DNA of 55,662 bases. It comes from a virus. The notes beneath the pieces were generated by a model. It made no database searches and was not told where the DNA came from. It saw only the letters and a list, made by a program, of their open reading frames with translations. Positions 1 to 55,662 of the stretch are shown here, one piece after another. The stretch's first letter is position 1. Each line of letters begins with the position of its first letter. The stretch is from positions 1-55,662 of the IMG/VR virus record IMGVR_UViG_3300024261_000038; one strand, 5' to 3'. The translations under genes and the position numbers were made by a program.

Positions 1-1308
1 AATCAAGTTGAAAATGTAGTTAATCAAATAAATCAACCTAAAGTTATCCCAGCAGATAGTGCTGAAGGTAGAGGTATTACAGAACAATTATTAGGTAAGA
101 AAAAAGCAGATGTAATGGATATGGAAGGAAACAAAATTCCTGAAGGATCAAAGATTATGGGTGGTAAGAAAGTTGAATTTTCATTCAATGAAAAAATAGA
201 TTGGTTAGTTAAAAATGTTGATCCAAACGCAGAACAAACAATTCCACCAAAATTCGTATTACAAGAAATGTTAAAAGATGGTAGAGAAGATCTTATTGAT
301 CATTTTTTTGAAATACATACAAAAAATATAGGAAGTAAACCTGTAATTGATATAGATACAAGTGGCCTTAAACATCCTGAATTAGTTAAGAAAATGATGA
401 CGGATCAAAAATTAAAACCAACATTAGTTAATCAAGAATCAGATGCAGCAATTAAAGCACGTCTTGATGCTGGTAATAAAAAAGGTATTGCAAGTATACA
501 AATTAGTTTAGTTGATGATTCAATTGCTAAAATAAAATCTTTGGAACCAATGGATGCAATGAAAGAAGCAAACTTAGTTGCAGGAAAAAAAGGTAGATAT
601 GCAAACTTAGACGATAACCAAGTTAAAAAAATTATGGATGATACTCAAGAACATATCTTTCAAGATTCAAGTCCTCTTGATGATTATGCAACAGGTGGAC
701 GTGTTGGTTACAAAGTTGGTAGCGTTGATAAGATGAGAAGATTATTCTTACAAGCTATTGGAGCAGGTGCAGGAACAATCGGTGCAGCTAAATCTGGATT
801 ATTTAGTTTTGGTAAAGGAGCAACTAAACAAGTTGCAAAAGAAGTTGCACAGCAAACTACATCAGGTATGCCTCCTCCATATTTCTTCAAGCTTGCAGAG
901 AAAATTAAAATGATGGGTGATGATGCAACAGCTACAACAGAGAGAACTATTGCAAAAACATTAAAGTCTAAAGATGGTAAATCAACATATTTATTAGAAG
1001 AAGATATAACATCTGGAGATACAATCATTAAAAAGATTAATAAAGAAGGTGATGAGATGATCACTGACGTTGAGATTATGGAACTTAAAAAAGGTGAAGT
1101 TGTAATGGGCAAAAATGGTAAACCAGTTAAAGTACCTGATGAGTATGAAGAAGTTACAGAGTCTAATTCTAGAATTTACAAAGATGAATTTAACGATCCT
1201 GATTATACAGATGGAATTAAAGTAGATGAAATTATAAAAGAAGTAGATGACAAAGTACCATCAATCAAATATGCAAGTGGTGGCCTAGCTTATATGTTAG
1301 GAGAATAA
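1..1308 (+). CDS. Large virion-type protein, 5' end cut by window edge
   Basis: The frame is open from base 1, so the ATG at 115 is probably internal and the gene begins outside the window. I do not recognise a catalytic domain. The visible part is charged and soluble, with a small Ala/Gly-rich stretch encoded near 740-800 that could be membrane-active. It carries the peptide GGRVGYKVG (near 694-720) and ends in SGGLAYMLGE; both motif types recur in other virion-type proteins here. The stop overlaps the next ATG (TAATG at 1306-1310), implying translational coupling with the giant gene that follows. Position just before the portal gene suggests a virion or ejection role, which is inference only. 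Confidence 0.75.
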   Translation, partial: NQVENVVNQINQPKVIPADSAEGRGITEQLLGKKKADVMDMEGNKIPEGSKIMGGKKVEFSFNEKIDWLVKNVDPNAEQTIPPKFVLQEMLKDGREDLIDHFFEIHTKNIGSKPVIDIDTSGLKHPELVKKMMTDQKLKPTLVNQESDAAIKARLDAGNKKGIASIQISLVDDSIAKIKSLEPMDAMKEANLVAGKKGRYANLDDNQVKKIMDDTQEHIFQDSSPLDDYATGGRVGYKVGSVDKMRRLFLQAIGAGAGTIGAAKSGLFSFGKGATKQVAKEVAQQTTSGMPPPYFFKLAEKIKMMGDDATATTERTIAKTLKSKDGKSTYLLEEDITSGDTIIKKINKEGDEMITDVEIMELKKGEVVMGKNGKPVKVPDEYEEVTESNSRIYKDEFNDPDYTDGIKVDEIIKEVDDKVPSIKYASGGLAYMLGE

Positions 1309-4300
1309 TGAATCCTTATAGACTTAAAAATGTATTTGAATATCTAACATCTAACAACCAACTACTTAAACGTAAATTAAAATTAGGAACTAGTGAAATA
1401 CCTATCCCTCCTAAAAGACAAGATGTTATTGATATAGAAGCTATCAACAGATTTAACAAAAATAATCCTCGTGTAGATACAACTAATGTTCAACCTGTTG
1501 TTAAACAGTCTACAATAAAACAATCTAATGTAGGTGAAATTGATGAAGGCGTGATCCAAGGTGCGTTCGACACGGCTACTATGGAAGCAAGAGATGGAGG
1601 CTACCCTGCACCAGTTTATGAGGCTTTTAAAAAAAGATACTTAAAAAGAAACATGAAAGCAGATGGTGGAAGGATTGGTTACAAAGACGGAGAGGGTGTT
1701 ATAACCGTTGATGATAAAATCGATGAGATGATTTCTTTTTACAAAGATTATTTAAACCAAGGTGGCAAGATGGATTTTAAAACCTTTTCTAAAAAATACA
1801 TACCAGAGAATTTTGAAAAAGGCGGACGTGCAGGTTACGAGGACGGACCAAAGCTAACTGATTTTCTCGATGTCCAAGCTTCAGGATCCAAGAGTGGTAA
1901 ACAACAAATCGAAGGTGCACCAAAAGGTATTACTGCTGATAGTGAAACAATAAACGCTATTATAAAAGCAGACATACCTGTATCTGAAAAAATAAATCTT
2001 CTTGCAACTTACGGTTACGGTAAGAGTAGAAATAGAATCGAAAACAAAGATCAAGAAATATTTTTAGATGAAGGGGGCTATAGAGACAGAAACGTTGGTA
2101 TAGACTTTAATAGAGATGGAGAAGGTCTTAGTGGTTCTGCTACCTATGGTATTGATACAGGTGAGCCACAGTTAAATATAAAATACAAAAAGAGTTTTGC
2201 TGACGGTGGTATGTTGGTACAACCTAGTGACGACGGATCACGGCCAGGGTATGCTAAAATGAAATTAGACGACGATACTATTCAAAAAATAAAAAATAAA
2301 GTTGCTTTAAAAAAAGGACAAAAATGGAATTTTTATGATCCAGAAACAAATCCAAAAGGACATACATATGGTGTTCCAAAAGGAGATACTAATTATGATA
2401 TTGCAAGAAATTTAAAACCAGGAAGATTAGAAGCAAAGTTAGAAAAAGCTACAGAAAAATACAAAGAAATAAAAGCTGATCCTAAATTATTGGCTGAAAA
2501 AAAATTAACAGATAAAGAAAGATATCAAACTAATAGAACTCAAATATTAGAAGACAAAAATTTTCAATATGAAACAGATAAAGATTATAGAGAAAAAAAA
2601 TTAGAATGGGCTAAACAAGATAGAATTAAAAATCCGGAAAAATATAAACAAAAATTAAATGATTATTTTGCAAAGAAAGGAAGATTTCCTCCGGGAAATA
2701 ACTATAAAGAAAATGTTTGGAGAGATATGTTTAGATCTTCACAAAAGGCAGGACAAGAAAGATTCTTGCTTGTCGGAGAAGACGGTAAACTTTTAACTCA
2801 AGATAAATTTCCTATAAAAGAAGGTAAAGTAAGATGGGACATTGGAGGTGCTTATAAGAAAGTAAAATTTTATGACACTAAAACAAAACAATTTGTAAAG
2901 TTTGATAATACTACTAAAGGAAAAGGTATAAGTTTTGAAAAATACTTGGATCAAAAATCTGTTGGCGGTAAAGGTGCTTATGAAGATGCTATTAATGGAT
3001 ATAAAAACAAAGATAATATAAAAGATTTAACTTTTAAAAATTCAAAAGGAAAAGATATTCGCCTAGGAACTATTGTGCAATCAAAATTAAATGATGGCGT
3101 TAATTTTATAAATAGTGGTGTCAATGTGCAACATCCGGATATTAACAATGCTTTTTGGAAAAATGAAGTTTCTCTAGCTTCTTCCAACAATGAATTAAAT
3201 TATTTAGAACAAACATTAGACAGAAAATTAAAAAATGCTGGAAACGATGTTACTTTAAGAAATAAAGCATTAAGTGAATTTAAAACTAAAATAAATAAAT
3301 TAGAAGGTGGTATAACTAAAATTATAGATGGTGAAACTTTTGGAGTAGCACCTAATGAAAAATCAGTTGTGAAAGCGGTAGGTAAAGAATCACGTTTAAA
3401 TAATTTTAAAGAATTTAAAACACTAGTAGCGGCTTTAGGTCCAGGCACGTGTTCCGTGTTTAGTGGTAAGAAAGCAGATGGTGGCCGTATAGGTCTTGCA
3501 ACAGGGACCCCTAACATAGATAAATGTTATGATGCTGCAACTGCAGCTATAAACTCTGGTAAAGTTCCTGTGGATAAAGCAGATGACTTTACTAAACTTT
3601 TAAAAAGAATGGGTACTATTGGAAGAGGTATTAGGAAGTTTGGTATCATACCGGAAGCAATGTACGTTGCAGCAGATTCTCTTGTTAGACTTGGTATGGG
3701 AAGTACTTTTAAAGAAGCGGGTTTACTAGCCTCCGATTATTTATTACCAGGAGACCAAACTAAAGCAGCAGAAATGAGTAAGGTTTCAAGAATTTTTGGT
3801 GACACTACAGGTGAGCTTGTAGGAAGGGTTATTGATTATAAAAATCAATTAGCAAAAATACAAAGTCTAGAGGATCAAATATCAAATCTTGATAATTTAT
3901 CTGATGTAGGAGAGTTTGATTATATGGGAGATTTATCTGGTGAATCTAATACTAAAAAAAATTTACTTTCACAAGCAAAGAATGATTTAGATAATAAGTT
4001 TAAAATATCAGAAGCAGAACAACTATATGCTGAAAGAAAACAAGAAGAGGCATATGATGCAAGTTCAGCTAACTCTTCGTTTTCAAACTTAAAAAGAAAA
4101 TATGGGGATTCATCAAATAATATAGATGATATAGAACAATTAGCATCACCTGAGAAAACTCAATTACAATTAAATTTAGATATGCTGCCAGCAGTACCTA
4201 AAGATTTTATGATGACAACAGATGATGAACTAACAAATTATGTTAATGCAGAAAGCGTAAGAAGCGGTGAAAAATTAGACCCACAAGTTTACATAGATGA

Positions 4301-4631
4301 AAAAGAAAAATTAAAAAAAGATTTCATGACCAAAGGTCCAGGTGTATATGGAGCAGAACAAGTATACGGAACACAAGGAATTTTTGCAGAACCTTTATTA
4401 AAAAGTATAGCTCGTAAGGAAAATTCAATAAACGATCTTGAAAGAGAAGTGGTCGGTCAAAGAAATAAATTTAATATTTTCGATAGAGATCATTCAGTTC
4501 TAGGAACGGGACTTAGAGGTTTTTCAGCGGCATCAGGAGGCATAGCAAGCCTAACTAAGACCATTCCACCAGAATCAGGGCCAACACCTCAAGGGTTGCC
4601 TTATGTATATAATAATGTTAAGAAGATATAG
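1308..4631 (+). CDS. Giant protein (1107 aa) with repeated GGRxGY motifs, probable virion protein
   Basis: Function not recognised. The N-terminal third contains GGRIGYKDG (about 1665), GGRAGYEDG (about 1821) and a variant GGM...GSRPGY (about 2206-2250). The middle is Lys/Glu-rich and likely helical. A second segment opens with GGRIGLATG (about 3479) and continues with a hydrophobic helix-rich stretch (KFGIIPEAMYVAADS) that resembles a conserved piece of large marine-phage virion proteins. It ends with GGIASL and then GPTPQGLPY, a tail type I associate with the same protein class. Size and context before the portal fit an internal virion or ejection protein. The next gene's ribosome-binding site AGGAG (4630-4634) overlaps this gene's stop. 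Confidence 0.8.
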   Translation: MNPYRLKNVFEYLTSNNQLLKRKLKLGTSEIPIPPKRQDVIDIEAINRFNKNNPRVDTTNVQPVVKQSTIKQSNVGEIDEGVIQGAFDTATMEARDGGYPAPVYEAFKKRYLKRNMKADGGRIGYKDGEGVITVDDKIDEMISFYKDYLNQGGKMDFKTFSKKYIPENFEKGGRAGYEDGPKLTDFLDVQASGSKSGKQQIEGAPKGITADSETINAIIKADIPVSEKINLLATYGYGKSRNRIENKDQEIFLDEGGYRDRNVGIDFNRDGEGLSGSATYGIDTGEPQLNIKYKKSFADGGMLVQPSDDGSRPGYAKMKLDDDTIQKIKNKVALKKGQKWNFYDPETNPKGHTYGVPKGDTNYDIARNLKPGRLEAKLEKATEKYKEIKADPKLLAEKKLTDKERYQTNRTQILEDKNFQYETDKDYREKKLEWAKQDRIKNPEKYKQKLNDYFAKKGRFPPGNNYKENVWRDMFRSSQKAGQERFLLVGEDGKLLTQDKFPIKEGKVRWDIGGAYKKVKFYDTKTKQFVKFDNTTKGKGISFEKYLDQKSVGGKGAYEDAINGYKNKDNIKDLTFKNSKGKDIRLGTIVQSKLNDGVNFINSGVNVQHPDINNAFWKNEVSLASSNNELNYLEQTLDRKLKNAGNDVTLRNKALSEFKTKINKLEGGITKIIDGETFGVAPNEKSVVKAVGKESRLNNFKEFKTLVAALGPGTCSVFSGKKADGGRIGLATGTPNIDKCYDAATAAINSGKVPVDKADDFTKLLKRMGTIGRGIRKFGIIPEAMYVAADSLVRLGMGSTFKEAGLLASDYLLPGDQTKAAEMSKVSRIFGDTTGELVGRVIDYKNQLAKIQSLEDQISNLDNLSDVGEFDYMGDLSGESNTKKNLLSQAKNDLDNKFKISEAEQLYAERKQEEAYDASSANSSFSNLKRKYGDSSNNIDDIEQLASPEKTQLQLNLDMLPAVPKDFMMTTDDELTNYVNAESVRSGEKLDPQVYIDEKEKLKKDFMTKGPGVYGAEQVYGTQGIFAEPLLKSIARKENSINDLEREVVGQRNKFNIFDRDHSVLGTGLRGFSAASGGIASLTKTIPPESGPTPQGLPYVYNNVKKI

Positions 4632-4640
4632 GAGTAATAA

Positions 4641-7094
4641 ATGGCAGATATAGATAAAGGACTCCCGAACACACGATCTAAAATTGAGATTCCTTCAGAA
4701 GAGGAATTGCAAGACATTGCTGTTCAGGAAGAAGACGTAGAAGAATTAAAAGGACCCGTTGAAGTTATCCCTGAAGAGGATGGCGGAGCAACTATCGACT
4801 ATGATCCAGGTGCAATAAACACTACAGGTTCACAATCACACTTTGACAACCTAGCAGATATTTTACCAGAAGATGCAGTTGAACCAATTGGAAACGAAAT
4901 GGTTCAAAACTACATGGACTACAAATCATCAAGAAAAGAATGGGAAAGTGCTTACACAAGTGGTCTTGATCTTTTAGGATTTAAATACGAAAACAGAACA
5001 GAACCTTTTCAAGGAGCTTCAGGTGCAACACACCCAGTATTAGCGGAAGCTGTAACTCAGTTTCAAGCTCAAGCTTACAAAGAATTATTACCAAGTGATG
5101 GTCCTGTTAGAACACAAGTTATAGGAATTAAAAATCCAGCGACGGAGCAACAGTCACAACGTGTTAAAGATTATATGAATTATTTAATCATGGACACAAT
5201 GAAAGAATATGAATCTGAATTTGATTCTATGTTATTTCATTTACCACTAGCTGGATCTACATTTAAAAAAGTTTACTACGACGTTCCACTTGGAAGAGTG
5301 GTATCGAAGTTTGTACCAGCGGATGAATTAATTGTTCCGTACACAGCTACCTCATTAGACGATGCGGAAGCAGTTATTCATACCGTGAAAATTTCAGAGA
5401 ACGAATTAAGAAAACAACAAGTCAATGGTTTTTATAGTGATGTCGAGTTAGGACCTCCAGGTACAGATACCAATGGAGAACTATCTAAAAAAGAACGTGA
5501 GCTAGAAGGAACTAAGAAGACAGGTAAGAACGAACCTATTTACACTTTGTTAGAGTGTCATGTTAATTTAGACTTAGAAGGTTTCGAAGATGTTGGCTCC
5601 GATGGTGAACCAACTGGAATAAAATTACCTTACCTCGTTACAGTCGATGAAGGTAGTAGAAAAGTTTTGTCTATTAGACGAAACTATGCGCCCGATGATC
5701 TAAAGAAAACTAAAATCCAATATTTCGTCCACTTCAAATTTCTGCCAGGACTAGGATTTTATGGCTTTGGACTCATTCACATGATTGGCGGATTGAGTCG
5801 TACGGCAACGTCGGCTCTCCGTCAATTATTAGATGCGGGTACATTATCAAATCTACCAGCAGGATTTAAACAACGAGGAGTTAGAGTAAGAGATGAAGCA
5901 TCACCAATACAACCAGGTGAATTTAAAGATGTAGATGCACCAGGTGGATCTTTAAGAGATGCATTCTTCCCTCTACCCTACAAAGAACCATCAGCAACAT
6001 TATTACAATTAATGGGTGTTGTAGTTGGTGCAGGTCAAAGGTTCGCGGCTATTGCTGATATGCAAGTGGGCGATGGAAACCAAGGCGCTGCAGTAGGAAC
6101 TACTGTTGCACTTCTTGAACGTGGATCACGTGTGATGTCTGCTATTCATAAAAGATGTTATGCAGCAATGAAGAATGAATTTAAATTATTATCTAAAATA
6201 GTTTCACAATACTTACCACCAGAATATCCTTATGATGTTGTAGGTGGTGCAAGAAACATTAAGCAAGCTGACTTTGATGATAGAATAGATGTAGTACCAG
6301 TTGCGGATCCTAATATATTCTCAATGAGTCAGAGAATAACTTTAGCTCAAACACAATTACAGATCGCAACATCAAATCCACAACTTCATAACATGTATCA
6401 AATTTACAGAAACATGTATAATGCAATTGGTGTAAAAGATGTTGATGCAGTTCTACCGCCACCGGCACCGAATGCACCATTAGATCCAAGTTTAGAACAC
6501 ATAAATGCTTTAGGTGGAAAACCTTTTCAAGCTTTTCCTGGTCAAGACCACAGAGCACACATTACAGCTCACTTAAATTTTATGTCAACTAACATGGTTA
6601 GAAATAATCCTGCGGTTATGGCTGCAATACAAAAAAATATCTTAGAGCACATTTCAATTATGGCTCAAGAACAGGTTCAATTAGAGTTCAGAGAGCAAAT
6701 GGCTAACATGCAGCAGATGCAACAGATGTCAGTAAACAATCCACAGATGCAACAACAGTTACAAATGCTTACAAATCAAGTTGAAGCAAGAAAAGCTGTC
6801 TTGATTGCTGAGATGACTGAAGAATTTATGAAAGAAGAGAATAAAATCACTTCACAAATGGATTCAGACCCACTATTAAAACTAAAATCACGTGAGGTTG
6901 ACTTGAGAGCGATGGAAAATGAACGAAAAAAAGAAGCTGATACAACAAAAGCTGATTTTGATAGAGCAAAATTAATGCAAGCAAGAGAATTAGCTGAAGA
7001 TAAGATGGATCAGAACGAAGAATTAGCAGAATTACGTGCAAATACTAGTTTAGCTAAAGCAGGTGTTAAAGAAATGTCTGTTCTTGACAATTAA
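4641..7094 (+). CDS. Portal (head-tail connector) protein
   Basis: 817 aa, typical in length for P22-like and marine podovirus portals. The acidic N-terminus is followed by a core containing the portal-type stretch NRTEPFQGASGATHPVL, a region around KSRKEWESAY, and a Gln/Met-rich helical C-terminus (about residues 670-815) like the barrel or crown helices of large portals. The portal forms the dodecameric ring at the capsid vertex through which DNA is packaged and ejected. An AGGAG ribosome-binding site lies at 4630-4634, 6 nt before the start. It is followed by small coupled genes and then the capsid module. The assignment rests on overall family resemblance, not on a catalytic motif. Confidence 0.88.
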   Translation: MADIDKGLPNTRSKIEIPSEEELQDIAVQEEDVEELKGPVEVIPEEDGGATIDYDPGAINTTGSQSHFDNLADILPEDAVEPIGNEMVQNYMDYKSSRKEWESAYTSGLDLLGFKYENRTEPFQGASGATHPVLAEAVTQFQAQAYKELLPSDGPVRTQVIGIKNPATEQQSQRVKDYMNYLIMDTMKEYESEFDSMLFHLPLAGSTFKKVYYDVPLGRVVSKFVPADELIVPYTATSLDDAEAVIHTVKISENELRKQQVNGFYSDVELGPPGTDTNGELSKKERELEGTKKTGKNEPIYTLLECHVNLDLEGFEDVGSDGEPTGIKLPYLVTVDEGSRKVLSIRRNYAPDDLKKTKIQYFVHFKFLPGLGFYGFGLIHMIGGLSRTATSALRQLLDAGTLSNLPAGFKQRGVRVRDEASPIQPGEFKDVDAPGGSLRDAFFPLPYKEPSATLLQLMGVVVGAGQRFAAIADMQVGDGNQGAAVGTTVALLERGSRVMSAIHKRCYAAMKNEFKLLSKIVSQYLPPEYPYDVVGGARNIKQADFDDRIDVVPVADPNIFSMSQRITLAQTQLQIATSNPQLHNMYQIYRNMYNAIGVKDVDAVLPPPAPNAPLDPSLEHINALGGKPFQAFPGQDHRAHITAHLNFMSTNMVRNNPAVMAAIQKNILEHISIMAQEQVQLEFREQMANMQQMQQMSVNNPQMQQQLQMLTNQVEARKAVLIAEMTEEFMKEENKITSQMDSDPLLKLKSREVDLRAMENERKKEADTTKADFDRAKLMQARELAEDKMDQNEELAELRANTSLAKAGVKEMSVLDN

Positions 7095-7097
7095 TAA

Positions 7098-7106
7098 TGG
7101 TATAAT
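7098..7106 (+). promoter_or_regulatory. Candidate extended -10 promoter after the portal gene
   Basis: TGGTATAAT (7098-7106) matches an extended -10 element, just past the portal stop and about 21 nt before the ATG of the 59-aa gene. No convincing -35 lies 16-18 nt upstream: the nearby TTGACA (7084-7089) is only 11 nt away. It could start a transcript of the head module. Confidence 0.3.
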
Positions 7107-7127
7107 AGGTTAACAAAGGTAAATATT

Positions 7128-7307
7128 ATGATGAACTATAAAAAAGAAAAACAAATAGCTGTTCCTGAGCAAAATATAGAAATAGATCCAAGATCTAAGA
7201 CTACAGCTGATGGTGCTTTCAATTATATTCCTACTGGAGACAAAGCAGAAGTCAAAGGAACTAAGAGAATGCTAAAAGACAAGAAAAAAATAGCTACTTG
7301 GTACTAA
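7128..7307 (+). CDS. Small basic protein, 59 aa, unknown function
   Basis: Starts with tandem ATG codons (7128 and 7131) after a possible promoter and ends 1 nt before the holin-like gene. It is hydrophilic and ends with a Lys-rich segment (KGTKRMLKDKKKIATWY). I recall similar short proteins next to portals in pelagiphage-type genomes but assign no function. Support comes from the exact fit between neighbours and protein-like composition. Confidence 0.65.
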   Translation: MMNYKKEKQIAVPEQNIEIDPRSKTTADGAFNYIPTGDKAEVKGTKRMLKDKKKIATWY

Positions 7308-7308
7308 T

Positions 7309-7698
7309 ATGTGGTTTTCGGCAATTAAATTAGCCGTCTCTGCTGGTAGTAAAATTTATGCTAACAAGCAGAAGACTAAAATGGCAATGTCAGATGCACA
7401 GCTTATGCATGCATCTCGTATGGCCGAAGGAAAAGAAGCCTACCAGGGAAAACTTTTAGAAGCACGTCAATCAGACTGGAAGGACGAGGCGGTTTTGATA
7501 ATTTTAAGTTTGCCAATCGCAATTTTGGCCTGGGCAGTCGTATCGGATGATCCGACAGCAATGGACAAAGTAAAATTGTTCTTCGAGATGTTCTCACAGC
7601 TTCCGTCATGGTTTACAAATCTTTGGATACTTGTCGTCGCGAGTATTTATGGTATAAAGGGTACACAAATATTTAGAAACGGCGGAGGAAAAAAATAA
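7309..7698 (+). CDS. Holin-like membrane protein (129 aa)
   Basis: Two clear hydrophobic segments (about residues 61-78 and 101-118) separated by a short charged loop, with a cationic C-terminus (GGGKK). The layout of an N-terminal amphipathic helix, charged linker and two membrane spans is reminiscent of the 3TM holin families found in gene-transfer agents and marine phages. Holins form the membrane lesions that release endolysin. The M15 peptidase endolysin lies far away at 35.7 kb, so lysis genes are dispersed or this is another membrane protein of the head region. The stop overlaps the next ATG (TAATG). Confidence 0.5.
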   Translation: MWFSAIKLAVSAGSKIYANKQKTKMAMSDAQLMHASRMAEGKEAYQGKLLEARQSDWKDEAVLIILSLPIAILAWAVVSDDPTAMDKVKLFFEMFSQLPSWFTNLWILVVASIYGIKGTQIFRNGGGKK

Positions 7699-8168
7699 TG
7701 TCAGGATGGGTAAAAGCAGGTCAAGCAGGTTGGAGTGCTATTAAAGGAGTATTACCAAAAGTTAATAAAACAAAATTAAGTAAAGCTACAAGTGAATTAA
7801 ATATTGCTATACAAAAAACAAAAAGTTCTAAAGCAAAATTAAAACAAACATTGTTTGAAATAGAAAATAAAATGCCTTTAACTTTTAAAAAAAGTAGTAA
7901 AAAATCAGAATCAAATAAAGAAGCTTATAAAAGAATACAAAAAGATAATACTAAAGTAATTAAAAGTATGATTGATAAAGCTACTGAAAAAAAAGCTGAT
8001 GGTGGAAGAATAGGTAGAAAACTTGGTGGTGGTACTGACATGGCTAAGAGAAAGACAAACGTTCAAAAAATAAAAGAAACATTTGCACCTAAAAAATTTA
8101 AAGGTTTTTTTAAACTACCAGAAAAAGTTCAACAAAAAATGAACAAGAAACTAGCGAGAAAAGTTTAA
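7698..8168 (+). CDS. Lys-rich protein with GGRIGR motif, 156 aa
   Basis: Function not recognised. Highly basic and helical, with a GGRIG element (residues 102-106, DNA 8001-8015) followed by a second Lys-rich segment. It is coupled to both neighbours by 1-nt TAATG overlaps, so it belongs to a run of small co-translated genes between portal and GroES. The basic charge suggests contact with DNA or packaging inside the capsid (inference). Confidence 0.7.
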   Translation: MSGWVKAGQAGWSAIKGVLPKVNKTKLSKATSELNIAIQKTKSSKAKLKQTLFEIENKMPLTFKKSSKKSESNKEAYKRIQKDNTKVIKSMIDKATEKKADGGRIGRKLGGGTDMAKRKTNVQKIKETFAPKKFKGFFKLPEKVQQKMNKKLARKV

Positions 8169-8527
8169 TGGCTGTAACAGGAACATTTAAAGATTTAACT
8201 AAAAAAGAAAAAGATGTTTTAAAAAAACATTTAGACCCTGTTGGAGGTCCTAAATCTCTTAAAGATAAAGTAATAGATGCAGGTAAAAAAGTTTTAGAAA
8301 TAGGAAAAAAAGCTGTAGAGTTTACTCCTCCTGGTCAAGTTAAAAAACTTGTTGAACTTGTAAAAGATAATTCTAAAAGAGCAGAACGTAAATTAAATAA
8401 CGAAAGATTAAATCCTGGTAAAATTCCAAAACCAATGAAAACAGGTGGAAGAGCCGGATACAAAATGGGCGGTAAATGTAAGTTAGCCACAAAAGGCAAA
8501 GGAAGAGCTTACGGAAAGAATTCGTAA
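8168..8527 (+). CDS. Basic protein with GGRAGYKMGG motif, 119 aa
   Basis: Unknown function. Very Lys-rich, with a central amphipathic stretch and a C-terminal GGRAGYKMGG motif (GGR at residues 93-95, DNA 8444-8452), then a short basic tail. Start and stop both sit in TAATG junctions. Together with the preceding gene it looks like a pair of basic, motif-bearing virion or DNA-condensing proteins; that role is inference. Confidence 0.7.
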   Translation: MAVTGTFKDLTKKEKDVLKKHLDPVGGPKSLKDKVIDAGKKVLEIGKKAVEFTPPGQVKKLVELVKDNSKRAERKLNNERLNPGKIPKPMKTGGRAGYKMGGKCKLATKGKGRAYGKNS

Positions 8528-8751
8528 TGCAATTAGAAACAGTAATAAATAAAACGTTAAGATATCTAGACTCAAGAATAGAAGCACTGTCTATATCCGT
8601 CACATCTGGTGGGGTTGACAGTATGGAAAATTACAAGTATATGATAGGACAAATAAACGCCTACGAGGCAACTAAACAGGAAATCTCTAACCTGCTAAAC
8701 GATAAGGAGCACAATGAAGGAACAGTCATCGATATTAACACCAAACAATAA
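8527..8751 (+). CDS. Small helical protein, 74 aa
   Basis: Starts in a TAATG junction and overlaps the next gene by 38 nt. Predicted helical, with a central MENYKYMIGQINAYEATKQE segment that I associate with a conserved small protein of marine phages. No functional motif seen. Its C-terminal codons contain the ribosome-binding site and start of the GroES gene. Confidence 0.65.
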   Translation: MQLETVINKTLRYLDSRIEALSISVTSGGVDSMENYKYMIGQINAYEATKQEISNLLNDKEHNEGTVIDINTKQ

Positions 8752-9127
8752 AATTATTGGTGTAAAAAAATCAGAGAAAAAAGAAGAGAAAGAACCTAAG
8801 TTACCAAAACCTACTGGGTGGAGGATGATAGTTTTACCTTTTAAAATGAAAGAGAAAACTAAAGGTGGATTAGTATTAGCTGAAACAACTTTGGAGAGGC
8901 AACAAGTTGCATCTCAAGTTGGATTAGTTTTAGCTATGGGCCCACAATGTTATAAGGATAAAGAAAGATATCCTGAAGGTCCATGGTGCAAGGTCAATGA
9001 TTGGATAATGTTTGCACGTTATGCTGGATCACGGATCAAGATAGATGGCGGAGAAATGCGTCTTCTAAACGACGACGAAGTGTTAGCAACAATTGATAGT
9101 CCAGAGGACATCTTGCATGAGTTTTAA
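8714..9127 (+). CDS. groES: GroES-like co-chaperonin
   Basis: 137 aa. The core follows the Cpn10 pattern: a first strand (TGWRMIVLPF), then a mobile-loop-like segment with GGLVLAE (the GGIVL equivalent), a VGLVLAMGP strand and a C-terminal DDEVLATI strand. It would cap GroEL during protein folding; phage GroES homologues such as T4 gp31 help fold the major capsid protein, which fits its place between portal and scaffold/capsid. The start at 8714 is set by AAGGAG (8704-8709) even though it overlaps the upstream gene. The Lys/Glu-rich N-terminal extension of about 30 aa is longer than in bacterial GroES. No GroEL is present, so it would partner with the host's. Confidence 0.85.
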   Translation: MKEQSSILTPNNKIIGVKKSEKKEEKEPKLPKPTGWRMIVLPFKMKEKTKGGLVLAETTLERQQVASQVGLVLAMGPQCYKDKERYPEGPWCKVNDWIMFARYAGSRIKIDGGEMRLLNDDEVLATIDSPEDILHEF

Positions 9128-9145
9128 TCATAGGAAGGAGTAACT

Positions 9146-10105
9146 ATGCCAGACACAGAAGAAAACAAAATGGTACCTATAGATACATCAGGACCTGATG
9201 CTACTGTAGATATTGAAGAAGTAAAAGAAGAAGCCGTTGTAGAAACGGAAAATACAGAAAACACGGAAAAAGAAACAGATAAATCATTTGAGAATGAAAG
9301 AGAAACAAAGTTAGATGAAAAAAAATCAGACGAAGATTTAGAAGACTACAGTAAAGGTGTTCAATCTCGTATTGCGAAACTAACTCGTAAGATGAGAGAA
9401 GCAGAAAGAAGAGAACAAGCTGCTTTAGATTATGCCAAAGGTGTAGAAGAGAAAAGACAGATTTTAGAAAAAAGGTTTGAAAAAACTGATTCTGAATATG
9501 TTAAAAAGTTTGAGACTAGTATTACTTCAGGTTTAGAAGCTGCGCAAAAAGAATTAGCGTCAGCAATTGAATCTGGTGATGCGGCAGCTCAAGTTGAAGC
9601 TAATAAAAGAATTGCAACTCTTGCTTTTGAGAATGCAAAATTAGAACAAACTAAAGCAGGAAGAGAAGAGCAACAGGCTGAGAAACCTGTTCTAACTCAA
9701 CCACAATTTCAAACTCAACAAAGAGACGAACCTAATAATCCAGATCCTAGAGCTGAAGTATGGGCTAGTGAAAACTCATGGTTTGGTACTGATAAAGCAA
9801 TGACTTACACTGCTTTTGAAATACACAAGGATTTAACGGAAAAAGAAGGTTATGATCCAAGCTCAAATGAGTATTATGCGGAAGTAGACAAACGTATTAG
9901 AGTTGACTTTCCACATAAATTTGGTAATACTAATAATAAGCAAACGGCCGCTCCTGTTCAGACAGTTGCTTCTGCTACAAGAAGCGTAAAGCCAGGTCGC
10001 AAAACTGTGAGACTCACATCTTCACAGGTAGCAATAGCTAAAAAATTAGGTGTGCCACTCGAAGAGTACGCAAAACAATTAAAATACACGAAGGAAGGAG
10101 CGTAA
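9146..10105 (+). CDS. Capsid scaffolding protein
   Basis: 319 aa, very acidic N-terminus (residues 1-65), then a coiled-coil with Arg/Lys/Glu heptads (about 70-170), a Gln-rich linker and a basic C-terminus (RSVKPGRKTVRLTSSQVAIA). An acidic, coiled, removable core with a basic C-terminal capsid-binding segment is typical of podovirus scaffolding proteins. It lies between GroES and the capsid genes. The ribosome-binding site GGAAGGAG directly precedes the start. Confidence 0.82.
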   Translation: MPDTEENKMVPIDTSGPDATVDIEEVKEEAVVETENTENTEKETDKSFENERETKLDEKKSDEDLEDYSKGVQSRIAKLTRKMREAERREQAALDYAKGVEEKRQILEKRFEKTDSEYVKKFETSITSGLEAAQKELASAIESGDAAAQVEANKRIATLAFENAKLEQTKAGREEQQAEKPVLTQPQFQTQQRDEPNNPDPRAEVWASENSWFGTDKAMTYTAFEIHKDLTEKEGYDPSSNEYYAEVDKRIRVDFPHKFGNTNNKQTAAPVQTVASATRSVKPGRKTVRLTSSQVAIAKKLGVPLEEYAKQLKYTKEGA

Positions 10106-10107
10106 AT

Positions 10108-10572
10108 ATGGAAAACGAAAATAAAAATACTTCAACTCGTGCGAACCAAACACGGTCAAAGTCTGAACGACCTAAAGTGTGGGTTCCACCATCTTCTCTA
10201 GATGCACCCCCTGCACCTGATGGATTCAGGTATAGATGGATAAGAGCAGAAAGCGTTGGCTTTCAGGACACTAAAAATATATCCGGACGTTTAAGAGAAG
10301 GATATGAATTAGTTAGAGCCGAAGAAGTTGAAAATGCATCTGATTATCCAGTCCTCGATGAGGGCAAATACAAGGGAGTGATTGGGGTAGGTGGCCTTTT
10401 GCTTGCAAAGGTACCAACTGAGATTGCGCAACAACGTCAAGATTATATGTCTAATAGACATAAACAAAGAGACGAAGCTGTAAAGAACGATCTTATGAAG
10501 GAGCAGGATAGTAGAATGCCGATCAATGTTGAAAGGCAATCTCGTGTAACCTTCGGTGGTACGAAAAAATAA
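10108..10572 (+). CDS. Conserved head-module protein, 154 aa
   Basis: Follows the scaffold by 2 nt, with GGAAGGAGCG as ribosome-binding site. Contains VWVPPSSLDAPPAPDGFRYRWIR, then a short segment with repeated Asn-Val-Glu pattern and a charged C-terminus. Similar proteins sit between scaffold and capsid genes in marine podoviruses; I know of no assigned function. A role in assembly or as a minor head protein is inferred from position. Confidence 0.7.
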   Translation: MENENKNTSTRANQTRSKSERPKVWVPPSSLDAPPAPDGFRYRWIRAESVGFQDTKNISGRLREGYELVRAEEVENASDYPVLDEGKYKGVIGVGGLLLAKVPTEIAQQRQDYMSNRHKQRDEAVKNDLMKEQDSRMPINVERQSRVTFGGTKK

Positions 10573-10600
10573 TTTTTCAAATCACTGGATTTAATAAACC

Positions 10601-10627
10601 GTACTGGAGGCCCCTCGGGGCAGGTAC
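10601..10627 (+). promoter_or_regulatory. GC hairpin in the leader of the decoration-type gene
   Basis: GCCC-CTCG-GGGC (10610-10621) makes a compact hairpin, flanked by GTAC on both sides (10601-10604 and 10624-10627). It stands out in AT-rich DNA, 22 nt upstream of the ATG and before the AAGGAG site. There is no U-run, so an mRNA-stabilising or processing hairpin is more likely than a terminator. Confidence 0.35.
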
Positions 10628-10643
10628 ATAAGGAGAAACAACT

Positions 10644-11204
10644 ATGGCAAATAGAAACACACAAGGTTTTGGTTTGATTGCTGCAGGTGCGCTTGGACAA
10701 ACTCCAGCCACTTCTGGTCAAGGCAAATACAAAATCGATGCGGGTTATGCAACTACACTATATCATGGTGCAGCTGTTGCTTCTGCTGCTGGTTACATTG
10801 TTGACGGACAAACAACTGATGCACCTATCTTAGGTGTGTTAAATGGAATATTCTATAACGCGGCTTCAACTTTAAAGCCGACGTTTGCGAATCATTACGT
10901 CCAAGTAACACCAGCAAACTCAGAAGATATCGATGCATTTGTATTCGATAACCCACAACAACAATATGTAGTAGCAACTGATGATACAGTGGCACAAGCT
11001 GGATATTTAGAAACGTATGACATGAACACAACGGCAGGTAGTACAACTACTGGTCAGTCTTCAGCTACACTAGATATCGGAGACACAAGTGCTGATGCAG
11101 CTTCATGGAGATTATTAAGATCTGCTGAAGATCCTGAAAACGATGAAAATGCGGCTTTCAGATCTGTAGTAGTAGTTGCTAATCTAATTGAGCTACAAAA
11201 CTAA
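10644..11204 (+). CDS. Probable head decoration / minor capsid protein
   Basis: 186 aa, Ala/Thr/Gly-rich and beta-strand-like, beginning MANRNTQGFGLIAAGALG. It directly precedes the major capsid gene, has its own ribosome-binding site (AAGGAG near 10630) and an unusual leader hairpin. Position and composition fit a capsid decoration or stabilising protein. No diagnostic motif, so the call is contextual. Confidence 0.65.
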   Translation: MANRNTQGFGLIAAGALGQTPATSGQGKYKIDAGYATTLYHGAAVASAAGYIVDGQTTDAPILGVLNGIFYNAASTLKPTFANHYVQVTPANSEDIDAFVFDNPQQQYVVATDDTVAQAGYLETYDMNTTAGSTTTGQSSATLDIGDTSADAASWRLLRSAEDPENDENAAFRSVVVVANLIELQN

Positions 11205-11225
11205 GCTAGAATAGGAGAATAAAAA

Positions 11226-12137
11226 ATGGCTATATCACGATCACAACTAGTTAAAGAACTAGAGCCAGGTTTGAATGCACTATTCGGCCTGGAATACAAA
11301 CGTTATGAAAATCAGCATGCTGAAATTTATAACGAGGAATCATCTGACAGAGCTTTCGAAGAGGAAGTTATGTTATCTGGTTTCGCAAACGCACAAGTAA
11401 AAGGTGAAGGTTCTGGAGTTTCATTTGATGAAGCACAAGAAACTTTCACAGCTCGTTACACTCACGAGACTGTAGCTTTAGCGTTCGCAATCACTGAAGA
11501 AGCGATTGAGGACAACTTGTATGATAGACTTGCGTCTAGATATACAAAAGCTTTAGCTAGATCTATGAGTAATGCTAAACAAGTAAAAGCAGTTGAACCA
11601 CTGATTCAAGGTCTTCCAACTACGGATAACTTTGATTCAGGTGACGGTGTATCTTTATTTAATACATCACACCCAACAGTGTCTGGAACTTTTTCTAACA
11701 CTTTAACAACTCAAGCTGACTTAAACGAAACTTCATTAGAACAGTCGATGATTGACATCGCGGCTATGACTGATGAAAGAGGTTTAAGAATTGCTGCTAG
11801 AGGAGTAAAAATGATTATTCCTTCTGAGCTACAATTCACAGCTGAAAGATTGATGAAGTCTCAAGGTAGAACTGGAACAGCTGATAATGATATCAATGCA
11901 ATCGTATCTATGGGTATGGTTCCTCAAGGTTATAGAGTGAACAATTACCTAACAGACTCAGATGCATTTTATATCTTAACAGACATTCCTAATGGAATGA
12001 AAATGTTCAACAGAGCTCCATTGACAACTGCAATGGAAGGCGACTTTGATACTGGAAACGTTAGATACAAAGCTAGAGAAAGATACAGCTTCGGCGTATC
12101 AGACCCTAGAGGTATCTTCGGCGTTGAAGGTGCGTAA
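11226..12137 (+). CDS. Major capsid protein (HK97 fold, Mu GpT-like)
   Basis: 303 aa. The N-terminal arm (RSQLVKELEPGLNALFG) is followed by an E-loop-like acidic region and a stretch (AEIYNEESSDRAFEE) typical of Mu GpT-type major head subunits. The central part has conserved GLRIAARGVKMIIPSEL and LTDSDAFYILTD segments, the latter seen in the A-domain of many HK97-fold proteins. A strong AGGAG site lies at 11215-11219 and a perfect hairpin terminator follows the stop, both consistent with a highly expressed single product. Confidence 0.88.
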   Translation: MAISRSQLVKELEPGLNALFGLEYKRYENQHAEIYNEESSDRAFEEEVMLSGFANAQVKGEGSGVSFDEAQETFTARYTHETVALAFAITEEAIEDNLYDRLASRYTKALARSMSNAKQVKAVEPLIQGLPTTDNFDSGDGVSLFNTSHPTVSGTFSNTLTTQADLNETSLEQSMIDIAAMTDERGLRIAARGVKMIIPSELQFTAERLMKSQGRTGTADNDINAIVSMGMVPQGYRVNNYLTDSDAFYILTDIPNGMKMFNRAPLTTAMEGDFDTGNVRYKARERYSFGVSDPRGIFGVEGA

Positions 12138-12151
12138 GCATAATTAAATTT

Positions 12152-12180
12152 TGTGGCCGGACATAGTTCGGCCACATTTT
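12152..12180 (+). terminator. Rho-independent terminator after the capsid gene
   Basis: TGTGGCCG (12152-12159) pairs perfectly with CGGCCACA (12169-12176) around a 9-nt loop and is followed by TTTT. An A/T-rich left flank (AAATT) means it could work in both directions. It lies 15 nt after the capsid stop. Confidence 0.8.
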
Positions 12181-12200
12181 CTAAATAGAAAGAAAAAACC

Positions 12201-12458
12201 ATGAAACTATTCACCATTACAATTTGGGCATACGATCATTACGCAAAATTTAATGTTTTGTCGGAAGATAATGCTATTTCTCTTGAAAAATCTATCCTTG
12301 ACAAGTTGGGAGAAAAGAGTATAAATTGGGAATATCTTGGTATATCATATGATAATCAAGTAAACAGAATAACCTATGAGGAGGTTGTTGATGATACAAG
12401 ACCTATACAAAGCAAAAAGGTCCTTGGAGTTGAAGTGGGAACAGGAGCATCTATCTAA
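12201..12458 (+). CDS. Small protein after the capsid gene, 85 aa
   Basis: Unknown function. Starts 20 nt after the terminator with a weak AAAGAAAAAA purine tract. Aromatic-rich N-terminus (MKLFTITIWAYDHYAKFN). Its last 68 nt overlap the following gene in another frame, and its codons include that gene's ribosome-binding site. Confidence 0.6.
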   Translation: MKLFTITIWAYDHYAKFNVLSEDNAISLEKSILDKLGEKSINWEYLGISYDNQVNRITYEEVVDDTRPIQSKKVLGVEVGTGASI

Positions 12459-12600
12459 TGATAAGTATACTCTTGAAATGGTCAGGATCGATGACAAAAT
12501 TAAAGAAGTCATTACTGAGATCAAACTGGCTGAAGCTGAAGTTGCTTACAAGCAAAATAGCGTTGAAGACGCTGCTCCACAAGTTTCTGTAGCTACTTAA
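12391..12600 (+). CDS. Small helical protein, 69 aa
   Basis: AGGAGG (12379-12384), 6 nt before the ATG at 12391, fixes this start rather than the in-frame ATG at 12376, which overlaps the Shine-Dalgarno itself. Charged coiled-coil-like sequence (MIQDLYKAKRSLELKWEQEH...). Overlaps the preceding gene by 68 nt. No function recognised; a small assembly factor is possible from position. Confidence 0.65.
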   Translation: MIQDLYKAKRSLELKWEQEHLSNDKYTLEMVRIDDKIKEVITEIKLAEAEVAYKQNSVEDAAPQVSVAT

Positions 12601-12648
12601 TCAAAAGCTACATCGTTGGAAAAATTCCACTCCACACTACAGGCTCTC

Positions 12649-12677
12649 TTGCACTCTACTGAAAACTAGTATATACT
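12649..12677 (+). promoter_or_regulatory. Candidate sigma70 promoter with structured leader
   Basis: TTGCAC (12649-12654), 17-nt spacer, TATACT (12672-12677). The -10 matches 5 of 6 consensus bases, the -35 only 3 of 6. The 166-nt gap 12601-12766 holds no gene. After the promoter, its leader has two short stem-loops: CTGC/GCAG around 12704-12717 and ATAGTC/GACTAT around 12718-12741. Then comes the CTAGGAG ribosome-binding site of the next gene. Confidence 0.45.
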
Positions 12678-12766
12678 TTTGGCACTATACATAAATTAAT
12701 ATTCTGCATAGACGCAGTATAGTCGACGGCCTAGAGACTATGTAGAATTTAACTAGGAGAATAATC

Positions 12767-13285
12767 ATGGCAAACACTACGTTTTCAGGACCGGTCATTT
12801 CTAAAAATGGCTTTGTAAATACAGGTCCTGGTATGACTGTTAGCTTAACAGCTGACACTACATTAACAGTCGCTACACACGCTGGCAAAATTTTACTTAC
12901 AAATGATGCAGATGGTAAATTTACTTTACCTTCAATCAATGTAAATGCAAATGGCGCATCAGCAGGTGATAATGACGTTAATAACTTAAACAACATTGGT
13001 GCAACTTTTCATTTTTATGTGGAAACTGCTGCAACTGATATGGACATCTTAACTGATGGTACTGACAAATTTAAAGGTGGTATCATGGTAGCTGTAGATG
13101 ACGGTTCTAAAAAAGCTTTCATTCCAGCTGCAACAAATGATGTTATAACTATGAATGGTTCTACACAAGGTGGAATCGTTGGTAGCGTAGTATCTTTTAC
13201 AGCGATTGATACTGCTACATACTTAGTCCACAGTTCTTTACTGCTTGGATCAGGTACAATAGTAACACCTTACGCTGACGCGTAA
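12767..13285 (+). CDS. Virion structural protein, 172 aa
   Basis: Begins MANTTFSGPVISKNGF and continues as Thr/Asp/Gly-rich beta-type sequence, a form common for decoration or surface proteins of marine phages. It has its own candidate promoter, a structured leader, the ribosome-binding site TAGGAG, and a perfect terminator hairpin after the stop, which together suggest independent strong expression. No known domain recognised. Confidence 0.65.
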   Translation: MANTTFSGPVISKNGFVNTGPGMTVSLTADTTLTVATHAGKILLTNDADGKFTLPSINVNANGASAGDNDVNNLNNIGATFHFYVETAATDMDILTDGTDKFKGGIMVAVDDGSKKAFIPAATNDVITMNGSTQGGIVGSVVSFTAIDTATYLVHSSLLLGSGTIVTPYADA

Positions 13286-13296
13286 TAAATAATTAG

Positions 13297-13326
13297 TGTG
13301 GGGCTCCGGCCCCACATATTAATTTT
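13297..13326 (+). terminator. Rho-independent terminator with perfect 8-bp stem
   Basis: TGTGGGGC (13297-13304), loop TCCG, GCCCCACA (13309-13316), then TATTAATTTT. Same outer bases (TGTGG/CCACA) as the terminator at 12152. It separates the single-gene unit at 12767 from the tail-adaptor genes. Confidence 0.75.
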
Positions 13327-13339
13327 AAGGAGATAAAAT

Positions 13340-13642
13340 ATGGCAACATCAGACCAACAGTTTTCTACAAGAACTTCTGACGGTAGATTTGGTAGAGCAA
13401 CAGACGCTTCAGGTTCATATATTGGACCAGCTAGAATAACTTATATTCAAGTTGAAGGAGTGGCTAATAGTAATATCAAACTATATGATGGAACAGATAA
13501 CTCAGGTGCTTTAGTATTCGAAGGTAATTGCGGAACTGAAGGACTAGACATTTATGTTCCAGGAAGCGGTATCAGATGTAGAACTGGAATATATTTAGAT
13601 TTAACTAACACTACTTCAGTTACTATCGGCTACACTGGCTAG
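13340..13642 (+). CDS. Small virion protein, 100 aa
   Basis: Beta-rich sequence (DGRFGRATDASGSYIGPARITYIQV...) ending in TSVTIGYTG, with an AAGGAG ribosome-binding site. It follows the terminator and precedes the head-tail adaptor by 8 nt. Similar proteins are found in tail-fibre regions (compare 18086 and 26605 here, which share the strand-like composition). Function unknown; probably structural. Confidence 0.6.
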   Translation: MATSDQQFSTRTSDGRFGRATDASGSYIGPARITYIQVEGVANSNIKLYDGTDNSGALVFEGNCGTEGLDIYVPGSGIRCRTGIYLDLTNTTSVTIGYTG

Positions 13643-13650
13643 GAGTTTAA

Positions 13651-14400
13651 ATGGCTAATACTACTTCGGGAACTACAACGTTCGACAAAACTTTTTCTAT
13701 TGATGAAATTATAGAAGAATCTTTTGAACGTATTGGATTAAATTCAGTAGCTGGTTATCAAATGAAATCAGCTAGAAGATCTCTTAATATCTTATTTCAA
13801 GAATGGGGTAATAGAGGTATTCACTATTGGGAAATAGGTAGTACAAGTTTAGATTTAATCGAAGGACAAGCTGAGTATAAATTTTATAGAGCTGCTGCAG
13901 ATGGTACAAGTGCCACTTCAAATCCAAACGGTATTTATGGAATATCCGATGTCCTTGAAGCACAATTAAGAGCTAATAGAACACAAACAACTCAATCTGA
14001 TTCACCTATGACTAAAGTTGATAGATCAGCTTATGCAGGTTTTTCAAATAAACTTTCTAAAGGTACACCTAATCAATATTGGGTCCAAAGATTTATTGAT
14101 TATACTAGTATTAGTATTTACCCTACACCTGATTCAACTAATGCATCTAAAGATATGCATTTTTATTACATAAAAAGAATTCAAGATGTTGGAGACTATA
14201 CAAATGCAACAGATATTCCATTTAGATTTATTCCTTGTATGACTTCAGGTTTAGCTTTTTATTTAGCACAAAAATATGCACCACAATTAGTACAACAAAT
14301 GAAATTATATTATGAAGATGAATTATCAAGAGCACTTGCAGAAGATGGTTCAGCTTCGAGTACATTTATTACACCTAAAGCTTATTACCCAGGAACTTAA
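13651..14400 (+). CDS. Head-tail adaptor (P22 gp4-like)
   Basis: 249 aa. FSIDEIIEESFERIGL, then GYQMKSARRSLNILFQEW and, late, RIQDVGDYTNATDIPFRF match a conserved family of short-tailed phages related to P22 gp4 (tail accessory factor). Such proteins bind under the portal and close the head after packaging. It is the first of several coupled connector genes; its TAA overlaps the next ATG. Confidence 0.78.
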   Translation: MANTTSGTTTFDKTFSIDEIIEESFERIGLNSVAGYQMKSARRSLNILFQEWGNRGIHYWEIGSTSLDLIEGQAEYKFYRAAADGTSATSNPNGIYGISDVLEAQLRANRTQTTQSDSPMTKVDRSAYAGFSNKLSKGTPNQYWVQRFIDYTSISIYPTPDSTNASKDMHFYYIKRIQDVGDYTNATDIPFRFIPCMTSGLAFYLAQKYAPQLVQQMKLYYEDELSRALAEDGSASSTFITPKAYYPGT

Positions 14401-15002
14401 TGTCTAAGTACGCAACAGGAAAACATTCAAAAGCTATTTCAGATAGATCAGGACTTGAATTTCCATATAGAGAAATGGTTAGAGAATGGAACGGTTCTTT
14501 TGTTCATTATACAGAGTATGAACCTAAACAACCACAATTAGAACCAAAACCAACAGGTGGGGACGGTGTTGCATTATTAAATGTAAGACCAGATAGAACA
14601 GAGCCTATTACAACTGTAATGATTTCTAATAATGGTTTTGAAACTTATGAAGCAGGGTCTGGTATTATAAATGTTTTTTCCCCTGGACACGGTTTAACAA
14701 ATGGAACGACTTATTTATTTAGAGGTCCACCAACAATTTCACCTGGTACAGGTACAGAGTCTAATCCTGTTTTTGCTTATGCAACTATTCCTAATTTTGA
14801 TGGAATAACTGGTGCACAAATAGGACAGGGTTCAGGATATGCTATTACAACAGGAAAGTATAAAAATGATCTAAGAGATACAACAGACTATTCAGTAACT
14901 AATTTTTTCTATTTTACAGTTAACTCGGATACTGCTACAACAGGTAATATAAAAGGAGGAGGCTACGGTTGTTCCGTTGGGCCTGTAACGATAAGCGCAT
15001 GA
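14400..15002 (+). CDS. Connector-region structural protein, 200 aa
   Basis: Starts at a TAATG junction. The N-terminal block SDRSGLEFPYREMVREWNG is a conserved signature of a protein found beside gp4-like adaptors in marine phages. The remainder is Gly/Thr-rich and beta-like, and ends in CSVGPVTISA. It probably contributes to the neck or tail, by position. The stop overlaps the ATG of a 43-aa gene (ATGA). Confidence 0.65.
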   Translation: MSKYATGKHSKAISDRSGLEFPYREMVREWNGSFVHYTEYEPKQPQLEPKPTGGDGVALLNVRPDRTEPITTVMISNNGFETYEAGSGIINVFSPGHGLTNGTTYLFRGPPTISPGTGTESNPVFAYATIPNFDGITGAQIGQGSGYAITTGKYKNDLRDTTDYSVTNFFYFTVNSDTATTGNIKGGGYGCSVGPVTISA

Positions 15003-15130
15003 TAAATAAAATTTGGAATTGGATAAAAAATATTTTTAAACCTGAGAGACAAGACCCTCATCTTGAAATTTATGAAGAAACTGCAAAACAAAAAAAGATA
15101 CGTTCAAAATATAAAGGAGATAGTAAATAA
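14999..15130 (+). CDS. 43-aa basic microprotein
   Basis: MINKIWNWIKNIFKPERQD... is an amphipathic N-terminus followed by a charged helix. It starts at the ATGA junction with the upstream gene and ends at a TAATG junction with the downstream gene, and it fills the gap exactly. That architecture strongly suggests translation. Function unknown; the Trp-rich amphipathic start could bind membrane. Confidence 0.65.
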   Translation: MINKIWNWIKNIFKPERQDPHLEIYEETAKQKKIRSKYKGDSK

Positions 15131-15837
15131 TGGCTGGTTTAAGTTATTCAGATTTAGTTACACAAATAAGAAATTATACTGAAACAGATTCAAATGTTTT
15201 AACAACCGCTATTTTAGAAAATATAATTTTAAATTCTCAGTACAGAATAATGAGAGATGTTCCTATTGATGCAGATAGAAAACAACAATCAGGTAGTTTA
15301 GTAACAGGTCAAGAGTCTATTAATGCTCCAGCAGGAGCTTTATTTATAAGAGGTATTCAAGTTTATGATTCAACATCCTCTATAGCAGGTGCTAATACTT
15401 GGTTAGAAAAAAAAGATGTAACTTATTTACAAGAATATGTATCATCAACAGAATCTGCAAAAAGAGGTAAACCTAAATACTATTCTATGTATGGAGGAGC
15501 AACAGGTAATACAGATACTACATCTGGAAGAATGTTTCTTGCCCCGGTCCCTGATTCAACATACAAATTCAGAGTGCATTATAACAAAATGCCAGCTACT
15601 TTAGAGTCTGGTAATGCTACTAACTATATTAGCTTAAACTTTCCAAATGGTTTATTATATTGTTGCTTATCAGAGACTTATGGTTTTTTAAAAGGTCCAA
15701 TAGATATGTTGACACTATATGAAAATAAGTATAAACAAGAGGTACAGAAGTTTGCTAATGAGCAAGTTGGTAGAAGACGAAGAGATGACTACACAGATGG
15801 TGCTGTTCGTATACCAGTAAAATCAGCAAACCCGTAG
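15130..15837 (+). CDS. Head-tail connector / tail adaptor protein, 235 aa
   Basis: Begins MAGLSYSDLVTQIRNYTET. Carries AKRGKPKYYSMYGG and FLAPVPDSTYKFRVHYNKMP, then the C-terminal NFPNGLLYCCLSETYGFLKGPIDMLTLYENKY block, a pattern common to phage adaptor proteins. It likely joins the connector to the tail. Its C-terminus is Arg-rich (GRRRRDD). An AGGAG site for the next gene overlaps its stop. Confidence 0.7.
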   Translation: MAGLSYSDLVTQIRNYTETDSNVLTTAILENIILNSQYRIMRDVPIDADRKQQSGSLVTGQESINAPAGALFIRGIQVYDSTSSIAGANTWLEKKDVTYLQEYVSSTESAKRGKPKYYSMYGGATGNTDTTSGRMFLAPVPDSTYKFRVHYNKMPATLESGNATNYISLNFPNGLLYCCLSETYGFLKGPIDMLTLYENKYKQEVQKFANEQVGRRRRDDYTDGAVRIPVKSANP

Positions 15838-15848
15838 GAGAATAAATT

Positions 15849-16286
15849 ATGGCAATATCATCAGCAATTTGTACAAGTTTCAAACAAGAAATCTTAGTAG
15901 GTACTCACAATTTTACAGCAACAAGTGGAAACACTTTTAAAATAGCTTTATATACAAGTTCAGCATCACTAGGTGCAAGTACAACAGCTTATAGTGCAAC
16001 AAATGAAATTACAAATGCATCAGGAACTGCTTATACTGCAGGCGGTGCAACTCTTACAAGTGTAACTCCTACAACTTCAGGAACTACAGCGATATGTGAT
16101 TTTGCAGATGTTAGTTATACTTCAGCATCTTTTACAGCGAATGGTGCTTTAATTTATAATGACACAAATTCTGATAAAGCTTGTGCAGTTATCGCTTTTG
16201 GTAGTGATAAAACTGTAACTAGTGGAACTTTCACTATTCAATTTCCAACAGCAGACGCAAGTAACGCAATCATTCGTATAGCGTAA
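15849..16286 (+). CDS. Virion/tail structural protein, 145 aa
   Basis: The N-terminus SSAICTSFKQEILVGTHNF matches a widespread small structural protein of environmental phages. The body is Thr/Ser/Ala-rich and beta-type. It sits between the adaptor and a repeat-containing fibre-type gene. No enzymatic motif. The ribosome-binding site is AGGAG (15836-15840). Confidence 0.65.
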   Translation: MAISSAICTSFKQEILVGTHNFTATSGNTFKIALYTSSASLGASTTAYSATNEITNASGTAYTAGGATLTSVTPTTSGTTAICDFADVSYTSASFTANGALIYNDTNSDKACAVIAFGSDKTVTSGTFTIQFPTADASNAIIRIA

Positions 16287-16299
16287 GGAGGAAGTCCTT

Positions 16300-17193
16300 A
16301 TGGCTACATCAATTTGGGGCGGAGATGATCCCTCAGTAGCATGGAATGAAAATTCATGGCAATCTAATCTTGCAACAGTTATATTAACAGGAGTTTCAAC
16401 AACAACATCAGTCGGATCTATAGATGCTTTTAATACAGCAGGATGGGGATCGGATGCTTGGGGTGAAGATGGTTGGGATGGAACTTTTACAGTAGTTTTA
16501 ACAAGTGCAGGTGTTGCAACAACAGCTGTTGGTTCTGTAGAAGTAGATGCAGAAATAGGTTCTGGTTGGGGCCGAGGTGAATGGAACAACAACGAAGGTT
16601 GGGGTATTCAAGGAACTGTAATACTTGAAAGTTTATCTGCAACTGTATCTTTAGGTTCTGTAACAACTGCTGATGTAATGGGACTAACAGGAGTTTCTGC
16701 AACAGCTAGTATTGGATCAGTTACAATGATCGGTAACGTAGTTGTGACTCCAACAGGAATTTCTGCAACAACAAATTTAGGATCAGTTACTGTTGCTGAT
16801 GTAATGGGACTAACAGGAGTTTCTGCAACAGTAAGTGTAGGATCTATTTCTCCTGCAGATGTTATGGGAGTATCTACAGCAGGAGTTGGAACAACAGCTA
16901 TTGGAGATGTTGGTGTTACTTCAAACCCTACTATTTTACCAACAGGAGTTTCTGCAACAGTAAGTGTAGGATCTATTTCTCCTGCAGATGTTATGGGATT
17001 AACAGGAGTTTCTGCAACAGCTTCAGTAGGAAGTTTAAGTCCTCCTGTTGTAATGGGGTTAACAGGAATTTCTGCAACAATAAGTGTCGGAGACTTATTT
17101 ATTCAGGCATATCAAGATGTTGACACAGGTTCAAATACATCGTATACAAGTGTTGCAACAGGATCAAATACAAGTTATAGTGACGTTGCATAA
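16300..17193 (+). CDS. Repeat-containing fibre-type protein
   Basis: 297 aa. The N-terminal part is rich in Trp-Gly-Asp (GWGSDAWGEDGWDG). From about residue 105 on it is built of about 20-aa repeats with the form TGVSATVSVGSISPADVMG, in which hydrophobic residues alternate as in a beta-solenoid or fibrous stalk. Two copies are identical at DNA level over 58 bp, evidence of recent duplication. It precedes other tail-fibre-type genes, so a tail-spike or fibre shaft is likely. AAGGAGGAAG gives a strong ribosome-binding site. Confidence 0.65.
   Translation: MATSIWGGDDPSVAWNENSWQSNLATVILTGVSTTTSVGSIDAFNTAGWGSDAWGEDGWDGTFTVVLTSAGVATTAVGSVEVDAEIGSGWGRGEWNNNEGWGIQGTVILESLSATVSLGSVTTADVMGLTGVSATASIGSVTMIGNVVVTPTGISATTNLGSVTVADVMGLTGVSATVSVGSISPADVMGVSTAGVGTTAIGDVGVTSNPTILPTGVSATVSVGSISPADVMGLTGVSATASVGSLSPPVVMGLTGISATISVGDLFIQAYQDVDTGSNTSYTSVATGSNTSYSDVA
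16812..16998 (+). repeat. 58-bp exact direct repeat within the fibre-type gene
   Basis: Bases 16812-16869 and 16941-16998 are identical over 58 bp and are offset by 129 bp (43 codons), which preserves the frame. Weaker copies of the same unit lie at about 16680-16740 and 16998-17095. Confidence 0.9.
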
Positions 17194-17205
17194 TTAGGAG
17201 ATTAC

Positions 17206-18066
17206 ATGGCATCAACATACACACCTTTAGGAGTTGAACTACAAGCAACCGGAGAAAATGCCGGAACTTGGGGAACAAAAACTAACACTAATTTACAAGT
17301 TTTCGAACAAATTTCAGGGGGATACTCTGCACAATCAATAGCAGGTGGAGCACAAACAACTGAATTAACAGTTTCTGATGGATCAACTGGTGCTGTTTTA
17401 GCTCACAGAATGGTTGAGTTCACTGGTACAATTACAGGAAATCAAATTGTTACAATTCCATTAGATGTACAAAACTTTTATTTTTTAAGAAATACAACAT
17501 CAGGTGCATACACAGTACAATTTAAATATGCTTCTGGTTCAGGAGATTCATTTACTTTTTCAGCAACAGACAAAGGTGATCAAATTGTTTTCGCAACAGC
17601 AAACGATGGAACTAATCCTGATATAGATACACTATCAATTGGAACTGGTATATCAAGTGTAGCTGCAGATACATCACCACAATTAGGTGGAAACTTAGAT
17701 GTTAATGGAAACGATATTGTTTCAACTTCAAATGCAGATATTGATATTATACCAAATGGAACTGGTGATGTTGTTCTTTCAGCAGATACAGTAAAAGTTG
17801 GAGATAGTGGTGCAGCCGCTACTCTTACATCAAATGGAGCAGGAGCATTAACTGTTACTACTGGAGGCGCCGCAGATCTAGTTTTAAATACAAATAGCGG
17901 AACAAACTCTGGAACTGTTACTATTACAGATGCTGCTAATGGAGATATTACTGTAGCACCAAATGGTACAGGTAGAGCAAAAGTAACTAATGCAACATCA
18001 AGTTCAACACAAACTGTAACTACGGATGGAAAAGGACTTGTCTTCTCCATGGTTTTCGGGTATTAA
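17206..18066 (+). CDS. Tail-fibre-type protein, 286 aa
   Basis: N-terminal LGVELQATGENAGTWGTKTN is a signature common in marine phage tail fibres. The C-terminal half has repeated Asn-Gly-Thr-Gly turns (NGTGDVVLSADTV, NGTGRAKV) as in trimeric beta-structured fibres. It presumably helps recognise the host surface. It starts after a GAGATT purine tract and is followed by more fibre-type genes in the same orientation. Confidence 0.7.
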   Translation: MASTYTPLGVELQATGENAGTWGTKTNTNLQVFEQISGGYSAQSIAGGAQTTELTVSDGSTGAVLAHRMVEFTGTITGNQIVTIPLDVQNFYFLRNTTSGAYTVQFKYASGSGDSFTFSATDKGDQIVFATANDGTNPDIDTLSIGTGISSVAADTSPQLGGNLDVNGNDIVSTSNADIDIIPNGTGDVVLSADTVKVGDSGAAATLTSNGAGALTVTTGGAADLVLNTNSGTNSGTVTITDAANGDITVAPNGTGRAKVTNATSSSTQTVTTDGKGLVFSMVFGY

Positions 18067-18085
18067 TATCAAAGGAGAATAAAAA

Positions 18086-18445
18086 ATGGCAACACCAAAT
18101 TTAGTAAATATAGCAACGATCACACCTAAGAATGCTATGGGTAGTTTAGGGGATACTAACAGAACTACTATGATCGATGTTCCTGCAGAAACTGCAGTAA
18201 GAATAGACACAATATTATTAGCAAACATTGACGGAGCTAATGCTGCAGACGTAACAGTAGAAATTAGTGATGACAATGGTGTAACTTATTATAAAATCGC
18301 AAGTACAATTTCTGTACCTGCAGATTCAACATTAGATTTAATTAGCAGACCTATCTATTTAGATGAAACAGATCTTATAGCTGTAACAGCTGGTGCTGCC
18401 AGTGACATAGCTTTTCATGTTTCTTATGTAGAAATGGTAGACTAA
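18086..18445 (+). CDS. Tail-associated structural protein, 119 aa
   Basis: Beta-rich, with KIASTISVPADSTLDLISRPIYLDETD, a pattern I recognise from small proteins beside phage tail fibres. AAAGGAGAAT ribosome-binding site. A similar protein lies at 26605. No enzymatic motif. Confidence 0.6.
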   Translation: MATPNLVNIATITPKNAMGSLGDTNRTTMIDVPAETAVRIDTILLANIDGANAADVTVEISDDNGVTYYKIASTISVPADSTLDLISRPIYLDETDLIAVTAGAASDIAFHVSYVEMVD

Positions 18446-18461
18446 TAGGAGGATAATTTAA

Positions 18462-19157
18462 ATGCCAAAAATAATTAAGCCAGTAGGAAAAAGTAGTTTT
18501 ACATCAGCAACAATTTCTGTTGATGGTGATGGTAGAATTTTTTCTGCAGCTTCAGGATCAGCAGGTGCACAAGGTTATCAACCAAAAGAATTAAAATATG
18601 GTTCTCACAGTTACAGCTATTCAGCAATAGACCAAAACGCTACAAAAGCAGCAGGGTTAATTTCTGGTGGTGGTGGCGGAGGAGGAAACTCAAACCAAAA
18701 CGCAACAGGAAGACCAGGCGGTCACGGATTTTTTGGTGTATGGGCAGTAGACGTTGCTCCAGGAGTTTTAAATGGAACAGCGATTCAAATTGGTGCTGGC
18801 GGTACTGGTGCAACTAATCCAAGTCAAGGGCAAGCCGGTGGAACAACTAATTTTGGTAATATAATAAATGCAGGAGGTGGTACTGGTGGAGCTAGTCCTC
18901 ACAGTCCCGATCAACCAAGACCTGCTGCTGGAAGTACAAATACACCTAATGTATTTAATTATAGCACATCAGATTTTGCTAACACAACTAACATTGCACC
19001 TCCCTCACCTGGATCAGGTGGTACAGGACCGGGTACAAGTAATGGACCTCAAGCACCTTTAACTCGATTTACCTTAGGCGGTAGAGGTGGTGGTGGAGCT
19101 TCAAGTAATGGAAATGGCGGGGATGGATACATATACATTTTCGAACAGGTAACATAG
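18462..19157 (+). CDS. Glycine-rich tail/adhesin-type protein
   Basis: 231 aa with long Gly runs (ISGGGGGGGN, GGRGGGGASSNGNGG) and the ending GDGYIYIFEQVT. Glycine-rich stretches with a terminal beta-strand occur in phage receptor-binding adhesins (for example the Gp38 type) and in fibre tips. Position at the end of the fibre block supports a role in host attachment. No catalytic residues are evident. Confidence 0.6.
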   Translation: MPKIIKPVGKSSFTSATISVDGDGRIFSAASGSAGAQGYQPKELKYGSHSYSYSAIDQNATKAAGLISGGGGGGGNSNQNATGRPGGHGFFGVWAVDVAPGVLNGTAIQIGAGGTGATNPSQGQAGGTTNFGNIINAGGGTGGASPHSPDQPRPAAGSTNTPNVFNYSTSDFANTTNIAPPSPGSGGTGPGTSNGPQAPLTRFTLGGRGGGGASSNGNGGDGYIYIFEQVT

Positions 19158-19165
19158 GATAAAAG

Positions 19166-19624
19166 ATGCCAAATATATATTTTAGAGGAAATACAAATGA
19201 AATTTGGAGAATATCAAAAGATGATTCTGATGGAGAATCAATCGTAGCCAACTCTGGAGAGACGTTAGTTAAAAAAAATTTTTCACAATCTGATTTTGAT
19301 TTAATAGTTGCACAAACAAAAAGATTTGATGAAAGTCTAACTCAAGACAATATTGTTCTTGTAGATACAGAACAACCAACTAGATCTATACTTGAATTTA
19401 AACAAGATTTTGAAAACGAAATAAATGCTTTTGATAAATTTTTAGAAGGTACTAAAACCTCAACTATGAGAGATAGACTTGCAGCTTATAGAGCACGTTT
19501 AAGTGCAGCTTTGAGCCATGCAATGTTATCAGAAAATGAAACTTTTTCAGTACATTGTTCAAAATACACCTCTGATTTAAATCCTGGAGAAGAAGTATTT
19601 CATATGTTGCAAGTTTGTGATTAA
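19166..19624 (+). CDS. Tail-region protein, 152 aa
   Basis: Function unknown. Begins MPNIYFRGNTNEIWRIS, then becomes helical and charged. Its size and position after the adhesin-type gene would fit a tail-fibre assembly chaperone, but no motif proves it. A promoter for the accessory cassette overlaps its 3' end. Confidence 0.6.
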   Translation: MPNIYFRGNTNEIWRISKDDSDGESIVANSGETLVKKNFSQSDFDLIVAQTKRFDESLTQDNIVLVDTEQPTRSILEFKQDFENEINAFDKFLEGTKTSTMRDRLAAYRARLSAALSHAMLSENETFSVHCSKYTSDLNPGEEVFHMLQVCD

Positions 19625-19634
19625 ATGATATATT
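19607..19634 (+). promoter_or_regulatory. Candidate promoter of the first accessory gene
   Basis: TTGCAA (19607-19612), 16-nt spacer, TATATT (19629-19634). The predicted start is about 19641, 3 nt before the ATG at 19644, so the transcript would be almost leaderless. It would let the accessory gene be read separately from the tail genes. Confidence 0.45.
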
Positions 19635-19643
19635 AATATCTTT

Positions 19644-20390
19644 ATGAAAGATATTCAATTTGTTGCTCCCGACATTTATCTAAAAAATTTTGAAGACAGA
19701 CCTCAACTCTCTAATAATTTTTTACCTGATTGGTATAAAAAACTTAAACATCACCCTAACAGAACCACTATAAAAGGATGTAAACCTTTTGCAGATTCAA
19801 TGACCACTGGGTATATGCTAACTACACCTCAAGAGTTTTATCTTGAAATAACTGAAGTAGAGAAAGGTAAATTAGAAATATATGTAAAATCTTCTTTTGA
19901 AGATTTTTCTAATGACCCAAGGTTTAGTGAAATAAATATAAACGCTAATATGGGACGTCAGATACACCCTCCTCGTCAATTTGAAGGTTCACCACAATTA
20001 AAAAAAAATTTTAATTTCCCTGGTATGAAATTTCATAACCCTTGGAAAATATATACTCCTTCTGGCTATTCTTGTTTATTTACTCCACCTATAAATAGAG
20101 TTGATGATAGGTTTGAAATCATTAGTGGTATAGTAGATACGGATGCTTATAAAGAATATATTAACTTTCCTTTTATTTTAAAAAAAGACTATCTTTTAAA
20201 ACAAGTTAAAAACGGAAAGTATTTTTCTATTATTAAAAAAGGAACTCCATATTGTCAAATTATTCCTTTTAAAAGAGAGAGTTGGAAAATGAAAATAGAA
20301 GAAGGAGAACCTACTGTTTCTAGTAGTCTTCTTACAGAAAAATTTAATTATTATAGTAATAAAATCTGGAACCGAAAAAGTTATAAATAA
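19644..20390 (+). CDS. Conserved marine-virus protein next to oxygenases and halogenase
   Basis: 248 aa, with several tight signature blocks: KFHNPWKIYTPSGYSCLF, NRVDDRFEIISGIVDTD and YCQIIPFKRESWKM. I associate this pattern with an uncharacterised protein family (possibly DUF6065) often found beside 2OG oxygenases and halogenases in marine viruses. The many conserved aromatic, His and Asp residues suggest an enzyme or a small-molecule-binding fold, but the chemistry is unknown. It converges on the six-gene - strand cassette with no gap (stops at 20388-20390 and 20391-20393). Confidence 0.65.
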   Translation: MKDIQFVAPDIYLKNFEDRPQLSNNFLPDWYKKLKHHPNRTTIKGCKPFADSMTTGYMLTTPQEFYLEITEVEKGKLEIYVKSSFEDFSNDPRFSEININANMGRQIHPPRQFEGSPQLKKNFNFPGMKFHNPWKIYTPSGYSCLFTPPINRVDDRFEIISGIVDTDAYKEYINFPFILKKDYLLKQVKNGKYFSIIKKGTPYCQIIPFKRESWKMKIEEGEPTVSSSLLTEKFNYYSNKIWNRKSYK

Positions 20391-20615
20391 TTATTCTTTA
20401 GTTAAATCAATTTTAGTGTTTTCGTCACTTAATCTGTTCTGATATTTTTCAGGAAGGTTCGTATTAAATGTAATAATTGTGTGTACAAAAGAGTCAATAA
20501 AACTTTTTGATGTATCAAAATTTAAAAAAACTTCTCCTTTAAAAAATATTTTAAGTCTTTCTTTCCAAGAAAAATCAAATTTAATATTACCTGGTTTTAG
20601 TTGTCTAATTTGCAT
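20391..20615 (-). CDS. Small protein at the end of the accessory operon, 74 aa
   Basis: MQIRQLKPGNIKFDFSWKER... The stretch FSWKERLKIFFKG resembles small phage proteins with the core WxRLxIFFKG. It lies 13 nt downstream of the 2OG oxygenase stop on the same strand and abuts the + gene's stop. Amphipathic and basic at the N-terminus; function unknown. Confidence 0.6.
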   Translation of the reverse strand: MQIRQLKPGNIKFDFSWKERLKIFFKGEVFLNFDTSKSFIDSFVHTIITFNTNLPEKYQNRLSDENTKIDLTKE

Positions 20616-20628
20616 ACCTTGTTATATA

Positions 20629-21231
20629 CTATATCTTTAAATTGTTCAATCTATCGTACATTCCAACTTCTCCTCTAAACCATGTGTTAAAAGATAAAGT
20701 AGTTCTTACTTTTTTACTTGGATTGGCAAGTACATCATGAGATAATTGAGAAGGAAAAATAATTAAATTACCTTGCTCTGCTTTTACAGTTAGTATTTCT
20801 TCTAAATAACAAGTTTCTTTTTCTTTTTCAAAAACAACTTGTTGCATGTCTTTGTTTGGACTATGAAAACGAGTTTCAGTATGCTCTCCGGTTATATAAT
20901 ATACTCCGCTATAAATACTATTAGGGTGTCGATGTAAGTGATGTCCTTCTCCAGGTTTACTCATTGTAAGCCACGATTGAGTTATATATAGTTCTATTCT
21001 TTTATCGTAACCTATTATATTGTGATGAAAGTTTTTTACATTATCTAATATAAACTTTTTTAGATTTTTTAAATTTTCTTGCTCTAGCCACATTTTATTT
21101 TTACTTGTATGATTTAATAAATTTTCAAGCGCTGCTACATTTTTAAAAGATTCTTTTTCATTATCATCCATTACGTATTTATCATCTGCTAAATATACAG
21201 GTTGTGAAAATAATTCTAATACTTTTGCCAT
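20629..21231 (-). CDS. 2OG-Fe(II) oxygenase-like protein (2OG-FeII_Oxy_5 type)
   Basis: 200 aa. HHLHRHPNSIYSGVYY (metal-site His 100 and His 102), FPSQLSHDV (His 165) and RTTLSFN (Arg 176, 2-oxoglutarate binding) follow the double-stranded beta-helix pattern of the 2OG-FeII_Oxy_5 group common in marine phages. It would couple 2-oxoglutarate decarboxylation to hydroxylation of an unknown substrate. The ATG at 21231, 2 nt after the upstream stop, is preferred over an in-frame TTG at 21246 that lies inside the upstream gene. Confidence 0.8.
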   Translation of the reverse strand: MAKVLELFSQPVYLADDKYVMDDNEKESFKNVAALENLLNHTSKNKMWLEQENLKNLKKFILDNVKNFHHNIIGYDKRIELYITQSWLTMSKPGEGHHLHRHPNSIYSGVYYITGEHTETRFHSPNKDMQQVVFEKEKETCYLEEILTVKAEQGNLIIFPSQLSHDVLANPSKKVRTTLSFNTWFRGEVGMYDRLNNLKI

Positions 21232-21233
21232 AA

Positions 21234-21785
21234 TTAAAAACCCCAAGTTACAAATGAATAACGTGTTCCTTCTCTAATATTATTTACTCTATGAGGATAT
21301 AAAAAATTACTTGGAAATAATAAAATATCTCCTTGTTTTAATTCTACTTTATATTCTTTGTTAAACATAAACTCTCCCCCTTTATAGTCATCATTTAACA
21401 ATCCTACAACAGAAATAATTGGAATACCTTTATGCACTCCATCAAATATAGAATGAATATGATCAATATGACTATTCATATTAGTGCCTGTTACATACTT
21501 ATTAAATCTTATTTCACTAAAAGATTTAATCCAAGAATAGTCCCCAACGTGTTTTTTTCTATATTCCCTGCAACATTCAATAACTAATTTTTGTAAAGGA
21601 ACTCCTTCTTCTTTTGCGGACATAACTTCTAACTCTTCTTTATCTCTAGAACCTACTTCTTTTCCCGTTGTATCTGACCACGTGTGGGCTGACCATTCTC
21701 TTTGATTTAGTGAGCATATTAAATTATTACAAAAATCTTTATCCAAAACATTTTGGACTTCTATGTAATCATAAATTTGTTTCAT
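21234..21785 (-). CDS. 2OG-Fe(II) oxygenase, prolyl-4-hydroxylase type
   Basis: 183 aa. SHIDHIHS gives the HxD pair (His 106, Asp 108), YPHRVNNI the distal His 165, and GTRYSF Arg 175 for 2-oxoglutarate. Spacing fits the prolyl-4-hydroxylase-like Fe(II)/2OG superfamily. Substrate unknown; a peptide or protein side chain is possible for this class. It overlaps the halogenase gene by 4 nt (ATGA), so the two are probably translated together. Confidence 0.82.
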   Translation of the reverse strand: MKQIYDYIEVQNVLDKDFCNNLICSLNQREWSAHTWSDTTGKEVGSRDKEELEVMSAKEEGVPLQKLVIECCREYRKKHVGDYSWIKSFSEIRFNKYVTGTNMNSHIDHIHSIFDGVHKGIPIISVVGLLNDDYKGGEFMFNKEYKVELKQGDILLFPSNFLYPHRVNNIREGTRYSFVTWGF

Positions 21786-23194
21786 ATTGATTCCTTAATA
21801 ACTTGGTCATGATCTATATATTCTTTTGAAAAACTAAACAACTCTTCGTGTTCCATTTCTGCAAAACTTTTTAAAACAGGAGAGGCGTTTAATTCTTTTT
21901 TAATATTCTCTGTATTAAACAAACCTAAAGCATGAAATAAAATTACCCAATTAGGAGCTTTAAACATATGCCAGCCCATATTAAAATCAGTATTTCTAAT
22001 CATTCTTATTTTTGCAATTTCCATTAGTTCTTGTACACCCTCCATTATGGGCAAGTTTTGCACATCTTTCCAAAATTCAGTATCTTGTCTTTTTGTAAGA
22101 TAATGTGCGTGTACAAATTCCATTAGATTTTCATATAAATATTCAGTGTGTTTATTAAAAGATTTTTTGTCTAAAGAAGGCAAAAATTGATTTAAACAAA
22201 AAGCTTGCTGTATAGTGCTTCCAATTGAAGTCGCTTCTAAAGGTTCAACAAATCCAGCGGACACTCCTATTGCTACAACATTTTTATACCAAAATGTTTT
22301 TACTCTACCTGCTTGAAATTTAAATGATTTTGCTATTTTTATCTTGTCACCATATAATTTTTGTATTTCTTCTAGTGCTTTATCCTCTGTTATATGACTT
22401 GAACTATAAACATATCCATTACCTAATCTATCTTGAGTAGGTGTTTTCCAATGCCAACCACTATTCATGGTTCTTGACAGAGTCCAAGCATTTCGTTTTT
22501 CTTCTTTTGGAGAAGGAAAAGCAAATGCACTATCTACAGGTAAATATTTTTGATAAGAAATATAAGGGACCTTTAAATGTTTTTTTAATAAGAATCCAAA
22601 AAACCCACTACAATCAATAAATAAATCAGCGTCATAATTTTGTTTCTGTCCTACTAAATGTTTTATCTCACCTAAATCGTTTTTAATAGCATCTTTAATA
22701 TCATCTTCAATAATGTTTATATTTTTCTCTATACATACTTTATTTAAAAAAGTATTTAATTTAAAAGTATCAAAATGAAATTGAAGAACTAAATTACTAT
22801 AATCTTGTTTTATGAATTTATTATCATAAAAATTTTGATAACACATATATTTTGCATTAATGTTTCTGGCTATTAAATTTGCATACAGATATAGGTAATC
22901 TCCAGCTTCTTTACTAAAATCTCCATTAACAGAATGAAGGAAAGGTTCTTTGGTCCAACCTTCAAACATAACACCTGATTTTAATGTAGCTCCAGTTTCT
23001 TTAAGTAAGTCTTTAAATTTAATCCCTACATAATTTGTAAACTCAGACCAATGTTCTGTGGACCCTTCTCCAACTCCTATGATACCTATTTTATCAGATT
23101 TAATAATATTTATATTATAATTAGGAAATTTTGTTTTTAAAATTAAAGCCGTTACTAACCCTGAAGTTCCAGCTCCTAAGATATTTATCTTCAT
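21782..23194 (-). CDS. Flavin-dependent tryptophan-halogenase-like enzyme
   Basis: 470 aa, within the normal range for the family. N-terminal Rossmann FAD site GAGTSG (residues 8-12 region), then GVGEGSTEHW. Lys 72 in ATLKSGVMF corresponds to the catalytic Lys of PrnA-type halogenases. The family's WxWxIP motif appears as GWHWKTP (246-252), with Thr in place of Ile, followed by GNGYVYS. VAIGVSAGFVEPLEATS (about 307-323) places Glu 320 at the PrnA Glu346 position. The enzyme would oxidise halide with FADH2 and O2 and place Cl, Br or I on an aromatic substrate; cyanophage VirX1 is a known viral relative. No flavin reductase is visible, so the host would have to supply FADH2. Flanked by 2OG oxygenases with 4-nt overlaps on both sides. 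Confidence 0.88.
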   Translation of the reverse strand: MKINILGAGTSGLVTALILKTKFPNYNINIIKSDKIGIIGVGEGSTEHWSEFTNYVGIKFKDLLKETGATLKSGVMFEGWTKEPFLHSVNGDFSKEAGDYLYLYANLIARNINAKYMCYQNFYDNKFIKQDYSNLVLQFHFDTFKLNTFLNKVCIEKNINIIEDDIKDAIKNDLGEIKHLVGQKQNYDADLFIDCSGFFGFLLKKHLKVPYISYQKYLPVDSAFAFPSPKEEKRNAWTLSRTMNSGWHWKTPTQDRLGNGYVYSSSHITEDKALEEIQKLYGDKIKIAKSFKFQAGRVKTFWYKNVVAIGVSAGFVEPLEATSIGSTIQQAFCLNQFLPSLDKKSFNKHTEYLYENLMEFVHAHYLTKRQDTEFWKDVQNLPIMEGVQELMEIAKIRMIRNTDFNMGWHMFKAPNWVILFHALGLFNTENIKKELNASPVLKSFAEMEHEELFSFSKEYIDHDQVIKESI

Positions 23195-23724
23195 ACTTTT
23201 TTACTAAAGTCTAGATTATCCCATTTTTTTATTTGATCCATATTAAAAGCTAAACTGTATCTTTTATCTAAATCAGAACGGTTTACAAAATGTAGGAGGA
23301 TAGGGTCAAATAAAATATATCTACCTTTGATTGGATTAATTACTTTTTTTATTTCTTCAAAACTTGTTCCTGGGCCACCGGTTGTAAGATATAATAGTCC
23401 ACAAAAAGCAGAAGTTTGTATATGAGCATGATTATGTGTTGAATCTCCTTTATTCATTAACACTCCCCATGAATTTTCAATAATAAAAGAATGCTTATAA
23501 ATCTTTTTAATATCTGATTGAATCGATTTTAAAAAAAGGTGGAAGTCAGGATCTCCATTAAACCTTTTAAAAGAAGTCATATGTGGGACATTTGTTTTAA
23601 AACTTAATGTTGGATCAATATTGTATTTTATTTTTTCTATTAAACGATCACATAATTCCATATCTGTTATGTCACCAGAAACAATCTTGACTGTTTTTTC
23701 TATTTTAAATTCTAAATCTTGCAT
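23191..23724 (-). CDS. 2OG-Fe(II) oxygenase-like protein (2OG-FeII_Oxy_5 type)
   Basis: 177 aa. STHNHAHIQTSAFCGLLYL provides clustered His 97, 99 and 101; LLHFVNRSD gives His 145 and KRYSLAFN Arg 155. This follows the same core as the gene at 20629, but the Asp of a classical HxD is missing, as in that group. Its start shares one base with the upstream stop and its end overlaps the halogenase start by 4 nt. Substrate unknown. Confidence 0.7.
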   Translation of the reverse strand: MQDLEFKIEKTVKIVSGDITDMELCDRLIEKIKYNIDPTLSFKTNVPHMTSFKRFNGDPDFHLFLKSIQSDIKKIYKHSFIIENSWGVLMNKGDSTHNHAHIQTSAFCGLLYLTTGGPGTSFEEIKKVINPIKGRYILFDPILLHFVNRSDLDKRYSLAFNMDQIKKWDNLDFSKKV

Positions 23725-24227
23725 TATACGTAGTTAATATTAATATTTAAACGCAAGTGTTTATCGGTACACGTTGTGCTTTGATGTAGTTTGCTAGTAT
23801 CAAAAAATACGGCCCTATTTTCAATACTTTCAATCTTAGTTCCGTCTTCTAGAATAGTATATCCATTGTTATTATTAATATGAAATATTAATCCTTTATG
23901 AGGAAAAGGATAATCTTGATGTTTTGCATGAGTATATTGAGTTTCAGTAGATGGATAACAATTTACTTTTGCTCTAATTATAGATGTGTGATCGATTCTA
24001 GTCATAATAGGTGTCAATAGCTTTTCAAAAAAATTACTTCGTATAGTATTTTCAAAATATAAAAAATGAACAAAATGATAGAGATCATCCTTTTTTAAAG
24101 ATCCATTGCCTTTTTTATAAAAATAAGACAGCTCAAAGGTTATGATTTTTTGTACTTCTTTAAAAATATCCAGAGGAAGGAAATTTTCGACTATTTTATA
24201 TTTATTGACCGCAGTAGCTTTCTTCAT
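23724..24227 (-). CDS. 2OG-Fe(II) oxygenase-like protein, first gene of accessory operon
   Basis: 167 aa. HAKHQDYPFPH gives an HxD pair (His 103, Asp 105); KLHQSTT gives His 148 and LRLNIN Arg 159. The same layout is seen in the protein at 35188. The ATG at 24227 is preferred because a longer frame up to 24368 runs antisense into the + gene. No good Shine-Dalgarno. It is the promoter-proximal gene of the six-gene cassette, and a + strand promoter for the tail gene lies within its first codons. Confidence 0.72.
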   Translation of the reverse strand: MKKATAVNKYKIVENFLPLDIFKEVQKIITFELSYFYKKGNGSLKKDDLYHFVHFLYFENTIRSNFFEKLLTPIMTRIDHTSIIRAKVNCYPSTETQYTHAKHQDYPFPHKGLIFHINNNNGYTILEDGTKIESIENRAVFFDTSKLHQSTTCTDKHLRLNININYV

Positions 24228-24233
24228 TATAAT
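24205..24233 (+). promoter_or_regulatory. Strong sigma70-type promoter for the gp10-like tail gene
   Basis: TTGACC (24205-24210), exactly 17 nt, TATAAT (24228-24233): 11 of 12 consensus bases. Predicted start about 24240, 22 nt before the ATG at 24262. It lies in the 5' end of the oppositely oriented oxygenase gene, so it restarts late transcription after the inverted cassette. Confidence 0.75.
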
Positions 24234-24261
24234 GAGGAATATTAACATAAAAAAGACTATC

Positions 24262-26439
24262 ATGCTACAAAAAATTGGATTCCAACCAGGCATCAATAAA
24301 CAAATATCAGAAACTACTGCTGAAGGACAATGGGTAGATTGTGATAATGTACGTTTTAGATATGGCACACCTGAAAAAATAGGTGGATGGAAACAGTTAG
24401 GAACAGATGATCTAACTGGAGCAGCCAGAGGACTACATCATTTTGTAAACAGCTTAGGTAGAAAGTACGCAATCATAGGTACAAACAGTATTTTATATGC
24501 ATATTCAGGTGGAGTATTCTACGACATACACCCCATAGATACTACAACTACTCTTAGTAATGCTTTCAGCACAACTAATGGATCTCCCACTGTTACTATA
24601 ACTTTTCCTTCTGCACATAATATGACAGATAATGATATTATTCTTTTAGATAATTTTACAACAATAACTAATTCTAATTTTAGTGCATCAGATTTTGACG
24701 ATAAAAAATTTATGGTAACATCGGTGCCTTCTACAACAACTATAACAATTACAATGCCATCAAATGAAACAGGTAGTGGTGCAACCACATCTGGAGGTAT
24801 TAGAATTCAACATTATTATACAGTAGGTCCATCTGTTCAAGGAAAAGGTTTTGGTTTTGGTTTAGGTTCTTGGAGTGGTCCTGCTGCAGGAGCAGTAACA
24901 ACAACTTTAGATGGAGCAATCAACGCTGCAGTAACTAGTATTACACTATCAGATGCTTCACAGTTTCCAGACAGTGGAACTAATTTTATTATAATAGGTT
25001 CAGAAGAAATTTCATACACAGGAGTTAGTAGTAATACTTTAACAGGGTGTACTAGAGGTGTAGCAGGAACAACAGCAGCATCTCACAGTGATGGAGATAC
25101 AGTTACAAACTCAACTGACTATGTTGCATGGGGAGAAGCAGCGTCAGGAGATTTAATTGTTGAACCGGGTATGTGGTCATTAGATAACTTTGGAGACAAA
25201 GCTATTTGTTTAATTCACAACAACGCTTGTTTTGAATGGGACTCTTCTTCATCAAATGCAACAGCAACTAGAGCTACAATTATATCAGGTGCACCAACAT
25301 CTTCACGTCATATGTTAGTATCTACTCCTGATAGACACTTAGTATTTTTTGGAACAGAAACAACTATTGGTGATCCATTAACACAAGATGAAATGTTTAT
25401 TAGATTCTCGGACCAAGAGGATATTAATACTTATACACCTACAGCAACCAATACAGCTGGTACACAGAGACTGGCCGACGGATCACGGATCATGGGAGCT
25501 ATTAGAGGTAGAGATGCAATTTATGTTTGGACTGATACTGCATTGTTCACTCAACGTTTTGTTGGTCAACCATTTACTTTTGCCTTTGCACAAGTTGGGA
25601 CCAACTGTGGACTTGTAGGACAGAATGCTTGTGTTGAAGTTGATGGTGCTGCGTACTGGATGTCAGAAAATGGTTTCTTTAGATTTGCTGGTAGACTAGA
25701 GTCTTTACCTTGTTTAGTAGAGGACTATGTTTATGATGATATAAATATAGAGTCAGGTAATCAAATGATATCTGCTGGATTAAATAATTTGTTTGGTGAA
25801 GTAATATGGTTTTACCCAACGTCTTCCTCAGCTGTTGTAAATAGAATGGTTTCATATAATTATTTTGATTCTTCTCCTCAAAGACCTGTATGGGCAAATG
25901 GATCTTTATCTAGAACTATGTGGAAAGACTCAGCAGTTTTTGGTAGTCCACATGCAACAGAATACGATGCAGGCACTGATAGTTCTTTTGATGTAGTTGG
26001 AAACACAGAAGGTATGACAACTTATTATGAACACGAAATTGGAACTGATCAAAATAAAAACGGAGTAATCACTGCAGTTACTGCAAACATTTCGTCAGGA
26101 GATTTTGATATAACACAAGCAAGATCTGCTCAAGGAACTCAAACAGGTATTGCAACTTTTAAAGGAGATGGTGAATATTTAATGAAAATAAGAAGATTTG
26201 TACCTGACTTCATATCACAAACAGGAACTACTAGAGTTACATTACAATTAAAAAACTATCCTAATGATTCACAAACTGGTTCACCACTTGGACCTTTTGA
26301 TATAACAACCTCTACTACAAAAGTAGACACACGTGCAAGAGCAAGATCAATTGCTATGAAAATAGAAAACACAGCAGCTAGTCAAAGTTGGAAACTAGGT
26401 ACTTTTAGATTAGATACACAACCGGATGGTAGAAGATAA
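24262..26439 (+). CDS. Tail nozzle / stabilisation protein (P22 gp10-like)
   Basis: 725 aa from the ATG at 24262 (MLQKIGFQPGINKQ...). An earlier in-frame ATG at 24142 would run through the opposite gene and the promoter, so it is rejected. GQWVDCDNVRFRYGTPEKIGGWKQL and, late, WKLGTFRLDTQPDGRR are conserved ends of the gp10-like family of short-tailed phages, which forms the tail hub below the gp4-like ring. Numerous beta repeats lie in the middle. It is separated from the other connector genes by the inserted accessory cassette. Confidence 0.75.
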   Translation: MLQKIGFQPGINKQISETTAEGQWVDCDNVRFRYGTPEKIGGWKQLGTDDLTGAARGLHHFVNSLGRKYAIIGTNSILYAYSGGVFYDIHPIDTTTTLSNAFSTTNGSPTVTITFPSAHNMTDNDIILLDNFTTITNSNFSASDFDDKKFMVTSVPSTTTITITMPSNETGSGATTSGGIRIQHYYTVGPSVQGKGFGFGLGSWSGPAAGAVTTTLDGAINAAVTSITLSDASQFPDSGTNFIIIGSEEISYTGVSSNTLTGCTRGVAGTTAASHSDGDTVTNSTDYVAWGEAASGDLIVEPGMWSLDNFGDKAICLIHNNACFEWDSSSSNATATRATIISGAPTSSRHMLVSTPDRHLVFFGTETTIGDPLTQDEMFIRFSDQEDINTYTPTATNTAGTQRLADGSRIMGAIRGRDAIYVWTDTALFTQRFVGQPFTFAFAQVGTNCGLVGQNACVEVDGAAYWMSENGFFRFAGRLESLPCLVEDYVYDDINIESGNQMISAGLNNLFGEVIWFYPTSSSAVVNRMVSYNYFDSSPQRPVWANGSLSRTMWKDSAVFGSPHATEYDAGTDSSFDVVGNTEGMTTYYEHEIGTDQNKNGVITAVTANISSGDFDITQARSAQGTQTGIATFKGDGEYLMKIRRFVPDFISQTGTTRVTLQLKNYPNDSQTGSPLGPFDITTSTTKVDTRARARSIAMKIENTAASQSWKLGTFRLDTQPDGRR

Positions 26440-26603
26440 TGGCAAAAATTGTACAAGTAATTACAAGACCTGAACGAGATTATACTATAGAAACAGCAGA
26501 AGCTCAAGTAAGAGATCTTGATGCAATTGTAGAAAAACTAAACTCAACGTTTCAAGCAGACTTAAAAGATGAGATTGATGCGTTTAACTTTTTTGTAAAC
26601 TAA
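26439..26603 (+). CDS. Small tail-module protein, 54 aa
   Basis: TAATG junction with the gp10-like gene and 1 nt before the next gene. MAKIVQVITRPERDYTIETA... is acidic and helical with a C-terminal NFFVN. The close packing and protein-like composition support a real gene. Function unknown. Confidence 0.65.
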   Translation: MAKIVQVITRPERDYTIETAEAQVRDLDAIVEKLNSTFQADLKDEIDAFNFFVN

Positions 26604-26604
26604 T

Positions 26605-26934
26605 ATGGCAAATCAATATAAATTTATAGGTATAGATAATAGTACAACAGGTGGAGCACTTACACCATTAGGATCTGGTAATCCTTTAGTAAGTGAAACA
26701 TATGTTATTAAATCTATACTTGTTACATCAGCAGGTACACCTACAGTCACAATTACAAACAACAGTATTACAGCTTTAAAATCTGCAGCTTTAACTGCAA
26801 ACGTTACAACAGAATTATTAACTCAACCGCTAATAGTAGAAGGTGGTAAGTCTTTTACAGTGTTATCAAGCACATCAGATTCCTTTGATGTAGCTATTAG
26901 CTATCTAAACATTAAGAAAGAGGTAACAACATAA
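26605..26934 (+). CDS. Small structural protein, 109 aa
   Basis: Beta-rich Thr/Ser/Val sequence (YKFIGIDNSTTGGALTPLG...) similar in style to the protein at 18086. It ends in a TAATG junction. No motif; presumably tail or virion surface. Confidence 0.6.
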   Translation: MANQYKFIGIDNSTTGGALTPLGSGNPLVSETYVIKSILVTSAGTPTVTITNNSITALKSAALTANVTTELLTQPLIVEGGKSFTVLSSTSDSFDVAISYLNIKKEVTT

Positions 26935-27104
26935 TGCTAGAACTACGACCAGATACGATAATAGAAAAAATAACTAACAAAAAAACAGGCGAAGAATACA
27001 AGAATGACAAGGAATGGAGAGATAAAGGTATATCTCCAGAAGATATTAGAAGAGATGTAACTCTTTTAATGCCTAGTCTTGATATTTTCGGAAAAACAAA
27101 ATAG
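26934..27104 (+). CDS. Small charged protein, 56 aa
   Basis: MLELRPDTIIEKITNKKTGE... starts at a TAATG junction and ends 9 nt before the next ATG. Highly charged; no known domain. It may be an assembly helper for the ejection proteins that follow. Confidence 0.6.
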   Translation: MLELRPDTIIEKITNKKTGEEYKNDKEWRDKGISPEDIRRDVTLLMPSLDIFGKTK

Positions 27105-27113
27105 AATAGTAAA

Positions 27114-29123
27114 ATGGCCATAACAAACGCACAGCAATACAAACAATTACTAGCACAAGGTGGACGTATAGGACTCAAAGGTGGAGCGGATGCTTCTACA
27201 TTTAATTCAAAAAGAGAGAAACGAATTACACCAAACGTTACTGCTGGTGGCGCTAGTTTCAACAAAATGGAACCAGGTCCTACTAAAAAACAGCGAAGAG
27301 ATGAAGCTATAAAGATGCAAGGTGGTAACGCCGATATAAATAAATTTATAGCAACAAGAAACTATCCTAAAATGAAATTGGGAGTATTTGATATACTTAC
27401 TGATGGCAAAGCTACTAAAAAATTTGTAGATTTTTCTTCAGCAATAAACAGACCTTATTTTATTAACGAAGTAATTAGAGCAGGTAGAATCCCTGGTTTA
27501 AATTATGGAACTCTTGCTGATATGTCTCAAGACGAATTAGAAGAACACTATAAAGAATATAATAGAGCTAGATTAAGTAATGAAATAGATGCTTACGGTA
27601 ATCCTATAATGGGTGGGGATGGAATGTATAGTGATGGTGCTGTTCTTCCTAAAGAAGGTATCCTGACTGCTGATGCAGCGGATGCTATAGACCCAATAGA
27701 AGATGAAGATCAAATTAATTACAGACTCTTAGCTGATGGTGGTAGAGCTGCGTTTGCAGATGGTTCTACGTATGACGAAGCTGGATTAAATGAAGTCAAG
27801 TCTACTAAACAAGACAGAATGATAATAGGAGGACAAGGAGATGACGAACCAAAAGGTTTTATAAAACCAAAAGGTCCACCTATGGGACAAGGTAGCGACA
27901 AAATTAGAAATAACCCAAATTTATTTGGAAATATGAGACTAGCTAATAATAATCTTTTTGATAAAAAAATGTTAGAGCAGTTAGGATTAATAAATGATGA
28001 AAATGAGGATATGAAAGTGGCAGGACTTAACCAAGAGCAAGTTGATTACTTAAATCAAGTAGGTAATAAAGTTATAAACGTATCTCCTGAAGGAGGAAGT
28101 CTTTTTACTTATGACAGTCCAACAAATATAAAAAAACAAATAGAAAAATTAAATCCAGAATCAGATAGTTTATGGTTTACAGGTTTTAGTTTTGACCCAG
28201 ATAAAATTGTAGAGGGAGATAAAGGCACATATGCCACTGATCAAGATGTAAAAAACTATATGAAAAGTAATTTTCCAAAATTAACAACAGATGGTAGAAA
28301 AATAGGATTAGCAGAAGGTGGCATGCCTTACGAAGGTGGGATCATGGATCTTGAAACATCAAGACAACAATATGGTCTAGGTAAACTTGTTAGAAAAATT
28401 ACACGTGGTGTTAAGAAGATAGCTAAGTCTCCAATAGGTAAAGCTGCATTAGCTTTTGGTGCATATAAATTGGGTGGTGCATTTTTAAAAAATAAAGGAA
28501 TTATGGGTTCAATATTTGGTCAAGCAGGATCAAGAGTTGGACAATCTTTTGTCCCTTTCAAAGAAGGGTTTCTTCCTTCATTAGGTTTAACAAAAGGTGG
28601 TGGGTCTATGATGCCAACAGCTTTAGGTGGCATAGGTTTAACATCATTAGCATCATATTTCATGACACCTGAAGAAGAGGATAATGATGAAATATTATAT
28701 GCTGGAGCAGACCTAAGTGCTAGTCCTAAATATATTATGGCAAATAATCGTGATTTTACTAATACAAGACTTTTAGCTGAAGGTGGATCTACAGAAGAAA
28801 AAGAACCGGTAGCTAAAAAGACTATGCCTCTATTAGATATGGATGGTCAAGAAATGGATTTAAGAGCTGAAGGTGGATTTGTACCATTAGGTAGAATGGA
28901 AAAAGCAGATGACGTACCTGCAAGACTATCTAAGAATGAATTTGTATTTACGGCTGAGGCTGTAAGAAATGCAGGTGAAGGAGATGTAGACAAAGGCGCA
29001 GAAGTTATGTATAACATGATGAAGAACTTAGAATCCGGAGGTGAAGTTTCAGAAGAATCTCAAGGGTTGGAAGGCGCTAGAGAAATGTTTCAAACATCAC
29101 AAAGATTAGAGGAAGTAATATAA
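27114..29123 (+). CDS. Virion protein with multiple GGR-type motifs, 669 aa
   Basis: Contains GGRIGLKGG (about 27159), GGRAAFADGS (about 27738), DGRKIGLAEGG (about 28287) and EGGFVPLGRMEKADDVPARLSKNEFVF near the C-terminus; the last block is widespread in phage virion proteins that end in short conserved modules. The central part (about residues 440-500) has hydrophobic Gly/Ala stretches that could enter membranes. It precedes two further ejection-type genes with TAATG coupling. Likely an internal virion or ejection protein. Confidence 0.65.
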   Translation: MAITNAQQYKQLLAQGGRIGLKGGADASTFNSKREKRITPNVTAGGASFNKMEPGPTKKQRRDEAIKMQGGNADINKFIATRNYPKMKLGVFDILTDGKATKKFVDFSSAINRPYFINEVIRAGRIPGLNYGTLADMSQDELEEHYKEYNRARLSNEIDAYGNPIMGGDGMYSDGAVLPKEGILTADAADAIDPIEDEDQINYRLLADGGRAAFADGSTYDEAGLNEVKSTKQDRMIIGGQGDDEPKGFIKPKGPPMGQGSDKIRNNPNLFGNMRLANNNLFDKKMLEQLGLINDENEDMKVAGLNQEQVDYLNQVGNKVINVSPEGGSLFTYDSPTNIKKQIEKLNPESDSLWFTGFSFDPDKIVEGDKGTYATDQDVKNYMKSNFPKLTTDGRKIGLAEGGMPYEGGIMDLETSRQQYGLGKLVRKITRGVKKIAKSPIGKAALAFGAYKLGGAFLKNKGIMGSIFGQAGSRVGQSFVPFKEGFLPSLGLTKGGGSMMPTALGGIGLTSLASYFMTPEEEDNDEILYAGADLSASPKYIMANNRDFTNTRLLAEGGSTEEKEPVAKKTMPLLDMDGQEMDLRAEGGFVPLGRMEKADDVPARLSKNEFVFTAEAVRNAGEGDVDKGAEVMYNMMKNLESGGEVSEESQGLEGAREMFQTSQRLEEVI

Positions 29124-30268
29124 TGGCCGTAACAGAACAAGTATCAAGACCAGCACCTTTTGTAGAAAAACTAGGAACTAACTTAGCAGAAAATGTATTA
29201 GCCCAACAAGGTGTACCCATTGTATCATCAGGTATTGCAGGCTTAACACAATTTGCTGGTGAAGATCCAGCAGCTTTTGCAGCAAGACAAAAAGCTGGAC
29301 AAGCTTTTGATATTAGAAAACAAAATTTAGCAGGCCTTGCACCACAAGTTGCAGGTCAAGATGCATTACAAGGAACGGCACAAACATTAGCACAACAAAA
29401 TGCAGGAATAGATCCAACTACTGGACAAAAAACTGGACTAGCTTCTTTTGAACCATTTTTACAAACAGCAGGTCAACAAGCACAAGTTGCTGCTGGATTA
29501 GGAACACAGGCTCTTGGACAATTACAAACAGCAGGATCTACTTTTGGTGCAATACCAACAGGTCCAATGACAACTGCACAAACACAACAATATATGTCAC
29601 CATATCAATCACAAGTGATTGATGCATCACTTGCAGAATTTGATCGTAATAAACAAATACAAGAACAACAGATCAAAGATCAACAAACCGCTTTGGGTGC
29701 GCTCGGCAGTGGTCGAGCGGGAGTGCAACTCGCTGAGTTTGGCACAGGGGCAGCGAGAGAACGAGCTTTATTACAAGCTGGTCTCTTACAGCAAGGTTTT
29801 GGACAAGCTCAAGCTGCAAGACAGCAAGACATCCAAAACAGGTTTAACTTAGGACAAGCACAACAAGGTATCGCTGGAGCAACTCAAAATTTAGGTGCAT
29901 TCCAATCAGGACTTGCTGGTCAACAAGCAGGACTTGGAGCACAAACTCAATCATTACAAGGAACAGATATTTCACGTTTAGGTCAGTTGGGCGCACTGAA
30001 CCAAGCGCAAACACAAGCAGGACTTGATGCAACTAGAGAAGCTACAAGACAAGCAGCATTTCAACCACAAGAACAATTAGATAGATACACTAATCAAGTA
30101 ACAGGAATTATGGGTGGTTATCCAGGTCAAACAGTTTCAACTAATGTACCTAACCCTACACCATTACAAACTGCACTAGGTGTTGGTACAACACTTGCTG
30201 GTGTATACGGTGGATTAACAGGTAAATTAACAGGAAACTTTAATTTTAATAAACAATCAAGTGTTTAA
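29123..30268 (+). CDS. Gln/Ala-rich internal virion protein, 381 aa
   Basis: Rich in Gln and Ala, with long helical repeats; contains YMSPYQSQVIDASLAEFDRN and QQTALGALGSGRAGVQLAEF, blocks common to DNA-ejection proteins of marine short-tailed phages. Long Gln/Ala helices are compatible with a protein that unfolds to pass through the portal and insert into the cell envelope. Coupled to the previous gene and followed after 2 nt by the next. Confidence 0.65.
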   Translation: MAVTEQVSRPAPFVEKLGTNLAENVLAQQGVPIVSSGIAGLTQFAGEDPAAFAARQKAGQAFDIRKQNLAGLAPQVAGQDALQGTAQTLAQQNAGIDPTTGQKTGLASFEPFLQTAGQQAQVAAGLGTQALGQLQTAGSTFGAIPTGPMTTAQTQQYMSPYQSQVIDASLAEFDRNKQIQEQQIKDQQTALGALGSGRAGVQLAEFGTGAARERALLQAGLLQQGFGQAQAARQQDIQNRFNLGQAQQGIAGATQNLGAFQSGLAGQQAGLGAQTQSLQGTDISRLGQLGALNQAQTQAGLDATREATRQAAFQPQEQLDRYTNQVTGIMGGYPGQTVSTNVPNPTPLQTALGVGTTLAGVYGGLTGKLTGNFNFNKQSSV

Positions 30269-30270
30269 TT

Positions 30271-31056
30271 ATGAATAGAACTTTAAAAAGACCAATGTTT
30301 AGAATGGGTGGATCAACAGGAACTGGTATTACATCAGGACTAGATCAACCAAGAAAACAATACAATCAAGGATCTAATCCTTATAACATGGGAAACTTTG
30401 CTCCTGGAACAGGTGCAGGTTTCTTAACTCAATTTGGTTTAGATCTAGTATCAAGACCACCACAAGGAAACATATTTCAAACGATGGCAACATCAGCTAA
30501 ACAACCTTTTCAAGATTTTCAAGCAGCACAATTTGCAAAAGGTCAAAAAATGGGTGAAAGAGATTTTTTAAGAAGTGAAAGATTAGAAGGTCAAGAATTT
30601 GATAAGTCACAACTAGCAGCTAAATTATCTTCTGATGAAAAAATTGCAGGTATGAGAACTAATAAAGATGATGTTTTATATAACGTATCTTTAGAATCAT
30701 TTTTAGAAAACCTACCTCCAATGGTAGCTGAAAGAGCAGCAAAATTTAACACTGAAATGGCAGATGTTTTAAGAGAATCTGTAGGTGGTCAAAAATATGG
30801 TGGAGTATTAGAAATTGATATTAGAGATCCTGAACAAGGAAAAATTATAAAAAAACAAAAAAACAGATTTGACAACAAAATCTTTTACGATCCATATGAA
30901 GACAACTACAAATACATAGTAGTAAAAAATGGTGTAATTTCTTTTGATGAATTTTCAACAATACCAGAAATTAAATTCCCAGACTTTACAGCTTCACAAC
31001 CAGAGAAAATAGATAGATCAGTACCAGAGTTTGGTTTAACATCGGATCAACCATAG
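30271..31056 (+). CDS. Internal virion-type protein, 261 aa
   Basis: Starts MNRTLKRPMFRMGGSTGTG, a recurrent N-terminal signature (RPMFRMGG) of proteins in this genomic position. A Gly-rich start is followed by charged helices. Part of the coupled ejection-protein block. Function not proven. Confidence 0.6.
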   Translation: MNRTLKRPMFRMGGSTGTGITSGLDQPRKQYNQGSNPYNMGNFAPGTGAGFLTQFGLDLVSRPPQGNIFQTMATSAKQPFQDFQAAQFAKGQKMGERDFLRSERLEGQEFDKSQLAAKLSSDEKIAGMRTNKDDVLYNVSLESFLENLPPMVAERAAKFNTEMADVLRESVGGQKYGGVLEIDIRDPEQGKIIKKQKNRFDNKIFYDPYEDNYKYIVVKNGVISFDEFSTIPEIKFPDFTASQPEKIDRSVPEFGLTSDQP

Positions 31057-31064
31057 GTCTATAA

Positions 31065-34000
31065 ATGGCTCTACAACCATTATACCCGGCAGAAGAAAAT
31101 AACGAAGTATCATGGTATACTTCTGGACTTGCAGGTATTGCATCCGGTGGTATTAAAGTTGTTGAAGGAGCATTCTCATTAGGCGCTGAATTAATTGATT
31201 TAGGTTTTGATACTAACTCTGCTGCACAAGTAGAAATGTTTTTTGATAAACTAAATCCACTAGAAGAATACGCAGAACAAAGTGGTATAGGTAAACTGAC
31301 ACAAGCTTTAGTTCAAATAGGTGTGCCAGGTACAGCAGGTTTTAAACTAGGAAGTAAGTTAGCCAAGAAATATTTTGATTCAAAAAAAGCTGGACTATTG
31401 GTTAGTGCCGGTTCTAAAAATATAACTAAACAAAAACAAATAGCAGATAGATTAAATAAACAAACAGGCTACGCTAGATTTGGTGTAGGTGCTGTAGGTG
31501 GAGCTGCGGGTGAAGCATTTGTAGCAGACGTTGAAGAGATAGGATCTTTCGGAGATATGTTTGATAGAGGACCTACTCAACTAGATGTATTCGCTTTAGA
31601 TGGTGGAAGAGAAGACGCTACTAGAAAACTAATGAATAGATTAAAGTTTGGTAGTGAGTCTTTATTACTTACTCCATTTGTAGCGGGTGTTGGTAAAGGA
31701 GCCAAGGCTCTTGCAACACGGGGCAAGGACCTTGCATATAGTAATTATAAACTAGAAAGATACTTAGGTAAGTTTGCACAAGCATTCACACCTGAAGGAG
31801 CAATGACAAAAGAAGTTTTTGGTTCTCAAAAAGTAATGGAAGGTTTTAGATCTGCAGACGTAAATAGAGCAACAGAACTTATAAGAAAATTAGATACTAA
31901 TCTAAGTAAAGCATTTCCACAAATGCAATCAATATTAGATAGATCACTAACTAAAAAAGAAAAAGATGAATTTCTTAAAGAAATAAATGAGTTAATGTTT
32001 GATGGAGATTTAACTAAATTAGTAGATGGTAAAAGATCAGATGCATTTGTTAAAGTTTTAAAAGACAAAGGTGTAGATCAAAAAGTAATTGATTCAATTA
32101 CAGGGACGGTTGATGAAGCTAGAAGCACAATAGGAAATTTAATTAAAACTACAAATAACTATAACTCAAAAGAATTAAAAGATATTTTACAAGACAGGAT
32201 AAAAGGCTTAACTGAAAACACTTATAAAATTTTTGAAACTACACCTGTGTTAGGTGTATTTGGTAGATACAGACCTACTGATGATTCTATGGTAGAAGCT
32301 ATAGATTTTTTTAGACAACAAATTGCAGGCACTAACAAAGACAAAACATTTAAATTAGATAGTGATACTTACTACGAAGAAGCTAAAAATATTGTAGAGC
32401 GAATAATAGAAGATGGTATCAAAGCTAAGAAGACTGGTAGAGGTTTAGCAGATCCAAATTATGTATCTAAAACTTTAACAGATTTACCTGGAGGAAAATT
32501 TGTAGATGAAATTATAGAAAGAACAGGTGCACCACCACCAGTTATTAAAAAACTATTGGGTGAAATGAAAGACCCAAGATATTCTATGTTTAATGCAATC
32601 ACAGAGCTATCCGGTATAGCTAGATCAAGTGCAATGTTTAAAGAAATGTTTGACACCAACGTTGCAGCACAAGCACAAGGAGCTAGAGGTAGTTTTTGGG
32701 ATTCAATAGAAGCTGCAAAAGCAGCAACAAACAGTCAAGCAAAAATTGTAAGAGTTGACGATGCACTAGCAGGTATGTCAGAGTTTAAAGCAGGGAAAGC
32801 AAGCAATCCTTTAGGTGGTATGTTTACTACAGCGGACACAGCAGAAGCGTTAAAACGTATGAATGGTTTAACAGAGGGTGCTTTTACAGCAGCTGTCAGA
32901 GGGAGAGAGGGAGCAAATGTAGCAGAAAAAGGTGCAAGTTTTTTATATAGAAATTTATTATTATTTCCAAAAGCTACAGCGCAGTTAGCAAAAACAGTTT
33001 TATCTATACCTACTCACTTACGTAACATAATTAGTGCAGGTGCATTCGCCGGTGCTAATGGTATCTTGTTTGAAGGTTTTATGAACCCAAAACTATTGGG
33101 TGACTCGTTTAGAAAAGGTTGGCAGATATCTGGGGTTAACCCGTTTAAACCTTCAAGATTTAATGATGAAGGTTTTGAAAAAGCCTATAGAGAATTATTA
33201 GAGTTAGGTGTTGTGAATTCACAAGTGCAAATAGGAGATTTAAAAAATCTAATGAGAGATGTAGGTTTCGGTGATAAAATTATGGATCTTGATGCAATTG
33301 TAAATCCAATGCTTAACAAACTTAAAAAAGTTCCCGCATACTTACAAGGTAAATATGTTGCAGAAGATGACTTTTGGAAAATTACAAACTACTTTGTAGA
33401 ATTAAACAGAAGACAAGATGCATTAGTAAAAGATGGTATAAGAAGAGGTGTTAAAGTTGATCCAAACAACGCAGAGTTTTTAGCTAAACTTAAAACAGAA
33501 ACAGCTGACATTGTTAAGAATACAGTTCCAAATTATAATTATGTAGGAGACTTTGTTAGAACAGCAAGAAACTTACCAATTGGTAACTTTATGTCTTTCC
33601 CATCTGAAATGTTAAGAACAACTACAAACATTGGTGGCCAAGCATTAAAAGAAATGAGACACTCTAAACCAACTATTGGAACTAACATAGCACCGTACGT
33701 ACTTGATGCTGCTACAGGAACAATGGTTAAGAATGATAATCCATTCTATAGAATAGGGGCAACTAGAGCTGCTGGTATGGCTTTTACACTAGGTGCAGTA
33801 CCTGCAGCATTAGTAGAAGGATCTAAAGCATTATACAATGTATCAAAAGATGAACTGGATGCTTTACGTCAATTCGTTCCTGATTGGTCTAGAAACTCTA
33901 CACTCATACCAATGAGAGATGAAAAAACTGGTGAATTAAAATATATAGATTTTAGTCATAGTAATGCATACGATGTAGTTGCAAAACCTTTTAGAACTTT

Positions 34001-35012
34001 ACTTAATGAAATAACAGCAGCATCAAAAGATGGCGATACAATTTTAAAAGGATTCATGTCAGGTATAGAAGATGCAAGTACAGAATTAGCTGCACCGTTT
34101 TTAGATGAATCTATTTGGACGGAAGCTGCAAGAGATATAACTACTAGAGGTGGTAGAACAAGAGAAGGTAAAGTTTTATACACAGATCAAACTCCTGTTG
34201 GAGATGTAGCACAAATTAGATTTAGACATTTAATGGAAGCACTCTTACCTCAATACAAACCTTATATAAGAATAGTACAAGCAGCTACTGGTAAACCAAA
34301 TAAACTTGGAGAGATTTTAGAATTAGATGATCAGATAGCTGGACTAGCAGGGTTTAGACCTACTAAAGTAGATCCACTTAAAGCTATGGGATTTAAAATA
34401 TCTCAATACCAAACAGGTATAAGAAATGCTAGAAGAGAATTTACAGGTGGTTACTTTGGATTGTTAAAAGGTGGACCAATTGACCCTAATGATATTATTA
34501 CAAGATACTATGAATCTAACAAAGCAAGATTTAAAGTGCAAAAAGAAATGTATAAAAATATTGATGCAGCACAAATCTTAGGAACTAATCCAAATGATTT
34601 AAGACAAACGTTTCAAGATAGACAACTTACAACAAAAACTTTTAATAATTTAAGAAGAGGAAAGTATGAACCTTATTTTCCATCTGAAGATATAAGAGCT
34701 AGATTTAAAGAGATTGCAGACAACTTAGGTTCGTACGATGTGTACAAAGTAGCTGTTCCTTTTTTAAAAGCAATGAGATCACAAATGAAATTTTTAAGTC
34801 TTGATGATACTTTTGATATAGATTTAAATGACTTTTCTTTAGATACAGTGGAAACACCTAACTTACCAAATACACCGATGCCTGCAAATATCCAACCAAA
34901 TGTAAATAATCAGGCGCAAGGAGTGGATCCAAATACTAACTTGACATCAACAGAGATGGCATTACTGTCTCCAGAAGAACAACTAATTAGACAAAGGTTA
35001 AGAAGAACATAA
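31065..35012 (+). CDS. Giant internal virion / ejection protein (1315 aa)
   Basis: The longest gene here. Size, helical character and position at the end of the structural block parallel the large ejection proteins such as T7 gp16 and P22 gp16/gp20. Ala/Gly-rich hydrophobic segments (about residues 20-50 and 140-160) could be membrane-active. I see no catalytic Glu motif of a transglycosylase, so the enzymatic function often found in T7 gp16 is not supported. The C-terminus ends in a Pro/Asn-rich linker and STEMALLSPEEQLIRQRLRRT. Coupled by TAATG to an XhlA-like gene. Confidence 0.75.
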   Translation: MALQPLYPAEENNEVSWYTSGLAGIASGGIKVVEGAFSLGAELIDLGFDTNSAAQVEMFFDKLNPLEEYAEQSGIGKLTQALVQIGVPGTAGFKLGSKLAKKYFDSKKAGLLVSAGSKNITKQKQIADRLNKQTGYARFGVGAVGGAAGEAFVADVEEIGSFGDMFDRGPTQLDVFALDGGREDATRKLMNRLKFGSESLLLTPFVAGVGKGAKALATRGKDLAYSNYKLERYLGKFAQAFTPEGAMTKEVFGSQKVMEGFRSADVNRATELIRKLDTNLSKAFPQMQSILDRSLTKKEKDEFLKEINELMFDGDLTKLVDGKRSDAFVKVLKDKGVDQKVIDSITGTVDEARSTIGNLIKTTNNYNSKELKDILQDRIKGLTENTYKIFETTPVLGVFGRYRPTDDSMVEAIDFFRQQIAGTNKDKTFKLDSDTYYEEAKNIVERIIEDGIKAKKTGRGLADPNYVSKTLTDLPGGKFVDEIIERTGAPPPVIKKLLGEMKDPRYSMFNAITELSGIARSSAMFKEMFDTNVAAQAQGARGSFWDSIEAAKAATNSQAKIVRVDDALAGMSEFKAGKASNPLGGMFTTADTAEALKRMNGLTEGAFTAAVRGREGANVAEKGASFLYRNLLLFPKATAQLAKTVLSIPTHLRNIISAGAFAGANGILFEGFMNPKLLGDSFRKGWQISGVNPFKPSRFNDEGFEKAYRELLELGVVNSQVQIGDLKNLMRDVGFGDKIMDLDAIVNPMLNKLKKVPAYLQGKYVAEDDFWKITNYFVELNRRQDALVKDGIRRGVKVDPNNAEFLAKLKTETADIVKNTVPNYNYVGDFVRTARNLPIGNFMSFPSEMLRTTTNIGGQALKEMRHSKPTIGTNIAPYVLDAATGTMVKNDNPFYRIGATRAAGMAFTLGAVPAALVEGSKALYNVSKDELDALRQFVPDWSRNSTLIPMRDEKTGELKYIDFSHSNAYDVVAKPFRTLLNEITAASKDGDTILKGFMSGIEDASTELAAPFLDESIWTEAARDITTRGGRTREGKVLYTDQTPVGDVAQIRFRHLMEALLPQYKPYIRIVQAATGKPNKLGEILELDDQIAGLAGFRPTKVDPLKAMGFKISQYQTGIRNARREFTGGYFGLLKGGPIDPNDIITRYYESNKARFKVQKEMYKNIDAAQILGTNPNDLRQTFQDRQLTTKTFNNLRRGKYEPYFPSEDIRARFKEIADNLGSYDVYKVAVPFLKAMRSQMKFLSLDDTFDIDLNDFSLDTVETPNLPNTPMPANIQPNVNNQAQGVDPNTNLTSTEMALLSPEEQLIRQRLRRT

Positions 35013-35191
35013 TGACTAAAAAATCTGCATTACAAAAAATTGAAGACCATGAAAAACTGTGTCGTATTATGCAGAAACAAACTTTTGATCAGATCAAAGA
35101 AGTTAAGCAAAGATTAGAACGTATGGAAAAGATGATAATAGGTGGAGCGTTTGGAATTGTAGTTGCTCTTTTATTGAACATGCTTAAATGA
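35012..35191 (+). CDS. XhlA-like membrane protein, possible holin component (59 aa)
   Basis: An N-terminal charged coiled-coil (residues 1-40) and one C-terminal transmembrane helix (about 42-58) reproduce the architecture of XhlA-type proteins, which act with holins. It overlaps both neighbours (TAATG at the start, ATGA at the end) and lies two genes before the M15 endolysin. It may assist lysis; a regulatory membrane protein is an alternative. Confidence 0.55.
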   Translation: MTKKSALQKIEDHEKLCRIMQKQTFDQIKEVKQRLERMEKMIIGGAFGIVVALLLNMLK

Positions 35192-35700
35192 AAATTTTAA
35201 ACGATATTTTACCACAAGAAACTAATTTAAAAATATTAGATTTAGTTACAAAAGAAAATTGGTTTGTATCTAAAGATGATATAAATTTGTCACAATTAGA
35301 ATCATTAATGTCTTATAACACTGGATTACAAAATGTTACTTATCAAGAAGGTTCTGATTTTGAAAATCAATTTCAAGAATTAAATGAATATGCTCAATTA
35401 ATATTAGATGAAGTAAGTAAAAAATTAAATATTAAAACAGAGCCTCATAGATTTTTTTGGAATTTATACTTTACTCCAAGTCACTCTGAGAATCACAGAG
35501 ATTGGCCTGTTGCAGATAAATGTCAAACAATAATTTATAATCTACATACAACGGATGGTGGAACAGAGATAGATGGTAAAACTTTTAAAGACAAAATGGG
35601 TCAAGCAAAAATTTTTGAAAGCAATTTATTACACAAAGGTATTTCTTGCAAAGAAGACAAAGTAAGATTAAACTTAAACATTATTTTTAAAATAAAATGA
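35188..35700 (+). CDS. 2OG-Fe(II) oxygenase-like protein near the lysis genes
   Basis: 170 aa. ENHRDWP gives His 103 and Asp 105, LLHKGIS gives His 149 and VRLNLN Arg 160: the HxD...H...R pattern of the Fe(II)/2OG fold with spacing like the gene at 23724. Overlaps the XhlA-like gene by 4 nt and the endolysin gene by 4 nt, so the three are co-translated. Why an oxygenase is sandwiched between lysis genes is unclear. Confidence 0.7.
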   Translation: MKILNDILPQETNLKILDLVTKENWFVSKDDINLSQLESLMSYNTGLQNVTYQEGSDFENQFQELNEYAQLILDEVSKKLNIKTEPHRFFWNLYFTPSHSENHRDWPVADKCQTIIYNLHTTDGGTEIDGKTFKDKMGQAKIFESNLLHKGISCKEDKVRLNLNIIFKIK

Positions 35701-36173
35701 AACTATCTCGTAATTTTAGCTTGCAAGAGCTTATTAAATCAGACACGGCTATACGTAAGGGCATTAATAATGAACCCAATGCTGATCAAATAGATAAATT
35801 AAAAGCATTGTGTGAAAATATTTTACAGCCAGTGCGTGATCAATTTGGTAGAGTTAAAGTGACCAGCGGATTCCGTTCTCCTGAGCTGTGCACAGCCATA
35901 GGATCAAGTTTAACTAGTCAGCACTCAAAAGCTGAGGCGGTTGATTTCGAATGTATGGGAGTTGACAATGCTGAAGTAGCGGATTGGATAAAACAAAATT
36001 TAGAGACAGATCAATTGATACTCGAATACTACACGCCTGGAGAACCTAATTCGGGGTGGATTCACGCAAGTTACATACCTTTTAACCCTAGACATCAATA
36101 CATGCGGGCTTACCGTGAAGATAAGAAAACTAAATACAAGCCTATTATTGGTAGAGCAGTAGATTTAGTTTAG
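35697..36173 (+). CDS. Endolysin, M15 family peptidase
   Basis: 158 aa. SGFRSPEL, SQHSKAEAVDFE (His 76 and Asp 83) and GWIHASY (His 123), with Glu 110 in LILEY as likely catalytic base, fit the zinc-dependent Peptidase_M15_3 group. Such enzymes cut peptide stems of peptidoglycan (D-Ala-D-Ala or L-Ala-D-Glu bonds) to lyse the host. No signal peptide, so a holin is needed for release. Its stop overlaps that of the convergent SNF2 gene by 4 nt. Confidence 0.85.
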   Translation: MKLSRNFSLQELIKSDTAIRKGINNEPNADQIDKLKALCENILQPVRDQFGRVKVTSGFRSPELCTAIGSSLTSQHSKAEAVDFECMGVDNAEVADWIKQNLETDQLILEYYTPGEPNSGWIHASYIPFNPRHQYMRAYREDKKTKYKPIIGRAVDLV

Positions 36174-37600
36174 ATCCAATCTCTTAACTCTTCACCCATA
36201 ACTTCAGATGCAATATTAATTTTATTACGTAAAGCTTTTACAATCTTTTCATCTACAGTATCCTCTGCTATAATATCAACATATGTTACCGTTTTTGTTT
36301 GTCCTATTCTGTGCGCTCGGTCTTCTGACTGTAATCTTTTTTCTAAATCGTAACCATTGGAATAATAAATAACAGTATTAGCTTGTGTAAGTGTAATACC
36401 ATATCCACCTGTCTGTGGTGTACCTATTAAGAATCTACACTTAGGATCATTTTGAAATTTACGAATAAAGTCTTGTCTATCTTCTTGTGGTGTTAAACCA
36501 TAATAATGAACATAGGAATCTGGACCATAAACTTTAATTATTTTTTGTATAATTTCACCTACACTTAATTGATAGTTAGCCCAGATAATAGCTTTACCAT
36601 CTGTGTCTTCTAAAATAGACATCAATTCATTAAGTCTATTACTTTCAACTTGTTGTGTGGTTCCATCATCAGCTGTTACATAACCGCAGGTTATTTGATG
36701 TAGTCTCATTAGCTGTGTTAATACAGTCATAGTGGTAGTTACTTTACCATTGAGTACAGCAAGAGCTTGTTCTTTCATTTGCTCATAAACTCTTTTTTGA
36801 TCAGCTGTCAATGTTATATGACGTTTGATAAATACTTTAGGGGGTAAATCTAAACAATCTTCTTTTAATACTCTGTATGAAAATTCTTTTACAATGTCGG
36901 ATAACTCTCCTAGGTTTTGAAATTTATCTACTACCTGGATAGATCGTCCACGTATATGCATCGTTTTCATTTCAGCATATCTATTTCTAAATGCGTAGTA
37001 GGAAGCAAAGTCCAACAACCACGGATCAAGGAACTCACACTGTGTATACAAATCAAGTGGGTTTTTAGTAATAGGAGAACCTGTCATTATTCTTTTATAC
37101 TTAGCATTTAAACCTATCTTAATAATATTTTTAGTACGTCTAGCAGAAGGTGTTTTAATTGTAGTAGACTCATCAATAGCCATCATAGTTTTATGTGAGT
37201 TAATAAATTTAGTTGCAAACTTAACACCTTTGTCTGTACTTAATGCTTCAACATTCATAATTAAAATATGTAATGCAGAGTCTATTTCAAATAATGTATC
37301 TAATTTTTCTTGTTGTGTTTTTGTAATATTAGGCTGCCACAATACAGACACATTCTCTATATGATCTGGTAAATGTGTAGGTAGTTCTTGTTCATACCAA
37401 GTCTTAACAACACCTTTAGGTGCAATAATTAAAGCACCATCAATCTTGCCTTTGTCATATAACATAGCAACATTGTCTATTAATACTTTTGTTTTGCCTG
37501 TACCCATTTCCATAAAATAAGCAAAGTTTTCTTTATTCCAAGACTTTTCTAATGCAGTAATTTGATGTGCATAAGGTTTTGTTTTAAATTTATAATTCAT
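36170..37600 (-). CDS. SNF2-type DNA helicase / translocase
   Basis: 476 aa. Walker A MGTGKT (32-37), motif II IDES (142-145, a DExx variant), TGSPITKNP after motif III, and C-terminal QTGGYGITL and QSEDRAHRIGQ (motifs V and VI) place it in the SF2 SNF2-like group found in many phages beside replication genes. It is transcribed divergently from the replication block, from a shared symmetric promoter region. A role in replication initiation or in remodelling nucleoid proteins is likely. Confidence 0.88.
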   Translation of the reverse strand: MNYKFKTKPYAHQITALEKSWNKENFAYFMEMGTGKTKVLIDNVAMLYDKGKIDGALIIAPKGVVKTWYEQELPTHLPDHIENVSVLWQPNITKTQQEKLDTLFEIDSALHILIMNVEALSTDKGVKFATKFINSHKTMMAIDESTTIKTPSARRTKNIIKIGLNAKYKRIMTGSPITKNPLDLYTQCEFLDPWLLDFASYYAFRNRYAEMKTMHIRGRSIQVVDKFQNLGELSDIVKEFSYRVLKEDCLDLPPKVFIKRHITLTADQKRVYEQMKEQALAVLNGKVTTTMTVLTQLMRLHQITCGYVTADDGTTQQVESNRLNELMSILEDTDGKAIIWANYQLSVGEIIQKIIKVYGPDSYVHYYGLTPQEDRQDFIRKFQNDPKCRFLIGTPQTGGYGITLTQANTVIYYSNGYDLEKRLQSEDRAHRIGQTKTVTYVDIIAEDTVDEKIVKALRNKINIASEVMGEELRDWI

Positions 37601-37621
37601 AATTTTTTCTCTTCTTTCTAG

Positions 37622-37658
37622 TTGACAATCATATAAACATGTTTATATTGTTTGTCAA
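37622..37658. promoter_or_regulatory. Symmetric divergent promoter with palindromic operator
   Basis: On the + strand TTGACA (37622-37627), 16 nt, TATATT (37644-37649). On the - strand TTGACA (37658-37653), 17 nt, TATATG (37635-37630). The centre is a perfect 18-bp palindrome ATATAAACATGTTTATAT (37631-37648) shared by both spacers and -10 boxes. One regulator could control the helicase and the replication block together. The + start falls within 2 nt of the ATG at 37658. Confidence 0.75.
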
Positions 37659-38023
37659 TGTCAGAAAGAAAAGTTTATGTAATACAAGAAATACCAGGAA
37701 GCCAAGCAGGTACTCCTAAAATAAATATTATGGGTGCAGCTTCTTATTCTACTTCAGGTAAATTTAATTTTTTATTACCAGAGTTTTCTCAAATGATTTT
37801 TTCTCCTGGTCCATTAATTTTTAAATTAAGAAAAGGTTTAAGAAATTATACACCAGAAGATTATTTATTATTAACAGGAGATCCTGCAATCATTGGTGTT
37901 GCATGTTCTATTGCGTCTGATATTACAAACGGTAAATACAATGTATTGAAATGGGATAAACAAGAAAGAAAATATTATCCTATTGAAATTAATCTATACG
38001 AGAAAGGAGAAATAGATGATTAG
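37658..38023 (+). CDS. Conserved early protein, 121 aa
   Basis: Function unknown. The ATG at 37658 (MSERKVYVIQEIPG...) is preferred over the TTG at 37652. The core GLRNYTPEDYLLLTGDPAII and NVLKWDKQERKYYPI are conserved in marine phage early regions as I recall. First gene of the replication block, expected to be expressed early from a nearly leaderless transcript. Confidence 0.7.
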   Translation: MSERKVYVIQEIPGSQAGTPKINIMGAASYSTSGKFNFLLPEFSQMIFSPGPLIFKLRKGLRNYTPEDYLLLTGDPAIIGVACSIASDITNGKYNVLKWDKQERKYYPIEINLYEKGEIDD

Positions 38024-38291
38024 AAAACATTATTTAAAAGAAAGATTAAATAAAACAGAAAAATGGATTGAACATTATTTAGAAACAGAAGACCATATAC
38101 AAATTTCTAGAAATGCTCTTAAACAATCATATAATGAAATTCATTTTTTAATAAGTTGGACAGTAAAAATACTTCACTTACCAACTAAAATTTATGATTT
38201 TATTTACACTATAATTTGGTGGAATAGATATCGTAAAGCATGTAAAGAAGTTGAAATTATAAGAAAGGAATTAGAAAGTTATGACAATTAA
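38016..38291 (+). CDS. Small basic early protein, 91 aa
   Basis: Overlaps its neighbours by 8 and 11 nt, with AAAGGAG near 38003. Aromatic/hydrophobic centre (FIYTIIWWNRY) between charged helices; possibly membrane-attached. No known family. Confidence 0.6.
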   Translation: MIRKHYLKERLNKTEKWIEHYLETEDHIQISRNALKQSYNEIHFLISWTVKILHLPTKIYDFIYTIIWWNRYRKACKEVEIIRKELESYDN

Positions 38292-38832
38292 TTTTGAACA
38301 AGATCAACAAGATGCAATGAAAAAAACTGAAAACATTCAGTCTCTTGCAGATCAAGTAGAAATGTTAGAGGGCTTGCACAAAAGAATAGAGGCAAGTGAA
38401 ACTAACATTAAAGATTTAAAAAAAGAATACCAACGTATATCGGGTGAGGTTATTCCCACCATGATGTCCGAGATGGGTTTAGCAGAATTAAAACTACAAG
38501 ATGGATCACATCTTAAAGTTTCAACGACGTATCGTGCTACTATTACAGAAGCAAATAAAGAGACGGCGTTTAACTGGCTTCGGGACAATGGATTAGGTGA
38601 TATTATTAAGAACGAGATCTTGGTATCATTTGGTCGTAACGAGGATAACAAGGCAGCAGAATATGCTGATCTTGCGAAGGGTCACGGGTTTCAACCAACA
38701 CAAAAGATGAAGGTTGAGCCCATGACTCTGAAAGCGCTAGTCCGTGAGCGTATTGAGGCAGGTAAAGAAATGCCAACGGAAATCTTTGGGGTATTCTCAG
38801 AGAATAAAACAACTATAAAAAGGAACAAATAA
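38281..38832 (+). CDS. Conserved replication-region protein, 183 aa
   Basis: A coiled N-terminal half (residues 15-60), then a compact domain with TYRATITEANKETAFNWLRDNG, DIIKNEILVSFGRNED and KALVRERIEAGKEMP. This family is widespread in phages next to an ssDNA-binding-like gene, as here. Its role is not known to me; recombination or replication accessory is likely by context. Confidence 0.7.
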   Translation: MTINFEQDQQDAMKKTENIQSLADQVEMLEGLHKRIEASETNIKDLKKEYQRISGEVIPTMMSEMGLAELKLQDGSHLKVSTTYRATITEANKETAFNWLRDNGLGDIIKNEILVSFGRNEDNKAAEYADLAKGHGFQPTQKMKVEPMTLKALVRERIEAGKEMPTEIFGVFSENKTTIKRNK

Positions 38833-38834
38833 AC

Positions 38835-39581
38835 ATGAACCAAGTAGCAGAAAAAAAGAATAGTGCATTAGCAACATTTGATATGGAAGCTGATGCAGCA
38901 CAAGGCGCTCAAAATATATCGCAAGAAGATCTTGCGTTGCCTTTCTTAAAAATTTTGGGCCAACTATCACCAGAAGTAAACAAGCGTGATGGTAAATATG
39001 TCGAGGGTGCAGAACCTGGCAAAATAATAAATACTGTAACTAATGAACTGTATGACACTATACAAGTTGTACCGGCTCATTACAAAAGACAGTACATTGA
39101 ATGGCAAGACAGAGGTACCAGTACAGGTGCACCTGTAGCAATTCACGATGCAGATAGTGATATTGTAAGTCAGACGACTAGAGGTAAAGATTACAAAGAC
39201 AGATTACCAAATGGTAATTATCTTGATAACACTGCTAGTCATTTTGTATTGACTCTTGGAGATAACCCACAGACAGCTTTGATTTCTATGAAATCTACTC
39301 AACTTAAAGTTAGTAGAAAATGGAACTCAATGATGATGGGTATCAAGATGCAAGGTAAAAACGGTTTATTCACACCGCCTACTTATAGCCACATTTATAA
39401 TCTATCTACCGTTCAGATGTCTAATGACAAAGGAACATGGTTTGGTTGGGATGTATCTAAAGTTGGTCCTGTAACAGACAAAGTTGTATACGATATGGCT
39501 AAGTCATTTGCAGAATCAGTTGGCAAAGGTGAGGTGCAAGCTAAACACGGTACAGAAGAGAAAACTAACTCTCCTTACTAA
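38835..39581 (+). CDS. Possible ssDNA-binding/recombination accessory protein, 248 aa
   Basis: ISQEDLALPFLKILGQLSPEV, YKRQYIEWQDRGTSTGAPV and STQLKVSRKWNSMM are signature blocks of a conserved phage protein usually located with replication genes. It has been thought of as ssDNA-binding-like, but I see no decisive OB-fold or acidic tail beyond TEEKTNSPY. Follows the 183-aa gene by 2 nt, so the pair is likely one functional unit. Confidence 0.6.
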   Translation: MNQVAEKKNSALATFDMEADAAQGAQNISQEDLALPFLKILGQLSPEVNKRDGKYVEGAEPGKIINTVTNELYDTIQVVPAHYKRQYIEWQDRGTSTGAPVAIHDADSDIVSQTTRGKDYKDRLPNGNYLDNTASHFVLTLGDNPQTALISMKSTQLKVSRKWNSMMMGIKMQGKNGLFTPPTYSHIYNLSTVQMSNDKGTWFGWDVSKVGPVTDKVVYDMAKSFAESVGKGEVQAKHGTEEKTNSPY

Positions 39582-39595
39582 TCAAATCCTAGGTA

Positions 39596-39627
39596 GTGGG
39601 CGTCGAAGCGAGAGTGGGAACGCCCGC
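39596..39627 (+). promoter_or_regulatory. GC-rich hairpin in the primase leader
   Basis: GTGGGCGT (39596-39603) pairs with ACGCCCGC (39620-39627), 8 bp with one G-U, around a 16-nt purine-rich loop. It lies 22 nt before the primase ATG in otherwise AT-rich DNA, with no U-run. An mRNA structure (protection, processing or regulation) is more likely than a terminator. Confidence 0.45.
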
Positions 39628-39649
39628 GAAAATTAATTGTATATTTATT

Positions 39650-41230
39650 ATGGTAGAAAAATTTAGAAAGATATTTAAAGGTTTGGAAGAAAGATTTGGG
39701 TACCATGTACTTGATCAAAGTAATGGTAACGGTAAAAAATCTGGTACTTCATTTACATCTTCTTATGCACATACAGAAGAAATGTGGAAAGCACATCTAG
39801 AAGGCATTAAGTTTAGTGTTAAAACAAAAACAAAAATTATAGAAGCAGATAGTTTAGGTCTTTGTCCTATTACAAGTGACAGTAAATGTACTTGGGGTGC
39901 AATAGATTTAGATGAATATAAACCTGACGTAAAAGAATTATATAAAAAAATAAAAAGTTTGAATGTACCTGTAATACCATTTAAATCTAAAAGCGGTGGT
40001 ATACACGTTTACATATTCTTAACAGAAGAAGTCCCTGCATTATTATTAAGAGAAAAATTACATTCAATAAAAAATATATTTGGAGATTGTAAACCAGATA
40101 AAATATTTCCTGTGCAAAAATATTTAAACCTTGAAAAAGGTTCAGCAGGTAGTTGGATCAATCTTCCATATCATAACTACAAAAATACTGTGAGGTGTAT
40201 GATAAAGGAGGATGGCTCTGGGGCCACCCTGGAAGAGTTCTTTGAACACTATGAAAGAAATACAGTCACTCCCAAACAACTCAAAACATTAAAATCAAAC
40301 ATAGACGAAGGAGACTCTGGAGAATGGTTCCAGGATGGTCCTCCTTGTATGCAAGCACTTGCAAAATTTGGTGTACCTAAAAGTCAAAGGAACGAAGTTT
40401 TATTAGATATGACTAGGTATGTAAAACAAAGATACCCTGAAGATTGGAAAGATAAAACTTTAGAATATAACAAACAATTTTTTGAACCTAAAGGAAAAGG
40501 TATGGGTTTCAGTGAAGTAAGTGGAGTCATAGGATCTAGAGAGAAAAAAGATTATGTATATAGATGTGACCAAGATTGGTTAAAAAGTTATTGTAATAAA
40601 GAAGAATGTATTAAAAGAAAGTTTGGTATAAGCGGTTCACTAAACAGTGAGTTGGTATTAGGTCCTTTATCTTACGTAACATCTAATCCTAAAATTTGGT
40701 ATCTAGGTTTTAATGGTGAAGAGGTAGGTCTATCATCAAAAGAATTAGTTAAACAAGATTTAGCAAGAGAAGCTGCAACAGAACAAACAAGTAAGACACC
40801 CCCTAAAATTAAAAATTGGGATATGCAACTACGAGCACTTCAAGAAAAAGCTACAGAGATAGATGCACCAGAAGAAAGTTTACCAACGTTTAGATTAAAA
40901 ACAAGTTTAGAAAGTTTTTGTTTTAATACTAGAGTGACTAAAGACAAAAAGAAAATATTATTAGGTAGACCTTTTGAAGATGAGTCTTCTATTAAATTTA
41001 CTTTTGGTGACTTCTTTAAATATATAAAAGCTGATGAATGGAATATTACTTCAGACGTTACCCACCAAATGTTAAAAAAAATTCCTGGTATTACAAGAGA
41101 TAAGTTTCACATTAAAGAAGGTGTTAAACGATGGGTATATGTTTTACATAAAGAACAGTTTGACAATGAGCCTGCAACAGAACAAGAAGTTCCAGAGTAT
41201 GTTAACCAAGAAAAAGAAAGTCCGTTTTAA
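39650..41230 (+). CDS. DNA primase(-polymerase), archaeo-eukaryotic type
   Basis: 526 aa from the ATG at 39650 (MVEKFRKIFKGLEERFG); a longer frame from a GTG at 39596 would run through the leader hairpin. WGAIDLDEY (Asp 86, Asp 88) and KSKSGGIHVYIF (His 119) are AEP motifs I and II, followed by GSWINLPYHN. Four cysteines (233, 306, 315, 320) may bind zinc or an iron-sulfur cluster as in other AEP proteins. The C-terminal 200 residues are of unclear fold and may serve in DNA binding. It would prime replication for the family A polymerase downstream. Confidence 0.82.
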   Translation: MVEKFRKIFKGLEERFGYHVLDQSNGNGKKSGTSFTSSYAHTEEMWKAHLEGIKFSVKTKTKIIEADSLGLCPITSDSKCTWGAIDLDEYKPDVKELYKKIKSLNVPVIPFKSKSGGIHVYIFLTEEVPALLLREKLHSIKNIFGDCKPDKIFPVQKYLNLEKGSAGSWINLPYHNYKNTVRCMIKEDGSGATLEEFFEHYERNTVTPKQLKTLKSNIDEGDSGEWFQDGPPCMQALAKFGVPKSQRNEVLLDMTRYVKQRYPEDWKDKTLEYNKQFFEPKGKGMGFSEVSGVIGSREKKDYVYRCDQDWLKSYCNKEECIKRKFGISGSLNSELVLGPLSYVTSNPKIWYLGFNGEEVGLSSKELVKQDLAREAATEQTSKTPPKIKNWDMQLRALQEKATEIDAPEESLPTFRLKTSLESFCFNTRVTKDKKKILLGRPFEDESSIKFTFGDFFKYIKADEWNITSDVTHQMLKKIPGITRDKFHIKEGVKRWVYVLHKEQFDNEPATEQEVPEYVNQEKESPF

Positions 41231-43011
41231 TGTTAGACAAATTTTACAGGAGAAGATATAAAATTTTAGGTGGTCCAGGTTGTGGTAAAACAACCAAGAT
41301 ATTAGAAATTCTAGCAGATTATATTAAAGGAGGTGTTAACTTAGATCAAGTTTTATTAATTGGTTTTGCTAAAGCAACAGCAGAGGAATTACGAGCTAGG
41401 GTTATTAAAAAAGGTTTATTGACAGAAAAGCAAGCTGAATCAATTAAAACAATACATAAATTTTGTTTAGATCATATAGGTAAACACGATATCTTGAACT
41501 CCAGTGTAAAAAAAGATTTTAAAAAAAGAATGGCTTCTGATCCTGACACTTGGGTTATGTTGGATGATGAAAAATACGACAGGGATGATGACGTGCCTGC
41601 AGCATGGACTGAAAAAGAAGATAAAAAATTAGCTATTTATTATGACATAATAAACAAAGCACATCATAAAATAGGTTTTGATAAAAGACATAAATACAAA
41701 GATGATTTAGATAAAATTATAAGTTACTTTAGAGAAAGTGAAAACGATAAATTTAAATATGTACACACAGCGCAATTAACTTATTTTTATACTAACCTTA
41801 AAAAATTTAAAAGTCAGACAGGAGTTATTGATTTTGATGATATGTTATTAAAAGCTTTATACCCCACAGTAGAATTTCCATCTTATAAATTAGTGCTGGT
41901 TGATGAAGTACAAGATCTTTCAAAATTAGAATGGCAGGTCATATCTAAAATAGCACAAAAAACTGAAGAATTATTTTTAGTTGGTGATGATGATCAAGCT
42001 ATATATGGGTGGAAAGGATCAGACGTTCGTTTATTTCAAAAATGGCCTTGTAAAAAAGAAAATGTTACGCGTTTAGAAACATCTTATAGGCTTCCAGGAA
42101 AAATATATGACTTTGCTATAGGTATAAGGGATGAAATAAATAATAGATTAGGTAATGAATTTACTTGTCATAAAAGAATACACCCAGAAAATAAAGACGA
42201 AGGACATATCTCCTATATAAATGGTTTAGATGAAATAGAACATTTAAATAAAGATTCTCAAATAATTCTTTGTGCAAGAACGAATGCTCTTCTTAGACCT
42301 TACGCTGAATTTTTAAAAGAAAATAATTTAATATGGCTAGAAAAATCACAAAGCATGGATGACAGGGGTAAATTTAAAAGTTCTTTTCCCGACGGTTGTA
42401 AAGAAGTCATAGAGTTTTGGCATACTCTACAAGAAGGACATCCAATTAAAGGTACAAGTTACATAAAAATGGTTAAACAAATGAATGTAGAATTTATTTC
42501 TGAAAGAAAGAAAACTGCTTTATCTAAAAAAGATACAGCGCCAATAGAATTATATGAAGCAGACAAGATGTTTTCATATGAAGAATTAAAAAACAAATTT
42601 TATCTCAATGCTTCTTTAGAAAAAATGTGGCATGAAATTTTTTATTTTGATACTACACGAATTCAATCAGCTAAAAAACCTAAAGCTATATTTAGAGATA
42701 GAGAAGACTTTAACTATTACCTAAAAGGTTGTTGGGAAAAAAATAAAAATTTAACGACTGAAATTACATTATCAACTATTCATGGGGTAAAAGGAAGAGA
42801 AGCTGACAAAGTAGTTTTATGTGTTGAATGGGGTTATTCCTTAAATGCATATAATAAAGGAAATCAACAAGACGAAGACGAGGAAATTAGGGTTTGTTAT
42901 GTAGGTGTTACTAGAGCTAAAAAAGAATTATATTTATTTCAACCACCTGGATATAACAAATATCCTTTTCCATTATTACAAACTTACTTAGGAGAAAAAT
43001 ATGACGGATAA
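41230..43011 (+). CDS. UvrD/Rep-like SF1 helicase
   Basis: 593 aa. GGPGCGKTT (Walker A, residues 14-22), VDEVQDLS (motif II), GDDDQAIYGWKGSD (motif III), TIHGVKGREADKVV (motif V) and YVGVTRAKKELYL (motif VI) are all in order. Probably unwinds the replication fork or acts in recombination. Starts within the primase stop (TAATG) and overlaps the next gene by 11 nt. Confidence 0.9.
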   Translation: MLDKFYRRRYKILGGPGCGKTTKILEILADYIKGGVNLDQVLLIGFAKATAEELRARVIKKGLLTEKQAESIKTIHKFCLDHIGKHDILNSSVKKDFKKRMASDPDTWVMLDDEKYDRDDDVPAAWTEKEDKKLAIYYDIINKAHHKIGFDKRHKYKDDLDKIISYFRESENDKFKYVHTAQLTYFYTNLKKFKSQTGVIDFDDMLLKALYPTVEFPSYKLVLVDEVQDLSKLEWQVISKIAQKTEELFLVGDDDQAIYGWKGSDVRLFQKWPCKKENVTRLETSYRLPGKIYDFAIGIRDEINNRLGNEFTCHKRIHPENKDEGHISYINGLDEIEHLNKDSQIILCARTNALLRPYAEFLKENNLIWLEKSQSMDDRGKFKSSFPDGCKEVIEFWHTLQEGHPIKGTSYIKMVKQMNVEFISERKKTALSKKDTAPIELYEADKMFSYEELKNKFYLNASLEKMWHEIFYFDTTRIQSAKKPKAIFRDREDFNYYLKGCWEKNKNLTTEITLSTIHGVKGREADKVVLCVEWGYSLNAYNKGNQQDEDEEIRVCYVGVTRAKKELYLFQPPGYNKYPFPLLQTYLGEKYDG

Positions 43012-43240
43012 AAATATGTTAGAGGAAGCTTTTCCTCAAGACAAACAAATTGGAGGATCTCACTACAAAGACTTCCACATTCAACCTTATGAATTTATTT
43101 CAAAGAATAATTTATCGTTCTTTCAAGGAAACGTTGTGAAATATGTTTGTAGATATTTACATAAAAATAAGATAGAAGATCTTGAGAAGATCAAACACTA
43201 TTGTGATCTAGAAATTAAAAAGATGAAAGATACAAAATGA
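43001..43240 (+). CDS. DUF3310-type small protein, 79 aa
   Basis: IGGSHYKDFHIQPYEFI, GNVVKYVCRYLHKN and DLEKIKHYCDLEI follow the short DUF3310 (SaV-like) pattern common in phage replication clusters. Function uncertain; the family has been annotated as nucleotide-kinase-like, which its size does not support. The start overlaps the helicase and the stop overlaps the polymerase gene (ATGA). Confidence 0.78.
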   Translation: MTDKNMLEEAFPQDKQIGGSHYKDFHIQPYEFISKNNLSFFQGNVVKYVCRYLHKNKIEDLEKIKHYCDLEIKKMKDTK

Positions 43241-45165
43241 TACAAAAACCTTTATTCACTGCACAGACAGAATGGTTTCCACCAGATGATTTTCCAGATT
43301 TATCTAAGTATGATGAGATAGCTATCGACTTAGAAACTAAGGACCCAGATTTAAAAACAAAAGGTTCTTCATCAATGAGAGGACAAGGAGATGTAGTTGG
43401 TATTGCAGTAGCTGTTAGAGATTGGTCAGGCTATTATCCTATCGCACATGAATCAGGTCCCAACATGGAAAGAAAAAAAGTTCTTGGTTGGTTTCAAGAT
43501 GTACTTAAAACAAAAGCAGATAAAGTATTTCACAATGCTATCTATGATATGTGTTGGATTCACAGACTAGGGCTCACGGTTCACGGAACAGTTGTTGATA
43601 CAATGGTTATGACTTCTTTAGTTAATGAAAACAGATTTAGATATGACTTAAACTCTGTAGCACAACACTATACAGGTATGGGTAAAAATGAATCTGCATT
43701 ACAAGAAGCAGCAAAAGATTGGGGTGTTGATCCTAAAGCAGAGATGTACAGACTTCCTGCTATGTATGTAGGTGAGTATGCTGAAAGAGATGCAGAAGTA
43801 ACTTTAGCTTTGTGGCAAGAACTTAAAAAAGAAATTGAACATCAAGACTTACAATCGATTGTTGAATTAGAACAAAAAGTTTTTCCTTGTATACTAGATA
43901 TGAAAGTAAAAGGTGTAAGGGTTAGTGAATCACAGGTTGATCAACTAGATCACCAATTAAAATTGTCTTATGATAAATATATAAAAAGAATACATGACGA
44001 CACAGGTATGTATCCTGAAGTTTGGGCTGCAAAAAGTATTGAACTTGTATGTAACAAACTAGGTATTGATGACTTTGATAGAACAGAGAAGACACAGAAA
44101 CCTTCTTTTACAAAAAACTATTTAAAGAATCACAAACATCCAGTGCTTCGAGCTATCGCAAGTGCAAGAGAACTTGATAAACTAAAGAATACTTTCTTAG
44201 AGTCTATTAAGAATTATGTTTATAATGGTAGAATACATGCAGATATACATCAGTTAAAAGGAGACTTTGGAGGAACCATAACCGGCAGGTTATCTTACTC
44301 AAATCCTAACCTACAACAATTACCTAACTATAGTAATATTGGTAAGGGTATTAGGTCTATATTTATGCCTGAAGAAGGCCGTAGATGGGGTTGTTTTGAC
44401 TATTCTCAGCAAGAGCCTAGGCTGGTAGTGCATTATGCTTTAGCAACGCTAGGAACCACTGGGGTTCAATCTATTGCAGATAAGTATGATGAAGCAGGGG
44501 AAAACCCATATGATTCAGATATTCAAAAAGCAGCAGACTTTCATAGTATGGTAGCTGAAATAGCAGACATAGATAGAGGACAAGCTAAAACAATTAATCT
44601 TGGTTTGTTTTATGGTATGGGTAAAGCTAAACTACAAGCACAACTAGGTGTAACTGAGCAAGTAGCCAAAGATCTTTTAGAAACGTACCATAGTAAAGTA
44701 CCATTTGTAAAACAATTGATCCATCACACAATGGACCGTGCTCAACAAAGAGGTTGGATTAGAACTATACTAGGTAGAAAATGTAGATTTAACATGTGGG
44801 AACCAGCATCGTTCGGGATGCACAAACCACAAACATTTGATGATGCGTGCATGGAACACGGATCACGGAACATTAAAAGAGCATTTACATATAAAGCATT
44901 AAATAAATTAATTCAGGGTAGTGCGGCAGATATGACTAAGCAATCTATGATAAATCTAAGAGAAGCTGGTATTACTCCAATGATTCAATTACATGATGAG
45001 TTAAATGTATCATATGAAAATGAAGAAGAAGCTGATAAGATAAAAGAAATAATGGAACAAGCTGTTCCATTAAAGGTACCCAACAAAGTTGATTTTGAAG
45101 ATGGTGAATGTTGGGGTGATATTGTAAACAACAGAGAGGAAGAGGAAGACAAGGACTTCTTTTAA
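43237..45165 (+). CDS. polA: DNA polymerase, family A, with 3'-5' exonuclease
   Basis: 642 aa. Exonuclease motif AIDLETK (Asp 31, Glu 33) and FHNAIYDMCW; polymerase motif A FDYSQQEPRL (Asp 388), motif B KTINLGLFYGMG (from about 451) and motif C LHDELN (586-588). The thumb region has GTITGRLSYSNPNLQQLP. Size and layout match T7-type replicative polymerases of marine podoviruses. No extra DnaJ-like insertion of the HMO-2011 polymerase type is evident, although a DnaJ-type zinc protein is encoded separately at 48553. Starts by ATGA overlap. Confidence 0.95.
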   Translation: MIQKPLFTAQTEWFPPDDFPDLSKYDEIAIDLETKDPDLKTKGSSSMRGQGDVVGIAVAVRDWSGYYPIAHESGPNMERKKVLGWFQDVLKTKADKVFHNAIYDMCWIHRLGLTVHGTVVDTMVMTSLVNENRFRYDLNSVAQHYTGMGKNESALQEAAKDWGVDPKAEMYRLPAMYVGEYAERDAEVTLALWQELKKEIEHQDLQSIVELEQKVFPCILDMKVKGVRVSESQVDQLDHQLKLSYDKYIKRIHDDTGMYPEVWAAKSIELVCNKLGIDDFDRTEKTQKPSFTKNYLKNHKHPVLRAIASARELDKLKNTFLESIKNYVYNGRIHADIHQLKGDFGGTITGRLSYSNPNLQQLPNYSNIGKGIRSIFMPEEGRRWGCFDYSQQEPRLVVHYALATLGTTGVQSIADKYDEAGENPYDSDIQKAADFHSMVAEIADIDRGQAKTINLGLFYGMGKAKLQAQLGVTEQVAKDLLETYHSKVPFVKQLIHHTMDRAQQRGWIRTILGRKCRFNMWEPASFGMHKPQTFDDACMEHGSRNIKRAFTYKALNKLIQGSAADMTKQSMINLREAGITPMIQLHDELNVSYENEEEADKIKEIMEQAVPLKVPNKVDFEDGECWGDIVNNREEEEDKDFF

Positions 45166-45170
45166 TATGA

Positions 45171-45821
45171 ATGGCTTACTTAAATGCAAACATACCAGCA
45201 ACTTATGCACAAATAAAAAGAGAATATTTATATGATCTTAAAAAACATCATGGAGAAGTTGAAGACTGCATTGTGTTTGGTCTTAGCGCTCTTACAGGTC
45301 GTGCTATATTATTTCATGCTATTATGGAAAACGGTGCAGTATTTTATCGCTTACCAATTAGCGCGTTTATTCAAAAGGGATTTGAACCATCCAGAGTGCC
45401 CGCAAGACGACTTGATGAACTACAGCTCTGGAATAGTTTTTCTTATTATCCTTCTGTCCATCGTTGGGATATACTAGACGGACAAGCAGGAAAGTATATT
45501 GGTAAAGATAAGAAGTGGCATCCAGGTAAGTATTTATTTACCGTTGACTTTGCACATCCAGATAGTAATATACTTGACACTGATCATTCAGAGATTCCGC
45601 ACGAACATAAGTGCGCACACATAATTGCCCTCGATGATGGTAATTTTGCAGCACAACCTAACAATAGATGTATATGGGACTTACCTTCTTTCACTGTGAA
45701 AGATGATATTCCTGATTGGAAAGTGCAAACTTCTGAATGGAATGTTGAAGATAGTAGAGCCTGGCGGACAGAAGATACCGACAAGTTCTTCTATGAAATC
45801 GAGGAGAAAAAAAATGATTGA
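45171..45821 (+). CDS. Conserved protein downstream of DNA polymerase, 216 aa
   Basis: HEHKCAHIIALDDGNFAAQPNNR and SFTVKDDIPDWKVQTSEWNVE are distinctive blocks that I recall from many marine phage genomes directly after the polymerase gene. Trp- and His-rich, no known catalytic motif. A role in replication or nucleotide metabolism is only inferred from the neighbourhood. Its stop overlaps the start of a 33-aa membrane protein. Confidence 0.72.
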   Translation: MAYLNANIPATYAQIKREYLYDLKKHHGEVEDCIVFGLSALTGRAILFHAIMENGAVFYRLPISAFIQKGFEPSRVPARRLDELQLWNSFSYYPSVHRWDILDGQAGKYIGKDKKWHPGKYLFTVDFAHPDSNILDTDHSEIPHEHKCAHIIALDDGNFAAQPNNRCIWDLPSFTVKDDIPDWKVQTSEWNVEDSRAWRTEDTDKFFYEIEEKKND

Positions 45822-45915
45822 TAAATTAAAAAGTAAAGCTATGCATTACTGGTCATACCACAAGATCGAATGTCTTGTAGTTGCTGTTCTTGTTATAGCT
45901 TACATTGTTAAGTAA
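45814..45915 (+). CDS. 33-aa membrane microprotein
   Basis: MIDKLKSKAMHYWSYHKIECLVVAVLVIAYIVK: short cationic N-terminus and one transmembrane helix (about residues 19-32). GAGGAG (45801-45806) precedes it at good distance. Overlaps its neighbours by 8 nt and 1 nt. Small membrane proteins of this form are common in pelagiphage-type genomes; function unknown. Confidence 0.65.
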   Translation: MIDKLKSKAMHYWSYHKIECLVVAVLVIAYIVK

Positions 45916-46256
45916 TGAATATAGCAGAATTATTTAAAAAGAATTTTGTATTAGTGCCCGTAATAGCTTCTGTACTTTTCGGAACATTTACGGGCGTTAA
46001 GTATATTGTTAATTTAACAGACACAATCAATGCTAATCAATTAGCAATCATAAAAATACAAGAAGTCGAGATAAAAGATCTTAGAAGAGATCTAGCTTAC
46101 GAACAAGAAAAGATGGCAGATGTAAAAACTAGACTTGCATCAGCAGAAGCTACCTGGACCATGGCAGAGAACCTTTACAATGTGCTCGCTAATACGGTAC
46201 GGGAACAAGGCTATGATATTAAAGACGTAGCTAGAGATTTATTAAATGATTATTAG
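45915..46256 (+). CDS. Membrane-anchored coiled-coil protein, 113 aa
   Basis: One N-terminal transmembrane segment (about residues 11-32) followed by a long coiled-coil (about 40-90). This resembles i-spanin or membrane tethers, but it lies far from the lysis genes, and the next gene encodes an exported protein. The two may form an envelope-located pair. TAATG start. Confidence 0.62.
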   Translation: MNIAELFKKNFVLVPVIASVLFGTFTGVKYIVNLTDTINANQLAIIKIQEVEIKDLRRDLAYEQEKMADVKTRLASAEATWTMAENLYNVLANTVREQGYDIKDVARDLLNDY

Positions 46257-46263
46257 GTAATGT

Positions 46264-46851
46264 ATGGAGACTCTCAGGATGGATTACAGATTTACTGCAC
46301 TATTAATTATAATGTTTACACTCTTAACTTTGTTTGCAAAACCTGCTTATCCTAAAAACGAATATCTTCAAAACGATGGAGGACAATGTGTCTACGGAAG
46401 CATGGAAGCAGCTATTACTAAAGTTGAAACCGAACATGATTATCGTATTCCAAGTACTAGTGATTATGATAATGATAGACACGAACTAAGGTTATCATTT
46501 AGAAAAAATTTAGGTCTATCTAAAAAAAATTGTGACTCACAAAATAGAATAAGAACAGAAAATCTTATATTAAAACAACAATTAGAATTATTAAAACATT
46601 GTAATAAAGTTAATGCTAATCCTAGCTATCTATATAATGAAAACTTTAGATCACTGGCCTTAAGATGTAAGGGTGTAGTATCAATTAATGAAGAAATTAT
46701 TAATAAAAAAGATGAAGGAAACCATTGGGAAAATTTAAAAAAAGAGTATATGGAGAAAAATCCAGGTGATTATATGGGGGAAGACGCTACAAAGAAGCTA
46801 AAAATACCTAAATACTTGACAGATGAACTACCGGTTCCTACAAATGAGTAG
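46264..46851 (+). CDS. Exported protein with signal peptide, 195 aa
   Basis: Positively charged start then a hydrophobic core (residues 10-25) and AKPAYP, consistent with Sec signal cleavage. The mature part has four Cys (QCVYG, KNCDS, KHCN, LRCKG), which could form disulfides in the periplasm, and a coiled region. Start at 46264 chosen by TTAGG spacing; 46279 is an alternative. It follows a membrane-anchored coiled-coil gene, so an o-spanin-like or superinfection role is possible but unproven. Confidence 0.62.
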   Translation: METLRMDYRFTALLIIMFTLLTLFAKPAYPKNEYLQNDGGQCVYGSMEAAITKVETEHDYRIPSTSDYDNDRHELRLSFRKNLGLSKKNCDSQNRIRTENLILKQQLELLKHCNKVNANPSYLYNENFRSLALRCKGVVSINEEIINKKDEGNHWENLKKEYMEKNPGDYMGEDATKKLKIPKYLTDELPVPTNE

Positions 46852-47032
46852 AAAAACTAATACAGCATTAATAGCATTGTTGGGTACAATCCTAATGGGT
46901 CTCGCTACATGGACATTGGTCACACTCATAGAACTTCAGTTAATAGTAACTATGATCCAGTCGGACCTAATGTCTATTGACAAGCAATTCGGTCGCGTTT
47001 ATAATTTCATCGATTCTGTTAGAGGTAAATAA
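46844..47032 (+). CDS. Small membrane protein, 62 aa
   Basis: Hydrophobic segment at about residues 8-38 with charged C-terminus (DKQFGRVYNFIDSVRGK). The ATG at 46844 overlaps the previous stop by 8 nt; an upstream in-frame ATG at 46823 has no ribosome-binding site. Might be a holin-like or accessory membrane protein. Confidence 0.58.
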   Translation: MSRKTNTALIALLGTILMGLATWTLVTLIELQLIVTMIQSDLMSIDKQFGRVYNFIDSVRGK

Positions 47033-47166
47033 TGAAAAAATGTACTAAATGTAAAAAAGAATTCGAAGCTAAAGACGAATTAGATATGTTTTGCAGCCAG
47101 GACTGTAAAGAAGAAGCACTCGCAGACCTTGACAATGACAGCGATGAGTGTTTAAGTTGCCAATAA
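47032..47166 (+). CDS. 44-aa cysteine microprotein (zinc-ribbon-like)
   Basis: Cys 4/7 and 21/25 form a CxxC...CxxxC zinc site; a further CxxC sits at 40/43 near the end. Starts and stops in TAATG junctions, and the next gene is also a zinc-ribbon protein. Likely a host-takeover factor or nucleic-acid binder (inference). Confidence 0.65.
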   Translation: MKKCTKCKKEFEAKDELDMFCSQDCKEEALADLDNDSDECLSCQ

Positions 47167-47375
47167 TGAAAGTATCAGCAGAAGTAGTTAATGGTAAATG
47201 TCCAACATGTAGTGAACTCACTATGTTAGTTGGTTTAACCCCTGAATTATTTAGATGTATGAACTGCGGTTCAGATCTACAGCAACATGTTAATGGTAAG
47301 ATAACTTATCTACCTGTCATGACATCACCAACAGATGGTGCTACGCCTTTCGTAAAAGAATGGAAAGATGGCTAA
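47166..47375 (+). CDS. Zinc-ribbon protein, 69 aa
   Basis: CPTC (12-15) and CMNC (31-34) make a classical zinc ribbon. The ATG at 47166 overlaps the preceding TAA (TAATG), preferred over a GTG at 47148 inside that gene. The C-terminal half has no recognised fold. It overlaps the next start by 8 nt. Confidence 0.7.
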   Translation: MKVSAEVVNGKCPTCSELTMLVGLTPELFRCMNCGSDLQQHVNGKITYLPVMTSPTDGATPFVKEWKDG

Positions 47376-47502
47376 ACAAAGTTTTAAGTTCTTTACACCC
47401 CGAAATAAACCCAAGAAACGTGGACCACGTCAACATAAAAAATCATTAAATAAGTCAGAAAAAAGACAGAAAAAACAGAAAAGATACAAAGGACAGGGTT
47501 GA
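47368..47502 (+). CDS. 44-aa very basic protein
   Basis: MAKQSFKFFTPRNKPKKRGPR... Nearly half Lys/Arg/Gln. Starts 8 nt before the end of the zinc-ribbon gene. Such short basic proteins (with the RGPRQHKKSLNKSEKR core) recur in marine phages and presumably bind nucleic acid. The -35 box of the next promoter overlaps its stop (TTGACA contains TGA). Confidence 0.62.
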   Translation: MAKQSFKFFTPRNKPKKRGPRQHKKSLNKSEKRQKKQKRYKGQG

Positions 47503-47527
47503 CAAACATCCTGTACTATCCTATATA
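47499..47527 (+). promoter_or_regulatory. Consensus promoter giving a leaderless transcript
   Basis: TTGACA (47499-47504), 17 nt, TATATA (47522-47527). +1 is predicted at 47534, which is the A of the next gene's ATG. No ribosome-binding site exists upstream of that ATG. Confidence 0.78.
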
Positions 47528-47533
47528 TAGGGT

Positions 47534-47740
47534 ATGAAAGAAAAAACTATAACAATAAAAGTAGATGGTACCAATCCTGGTCAATGGTCTAACCTTTTAC
47601 TTGAATTAAACATTATGAAAAAAGCTTGGAGATCTTTTGGTGTAGACATAGATTTAAAAGCACCAGGTATAAAAAATATAATTGAGTGGGGGACTAGAAA
47701 TAATGATTACATTAGACCAACTAGACAAAATAAAAAGTAA
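47534..47740 (+). CDS. Small early protein, 68 aa, probably leaderless
   Basis: MKEKTITIKVDGTNPGQWSN... mixed alpha/beta composition; no known family. The ATG coincides with the predicted transcription start. TAATG junction with the next gene. Early, host-directed role is plausible. Confidence 0.65.
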   Translation: MKEKTITIKVDGTNPGQWSNLLLELNIMKKAWRSFGVDIDLKAPGIKNIIEWGTRNNDYIRPTRQNKK

Positions 47741-47946
47741 TGGAACTAATAATTCTAAATGATGGATTGTATCAATTAGTTCCTGTAACAAAACAAATGA
47801 TGGAAAATATAACTTTATTAGGGGATGTAGATTGTATGGATATATGTGAGATACTAAGACTAAAACTAAGTGGATACGCTGATACTTTAAACTTGCATGT
47901 CATGGATAATGGCAGTGGAAATTTTTATGGATGTATTTGTAAATGA
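47740..47946 (+). CDS. Small early protein, 68 aa
   Basis: MELIILNDGLYQLVPVTKQM... with CMDICEIL in the middle and GCICK at the end. Starts in a TAATG junction and overlaps a possible 20-aa ORF by ATGA. Function unknown. Confidence 0.62.
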   Translation: MELIILNDGLYQLVPVTKQMMENITLLGDVDCMDICEILRLKLSGYADTLNLHVMDNGSGNFYGCICK

Positions 47947-48005
47947 TTGAAGCTTGGATTATATTAGAAGTCGTGGCTATAACAGTTTATTTGTTAAGCC
48001 AATAA
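47943..48005 (+). CDS. Possible 20-aa membrane peptide
   Basis: ATGA overlap with the preceding gene and a wholly hydrophobic peptide (MIEAWIILEVVAITVYLLSQ). The junction fits the genome's coupling style, but the length is too short to be sure. From 48006 to 48127 I see no convincing gene; that stretch is GC-richer than its surroundings. Confidence 0.35.
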   Translation: MIEAWIILEVVAITVYLLSQ

Positions 48006-48127
48006 AATTTAAAAGCTCAAGGGCGTCCAAATCTGCCAATGGCATTTCCCTGTACGTTAGCGATGACCGAAAGGTAGCAACCTGGAGTTTGGCCGGCTGT
48101 GAGTACGTCGACGGAAAGCAGCTGGTT

Positions 48128-48346
48128 TTATATGACCCTATCTGACTTACACGAAAATTTAGTATAAACTTCCATACTGTTAACCCATTCCGGATCAAAT
48201 TCTGTTAATAATCTGTGTGAATAACTATAACCATAAACTATGCAGCTATGGTAATCATTAAATAATTTTTCATTGGTGGGTATAACTTTACATTTATTTT
48301 GTGCCATTCCGGAACACAAAACCATAAATAAAATAAATTTTGTCAT
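48128..48346 (-). CDS. Small exported protein on the opposite strand, 72 aa
   Basis: MTKFILFMVLCSGMAQNKCK... has a signal-like hydrophobic N-terminus, followed by a compact Cys-containing domain (Cys 19, 35, 66) with YSHRLLTEFDPEWVNSMEVYTKFSCK. The ATG at 48346 follows a dyad promoter/operator region shared with the regulator gene on the other strand. Superinfection exclusion or envelope modification is conceivable; nothing proves it. Confidence 0.6.
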   Translation of the reverse strand: MTKFILFMVLCSGMAQNKCKVIPTNEKLFNDYHSCIVYGYSYSHRLLTEFDPEWVNSMEVYTKFSCKSDRVI

Positions 48347-48374
48347 TGACAATCCTATATTATGCACTATATAG
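48346..48374. promoter_or_regulatory. Promoter and dyad operator before the RHH regulator
   Basis: TTGACA (48346-48351), 16 nt, TATATA (48368-48373) on the + strand. The inverted repeat CTATAT (48355-48360) / ATATAG (48369-48374) covers the spacer and -10. A protein bound here would block the + promoter, which suggests autoregulation by the RHH gene at 48402. Confidence 0.6.
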
Positions 48375-48401
48375 TCTACTTTAACATGAAAGGAAGTAAA
48401 C

Positions 48402-48575
48402 ATGACAGACATGACTAAGTACAAAAACGTTTCTTTAAGTAAAGAAACATACGCTACTTTAGATAAGTTATCAAAGATAATATTGCCCGATGCAAAATTA
48501 TCAGTAGCAAAAACAATAGAAGCAATAGCAAACGAGAAAGCGAAGAAATTAAATGGCAAATTCAAAAAAAGTTAA
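48402..48575 (+). CDS. Ribbon-helix-helix-like DNA-binding protein, 57 aa
   Basis: MTDMTKYKNVSLSKETYATL... A short strand (KNVSLSKE) followed by two helices is the usual Arc/MetJ layout. Preceded by AAGGAAG and by an inverted repeat overlapping its own promoter. The likely function is repression of early promoters, perhaps including its own. The stop region overlaps the next gene by 23 nt. Confidence 0.65.
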   Translation: MTDMTKYKNVSLSKETYATLDKLSKIILPDAKLSVAKTIEAIANEKAKKLNGKFKKS

Positions 48576-48750
48576 GAAGGTTTACATTTGTCCTACCTGT
48601 AGAGGTAATGGCTATGTAAAAGTCGCATGCATTTATGAAAAAGAAGATATGGTTCATCAATGCTGGGATTGTGGATCTCAAGGAGAGCTATATGATTATG
48701 GAAATGAAGATTTTCCTGACTTTGAGGGAGAAGGGATGTCAATACACTAA
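48553..48750 (+). CDS. DnaJ-type zinc-finger protein, 65 aa
   Basis: CPTCRGNGY (13-21) and CWDCGSQGE (37-45) are the two halves of one CxxCxGxG-type zinc centre as in DnaJ. No J domain is present. It could be a stand-alone relative of the DnaJ-like insertion reported in HMO-2011-type polymerases (recalled). Overlaps both neighbours. Confidence 0.68.
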   Translation: MANSKKVKKVYICPTCRGNGYVKVACIYEKEDMVHQCWDCGSQGELYDYGNEDFPDFEGEGMSIH

Positions 48751-49190
48751 TGATACCTGATACTGACAAAGCCTATATTGCAGGACTGTTTGACGGAGAA
48801 GGGTCCATACATATAAGACGTGGCATTGAAAAGAAAAAGAAACACAAGGGTAAACCTGGATACAGATACTCTAATAGTTTACGTTTATCTATGGAGATTA
48901 CGATGACTGATCGTAGTGTGTTGATGTGGGTACATGAAACGTTAGGTGTTGGAACATTAGCACCTAAGAAAGTAAAAGGCAAACGAGTTGACGGTACGCC
49001 TTATCTTAAACAATATAGATGGCGATGTACTTTTCGGGACGCATACTATGTATGCGCCTTAATTTGGCCTTGGGCTCATACTAAACTGCCTAAGATACAA
49101 AGAGTAATAGAGCACTATACTAACGTTGCACTTAAGGATAATGTGATCTCAATGGAAGAATATAAAATGGTGAGGAAAGATGTTCGATAA
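48750..49190 (+). CDS. LAGLIDADG-type homing endonuclease
   Basis: 146 aa. IAGLFDGEGSIHI (residues 10-22) is a single LAGLIDADG motif with the acidic catalytic residue, so it would act as a homodimer. The later part has typical repeated strands and helices (RWRCTFRDAYYVCALI). It is a free-standing mobile gene and starts in a TAATG junction. Confidence 0.85.
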   Translation: MIPDTDKAYIAGLFDGEGSIHIRRGIEKKKKHKGKPGYRYSNSLRLSMEITMTDRSVLMWVHETLGVGTLAPKKVKGKRVDGTPYLKQYRWRCTFRDAYYVCALIWPWAHTKLPKIQRVIEHYTNVALKDNVISMEEYKMVRKDVR

Positions 49191-49320
49191 ATATATTTAT
49201 ATGTTTTTAGATAAAACTATGGAGTGGTCTGGAAAGATCAACTCCTGGGCTTGGGTCAAACATTTAAAGTATGTAGAAAAACGTAGAATGGAAAGATTGT
49301 ATGGCAAAAGAAAAAGGTAA
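49180..49320 (+). CDS. 46-aa basic aromatic protein
   Basis: MFDKYIYMFLDKTMEWSGKI..., ending in RRMERLYGKRKR. GAGGAAAG directly precedes it and it overlaps the endonuclease by 11 nt. Might associate with membrane or nucleic acid. No recognised family. Confidence 0.58.
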   Translation: MFDKYIYMFLDKTMEWSGKINSWAWVKHLKYVEKRRMERLYGKRKR

Positions 49321-49332
49321 ATAAATACAACT

Positions 49333-50022
49333 ATGAAGAAGAAAAGAGAATGTATGAAGAAGAATGAAGAAGAACAAATAAAATTATCTATATTTAATTG
49401 GGGACCTTGTGTTACACATTTTAAATGTGATGATGCATTTATAGATTTACTTATAAAAGAAGGTAAAAAAGGTAAACAAGACTACAGAGATAAACTTGCA
49501 GGACAAATTAAAGAAGAGATAGGTTATTCTGAAGAGTCAAAAAAGTTAATATTACCAAGACTTTCCCAGTTTATAGGGGTCTATGATCAAGCTTTTGAAA
49601 GGTATCAAAGCAAACCTTATGAAACAAAACCTGAGTATGTGTTATCAGCACTCTGGATAAATTATCAAAAACAACACGAGTATAATCCACCACACGATCA
49701 TGATGGTAGATTGTCGTTTGTTATCTATCTTGATATGCCAAAAAAATTAGAAGAAGAACAAAAAAATTATGTAGGTAAATCTTGTGGACCTGGAGGAATA
49801 CAATTTTTATATGGAGAAGGACCAAGAGATGCAGTAACTACATTATCTTTTTCTCCTAAAAAAGGAGATATGTTTATTTTTCCTTCTTGGTTGAAACATT
49901 ACGTTGCGCCTTACAAATCTGATTGTACACGAATCAGTGTGAGTGGTAACTTTCATGACCAAGTCCCTATAAATAATGTTATAAATTTCGCACCTAAATA
50001 TTTAAAAAATGCAAAAAAATGA
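49333..50022 (+). CDS. 2OG-Fe(II) oxygenase-like protein (2OG-FeII_Oxy_5 type)
   Basis: 229 aa. PPHDHDGRLSFVIYLDMP (His 121/123), then GPGGIQFLYGEGPR, GDMFIFPSWLKHYV (His 189) and CTRISVSGNF (Arg 200) reproduce the core of this family, which is frequent in marine T4-like and other phages. Substrate unknown. It sits in the early region, unlike the four in the inverted cassette. No clear ribosome-binding site; an alternative start is the second ATG at 49354. Confidence 0.82.
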   Translation: MKKKRECMKKNEEEQIKLSIFNWGPCVTHFKCDDAFIDLLIKEGKKGKQDYRDKLAGQIKEEIGYSEESKKLILPRLSQFIGVYDQAFERYQSKPYETKPEYVLSALWINYQKQHEYNPPHDHDGRLSFVIYLDMPKKLEEEQKNYVGKSCGPGGIQFLYGEGPRDAVTTLSFSPKKGDMFIFPSWLKHYVAPYKSDCTRISVSGNFHDQVPINNVINFAPKYLKNAKK

Positions 50023-50753
50023 AGAAGAGTGATCGATATAGATATATGTCCGGACAGATGTACGAGCATCACGGAACACGGCTCTATGACTTTGGCGGAG
50101 AAAGATTGCCGTCTGTTACAACCATTTTAGGATTGACAAAAGATCAAAGTTTTATAAAGCAGTGGCAAAAAAAGGTAGGCCATGAAAAAGCAGAACAGAT
50201 CAAGAATCATAGTAGTAAACGTGGGACTTCCATGCATAAATTCCTGGAATGTCACGTCACAGGAGTTGGATACGATGATCTATCGCCCATTGGGACGGAA
50301 GCTAAACCGATGGCTGAAAAGATTATTGAAGTGGGTTTATTACCCGTTGAAGAGTATTATGGTTCGGAAGTTACGTTACACTATCCGGGGCTGTACGCAG
50401 GCTCAACAGATCTTGTATGCTCACACAATGGCATGGAAACTATTGTTGACTTCAAGCAGGCCAATCGTCCGAAGAAGAAAGAATGGATCGAAGATTATTA
50501 TTTGCAAATTGCAGCATACGCCATGGCACACGACTATGTCTACAAATCTGAAATTAGGCAGGGAGTTATCATGGTATGCACGCCTGACCTATATTATCAA
50601 GAATTTAAAATAGAAGGACCTGAATTAAGGCGCTATAAACATGAGTTTCTCAAAAGATTGGACATGTATCATGACCTAAAATTTGATGAAAAAGAAAGAA
50701 CCAAACCAATGAAAGCGGAAGATTTTAATGTTCAGGAAGATAAGACCAAATAA
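50019..50753 (+). CDS. PD-(D/E)XK exonuclease (RecB/MGME1-like)
   Basis: 244 aa. LPSVTTIL at the N-terminus, RGTSMHKFLE (His 73), YAGSTDLV (Asp 131), IVDFKQANR (Asp 144, Lys 146) and YYLQIAAY (Gln 163) are the standard nuclease motifs. It would process DNA ends in replication or degrade host DNA. Its C-terminal codons contain a 39-bp block that is repeated after the HNH gene at 51.66 kb. Starts in an ATGA overlap. Confidence 0.85.
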   Translation: MKKSDRYRYMSGQMYEHHGTRLYDFGGERLPSVTTILGLTKDQSFIKQWQKKVGHEKAEQIKNHSSKRGTSMHKFLECHVTGVGYDDLSPIGTEAKPMAEKIIEVGLLPVEEYYGSEVTLHYPGLYAGSTDLVCSHNGMETIVDFKQANRPKKKEWIEDYYLQIAAYAMAHDYVYKSEIRQGVIMVCTPDLYYQEFKIEGPELRRYKHEFLKRLDMYHDLKFDEKERTKPMKAEDFNVQEDKTK

Positions 50754-50883
50754 TTTAGATAAGATTAATAAATTACAATCTATGAAAAAACATCCTATTG
50801 GAGCAATGGGAGAAAGAGATTCACGTATAAATAAATTAATTAACAAACTATATAATAGGAAGGAGCAAACATGGGTGCAGTAA
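50728..50883 (+). CDS. 51-aa basic protein
   Basis: MFRKIRPNNLDKINKLQSMK... with KHPIGAMGERDSRINKLINKLY in the middle. It overlaps the exonuclease end by 26 nt and the next gene by 13 nt, filling the gap. The sequence is hydrophilic and conserved-looking; function unknown. Confidence 0.55.
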   Translation: MFRKIRPNNLDKINKLQSMKKHPIGAMGERDSRINKLINKLYNRKEQTWVQ

Positions 50884-51086
50884 AACAAATGCAGATAGAA
50901 GAGATGGAAAAAGAAGACGAAAGAGCAAGAGAACATAAGATACAAATGGTAAAAGATGGTGAAGCTGATGAAGATATATTCGATTTAACAAACAATATAT
51001 GTCAAGAGGGCTGTGGAAACTATCTTACGGTTGTAGAAGATGGTTGGGGTATTTGTCTTGATTGTAGAATCGAGAAAGATGACTGA
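50871..51086 (+). CDS. Zinc-ribbon protein, 71 aa
   Basis: Charged helical N-terminus then CQEGC (44-48) and CLDC (62-65). Ribosome-binding site GGAAGGAG before 50871. Its stop overlaps the start of the HNH endonuclease (ATGACTGA), which probably replaced the original downstream gene start. Confidence 0.65.
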   Translation: MGAVKQMQIEEMEKEDERAREHKIQMVKDGEADEDIFDLTNNICQEGCGNYLTVVEDGWGICLDCRIEKDD

Positions 51087-51657
51087 TCAAACGAGTAAAA
51101 AATATTATCAAGAAAATAGAATAGAAATAACAATTAAAAGAAAAAAATTTTATCAAGATAATGTTGAAAGAATAAAAACTAATCAAAAAAAATACTACTT
51201 AAAAAATAGAAAAGAAATTTTAGAAAAACGAAAAGAATATCAGACAATTTATAGAAAAAACAATAAAGAAAAAACTCGTATTAGTAATGAAAAATATATT
51301 CGTACTGAACAAGGATTCTTTAGGTCTATGTGGGGATCGTGTAAAAAAAGTAAACACGGGTGTGATTTTAAAGATTTTAATGAGTTTTTTAATTGTTGGT
51401 TAGAACAAAAAGCTGTATCTGGAATGATTTGCCCTGCAACAGGGGTTGAAATGACTATGGAACCTGGAAAAGGATTAAAAAGACATTTTACTAATGTTTC
51501 AAAAGACCGTATTTTATCTACAAGAAGTTATTCTAAAGAAAATTTAATATTTACTACATATGGATTTAATTCTAGTAAATGTAATCTATCACCTAAAGGT
51601 GCTAAAGCTTTTTTAAGAATTGTAAAAGAAAGGTACGGTACCGATGAAATTGAATAA
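51079..51657 (+). CDS. HNH-like homing endonuclease, 192 aa
   Basis: MTDQTSKKYYQENRIEITIK...: several charged YYxxNRxxI repeats (about residues 9-70) as in DNA-binding stalks of phage HNH proteins, then MICPATGVEMT and a His/Asn-rich core with NVSKDRILSTRSYSKENLIFTT. The first codons (MTDQT) copy the start of the gene at 52409, showing that it was inserted at that gene's 5' end. Ends a few nt before the second 39-bp repeat. Confidence 0.75.
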   Translation: MTDQTSKKYYQENRIEITIKRKKFYQDNVERIKTNQKKYYLKNRKEILEKRKEYQTIYRKNNKEKTRISNEKYIRTEQGFFRSMWGSCKKSKHGCDFKDFNEFFNCWLEQKAVSGMICPATGVEMTMEPGKGLKRHFTNVSKDRILSTRSYSKENLIFTTYGFNSSKCNLSPKGAKAFLRIVKERYGTDEIE

Positions 51658-51696
51658 AGAAAGAACCAAACCAATGAAAGCGGAGGATTTTAATAA

Positions 51697-52437
51697 ATGA
51701 AAACAGTTTTAAGCACAAAAGGAATTTGTTTAATCCATAATCATAATTATAAAGATAACCCTGAAAAGTATACAATTCTTTTTCAAAGAAGAAAATGCAA
51801 AGGAAAAATTTATGAATACAGAGGTATTATATGTTCAGAATGTAAAATAAATAGAAGAAAAGAATATTACATTAAAAACAAAGAACATGAATTAAAACGA
51901 AATAAAAACTGGCGTGATAAAAATCCTGAAAAATTAACACTTGCAGCTAGAATAAGCAGTCTTAAACATCATTTAAAAATAACAGATGCTGAAGCTCATG
52001 ATATTATAAGAAAAAAAAGAAATATACTTACTAGTAATTGGAAAAAAAATAACCCAGAAAAAAAAAATAAAAGTCAAAGATTATATAGAAAAAGAAGAAT
52101 GGCTAGGGATCCAGGATTTAAATTATTAAATAATTGCAGGACTCAAATACATAGAGTTTTAAAAGGTAATATTAAATCTAAAAAAACTAAAGAATTACTT
52201 GGTTGTACTGTAGAACAATTAAAAAGACATTTGTCTAGTAAATTTATAGATAATATGAGTTTTGAAAATTATGGGAAGTGGCATGTAGATCACATTAAAC
52301 CTTGTGCTAAGTTTGATTTTACTAAACCCGAAGAACAAGTTAAATGTTTTCATTACACAAACCTACAGCCTTTATGGGCTATAGATAATTTTAAGAAAGG
52401 AGCAAAGTATGACGGATCAAACGAGGTGGGGCATTGA
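51697..52437 (+). CDS. HNH endonuclease, 246 aa
   Basis: WHVDHIKPCAKFDF (His 196, Asp 198, His 199), then HYTNLQPLW (Asn 222) and Asn 231: a complete HNH motif. The N-terminal region has Cys/His pairs and YYIKNKEHELKRNK-type repeats for DNA binding. It begins just after the exonuclease-like remnant, and its last codons (YDGSNEVGH) read in another frame through the start of the next gene. Free-standing homing endonuclease. Confidence 0.85.
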   Translation: MKTVLSTKGICLIHNHNYKDNPEKYTILFQRRKCKGKIYEYRGIICSECKINRRKEYYIKNKEHELKRNKNWRDKNPEKLTLAARISSLKHHLKITDAEAHDIIRKKRNILTSNWKKNNPEKKNKSQRLYRKRRMARDPGFKLLNNCRTQIHRVLKGNIKSKKTKELLGCTVEQLKRHLSSKFIDNMSFENYGKWHVDHIKPCAKFDFTKPEEQVKCFHYTNLQPLWAIDNFKKGAKYDGSNEVGH

Positions 52438-52609
52438 TCTTATACACACGAAGAATAAGGCAATAAAGAGGCAGAAAGACATTGTAACAAGATCCTTGGC
52501 TGAAGTTGATAAGTTAGAGGAGCAATATATTGTAGAATTGATGATACAGATTGAGGCAATATATGAGCAAAAGTATGGCGAGAACAAGGCAAATAAGACA
52601 GTTCTTTAG
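52409..52609 (+). CDS. Small coiled protein, 66 aa, target gene of the HNH insertion
   Basis: MTDQTRWGIDLIHTKNKAIK... Coiled-coil-like, acidic C-terminus. AAAGGAG (52396-52402) gives a good ribosome-binding site inside the HNH gene. The first 17 bases recur at 51079 with one mismatch. Function unknown. Confidence 0.65.
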   Translation: MTDQTRWGIDLIHTKNKAIKRQKDIVTRSLAEVDKLEEQYIVELMIQIEAIYEQKYGENKANKTVL

Positions 52610-52812
52610 AATGATTCTAATGTATCAGGGTTCATGGAGCACGGACCATGGAACTGTGGAACTCCCATGGAACTTTTTTTTCGGCTTAGAAACCGCTATA
52701 TATAAGAGATATCTAGACCAAAAGAGAAAAAGTTCCACGGTACCATCACTTTTTTTTCATCTGAACAAAAAAAGTGTTTTGGTCTGGAGAGGGTATATAG
52801 TAGGAATAAGTT
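52610..52812. other. Structured non-coding element with heptad repeats and hairpins
   Basis: 203 nt with no convincing gene. 52633-52673 consists of CAYGGAN-type 7-mers (CATGGAG, CACGGAC, CATGGAA, TGTGGAA, CATGGAA), then a T8 run. AGATATCT is a perfect palindrome at 52707-52714. AGACCAAAA (52715-52723) pairs with TTTTGGTCT (52777-52785), enclosing a perfect 10-bp hairpin CACTTTTTTT / AAAAAAAGTG (52747-52756, 52767-52776). It may be a packaging or replication site near the small terminase. Confidence 0.55.
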
Positions 52813-53100
52813 ATGCCTAAGAAAAGAAGAAAAGCTATCAACACTGAAACAACTCCGGATATACCTTTTCAGAAGGTTAGAGTGGAGTGGGTCGACTGCG
52901 TAAGTGACTCTGCCTGGGCTAGTGAAAAAGAGTTTGATAAAATGAAATTAGCATTCCCAGTTAATGAAGGCTGGTTATATTCTAAAGATAAAAATTCAAT
53001 TAAATTATTTGCGTCTTACGATAAAGATGAAGATGGTATTACTTTTGGGGATCGGACAATGATTCCTCGTCAATGGGTAAAGAAGATTCAGAAGCTGTAG
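52813..53100 (+). CDS. Conserved small protein, 95 aa
   Basis: WVDCVSDSAWASEKEFDKMK and NEGWLYSKDKNSIKLFASYD, then FGDRTMIPRQWVK, make a compact beta-rich protein that I recall from related phages. Its last 62 nt overlap the - strand terminase gene in antisense, and both reading frames look genuine. Function unknown. Confidence 0.68.
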   Translation: MPKKRRKAINTETTPDIPFQKVRVEWVDCVSDSAWASEKEFDKMKLAFPVNEGWLYSKDKNSIKLFASYDKDEDGITFGDRTMIPRQWVKKIQKL

Positions 53101-53560
53101 ATGGAGTCACATTTATTAATTGCCCGTAGTCGTCTATTATCTGTTTCATTTTTGCTTCTAGCTCTTGTTCTGATAGGTCCTCTAGTTTTCCTGTTTTTAT
53201 TATCTTTCTATCTATGTATAGTCCTGCTGCTTTTCCTCTGTTTGCTTCCGCATTCACTGCTGAAGAGAATGATCCTTTTTTTAAAGCGGCCTCTCTCAGT
53301 CTAGCAAGCTCTGCTATGTGTCCTTCATAAGACACTTCATGTTTTCTAATTCTTTCTTCTCTCAACTGTCCTAAATATTTTACAACTAGTGGAGATAACT
53401 TTGGATTGTTTAATTCTGATCCTTCTTGTCTTGCACGTTTAGGACTATACCCAGCAGCGATAGCCGCTTCTGTTTGTGTCATTGGTCCATCTGGTCCACC
53501 GAATACTAAAAATTCAGCAAAGCGTTGTTGCATTTCAGTTAATCTTTTTGGTACGCCCAT
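53039..53560 (-). CDS. terS: Terminase small subunit
   Basis: 173 aa. The N-terminal helix-turn-helix (TQTEAAIAAGYSPKRARQEGSEL, about residues 28-50) and following helices fit the Terminase_2 family, which recognises the packaging site and recruits the large subunit. The gene is alone on the - strand between + genes. The large subunit is not in the window, so packaging genes are split or beyond the edge. Confidence 0.85.
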   Translation of the reverse strand: MGVPKRLTEMQQRFAEFLVFGGPDGPMTQTEAAIAAGYSPKRARQEGSELNNPKLSPLVVKYLGQLREERIRKHEVSYEGHIAELARLREAALKKGSFSSAVNAEANRGKAAGLYIDRKIIKTGKLEDLSEQELEAKMKQIIDDYGQLINVTPSTASESSLPIDEESLSDPQK

Positions 53561-53647
53561 GTTTTTTACCTATACTGTATCCTATAATAAAACTGCATCC
53601 CATTACAGAAATGATGGCTATTAAATGCCAAATTAAAAAATTCATAT

Positions 53648-53676
53648 TTGACAATTTAAGGTAACTATCCTATAAA
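53648..53676 (+). promoter_or_regulatory. Consensus promoter giving a leaderless transcript
   Basis: TTGACA (53648-53653), 17 nt, TATAAA (53671-53676). +1 is predicted at 53683, the A of the next ATG. Only GTCAAT separates the -10 box and the ATG, so no ribosome-binding site is possible. Confidence 0.8.
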
Positions 53677-53682
53677 GTCAAT

Positions 53683-53928
53683 ATGAAAGTATACAAAGAT
53701 GATAGAGGAGAACACGATCTAGAGAGAAGAATAGAACAGCTTTTATTAGAAAATAGATCTCTAAAAGATACCTTAGATGGATACAAGTTGTTGATAGAAC
53801 AACACAAGAAAGAGATCTGGGAATTAAAACAAACTGCATCAGAAAATGAAAAGAATAAAAATTTGTTGCAAGGTTATAAAAAAGTAATAGAAGACTTATC
53901 TGCTAAGTTAAGTCAAAAAGATTTATGA
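53683..53928 (+). CDS. Coiled-coil protein, 81 aa, leaderless
   Basis: MKVYKDDRGEHDLERRIEQL... is nearly entirely a coiled-coil. First gene of the block from the leaderless promoter. ATGA overlap with the next gene. Function unknown, likely early. Confidence 0.65.
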   Translation: MKVYKDDRGEHDLERRIEQLLLENRSLKDTLDGYKLLIEQHKKEIWELKQTASENEKNKNLLQGYKKVIEDLSAKLSQKDL

Positions 53929-54164
53929 GAGTACAAGACCTTCAGTTGTTTCTCGGTAACTTTACAAAAGGATCTGACGCAGTAAAAAATGCTGTCATCT
54001 TCGTAGAGATACAAGGAAATTTACATGAGATTAGACGAATGGAAGTACATGAAAATGCTATTCCAATTATCGGTCAACCAGGCCACAGTACACATAGGTT
54101 AGTTATGAAAACCCATAAACCTTCTAAGCTTATCTTGCCAGATAAACTTCAGAAGGACTATTAA
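53925..54164 (+). CDS. Small conserved early protein, 79 aa
   Basis: MRVQDLQLFLGNFTKGSDAV... with AVIFVEIQGNLHEIRRMEV and GHSTHRLVMKTHKPSKL, beta-rich. Starts by ATGA overlap. No known domain; probably co-expressed with the nuclease that follows. Confidence 0.62.
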   Translation: MRVQDLQLFLGNFTKGSDAVKNAVIFVEIQGNLHEIRRMEVHENAIPIIGQPGHSTHRLVMKTHKPSKLILPDKLQKDY

Positions 54165-54192
54165 TGAATGACAGTGTTACTTTAAAAAAGGT

Positions 54193-54561
54193 ATGGGACC
54201 AGAGCGTAAATTATATCAAAAAGTTAAGAATAATTTTAAAGATTTTTCGCTTATTAGACTTGAAAATAATAGCTTACTTGGTACTCCCGATCTATTGGTG
54301 TATAATAATTCTGGCCACTTTTTCACTATCGAGTTGAAAGTCACGAAGGGTAACAAACTTAAGTTTTCACCACACCAAATTAGCTTTCATGTGAGGCATC
54401 CACACAATACATTTATCATAGCAGAGGCCCTTGGTCCAGGTACCGTGAAACTTTTCCGTGGTTCACGAATCATGGAGCTTGACGCTTGCGGGTTTAAGCT
54501 TGACGCTTGCTGCTTGGGGCTTGACGCTTGTCGCTTGATGCTTCAGGAGCTTGGGGCTTGA
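54193..54561 (+). CDS. VRR-NUC-type nuclease with heptad-repeat-encoded tail
   Basis: 122 aa. LLGTPDLLV (Asp 33), TIELKVTKG (Glu 47, Lys 49) and the Gln of SPHQISF (62) reproduce the PD-(D/E)XK VRR-NUC arrangement, as in phage Holliday-junction-type nucleases. The core ends at about residue 95. The rest (ELDACGFKLDACCLGLDACR...) is encoded by the GCTTGNN heptad array and is probably not part of the ancestral fold. Converges on, and overlaps, a - strand gene. Confidence 0.78.
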   Translation: MGPERKLYQKVKNNFKDFSLIRLENNSLLGTPDLLVYNNSGHFFTIELKVTKGNKLKFSPHQISFHVRHPHNTFIIAEALGPGTVKLFRGSRIMELDACGFKLDACCLGLDACRLMLQELGA

Positions 54562-54583
54562 CGCTTGAGGCTTGAAGCTTGTG
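54464..54583. repeat. Heptanucleotide array, GCTTGNN, with CAYGGAN at its left edge
   Basis: From 54477 the DNA reads in 7-mers: GCTTGAC, GCTTGCG, GGTTTAA, GCTTGAC, GCTTGCT, GCTTGGG, GCTTGAC, GCTTGTC, GCTTGAT, GCTTCAG, then after a 2-nt shift GCTTGGG, GCTTGAC, GCTTGAG, GCTTGAA, GCTTGTG. CACGAAT-CATGGAG lies immediately to the left. The first five bases are conserved and the last two vary freely. Confidence 0.92.
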
Positions 54584-54700
54584 GCCCGGACCAGGTGAAC
54601 GCCTTCCAGCCTCCGTCGAGTCTCCTCGGCTAATTACCTGATCCGATTTATTACGCTTGCGTAATTCTTTATAATATTTTGGGTGTTTAAATTCGTGCAT
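54494..54700 (-). CDS. Small protein with repeat-encoded tail, 68 aa
   Basis: MHEFKHPKYYKELRKRNKSD... is basic and folded-looking, while the last 25 residues (LQASSVKPQAPEASSDKRQA...) come from the heptad array. Its ATG overlaps the stop of the Gp88-like gene (TAATG). It overlaps the VRR-NUC gene in antisense by 68 nt. Confidence 0.55.
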   Translation of the reverse strand: MHEFKHPKYYKELRKRNKSDQVISRGDSTEAGRRSPGPGHKLQASSVKPQAPEASSDKRQAPSSKRQA

Positions 54701-55299
54701 TAATGTTTACCATATATCACAGCTGGAATAGTTTTGTCCCAACATTTTCTACAATCCATGCATTTTCCTTTTTGGTCCGGAGCTGGACATGTACGTGATT
54801 CTTTAGTCGTGACACCTGACTCATGACTCCAGGCGCTGGAGCTTGGACCGTTGATCTTAGATCTTGATAATCTTATAACAAGATTTGCCGGAACCTCTTC
54901 AGGAGCTGGCAGGAATTGCCGCTCTTGCGTCGGCAGCCAGTGATTTGTATCGGGTGTAAGTTTACACACCTCCAAAATATTGGCCATATGTTCTTTTGAT
55001 TGTACGTCTCCGGCATCATGCCATCTAAACCATTTTAAATTTTTAATTCTTGCAGCCATCGCTTCAACCCATAATGGGTTTTTAATTGCATCCAGGCGTC
55101 TGTACTGGGCCGCTTTGATTGCTGGGTACCGTGTATAATTTCCTTTTTTAGCATAACAGAAAAAGCATGGCGTGCCTGGAACCTTCGAGAGCTTCCAGCC
55201 GGTCTTACACTCCCACGCCGGGAGGCTATAAGATAGTCCCGGCATTTTGGACGTTTTCGTAAATGAGTCTGTAATTTTTAAAGCTTCTTTTATTAACAT
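54700..55299 (-). CDS. Gp88-like protein
   Basis: 199 aa. MPGLSYSLPAWECKTG (Cys 31), CFFCYAKKGNY (Cys 45, 48), RWHDAGDVQS (about 93-101) and the C-terminal CPAPDQKGKCMDCRKCWD (Cys 171, 180, 183, 186) match the phage gene-product-88 family. Two Cys clusters suggest Zn or Fe-S binding. The biochemical function of the family is unknown to me. GC-richer and with different codon use from the core genome. It overlaps both neighbours. Confidence 0.78.
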   Translation of the reverse strand: MLIKEALKITDSFTKTSKMPGLSYSLPAWECKTGWKLSKVPGTPCFFCYAKKGNYTRYPAIKAAQYRRLDAIKNPLWVEAMAARIKNLKWFRWHDAGDVQSKEHMANILEVCKLTPDTNHWLPTQERQFLPAPEEVPANLVIRLSRSKINGPSSSAWSHESGVTTKESRTCPAPDQKGKCMDCRKCWDKTIPAVIYGKH

Positions 55300-55493
55300 A
55301 ATTTATTTCTTTCTAAATCCTTTATAGTCCCTGATTCATGATCTGTCAAGCTTGAAGCTTGGCGCTTGGCGCTTGTTGCTTGCGGCTTGAGGCTTTTGAA
55401 AAACTTCTCGCAGCTGGCAAGATAAGCAGCCGGGAGCTGTGAGTGCTCCCGGATAAAATAATGTGTTAAGTCGTTGTGTTTAATTCTTTTCAT
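55293..55493 (-). CDS. Small protein carrying a heptad-encoded segment, 66 aa
   Basis: MKRIKHNDLTHYFIREHSQL... The stretch LKPQATSAKRQASS is encoded by the second GCTTGNN array. Its stop overlaps the Gp88-like start and its start overlaps the upstream stop, so it belongs to the same coupled - strand operon. Function unknown. Confidence 0.55.
   Translation of the reverse strand: MKRIKHNDLTHYFIREHSQLPAAYLASCEKFFKSLKPQATSAKRQASSLTDHESGTIKDLERNKLC
55350..55398. repeat. Second GCTTGNN heptad array
   Basis: Seven consecutive 7-mers: GCTTGAA, GCTTGGC, GCTTGGC, GCTTGTT, GCTTGCG, GCTTGAG, GCTTTTG. Same unit and orientation as the array at 54477, about 870 bp away. Confidence 0.9.
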
Positions 55494-55662
55494 GATTGCC
55501 AGTAATCTCCACCAGCCGCGCTGTTCAGGCAGGTTAAGTACTCAGACTCTGACAGTCCCATCTCGCTGGTCAGGAAGCTGTGCTTATCTCCTTGGAGCCC
55601 GAACTTTGGGTCCTTCAGGTACTGGACCGCCTTATCCAGGATCACGTGGCGCTCGCTGCCAC
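55490..55662 (-). CDS. Partial protein at the right window edge
   Basis: Open on the - strand from the edge to TGA at 55492-55490: 56 residues visible, ending SEYLTCLNSAAGGDYWQS. GC-rich codons (CTG, AAG, GAC) unlike the core genes. ATGA overlap with the next gene. The N-terminus is missing; no family recognised. Confidence 0.6.
   Translation of the reverse strand, partial: GSERHVILDKAVQYLKDPKFGLQGDKHSFLTSEMGLSESEYLTCLNSAAGGDYWQS

Follow-up and report, generated by a model that had tools for sequence, protein, structure and literature searches.

In bacteria, flavin-dependent halogenases of family PF04820 are encoded beside 2OG or cupin hydroxylases; these neighbourhoods are cellular and are not known to be linked to phage fibres, and their likeness to the locus described here lies in a halogenase adjoining oxygenases. 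Among viral halogenases, VirX1 (PDB 6qgm), the halogenase of cyanophage Syn10, reportedly iodinates diverse substrates. In mycobacteriophages, glycosyltransferases encoded by the phage reportedly add sugars to proteins of its own virion; this glycosylation is not known to co-vary with fibre type. For HTVC023P-type pelagiphages, Wittmers 2022 (PMC9599517) describes partner-AMGs, i.e. several non-orthologous 2OG genes lying close together with a 'ferrochelatase' partner, and casts the 2OG genes as metabolic AMGs; the words 'halogenase' and 'tail fiber' are absent from its main text.

The present locus was found in IMG/VR virus record IMGVR_UViG_3300024261_000038 (55,662 nucleotides; this whole stretch is called the window), which is related to the phage group that carries the partner-AMGs. 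Its halogenase shares family PF04820 and the FAD and Lys/Glu motifs with VirX1 and cyanophage prnA and, unlike these examples, sits inside a fibre-adjacent oxygenase operon. As in mycobacteriophages, modification of the phage's own virion proteins is proposed; the chemistry there is sugar transfer, whereas oxidation, halogenation and sulfation would be involved here. The present analysis adds the linkage of the 2OG genes to the fibre, the way island content varies with fibre type, and a subtype with both DUF6065 and a halogenase. With moderate confidence, the block is read as one version of a proposed tailoring island, hypervariable and coupled to the fibre, that would act on fibre or tail.

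Results and Discussion

Organisation of the block: The gene identities given in the initial annotation and the reversed orientation of six packed - strand genes were confirmed by the open reading frames and by Pfam and PHROG searches (Table 1). Coupling was confirmed as well, with overlaps (transcription order) of 1 nt (OG_D/OG_C), 4 nt (OG_C/halogenase) and 4 nt (halogenase/OG_B); the 3' ends of the DUF6065-like gene and the small gene abut (20390/20391). The reading frame of OG_D is open to 24368, and the ATG at 24227 was chosen, relatives beginning there or a few codons downstream; the gp10-like start was taken at the ATG at 24262 (frame open from 24142). The G+C content of the block is 0.27-0.28, near the window minimum. 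Foldseek gave no match for the 74-aa protein, nor did Pfam and PHROG searches for the 152-aa protein. As the island is inverted in the window, it would need its own promoter.

Table 1: Features of the inverted block and its borders in the window.
Feature	Position	Strand	Basis and remarks
Gly-rich fibre (tip) protein	18462-19157	+	phrog_863; sub-cut-off Gly_rich_2; proposed island substrate or partner
152-aa protein, fibre-to-DUF6065 gap	19166-19624	+	46-48% identity within subtype
DUF6065-like gene	19644-20390	+	convergent with - strand operon; ORF list, phrog_7084
74-aa conserved protein gene	20391-20615	-	last in - operon
OG_A, 2OG-Fe(II) oxygenase family PF13759	20629-21246	-	Pfam; TTG start, in-frame ATG at 21231
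OG_B, 2OG-Fe(II) oxygenase family PF13640	21234-21785	-	Pfam
Flavin-dependent halogenase PF04820	21782-23194	-	Pfam
OG_C, divergent 2OG-Fe(II) oxygenase PF13759	23191-23724	-	Pfam, phrog_81
OG_D, putative prolyl-hydroxylase-like 2OG oxygenase	23724-24227	-	phrog_274
gp10-like tail hub/nozzle protein, far island border	24262-26439	+	phrog_3287 (1.4e-101)

2OG oxygenases: Pfam matches were obtained for OG_A (2OG_Oxy_5, E 4.1e-22), OG_B (2OG_Oxy_3, E 6.8e-12) and OG_C (2OG_Oxy_5, E 3.3e-06, 27.8 bits, cut-off 27; also phrog_81, E 2.2e-14). OG_D gave no Pfam match and matched phrog_274 (6.6e-35), labelled 'DNA endonuclease V' in PHROGs; its putative 2OG assignment is based on this PHROG match and on the ligand pattern HxD...H...R, which was read by eye and is kept in 5/5 aligned sequences for OG_B and OG_D alike. 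The pattern in OG_A (5/5 aligned) and likewise in OG_C was read by eye as HxH...H...R, and the acidic metal ligand seems to be replaced in both.

Alternatively, the 2OG enzymes could be auxiliary metabolic genes shifting host 2-oxoglutarate, nitrogen or iron status with a ferrochelatase as partner, which we consider improbable. Such a role has been put forward for cyanophages and HTVC023P-type pelagiphages: modulation of 2OG was proposed by Sullivan 2010 (PMC3037559), and 2OG-Fe(II) proteins with colocated ferrochelatases are listed as partner-AMGs by Wittmers 2022 (PMC9599517). The 'ferrochelatase' family phrog_2954, however, is probably another 2OG-type protein, judging from weak hhalign matches to 2OG profiles (E 2e-4 to 1.3e-3, probability 18-46%) against a probability of at most 0.8% with three unrelated profiles; two members tested gave no Pfam match. 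It is suggested that the labels 'ferrochelatase' and 'DNA endonuclease V' on island genes are wrong. Nor does a metabolic role predict a fixed fibre-side site, hypervariable content or dependence on fibre type.

Affiliation and relatives: The capsid protein matched that of HTVC027P best (83%), and the two closest PolA proteins were those of 023Pt_psg01 (52.7%) and HTVC027P (52.0%). By these comparisons the window virus is related to HTVC023P-type pelagiphages; the island-bearing phages are relatives of the most abundant viruses known for the marine bacterium Pelagibacter. The gp10-like homologue of Pelagibacter phage HTVC027P lies at the identical island border, with an inverted block of three 2OG genes at exactly the same site in this cultured phage; HTVC023P carries 2OG genes in the corresponding region. 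The tip protein gave a Gly_rich_2 match (0.0085) under the Pfam cut-off, phrog_863, tail fibre assembly (2.2e-07), and no match in tblastn of named phage records; its subtype and the window island type were found together in three loci (L003, L017, L018).

The cassette occurs at the same place in five other viruses, with additions, two of the five ending at contig ends; amino acid identity across them is 55-80% (neighbouring gp10, 33-83%). The co-occurring, adjacent gene set anticipated in the initial annotation thus exists for the window subtype. Single, randomly assorted genes, named there as the refuting outcome, are not what the subtype contains; the wider group agrees with that outcome by half, since its member genes are shuffled (30 gene orders, 'none' included, across 41 loci), yet the island keeps to one site and co-varies with the fibre genes.

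Island across gp10-found loci: Sampling by gp10 alone gave 80 contigs, of which 53 extend 2.5 kb or more upstream of this gene. One or more 2OG genes were located within 5 kb upstream of gp10, on the fibre side, in 43/53 loci, the query having been drawn from island-bearing loci; 2OG-type genes made up 181 of the 325 upstream CDS. Downstream of gp10, 2OG genes were found in 0/30 loci (paired upstream vs downstream: 13 higher, 0 lower, n=16). A separate Pfam check of 110/308 upstream CDS gave PF13759 (23), PF13640 (23; double matches possible), Trp_halogenase (3), sulfotransferase (3) and carbamoyltransferase (1). The 2OG genes were co-directional with gp10 in 173/181 cases, and the gap was 10 nt or less in 121/128 neighbouring same-strand 2OG pairs, as expected for genes made with the virion.

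A mere recombination hotspot, i.e. a tolerated insertion site by the fibre genes with unrelated cargo and no fibre function, would agree with the high turnover of gene orders and the low G+C content of the block; it is nevertheless considered improbable. Diverse cargo would be expected at a neutral site, yet one enzyme type accounts for more than half of the upstream CDS; furthermore, reading frames and metal-ligand patterns are kept, and third codon positions vary most in every comparison.

Co-variation with the fibre: Island content followed the fibre genes at constant gp10 (partial r 0.324, 0/2000 shuffles, these accounting for phylogeny through gp10 alone), and the same was found in 34 gp10-found loci (0.404, 0/2000), without the window's group (0.337, 0/2000) and in the other 22 loci (0.305, 17/2000). 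Island vs gp10 given fibre yielded 0.027 (514/2000) and, in the gp10-found set with its range-restricted gp10 similarity, a negative value (-0.301). As the island sits between fibre and gp10, distance linkage alone predicts no difference between the two. Loci with DUF7483-type fibres bore an island in 0/6 cases vs 43/47 other loci (p 9e-6); the island was present in 11/11 and 6/6 loci of two Gly-rich fibre groups, and in 5/5 and 3/3 of two groups with other fibres. The co-variation fits joint exchange of two adjacent modules and enzyme-substrate pairing equally well. Modification 'perhaps on a tail protein', as first suggested, is favoured by the linkage.

The island may instead modify the host surface or a secreted small molecule, e.g. 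the receptor, thereby blocking superinfection or re-adsorption to debris; we consider this unlikely, although superinfection exclusion is a known phage theme. If each fibre type used a different receptor, the co-variation would be explained too. The island members include sulfotransferase and carbamoyltransferase, enzymes whose substrates in characterised pathways are small molecules or glycans; a glycosyltransferase gene lies downstream of gp10 in HTVC027P and HTVC023P, and one sampled upstream CDS gave a CTP_transf_like match. On the other hand, the co-direction of the 2OG genes with gp10 suits virion-time expression, and no transporter family occurred among the 25 listed of 32 families matched by the 110 upstream CDS.

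DUF6065-like protein: The window protein scored 19.5 bits against PF19541, under the cut-off of 26.6; this family matched 37/55 aligned homologues at E of at most 0.1 (best 2e-39). A dUTPase-like fold is predicted from the model (pLDDT 91.7): Foldseek best match 1f7o (3.7e-04; TM 0.29 by query, 0.56 by target); VIA-align, 3lqw (Z 9.8, 127 residues at 5.3 Å) and 2py4 (Z 9.0, 116 residues at 2.8 Å). These alignments span roughly half of the 248-residue protein, and the 50 VIA-align matches listed are all dUTPases. Profile matches at the motifs GxVDxDY and GTPxxQxI were weak (lowest E 0.067), and the Asp of AGxD, a dUTPase motif, looks replaced. Homologues of this gene, first described as one of an uncharacterised marine-virus family, occur also in haloarchaeal viruses; the description as a convergent, abutting + gene was correct. 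RNR or thymidylate synthase genes neighbour DUF6065 in the three viruses looked at (HF1, HSTV-2, L161), which together with the nucleotide-enzyme fold hints at small-molecule work.

DUF6065 was accompanied by a Gly-rich fibre in 22/22 loci, vs 6/34 loci without DUF6065, and by an OG_B-class gene in 22/22 DUF6065 islands listed. A halogenase within 60 nt was found in 0/95 DUF6065-found loci, i.e. no tie. An island whose targets are nucleotides, or DNA bases that become hypermodified, and in which DUF6065 handles nucleotides much as a dUTPase does, would accord with the dUTPase alignments and the RNR/thymidylate synthase neighbours, and thymidine hypermodification genes are reported for related pelagiphages in PMC9599517. 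These, however, are placed there near polA, away from the island, and DUF6065 lies within 5 kb of gp10 in 4/53 gp10-found loci only and follows fibre type; such a role is considered very improbable.

Halogenase: The protein matched Pfam Trp_halogenase (E 1.1e-96, 324.9 bits, cut-off 21; residues 2-427 of 470) and phrog_2928. The FAD motif GxGxxG is intact (G7, G9, G12); Lys72 and Glu320, which we take to be the PrnA K79/E346 catalytic pair, are kept in 163/163 and 162/163 aligned homologues. The flavin-dependent halogenase motif WxWxIP reads WHWKTP in the window (position 251: T in 18/163, I in 128/163 homologues) and WNWKIP in a relative (L004). The solved structures nearest by sequence are Trp 5-halogenases, VirX1 matching too; profile alignments with PrnA/RebH stop at query 403-414, short of the C-terminal substrate region. 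Identity was 28.9% at the best-matching position of the Syn10 record; the five closest viruses among the phage records reached 39.6-44.1%. No match to flavin reductase PF01613 was found across the virus record, possibly a fragment; the halogenase would draw FADH2 from a host reductase.

A 2OG gene lies within 3 kb of 115/139 halogenase genes in halogenase-found viral loci. In 4/53 gp10-found loci the halogenase lies within 5 kb of gp10; it is thus an optional, occasional member and not the core of the system. Its presence had no tie to the Gly-rich fibre (8/13 vs 20/43, p 0.53). It is surrounded by neck and terminase genes in HTVC008M and lies close to nrd genes in P-SSM2, no fibre gene being annotated nearby in either phage. 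Tryptophan halogenation, an antagonistic compound and a Trp peptide, all raised at first, found no specific support.

Conclusion

According to the preferred explanation, HTVC023P-type pelagiphages and relatives carry the proposed tailoring island in the stretch that separates their tail-fibre genes from the gp10-like gene, and fibre genes and island would be swapped jointly across phage backbones as a host-recognition module. In the infected cell, the oxygenases may hydroxylate side chains of the adjacent fibre/tip or another tail protein; the optional halogenase, sulfotransferase, carbamoyltransferase and methyltransferase-like protein would further decorate hydroxylated or aromatic side chains. 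The adhesin surface would thereby be chemically diversified, which could help the phage to bind receptors or to evade host resistance. Observed are the gene content and its site, the tight coupling, the hypervariability, the co-variation with the fibre genes and the intact halogenase motifs, whereas activity of the enzymes, the fibre as their substrate, the residues modified and the gain for the phage are inferred. Counting against this explanation are the negative island-gp10 value in the gp10-found set, islands beside fibres that are not Gly-rich, the missing ties of the halogenase to the Gly-rich fibre and of DUF6065 to the halogenase, the fold and nucleotide-gene neighbours of DUF6065, the halogenase sites in HTVC008M and P-SSM2, and the promoter that the inverted island would need. 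In a bolder form, offered tentatively, swappable 2OG sets with these four partners would create non-canonical tip side chains, host range being altered via enzyme shuffling as well as sequence, and DUF6065 would serve Gly-rich tips as an adaptor or chaperone.

Pelagiphage 2OG genes have so far been read as host-metabolism genes, to which the fibre linkage offers an alternative hypothesis. The linkage bears on host-recognition variation in marine phages of small gene number, and marine phage halogenases may gain a physical candidate substrate, the fibre.

Gene block between the fibre genes and gp10

Between the tail-fibre genes and the gp10-like tail gene (gp10) lies a single fixed site at which gene content is hypervariable, operons are tight, the island is coupled to fibre type and halogenase motifs are intact. 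In the window a DUF6065-like gene on the + strand shares this site with six genes on the − strand (a small 74-aa protein, the 2OG-Fe(II) oxygenase-type genes OG_A and OG_B, a halogenase, OG_C and OG_D), three joins of the operon overlapping by 1, 4 and 4 nt; ORFs and profile matches bore out the layout and orientation that the initial annotation had described. In the phage records the capsid of the virus had its top match in Pelagibacter phage HTVC027P, at 83% identity; its DNA polymerase was 52% identical to the HTVC027P enzyme, about level with the top match 023Pt_psg01 (52.7%). By these identities the virus can be placed provisionally near the HTVC023P-type pelagiphages, a group with 82 complete genomes. 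An Rfam Flavobacterium-1 sRNA (RF02976; 95.6 bits, gathering 58.9) was found in this pelagiphage-like virus, and two oxygenase-like genes lie off the island, one with a Pfam 2OG match (2.6e-16), the other HxD...H...R-like by eye and without Pfam match.

Coordinates of the features discussed (L handles denote other viral contigs)
Feature	Sequence	Coordinates	Strand	Position
Gly-rich fibre gene	window	18462-19157		left flank of block
Small neighbour of Gly-rich fibre gene	window	19166-19624		left flank of block
Oxygenase/halogenase block	window	19644-24227		between the flanks
gp10-like tail gene	window	24262-26439		right flank of block
Oxygenase-like gene	window	35188-35700	+	off-island
Flavobacterium-1 sRNA	window	48013-48127	+	
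Oxygenase-like gene	window	49333-50022	+	off-island
163-aa gene	L004	8864-9355		between OG_D and OG_C
phrog_2954 member (HTVC023P gp67)	L258	4461-5081		
Carbamoyltransferase	L191	5327-6904		fibre-adjacent, upstream of gp10
Sulfotransferase	L239	4753-5544		fibre-adjacent, upstream of gp10

The cassette is a real unit: the gene set, proposed for a check of co-occurrence and adjacency in marine viruses, was found in the same order and place in five others (L003/L004, two contigs apparently of one virus; L015; L016; L017; L018; the L015 and L016 cassettes incomplete at contig ends), and chance or an annotation artefact was ruled out by this retention. Amino acid identity to the window was 55–80% for the cassette genes vs 33–83% for gp10. 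All five relatives carry between OG_D and OG_C a 163-aa gene that the window lacks (82–85% identical among themselves; no Pfam match over cut-off); by eye it looks methyltransferase-like. An extra 2OG gene stands between OG_B and OG_A in L017 and L018. The third-codon-position excess in the cassette genes is a rough sign of purifying selection, as distinct from a dN/dS test.

Sequence features of the enzymes and small proteins

Halogenase: Pfam match to PF04820, 1.1e-96; viral VirX1, 1.6e-58; nearest solved relatives by sequence, tryptophan 5-halogenases; WHWKTP at the place of the WxWxIP motif. Among 163 aligned homologues the catalytic-pair Lys was found in 163 and the Glu in 162; we take this pair to be that of PrnA. 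The metal-ligand patterns, read by eye, were HxD...H...R for OG_B and OG_D and HxH...H...R for OG_A and OG_C, in 5/5 aligned sequences each. Judged by sequence, the window enzymes look intact. The database label of OG_D, DNA endonuclease V, is misleading: a role in DNA repair was set aside in view of the 2OG metal-ligand pattern seen by eye.

The 74-aa protein was considered as a precursor peptide of the operon; it is probably not a peptide substrate, since conservation is mostly in its N-terminal half and a fold is predicted (pLDDT 85; no Foldseek match for the model).

Phrog_2954 ("ferrochelatase") occurs in HTVC023P (gp67) and as a 48-member cluster upstream of gp10. Two members tested gave no Pfam match, and hhalign found a likeness to 2OG profiles (E 2e-4 to 1.3e-3, probability 18–46%) and none to three unrelated profiles; the family is therefore probably another 2OG-type protein, likely misannotated, on moderate evidence.

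Wider island upstream of gp10

Sample: the gp10 query alignment was made from six island-bearing loci, the gp10 queries including one extra codon ahead of the likely start (ATG, 24262), and the best 80 contigs among the matches listed were kept (72 clusters at 95%). Because the query came from island-bearing loci and only the best 80 loci per scan were retained, the sample leans to gp10s near that of the window. At least one 2OG gene was present within 5 kb upstream of gp10 in 43 of the 53 loci that had at least 2.5 kb of upstream DNA (mean 3.4 per locus, maximum 9); the gene was absent in ten (L197, L204, L206, L208, L212, L229, L235, L238, L244, L253). Downstream, 0/30 loci with at least 2.5 kb of DNA carried one. 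2OG-type genes made up 181 of the 325 upstream CDS, counted with mutually overlapping profiles grown from window proteins in three rounds (letters A–E being bins and not orthologue groups) and including OG_E, a bin built from gp10-found loci, whose contribution to the 181 is therefore not independent. As an outside check, Pfam and PHROG matches were tallied for 110 of 308 upstream CDS: PF13759, 23, and PF13640, 23 (these may overlap); halogenase, 3; sulfotransferase, 3; carbamoyltransferase, 1; the PHROG tallies agreed. The sulfotransferase and carbamoyltransferase genes in the table matched at 1.1e-10 and 8.6e-50.

The 41 loci with 4 kb upstream showed 30 gene orders, "none" (5 loci) being counted as one. 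Most 2OG genes (173/181) were co-directional with gp10; inversion as in the window was seen in L181 and L241, and in L252 the halogenase is inverted. Of two phages cultured on Ca. Pelagibacter HTCC1062, HTVC027P carries three inverted 2OG genes at the same site (gp72-74; 3/3 over the Pfam cut-off), and in HTVC023P 2OG genes are annotated in that region (both of those tested match Pfam); uncultured 023Pt_psg01 has a similar 2OG run.

Within 5 kb of gp10, halogenase and DUF6065 were each found in 4/53 loci; wider 6.5 kb maps placed halogenases in L185, L187, L213, L214, L226 and L252. The halogenase as core of the system was ruled out on this count and on its lack of a tie to the Gly-rich fibre (p 0.53). 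The interpretation offered earlier, of a joint halogenase-oxygenase system, stands in part: the gene set recurs in five other viruses, island content co-varies with the fibre genes, and the halogenase is an optional member. Six further islands (L039, L043, L047, L050, L051, L060) contain four or five halogenase genes each and two inverted OG_A-type genes, with DUF6065 wedged between halogenases by short overlaps.

DUF6065

When the phage records were searched for DUF6065, 49 of them matched, every one a haloarchaeal virus; the gene converges on baseplate and tail genes in two of these, HF1 and HSTV-2. Among the matches listed, DUF6065 lay within 60 nt of a same-strand halogenase in 14/21 cases in halogenase-found viral loci, many of the contigs being related, and within 60 nt of a halogenase in 0/95 cases in DUF6065-found loci. 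A pattern scan for cellular relatives confirmed none, and a literature search of one open-access collection found nothing on the family. The window model (pLDDT 91.7), aligned structurally to Foldseek's best 1000 chains, shows, along roughly half of the protein, a predicted fold like that of dUTPases, with which weak profile matches agree. dUTPases are usually trimers, and a trimeric dUTPase-like DUF6065 would suit a trimeric fibre; yet in some viruses its neighbours are nucleotide genes. Genes for thymidylate synthase or ribonucleotide reductase neighbour the homologues in L013 (HSTV-2), L014 (HF1) and L161, as do tail genes in HSTV-2 and HF1.

Co-variation of island and fibre

From 68 loci, 56 were left once those repeating a gp10 stretch had been removed, and all pairs were compared for similarity of island, fibre zone (genes within 4 kb upstream) and gp10; OG_D of the window fell outside its zone, since its open frame overlaps gp10. 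With gp10 held constant, island and fibre zone gave a partial correlation of 0.324 (0/2000 shuffles), vs 0.027 (514/2000) for island and gp10 with the fibre constant. Distance alone would not produce this asymmetry, because both flanks touch the island. The island-fibre value was 0.337 (0/2000) without the window's group, 0.404 (0/2000) for the 34 gp10-found loci, in which island vs gp10 given fibre was −0.301, unexplained, and, more weakly, 0.305 (17/2000) for the other 22.

Islands were present in 0/6 loci with DUF7483-type fibres vs 43/47 others (p 9e-6), and in 0/3 of a second small fibre group; two Gly-rich fibre groups had them in 11/11 and 6/6, two other groups in 5/5 and 3/3. "Gly-rich fibre" here denotes a fibre matched by the profile that was built up from the fibre of the window, for which no match was found among named phage records. 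The Gly-rich type accompanied DUF6065 in 22/22 loci, many of them found via DUF6065 and some closely related, vs 6/34 without DUF6065; among gp10-found loci only, the counts were 3/3 vs 5/31 (p 0.009). In the tip alignment one subtype is common to the window, L003, L017 and L018, with N-terminal parts of varying length, and other cassette types accompany other tips; with few independent halogenase cases, no fibre residue specific to halogenase-bearing islands could be named from it.

Island enzymes may act on fibre or tail proteins during their synthesis, and the fibre, as the substrate, would then explain why island chemistry changes from one fibre type to the next; to this reading, modification of nascent proteins with the chemistry tracking its substrate, we assign an even chance. 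The main rival, that island enzymes alter the surface of the host, or a small molecule, in a way linked to the receptor, accounts for the same co-variation and seems to us less likely. In PMC3037559 and PMC9599517, 2OG genes are read as metabolic genes, and the island genes could be taken likewise; that view carries no prediction of fibre dependence. Titles and abstract openings in one open-access collection yielded nothing on a linkage between phage fibres and islands of 2OG or halogenase genes, nor on a viral halogenase adjacent to 2OG-Fe genes. With modification of nascent fibre or tail proteins as the reading preferred here, the finding widens from an odd operon to a putative tailoring island, coupled to the fibre and carried by relatives of marine phages that are very abundant.

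Follow-up and report, generated by a model that had tools for sequence, protein, structure and literature searches.

Arrays of CAAGC heptads abut predicted promoters in the GP88-terS gene island of HTVC027P-type pelagiphages and are candidate operators

The right end of a pelagiphage contig carries two arrays of a short word repeated every 7 bp, which raises the question of what function holds the word in place. Pelagiphages infect SAR11, the commonest bacteria of the ocean. The window (the whole stretch of DNA that was analysed, a virus contig of 55,662 bp) is, by its protein matches, an HTVC023P/HTVC027P-type pelagiphage; HTVC023P-type pelagiphages are widespread (PMC9599517). The portal and GP88 proteins of the window have their best matches in Pelagibacter phage HTVC027P and phage 023Pt_psg01, HTVC023P gives the next-best match of the portal, and many further genes are common to the window and these three phages. 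Array A1 (54477-54581) contains 13 exact copies of GCTTG on the plus strand, or about 15 heptad units if the degenerate GGTTT (54491) and GCTTC (54540) are counted, with one phase slip of 2 bp between 54540 and 54549. Array A2 (55350-55395, exact units 55350-55389) contains six exact copies and a degenerate GCTTT, about seven units, and starts 873 bp from the start of A1 on the same strand. The 15 and 7 units, shared orientation and spacing of about 870 bp that were given in the first-pass annotation are therefore real; that annotation mentioned neither the promoter abutting each upstream array nor a third array outside the window. A pattern of three heptads in a row, allowing up to two mismatches, was matched 18 times, always within A1 or A2, against 0.03 expected from shuffles, and a heptad scan of all 55,662 bp found no further such array. 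The window also holds about seven repeats of roughly 60 bp (16652-17091) within an ORF (16300-17193) of the structural-gene region.

Most of the genome reads rightward, and the right end of the window forms a leftward island (GP88, small ORFs and terS) with a higher G+C content (0.42 at 54001-55000 versus 0.34 for the whole window). On the minus strand, in which the island is written, the repeat unit reads CAAGCNN. The arrays flank the GP88 gene (54700-55299, minus strand; 199 aa, PF17338, E 2.7e-31), a homologue of HTVC027P gp33, and lie within the island between terS and terL. Complete relatives have this island between replication-side genes and terL. A1 is located behind GP88, where it overlaps the ends of two convergent reading frames: a small ORF on the minus strand (54494-54700; homologue of HTVC027P gp32) that overlaps the GP88 stop codon and runs through A1, and a nuclease-like gene on the plus strand (54193-54561) with resolvase/endonuclease PHROG matches, whose product is judged here to be VRR-NUC-like. 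The next island gene is the terminase small subunit gene terS (53039-53560, minus strand). A2 is located just upstream of the GP88 promoter and forms the tail of another small minus-strand ORF (55293-55493) with relatives in many loci. The contig stops short of the terL region (55474-55662 being its end), and a third array, A3, with its promoter lies just beyond, as seen in near-identical contigs (-479 to -454 from the GP88 start in L134 and L135). The early genes of HTVC027P are all reported as of unknown function (PMC12753301).

The arrays are not peculiar to this contig. At least 120 viral stretches with four exact units were found in a scan for CAAGCNN, and among the matches listed 118 of 120 carry some marker gene of the phage family, three of these (L037, L044 and L118) having a terL match only; L037 and L101, which are high in G+C, are probably unrelated. 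A second set of loci, fetched through GP88 and thus without choosing for repeats, has the same layout; in the combined set GP88 identity falls as low as about 45%. Relative to the start codon of GP88, A2 usually lies at -96 to -50, A3 300-600 bp upstream of GP88 and A1 about 100-250 bp behind it. In all, arrays recur at the same places in more than 100 contigs and in the cultured phage HTVC027P, where one chance-like cluster of three pentamers is all that occurs outside the island arrays. HTVC023P has no arrays. Unit counts are equal in near-identical contigs, and in A1 of one relative (L136) two heptads are cleanly missing compared with the window. Because an isolate genome and many independent contigs carry the arrays, they are not an artefact of assembly. 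No earlier description of the element was found in the literature that was searched, and no such DNA repeat appears in those parts of the HTVC023P-type genome and HTVC027P transcriptome literature that were searched.

The upstream arrays are coupled to promoters. A predicted sigma70-type promoter of GP88 (55321-55349, minus strand) has TTGACA at 55344-55349 and, 17 bp on, TATAAA at 55321-55326, which ends 21 bp before the start codon. The TTG of this -35 box together with the last A2 unit forms an inverted half-site, GCTTG. Across loci, TTGACA starts between -2 and +14 bp from the array end in 89 of 134 A2 and 57 of 73 A3 arrays; it is found at the end of 3 of 203 A1 arrays and at 1% of random positions. 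The best -10 element after an array-end TTGACA is mostly 17 bp on. When loci are aligned on TTGACA alone, with no choosing for repeats, 7-bp periodic information extends back to about -42. Array and TTGACA follow each other at zero spacing, as CAAGCTTGACA, in 97 of 143 cases, and where the array is spaced from the promoter GC precedes TTGACA in 25 of 46 (7% elsewhere), so that the inverted GCTTG covers the -35 box there too. The other sigma70-like promoters of the window and of HTVC027P have no arrays. In HTVC027P, gp33 (GP88) and gp34 sit downstream of A2 and A3, and by RNA-seq they form their own expression cluster, high at 6-9 h (PMC12753301).

These observations suggest that the arrays act in cis as operators for a phage DNA-binding protein, probably of the ribbon-helix-helix (RHH) type, that binds them cooperatively and controls the GP88-terS unit; the probability of this reading in full is put at about 0.5. 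That the arrays are protein-bound regulatory elements of some kind is the most likely explanation, and the sequence evidence for operators is good. Each CAAGC would serve as a half-site for dimers of a small protein encoded by the phage, the dimers lining up next to one another at a constant pitch (7 bp in the clade of the window, 8 bp in a sister clade). A2 and A3 reach the -35 box of promoters that would drive the leftward island (small gene, then GP88 and on towards terS). Since the last, inverted half-site lies over the -35 box, an array filled with protein would close the promoter or determine when it is active. A1, where the genes converge, may be an auxiliary site, acting as a roadblock between converging transcripts, as a loop partner of A2 or as a sink for the protein. 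Counted against the operator reading are that A1 abuts no promoter, that one MAD-class phage subtype has hardly any array and that the RHH assignment depends on weak profile matches and a moderate model. If the reading is right, a control element and a candidate regulator can be named, together with a testable rule, namely that the protein sets the pitch.

The pitch itself varies between clades. In relatives of 023Pt_psg01 the same pentamer (CAAGC/CGAGC) occurs at the same places in steps of 8 bp or 4 bp, and in one of the pitch-8 loci (L531) the array likewise abuts TTGACA. Spacer length is thus a clade character, 2 nt in the clade of the window and 3 nt in the sister clade, and a word that is kept while its spacing changes is what would be expected if protein-protein packing sets the pitch. 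A bolder proposal, which is regarded as doubtful, is that these abundant marine phages use a DNA-binding filament system whose protein dictates the step, 7 or 8 bp, at which a single pentamer is read. Related phages would then differ in the spacing of their operator and keep its word, and one array would be at once an operator or boundary element and coding on both strands. Blocks of GGGTGGGCCC lie next to the arrays on either side of GP88 in the pitch-8 clade (L129, L415, L417, L429 and others). GP88 was rejected as the pitch-setting factor, since GP88 types mix with pitches 7 and 8.

The likeliest binder would be an RHH-like protein of 57-60 aa encoded some 4-8 kb away, although its identification as the binder is tentative, a little short of an even chance. 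The window encodes one such protein of 57 aa (48402-48575, plus strand), a homologue of HTVC027P gp21; the two proteins, 57-59 aa long, look like RHH proteins. The protein model of the gp21 type, of moderate quality (pLDDT 69), has an extended stretch followed by two helices, three family members give RHH_1 matches (best 6.6e-4), and RHH proteins are among the weak matches of a structural search. In the structure search against the PDB the candidate has no match below E 0.001, and sequence searches against Pfam, PHROG and the PDB supported the RHH assignment weakly or not at all. Arrays are present in 67 of 68 loci with both the RHH gene and GP88, and a tblastn search of the array-free HTVC023P with gp21 gave no match. 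A further point against is that the RHH gene's own promoter lacks CAAGC, which leaves no autoregulation through that site. Pitch follows the class of the RHH protein: proteins starting MTD occur with pitch 7 in all 72 clear calls and proteins starting MAD with pitch 8 in 23 of 25, for classes that were drawn after seeing the data and loci that are related. Pitch was unclear in 14 MAD-class loci, one MTD-class locus (L171) and one unclassed locus, which are outside these counts. Exceptions to the rule are L085, with a MAD-class RHH protein at pitch 7, and L568. Hardly any CAAGC array is seen in contigs that have a further RHH subtype (MADPNKFKSVSVPIDTY..; L538, L541, L542, L544, L550, L553, L576 and L580), in which the element may have been lost or changed.

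The rival binder is TerS. In this explanation the arrays are the packaging initiation site or part of it, with the HTH-domain ring of TerS, encoded next door, wrapping the roughly 100-bp A1 and perhaps repressing its own transcription unit through A2 and A3. Packaging sites usually lie near terS, and here terS is in the island and the repeats are beside it; in SPP1 the pac site contains direct repeats and extends over the terS promoters (PMC4737164). As a predictor of pitch, TerS type is about as good as RHH class, with pitch 8 in 18 of 18 loci with psg-type or intermediate TerS and pitch 7 in 74 of 77 clear calls for A-type TerS, and as both track pitch about equally in these data the two are inseparable as its correlate. 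L453 and L531 have similar TerS proteins, different RHH subtypes and the same pitch of 8; however, L085 has a TerS like that of L531 and yet has pitch 7. Also against packaging are the coupling of A2 and A3 to promoters, the half-site overlying the -35 box and the finding that the SF6 TerS domain lacks specificity for the pac repeats (PMC4737164). As in SPP1/SF6 pac, direct repeats and promoters are found next to the gene of the small terminase subunit, but the pelagiphage arrays are built of numerous short units with strict spacing and number up to three over more than 1 kb. TerS stays in play because of the terS neighbourhood and the SPP1 precedent, but packaging is considered an unlikely explanation; if it were correct, the packaging start of this phage group would have been located.

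The RHH protein is favoured over TerS because of the promoter coupling and the precedent of Omega. Omega/ParB, an RHH protein of plasmid pSM19035, acts at a heptad operator and centromere with the unit WATCACW; it binds contiguous 7-bp units at promoters and needs four contiguous units (PMC9499535). The phage arrays resemble its sites in having contiguous, non-palindromic 7-bp units, with five well fixed and two freer bases, at promoters; a candidate RHH-like protein that co-occurs with the arrays is at hand in the phage. Omega sites have 7-10 units that overlap promoters, and six units are typical of A2. In contrast to Omega sites, the phage units nearly all point the same way, the half-site over the -35 box being the exception, and the sister clade has a pitch of 8. 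Because their core is CAAGC and not WATCACW, the arrays are not assigned to the Omega system; by analogy, they may work like Omega heptad operators in design. Tandem hepta- and octanucleotide elements of Geobacter metallireducens also have 7- or 8-bp units and are proposed regulator sites, but they are dispersed over the chromosome and have other cores and mostly about four units (PMC2700814).

Transcribed runs of CAAGCNN could alternatively act as RNA, by binding a protein or by functioning in termination or processing at gene 3' ends. The single orientation of the arrays relative to the island genes and their position at gene 3' ends agree with this, but A2 and A3 stop at a promoter rather than a terminator and the inverted GCTTG at the -35 box fits DNA binding, which makes an RNA-level element rather improbable. 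A known Rfam element was rejected, as a search of the arrays gave no match up to E 0.5.

The arrays also encode protein. CAAGCNN contains no stop codon in any sense frame, and any ORF that enters an array runs through it. The tails on both strands to which the first-pass annotation drew attention are present, as KLDACCLGLDACR in the nuclease-like ORF and as SSVKPQAPEASSDKRQA in the small ORF overlapping the GP88 stop, an ORF with the tail KLQASSVKPQAPEASSDKRQA; the tail made by A2 is KPQATSAKRQASS. Several unrelated small ORFs upstream of GP88 share the same array-made tail, and the A1-made tail of the nuclease-like protein is conserved (ELVACGLKLEACCLGLEACRLxLESLGA), with its free positions following amino-acid preferences. 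The arrays might therefore exist because the repetitive tails that they encode are useful (ACxLxLE for the nuclease-like protein, QAxSxK for the small ORFs), but the core is held at synonymous positions, in both coding phases and on both strands. Lysines in A2 tails use AAG in 143 of 144 cases, versus 182 of 422 in the rest of the same ORFs, and leucines in nuclease tails use CTT or TTG in 635 of 678, versus 639 of 1190 in the rest, a contrast that is somewhat inflated because the tails were located by the repeat itself. A2 moreover runs on to the promoter, and the nuclease tails of period-8 relatives differ in sequence. A purely coding origin was rejected on the synonymous codon positions, and a protein-level purpose is very improbable. 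The element is real, conserved and constrained at the DNA level, its core is a DNA-level signal, and the free bases absorb protein-level constraint where the array is coding. If the operator reading holds, the odd repetitive protein tails that gene finders produce in such contigs are explained.

Neighbouring units differ more than chance predicts. The two free bases of neighbouring units are identical in 2.2% of 801 pairs in A1 (7.8% expected) and in 6.7% of 359 pairs in A2 (8.9% expected). Coding accounts for part of this pattern: units three apart, which corresponds to one cycle of the reading frame, agree more often, and free bases inside the nuclease-like gene follow codon phase. With expectation computed per codon phase, 2 of 412 neighbours agree inside that gene against 17.0 expected; outside it 14 of 349 agree against about 30. 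Because the loci are related, these agreements are not independent events. The simplest reading is selection or purging against perfect tandem copies. The first-pass annotation was thus right about a fixed signal and about the absence of simple slippage, whereas the random spacer it suggested does not hold, as the spacer follows codon phase inside the nuclease-like gene, avoids its neighbour and has a set length. Homogeneous (CAAGCNN)n microsatellites occur in bacterial genomes (L213-L330, many of them Pseudomonas and Halomonas, across phyla) and served as the slippage control; they share pentamer and period with the phage arrays, but their units are near-identical within an array (neighbouring spacers agree in 92% among the matches listed with five exact units), while those of the phages are heterogeneous and tied to one gene context. 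A neutral or selfish microsatellite made by replication slippage is thus extremely improbable for the phages, where neighbours agree in 2-7% of pairs and array position is fixed over strongly diverged genomes, even though unit loss does happen, as in L136.

Other short sequences accompany the arrays. A palindrome, TTAGAATNATTCTAA, was matched 74 times, with up to two mismatches, in the islands of 55 loci, in many cases close to A2 or A3 (for example at -230, -90 and -525 from the GP88 start in L121, L049 and L136, respectively), and is possibly the site of another regulator. Directly 5' of A1 (about 54582-54593 on the plus strand of the window) the minus strand reads CCTGGTCCGGGCC. The motif CCTGGTC[AC]GGGCC is found at 46 places, all inside the 500 bp behind GP88, and a complement-like sequence of it sits in the spacer of the A2 promoter in a few loci.
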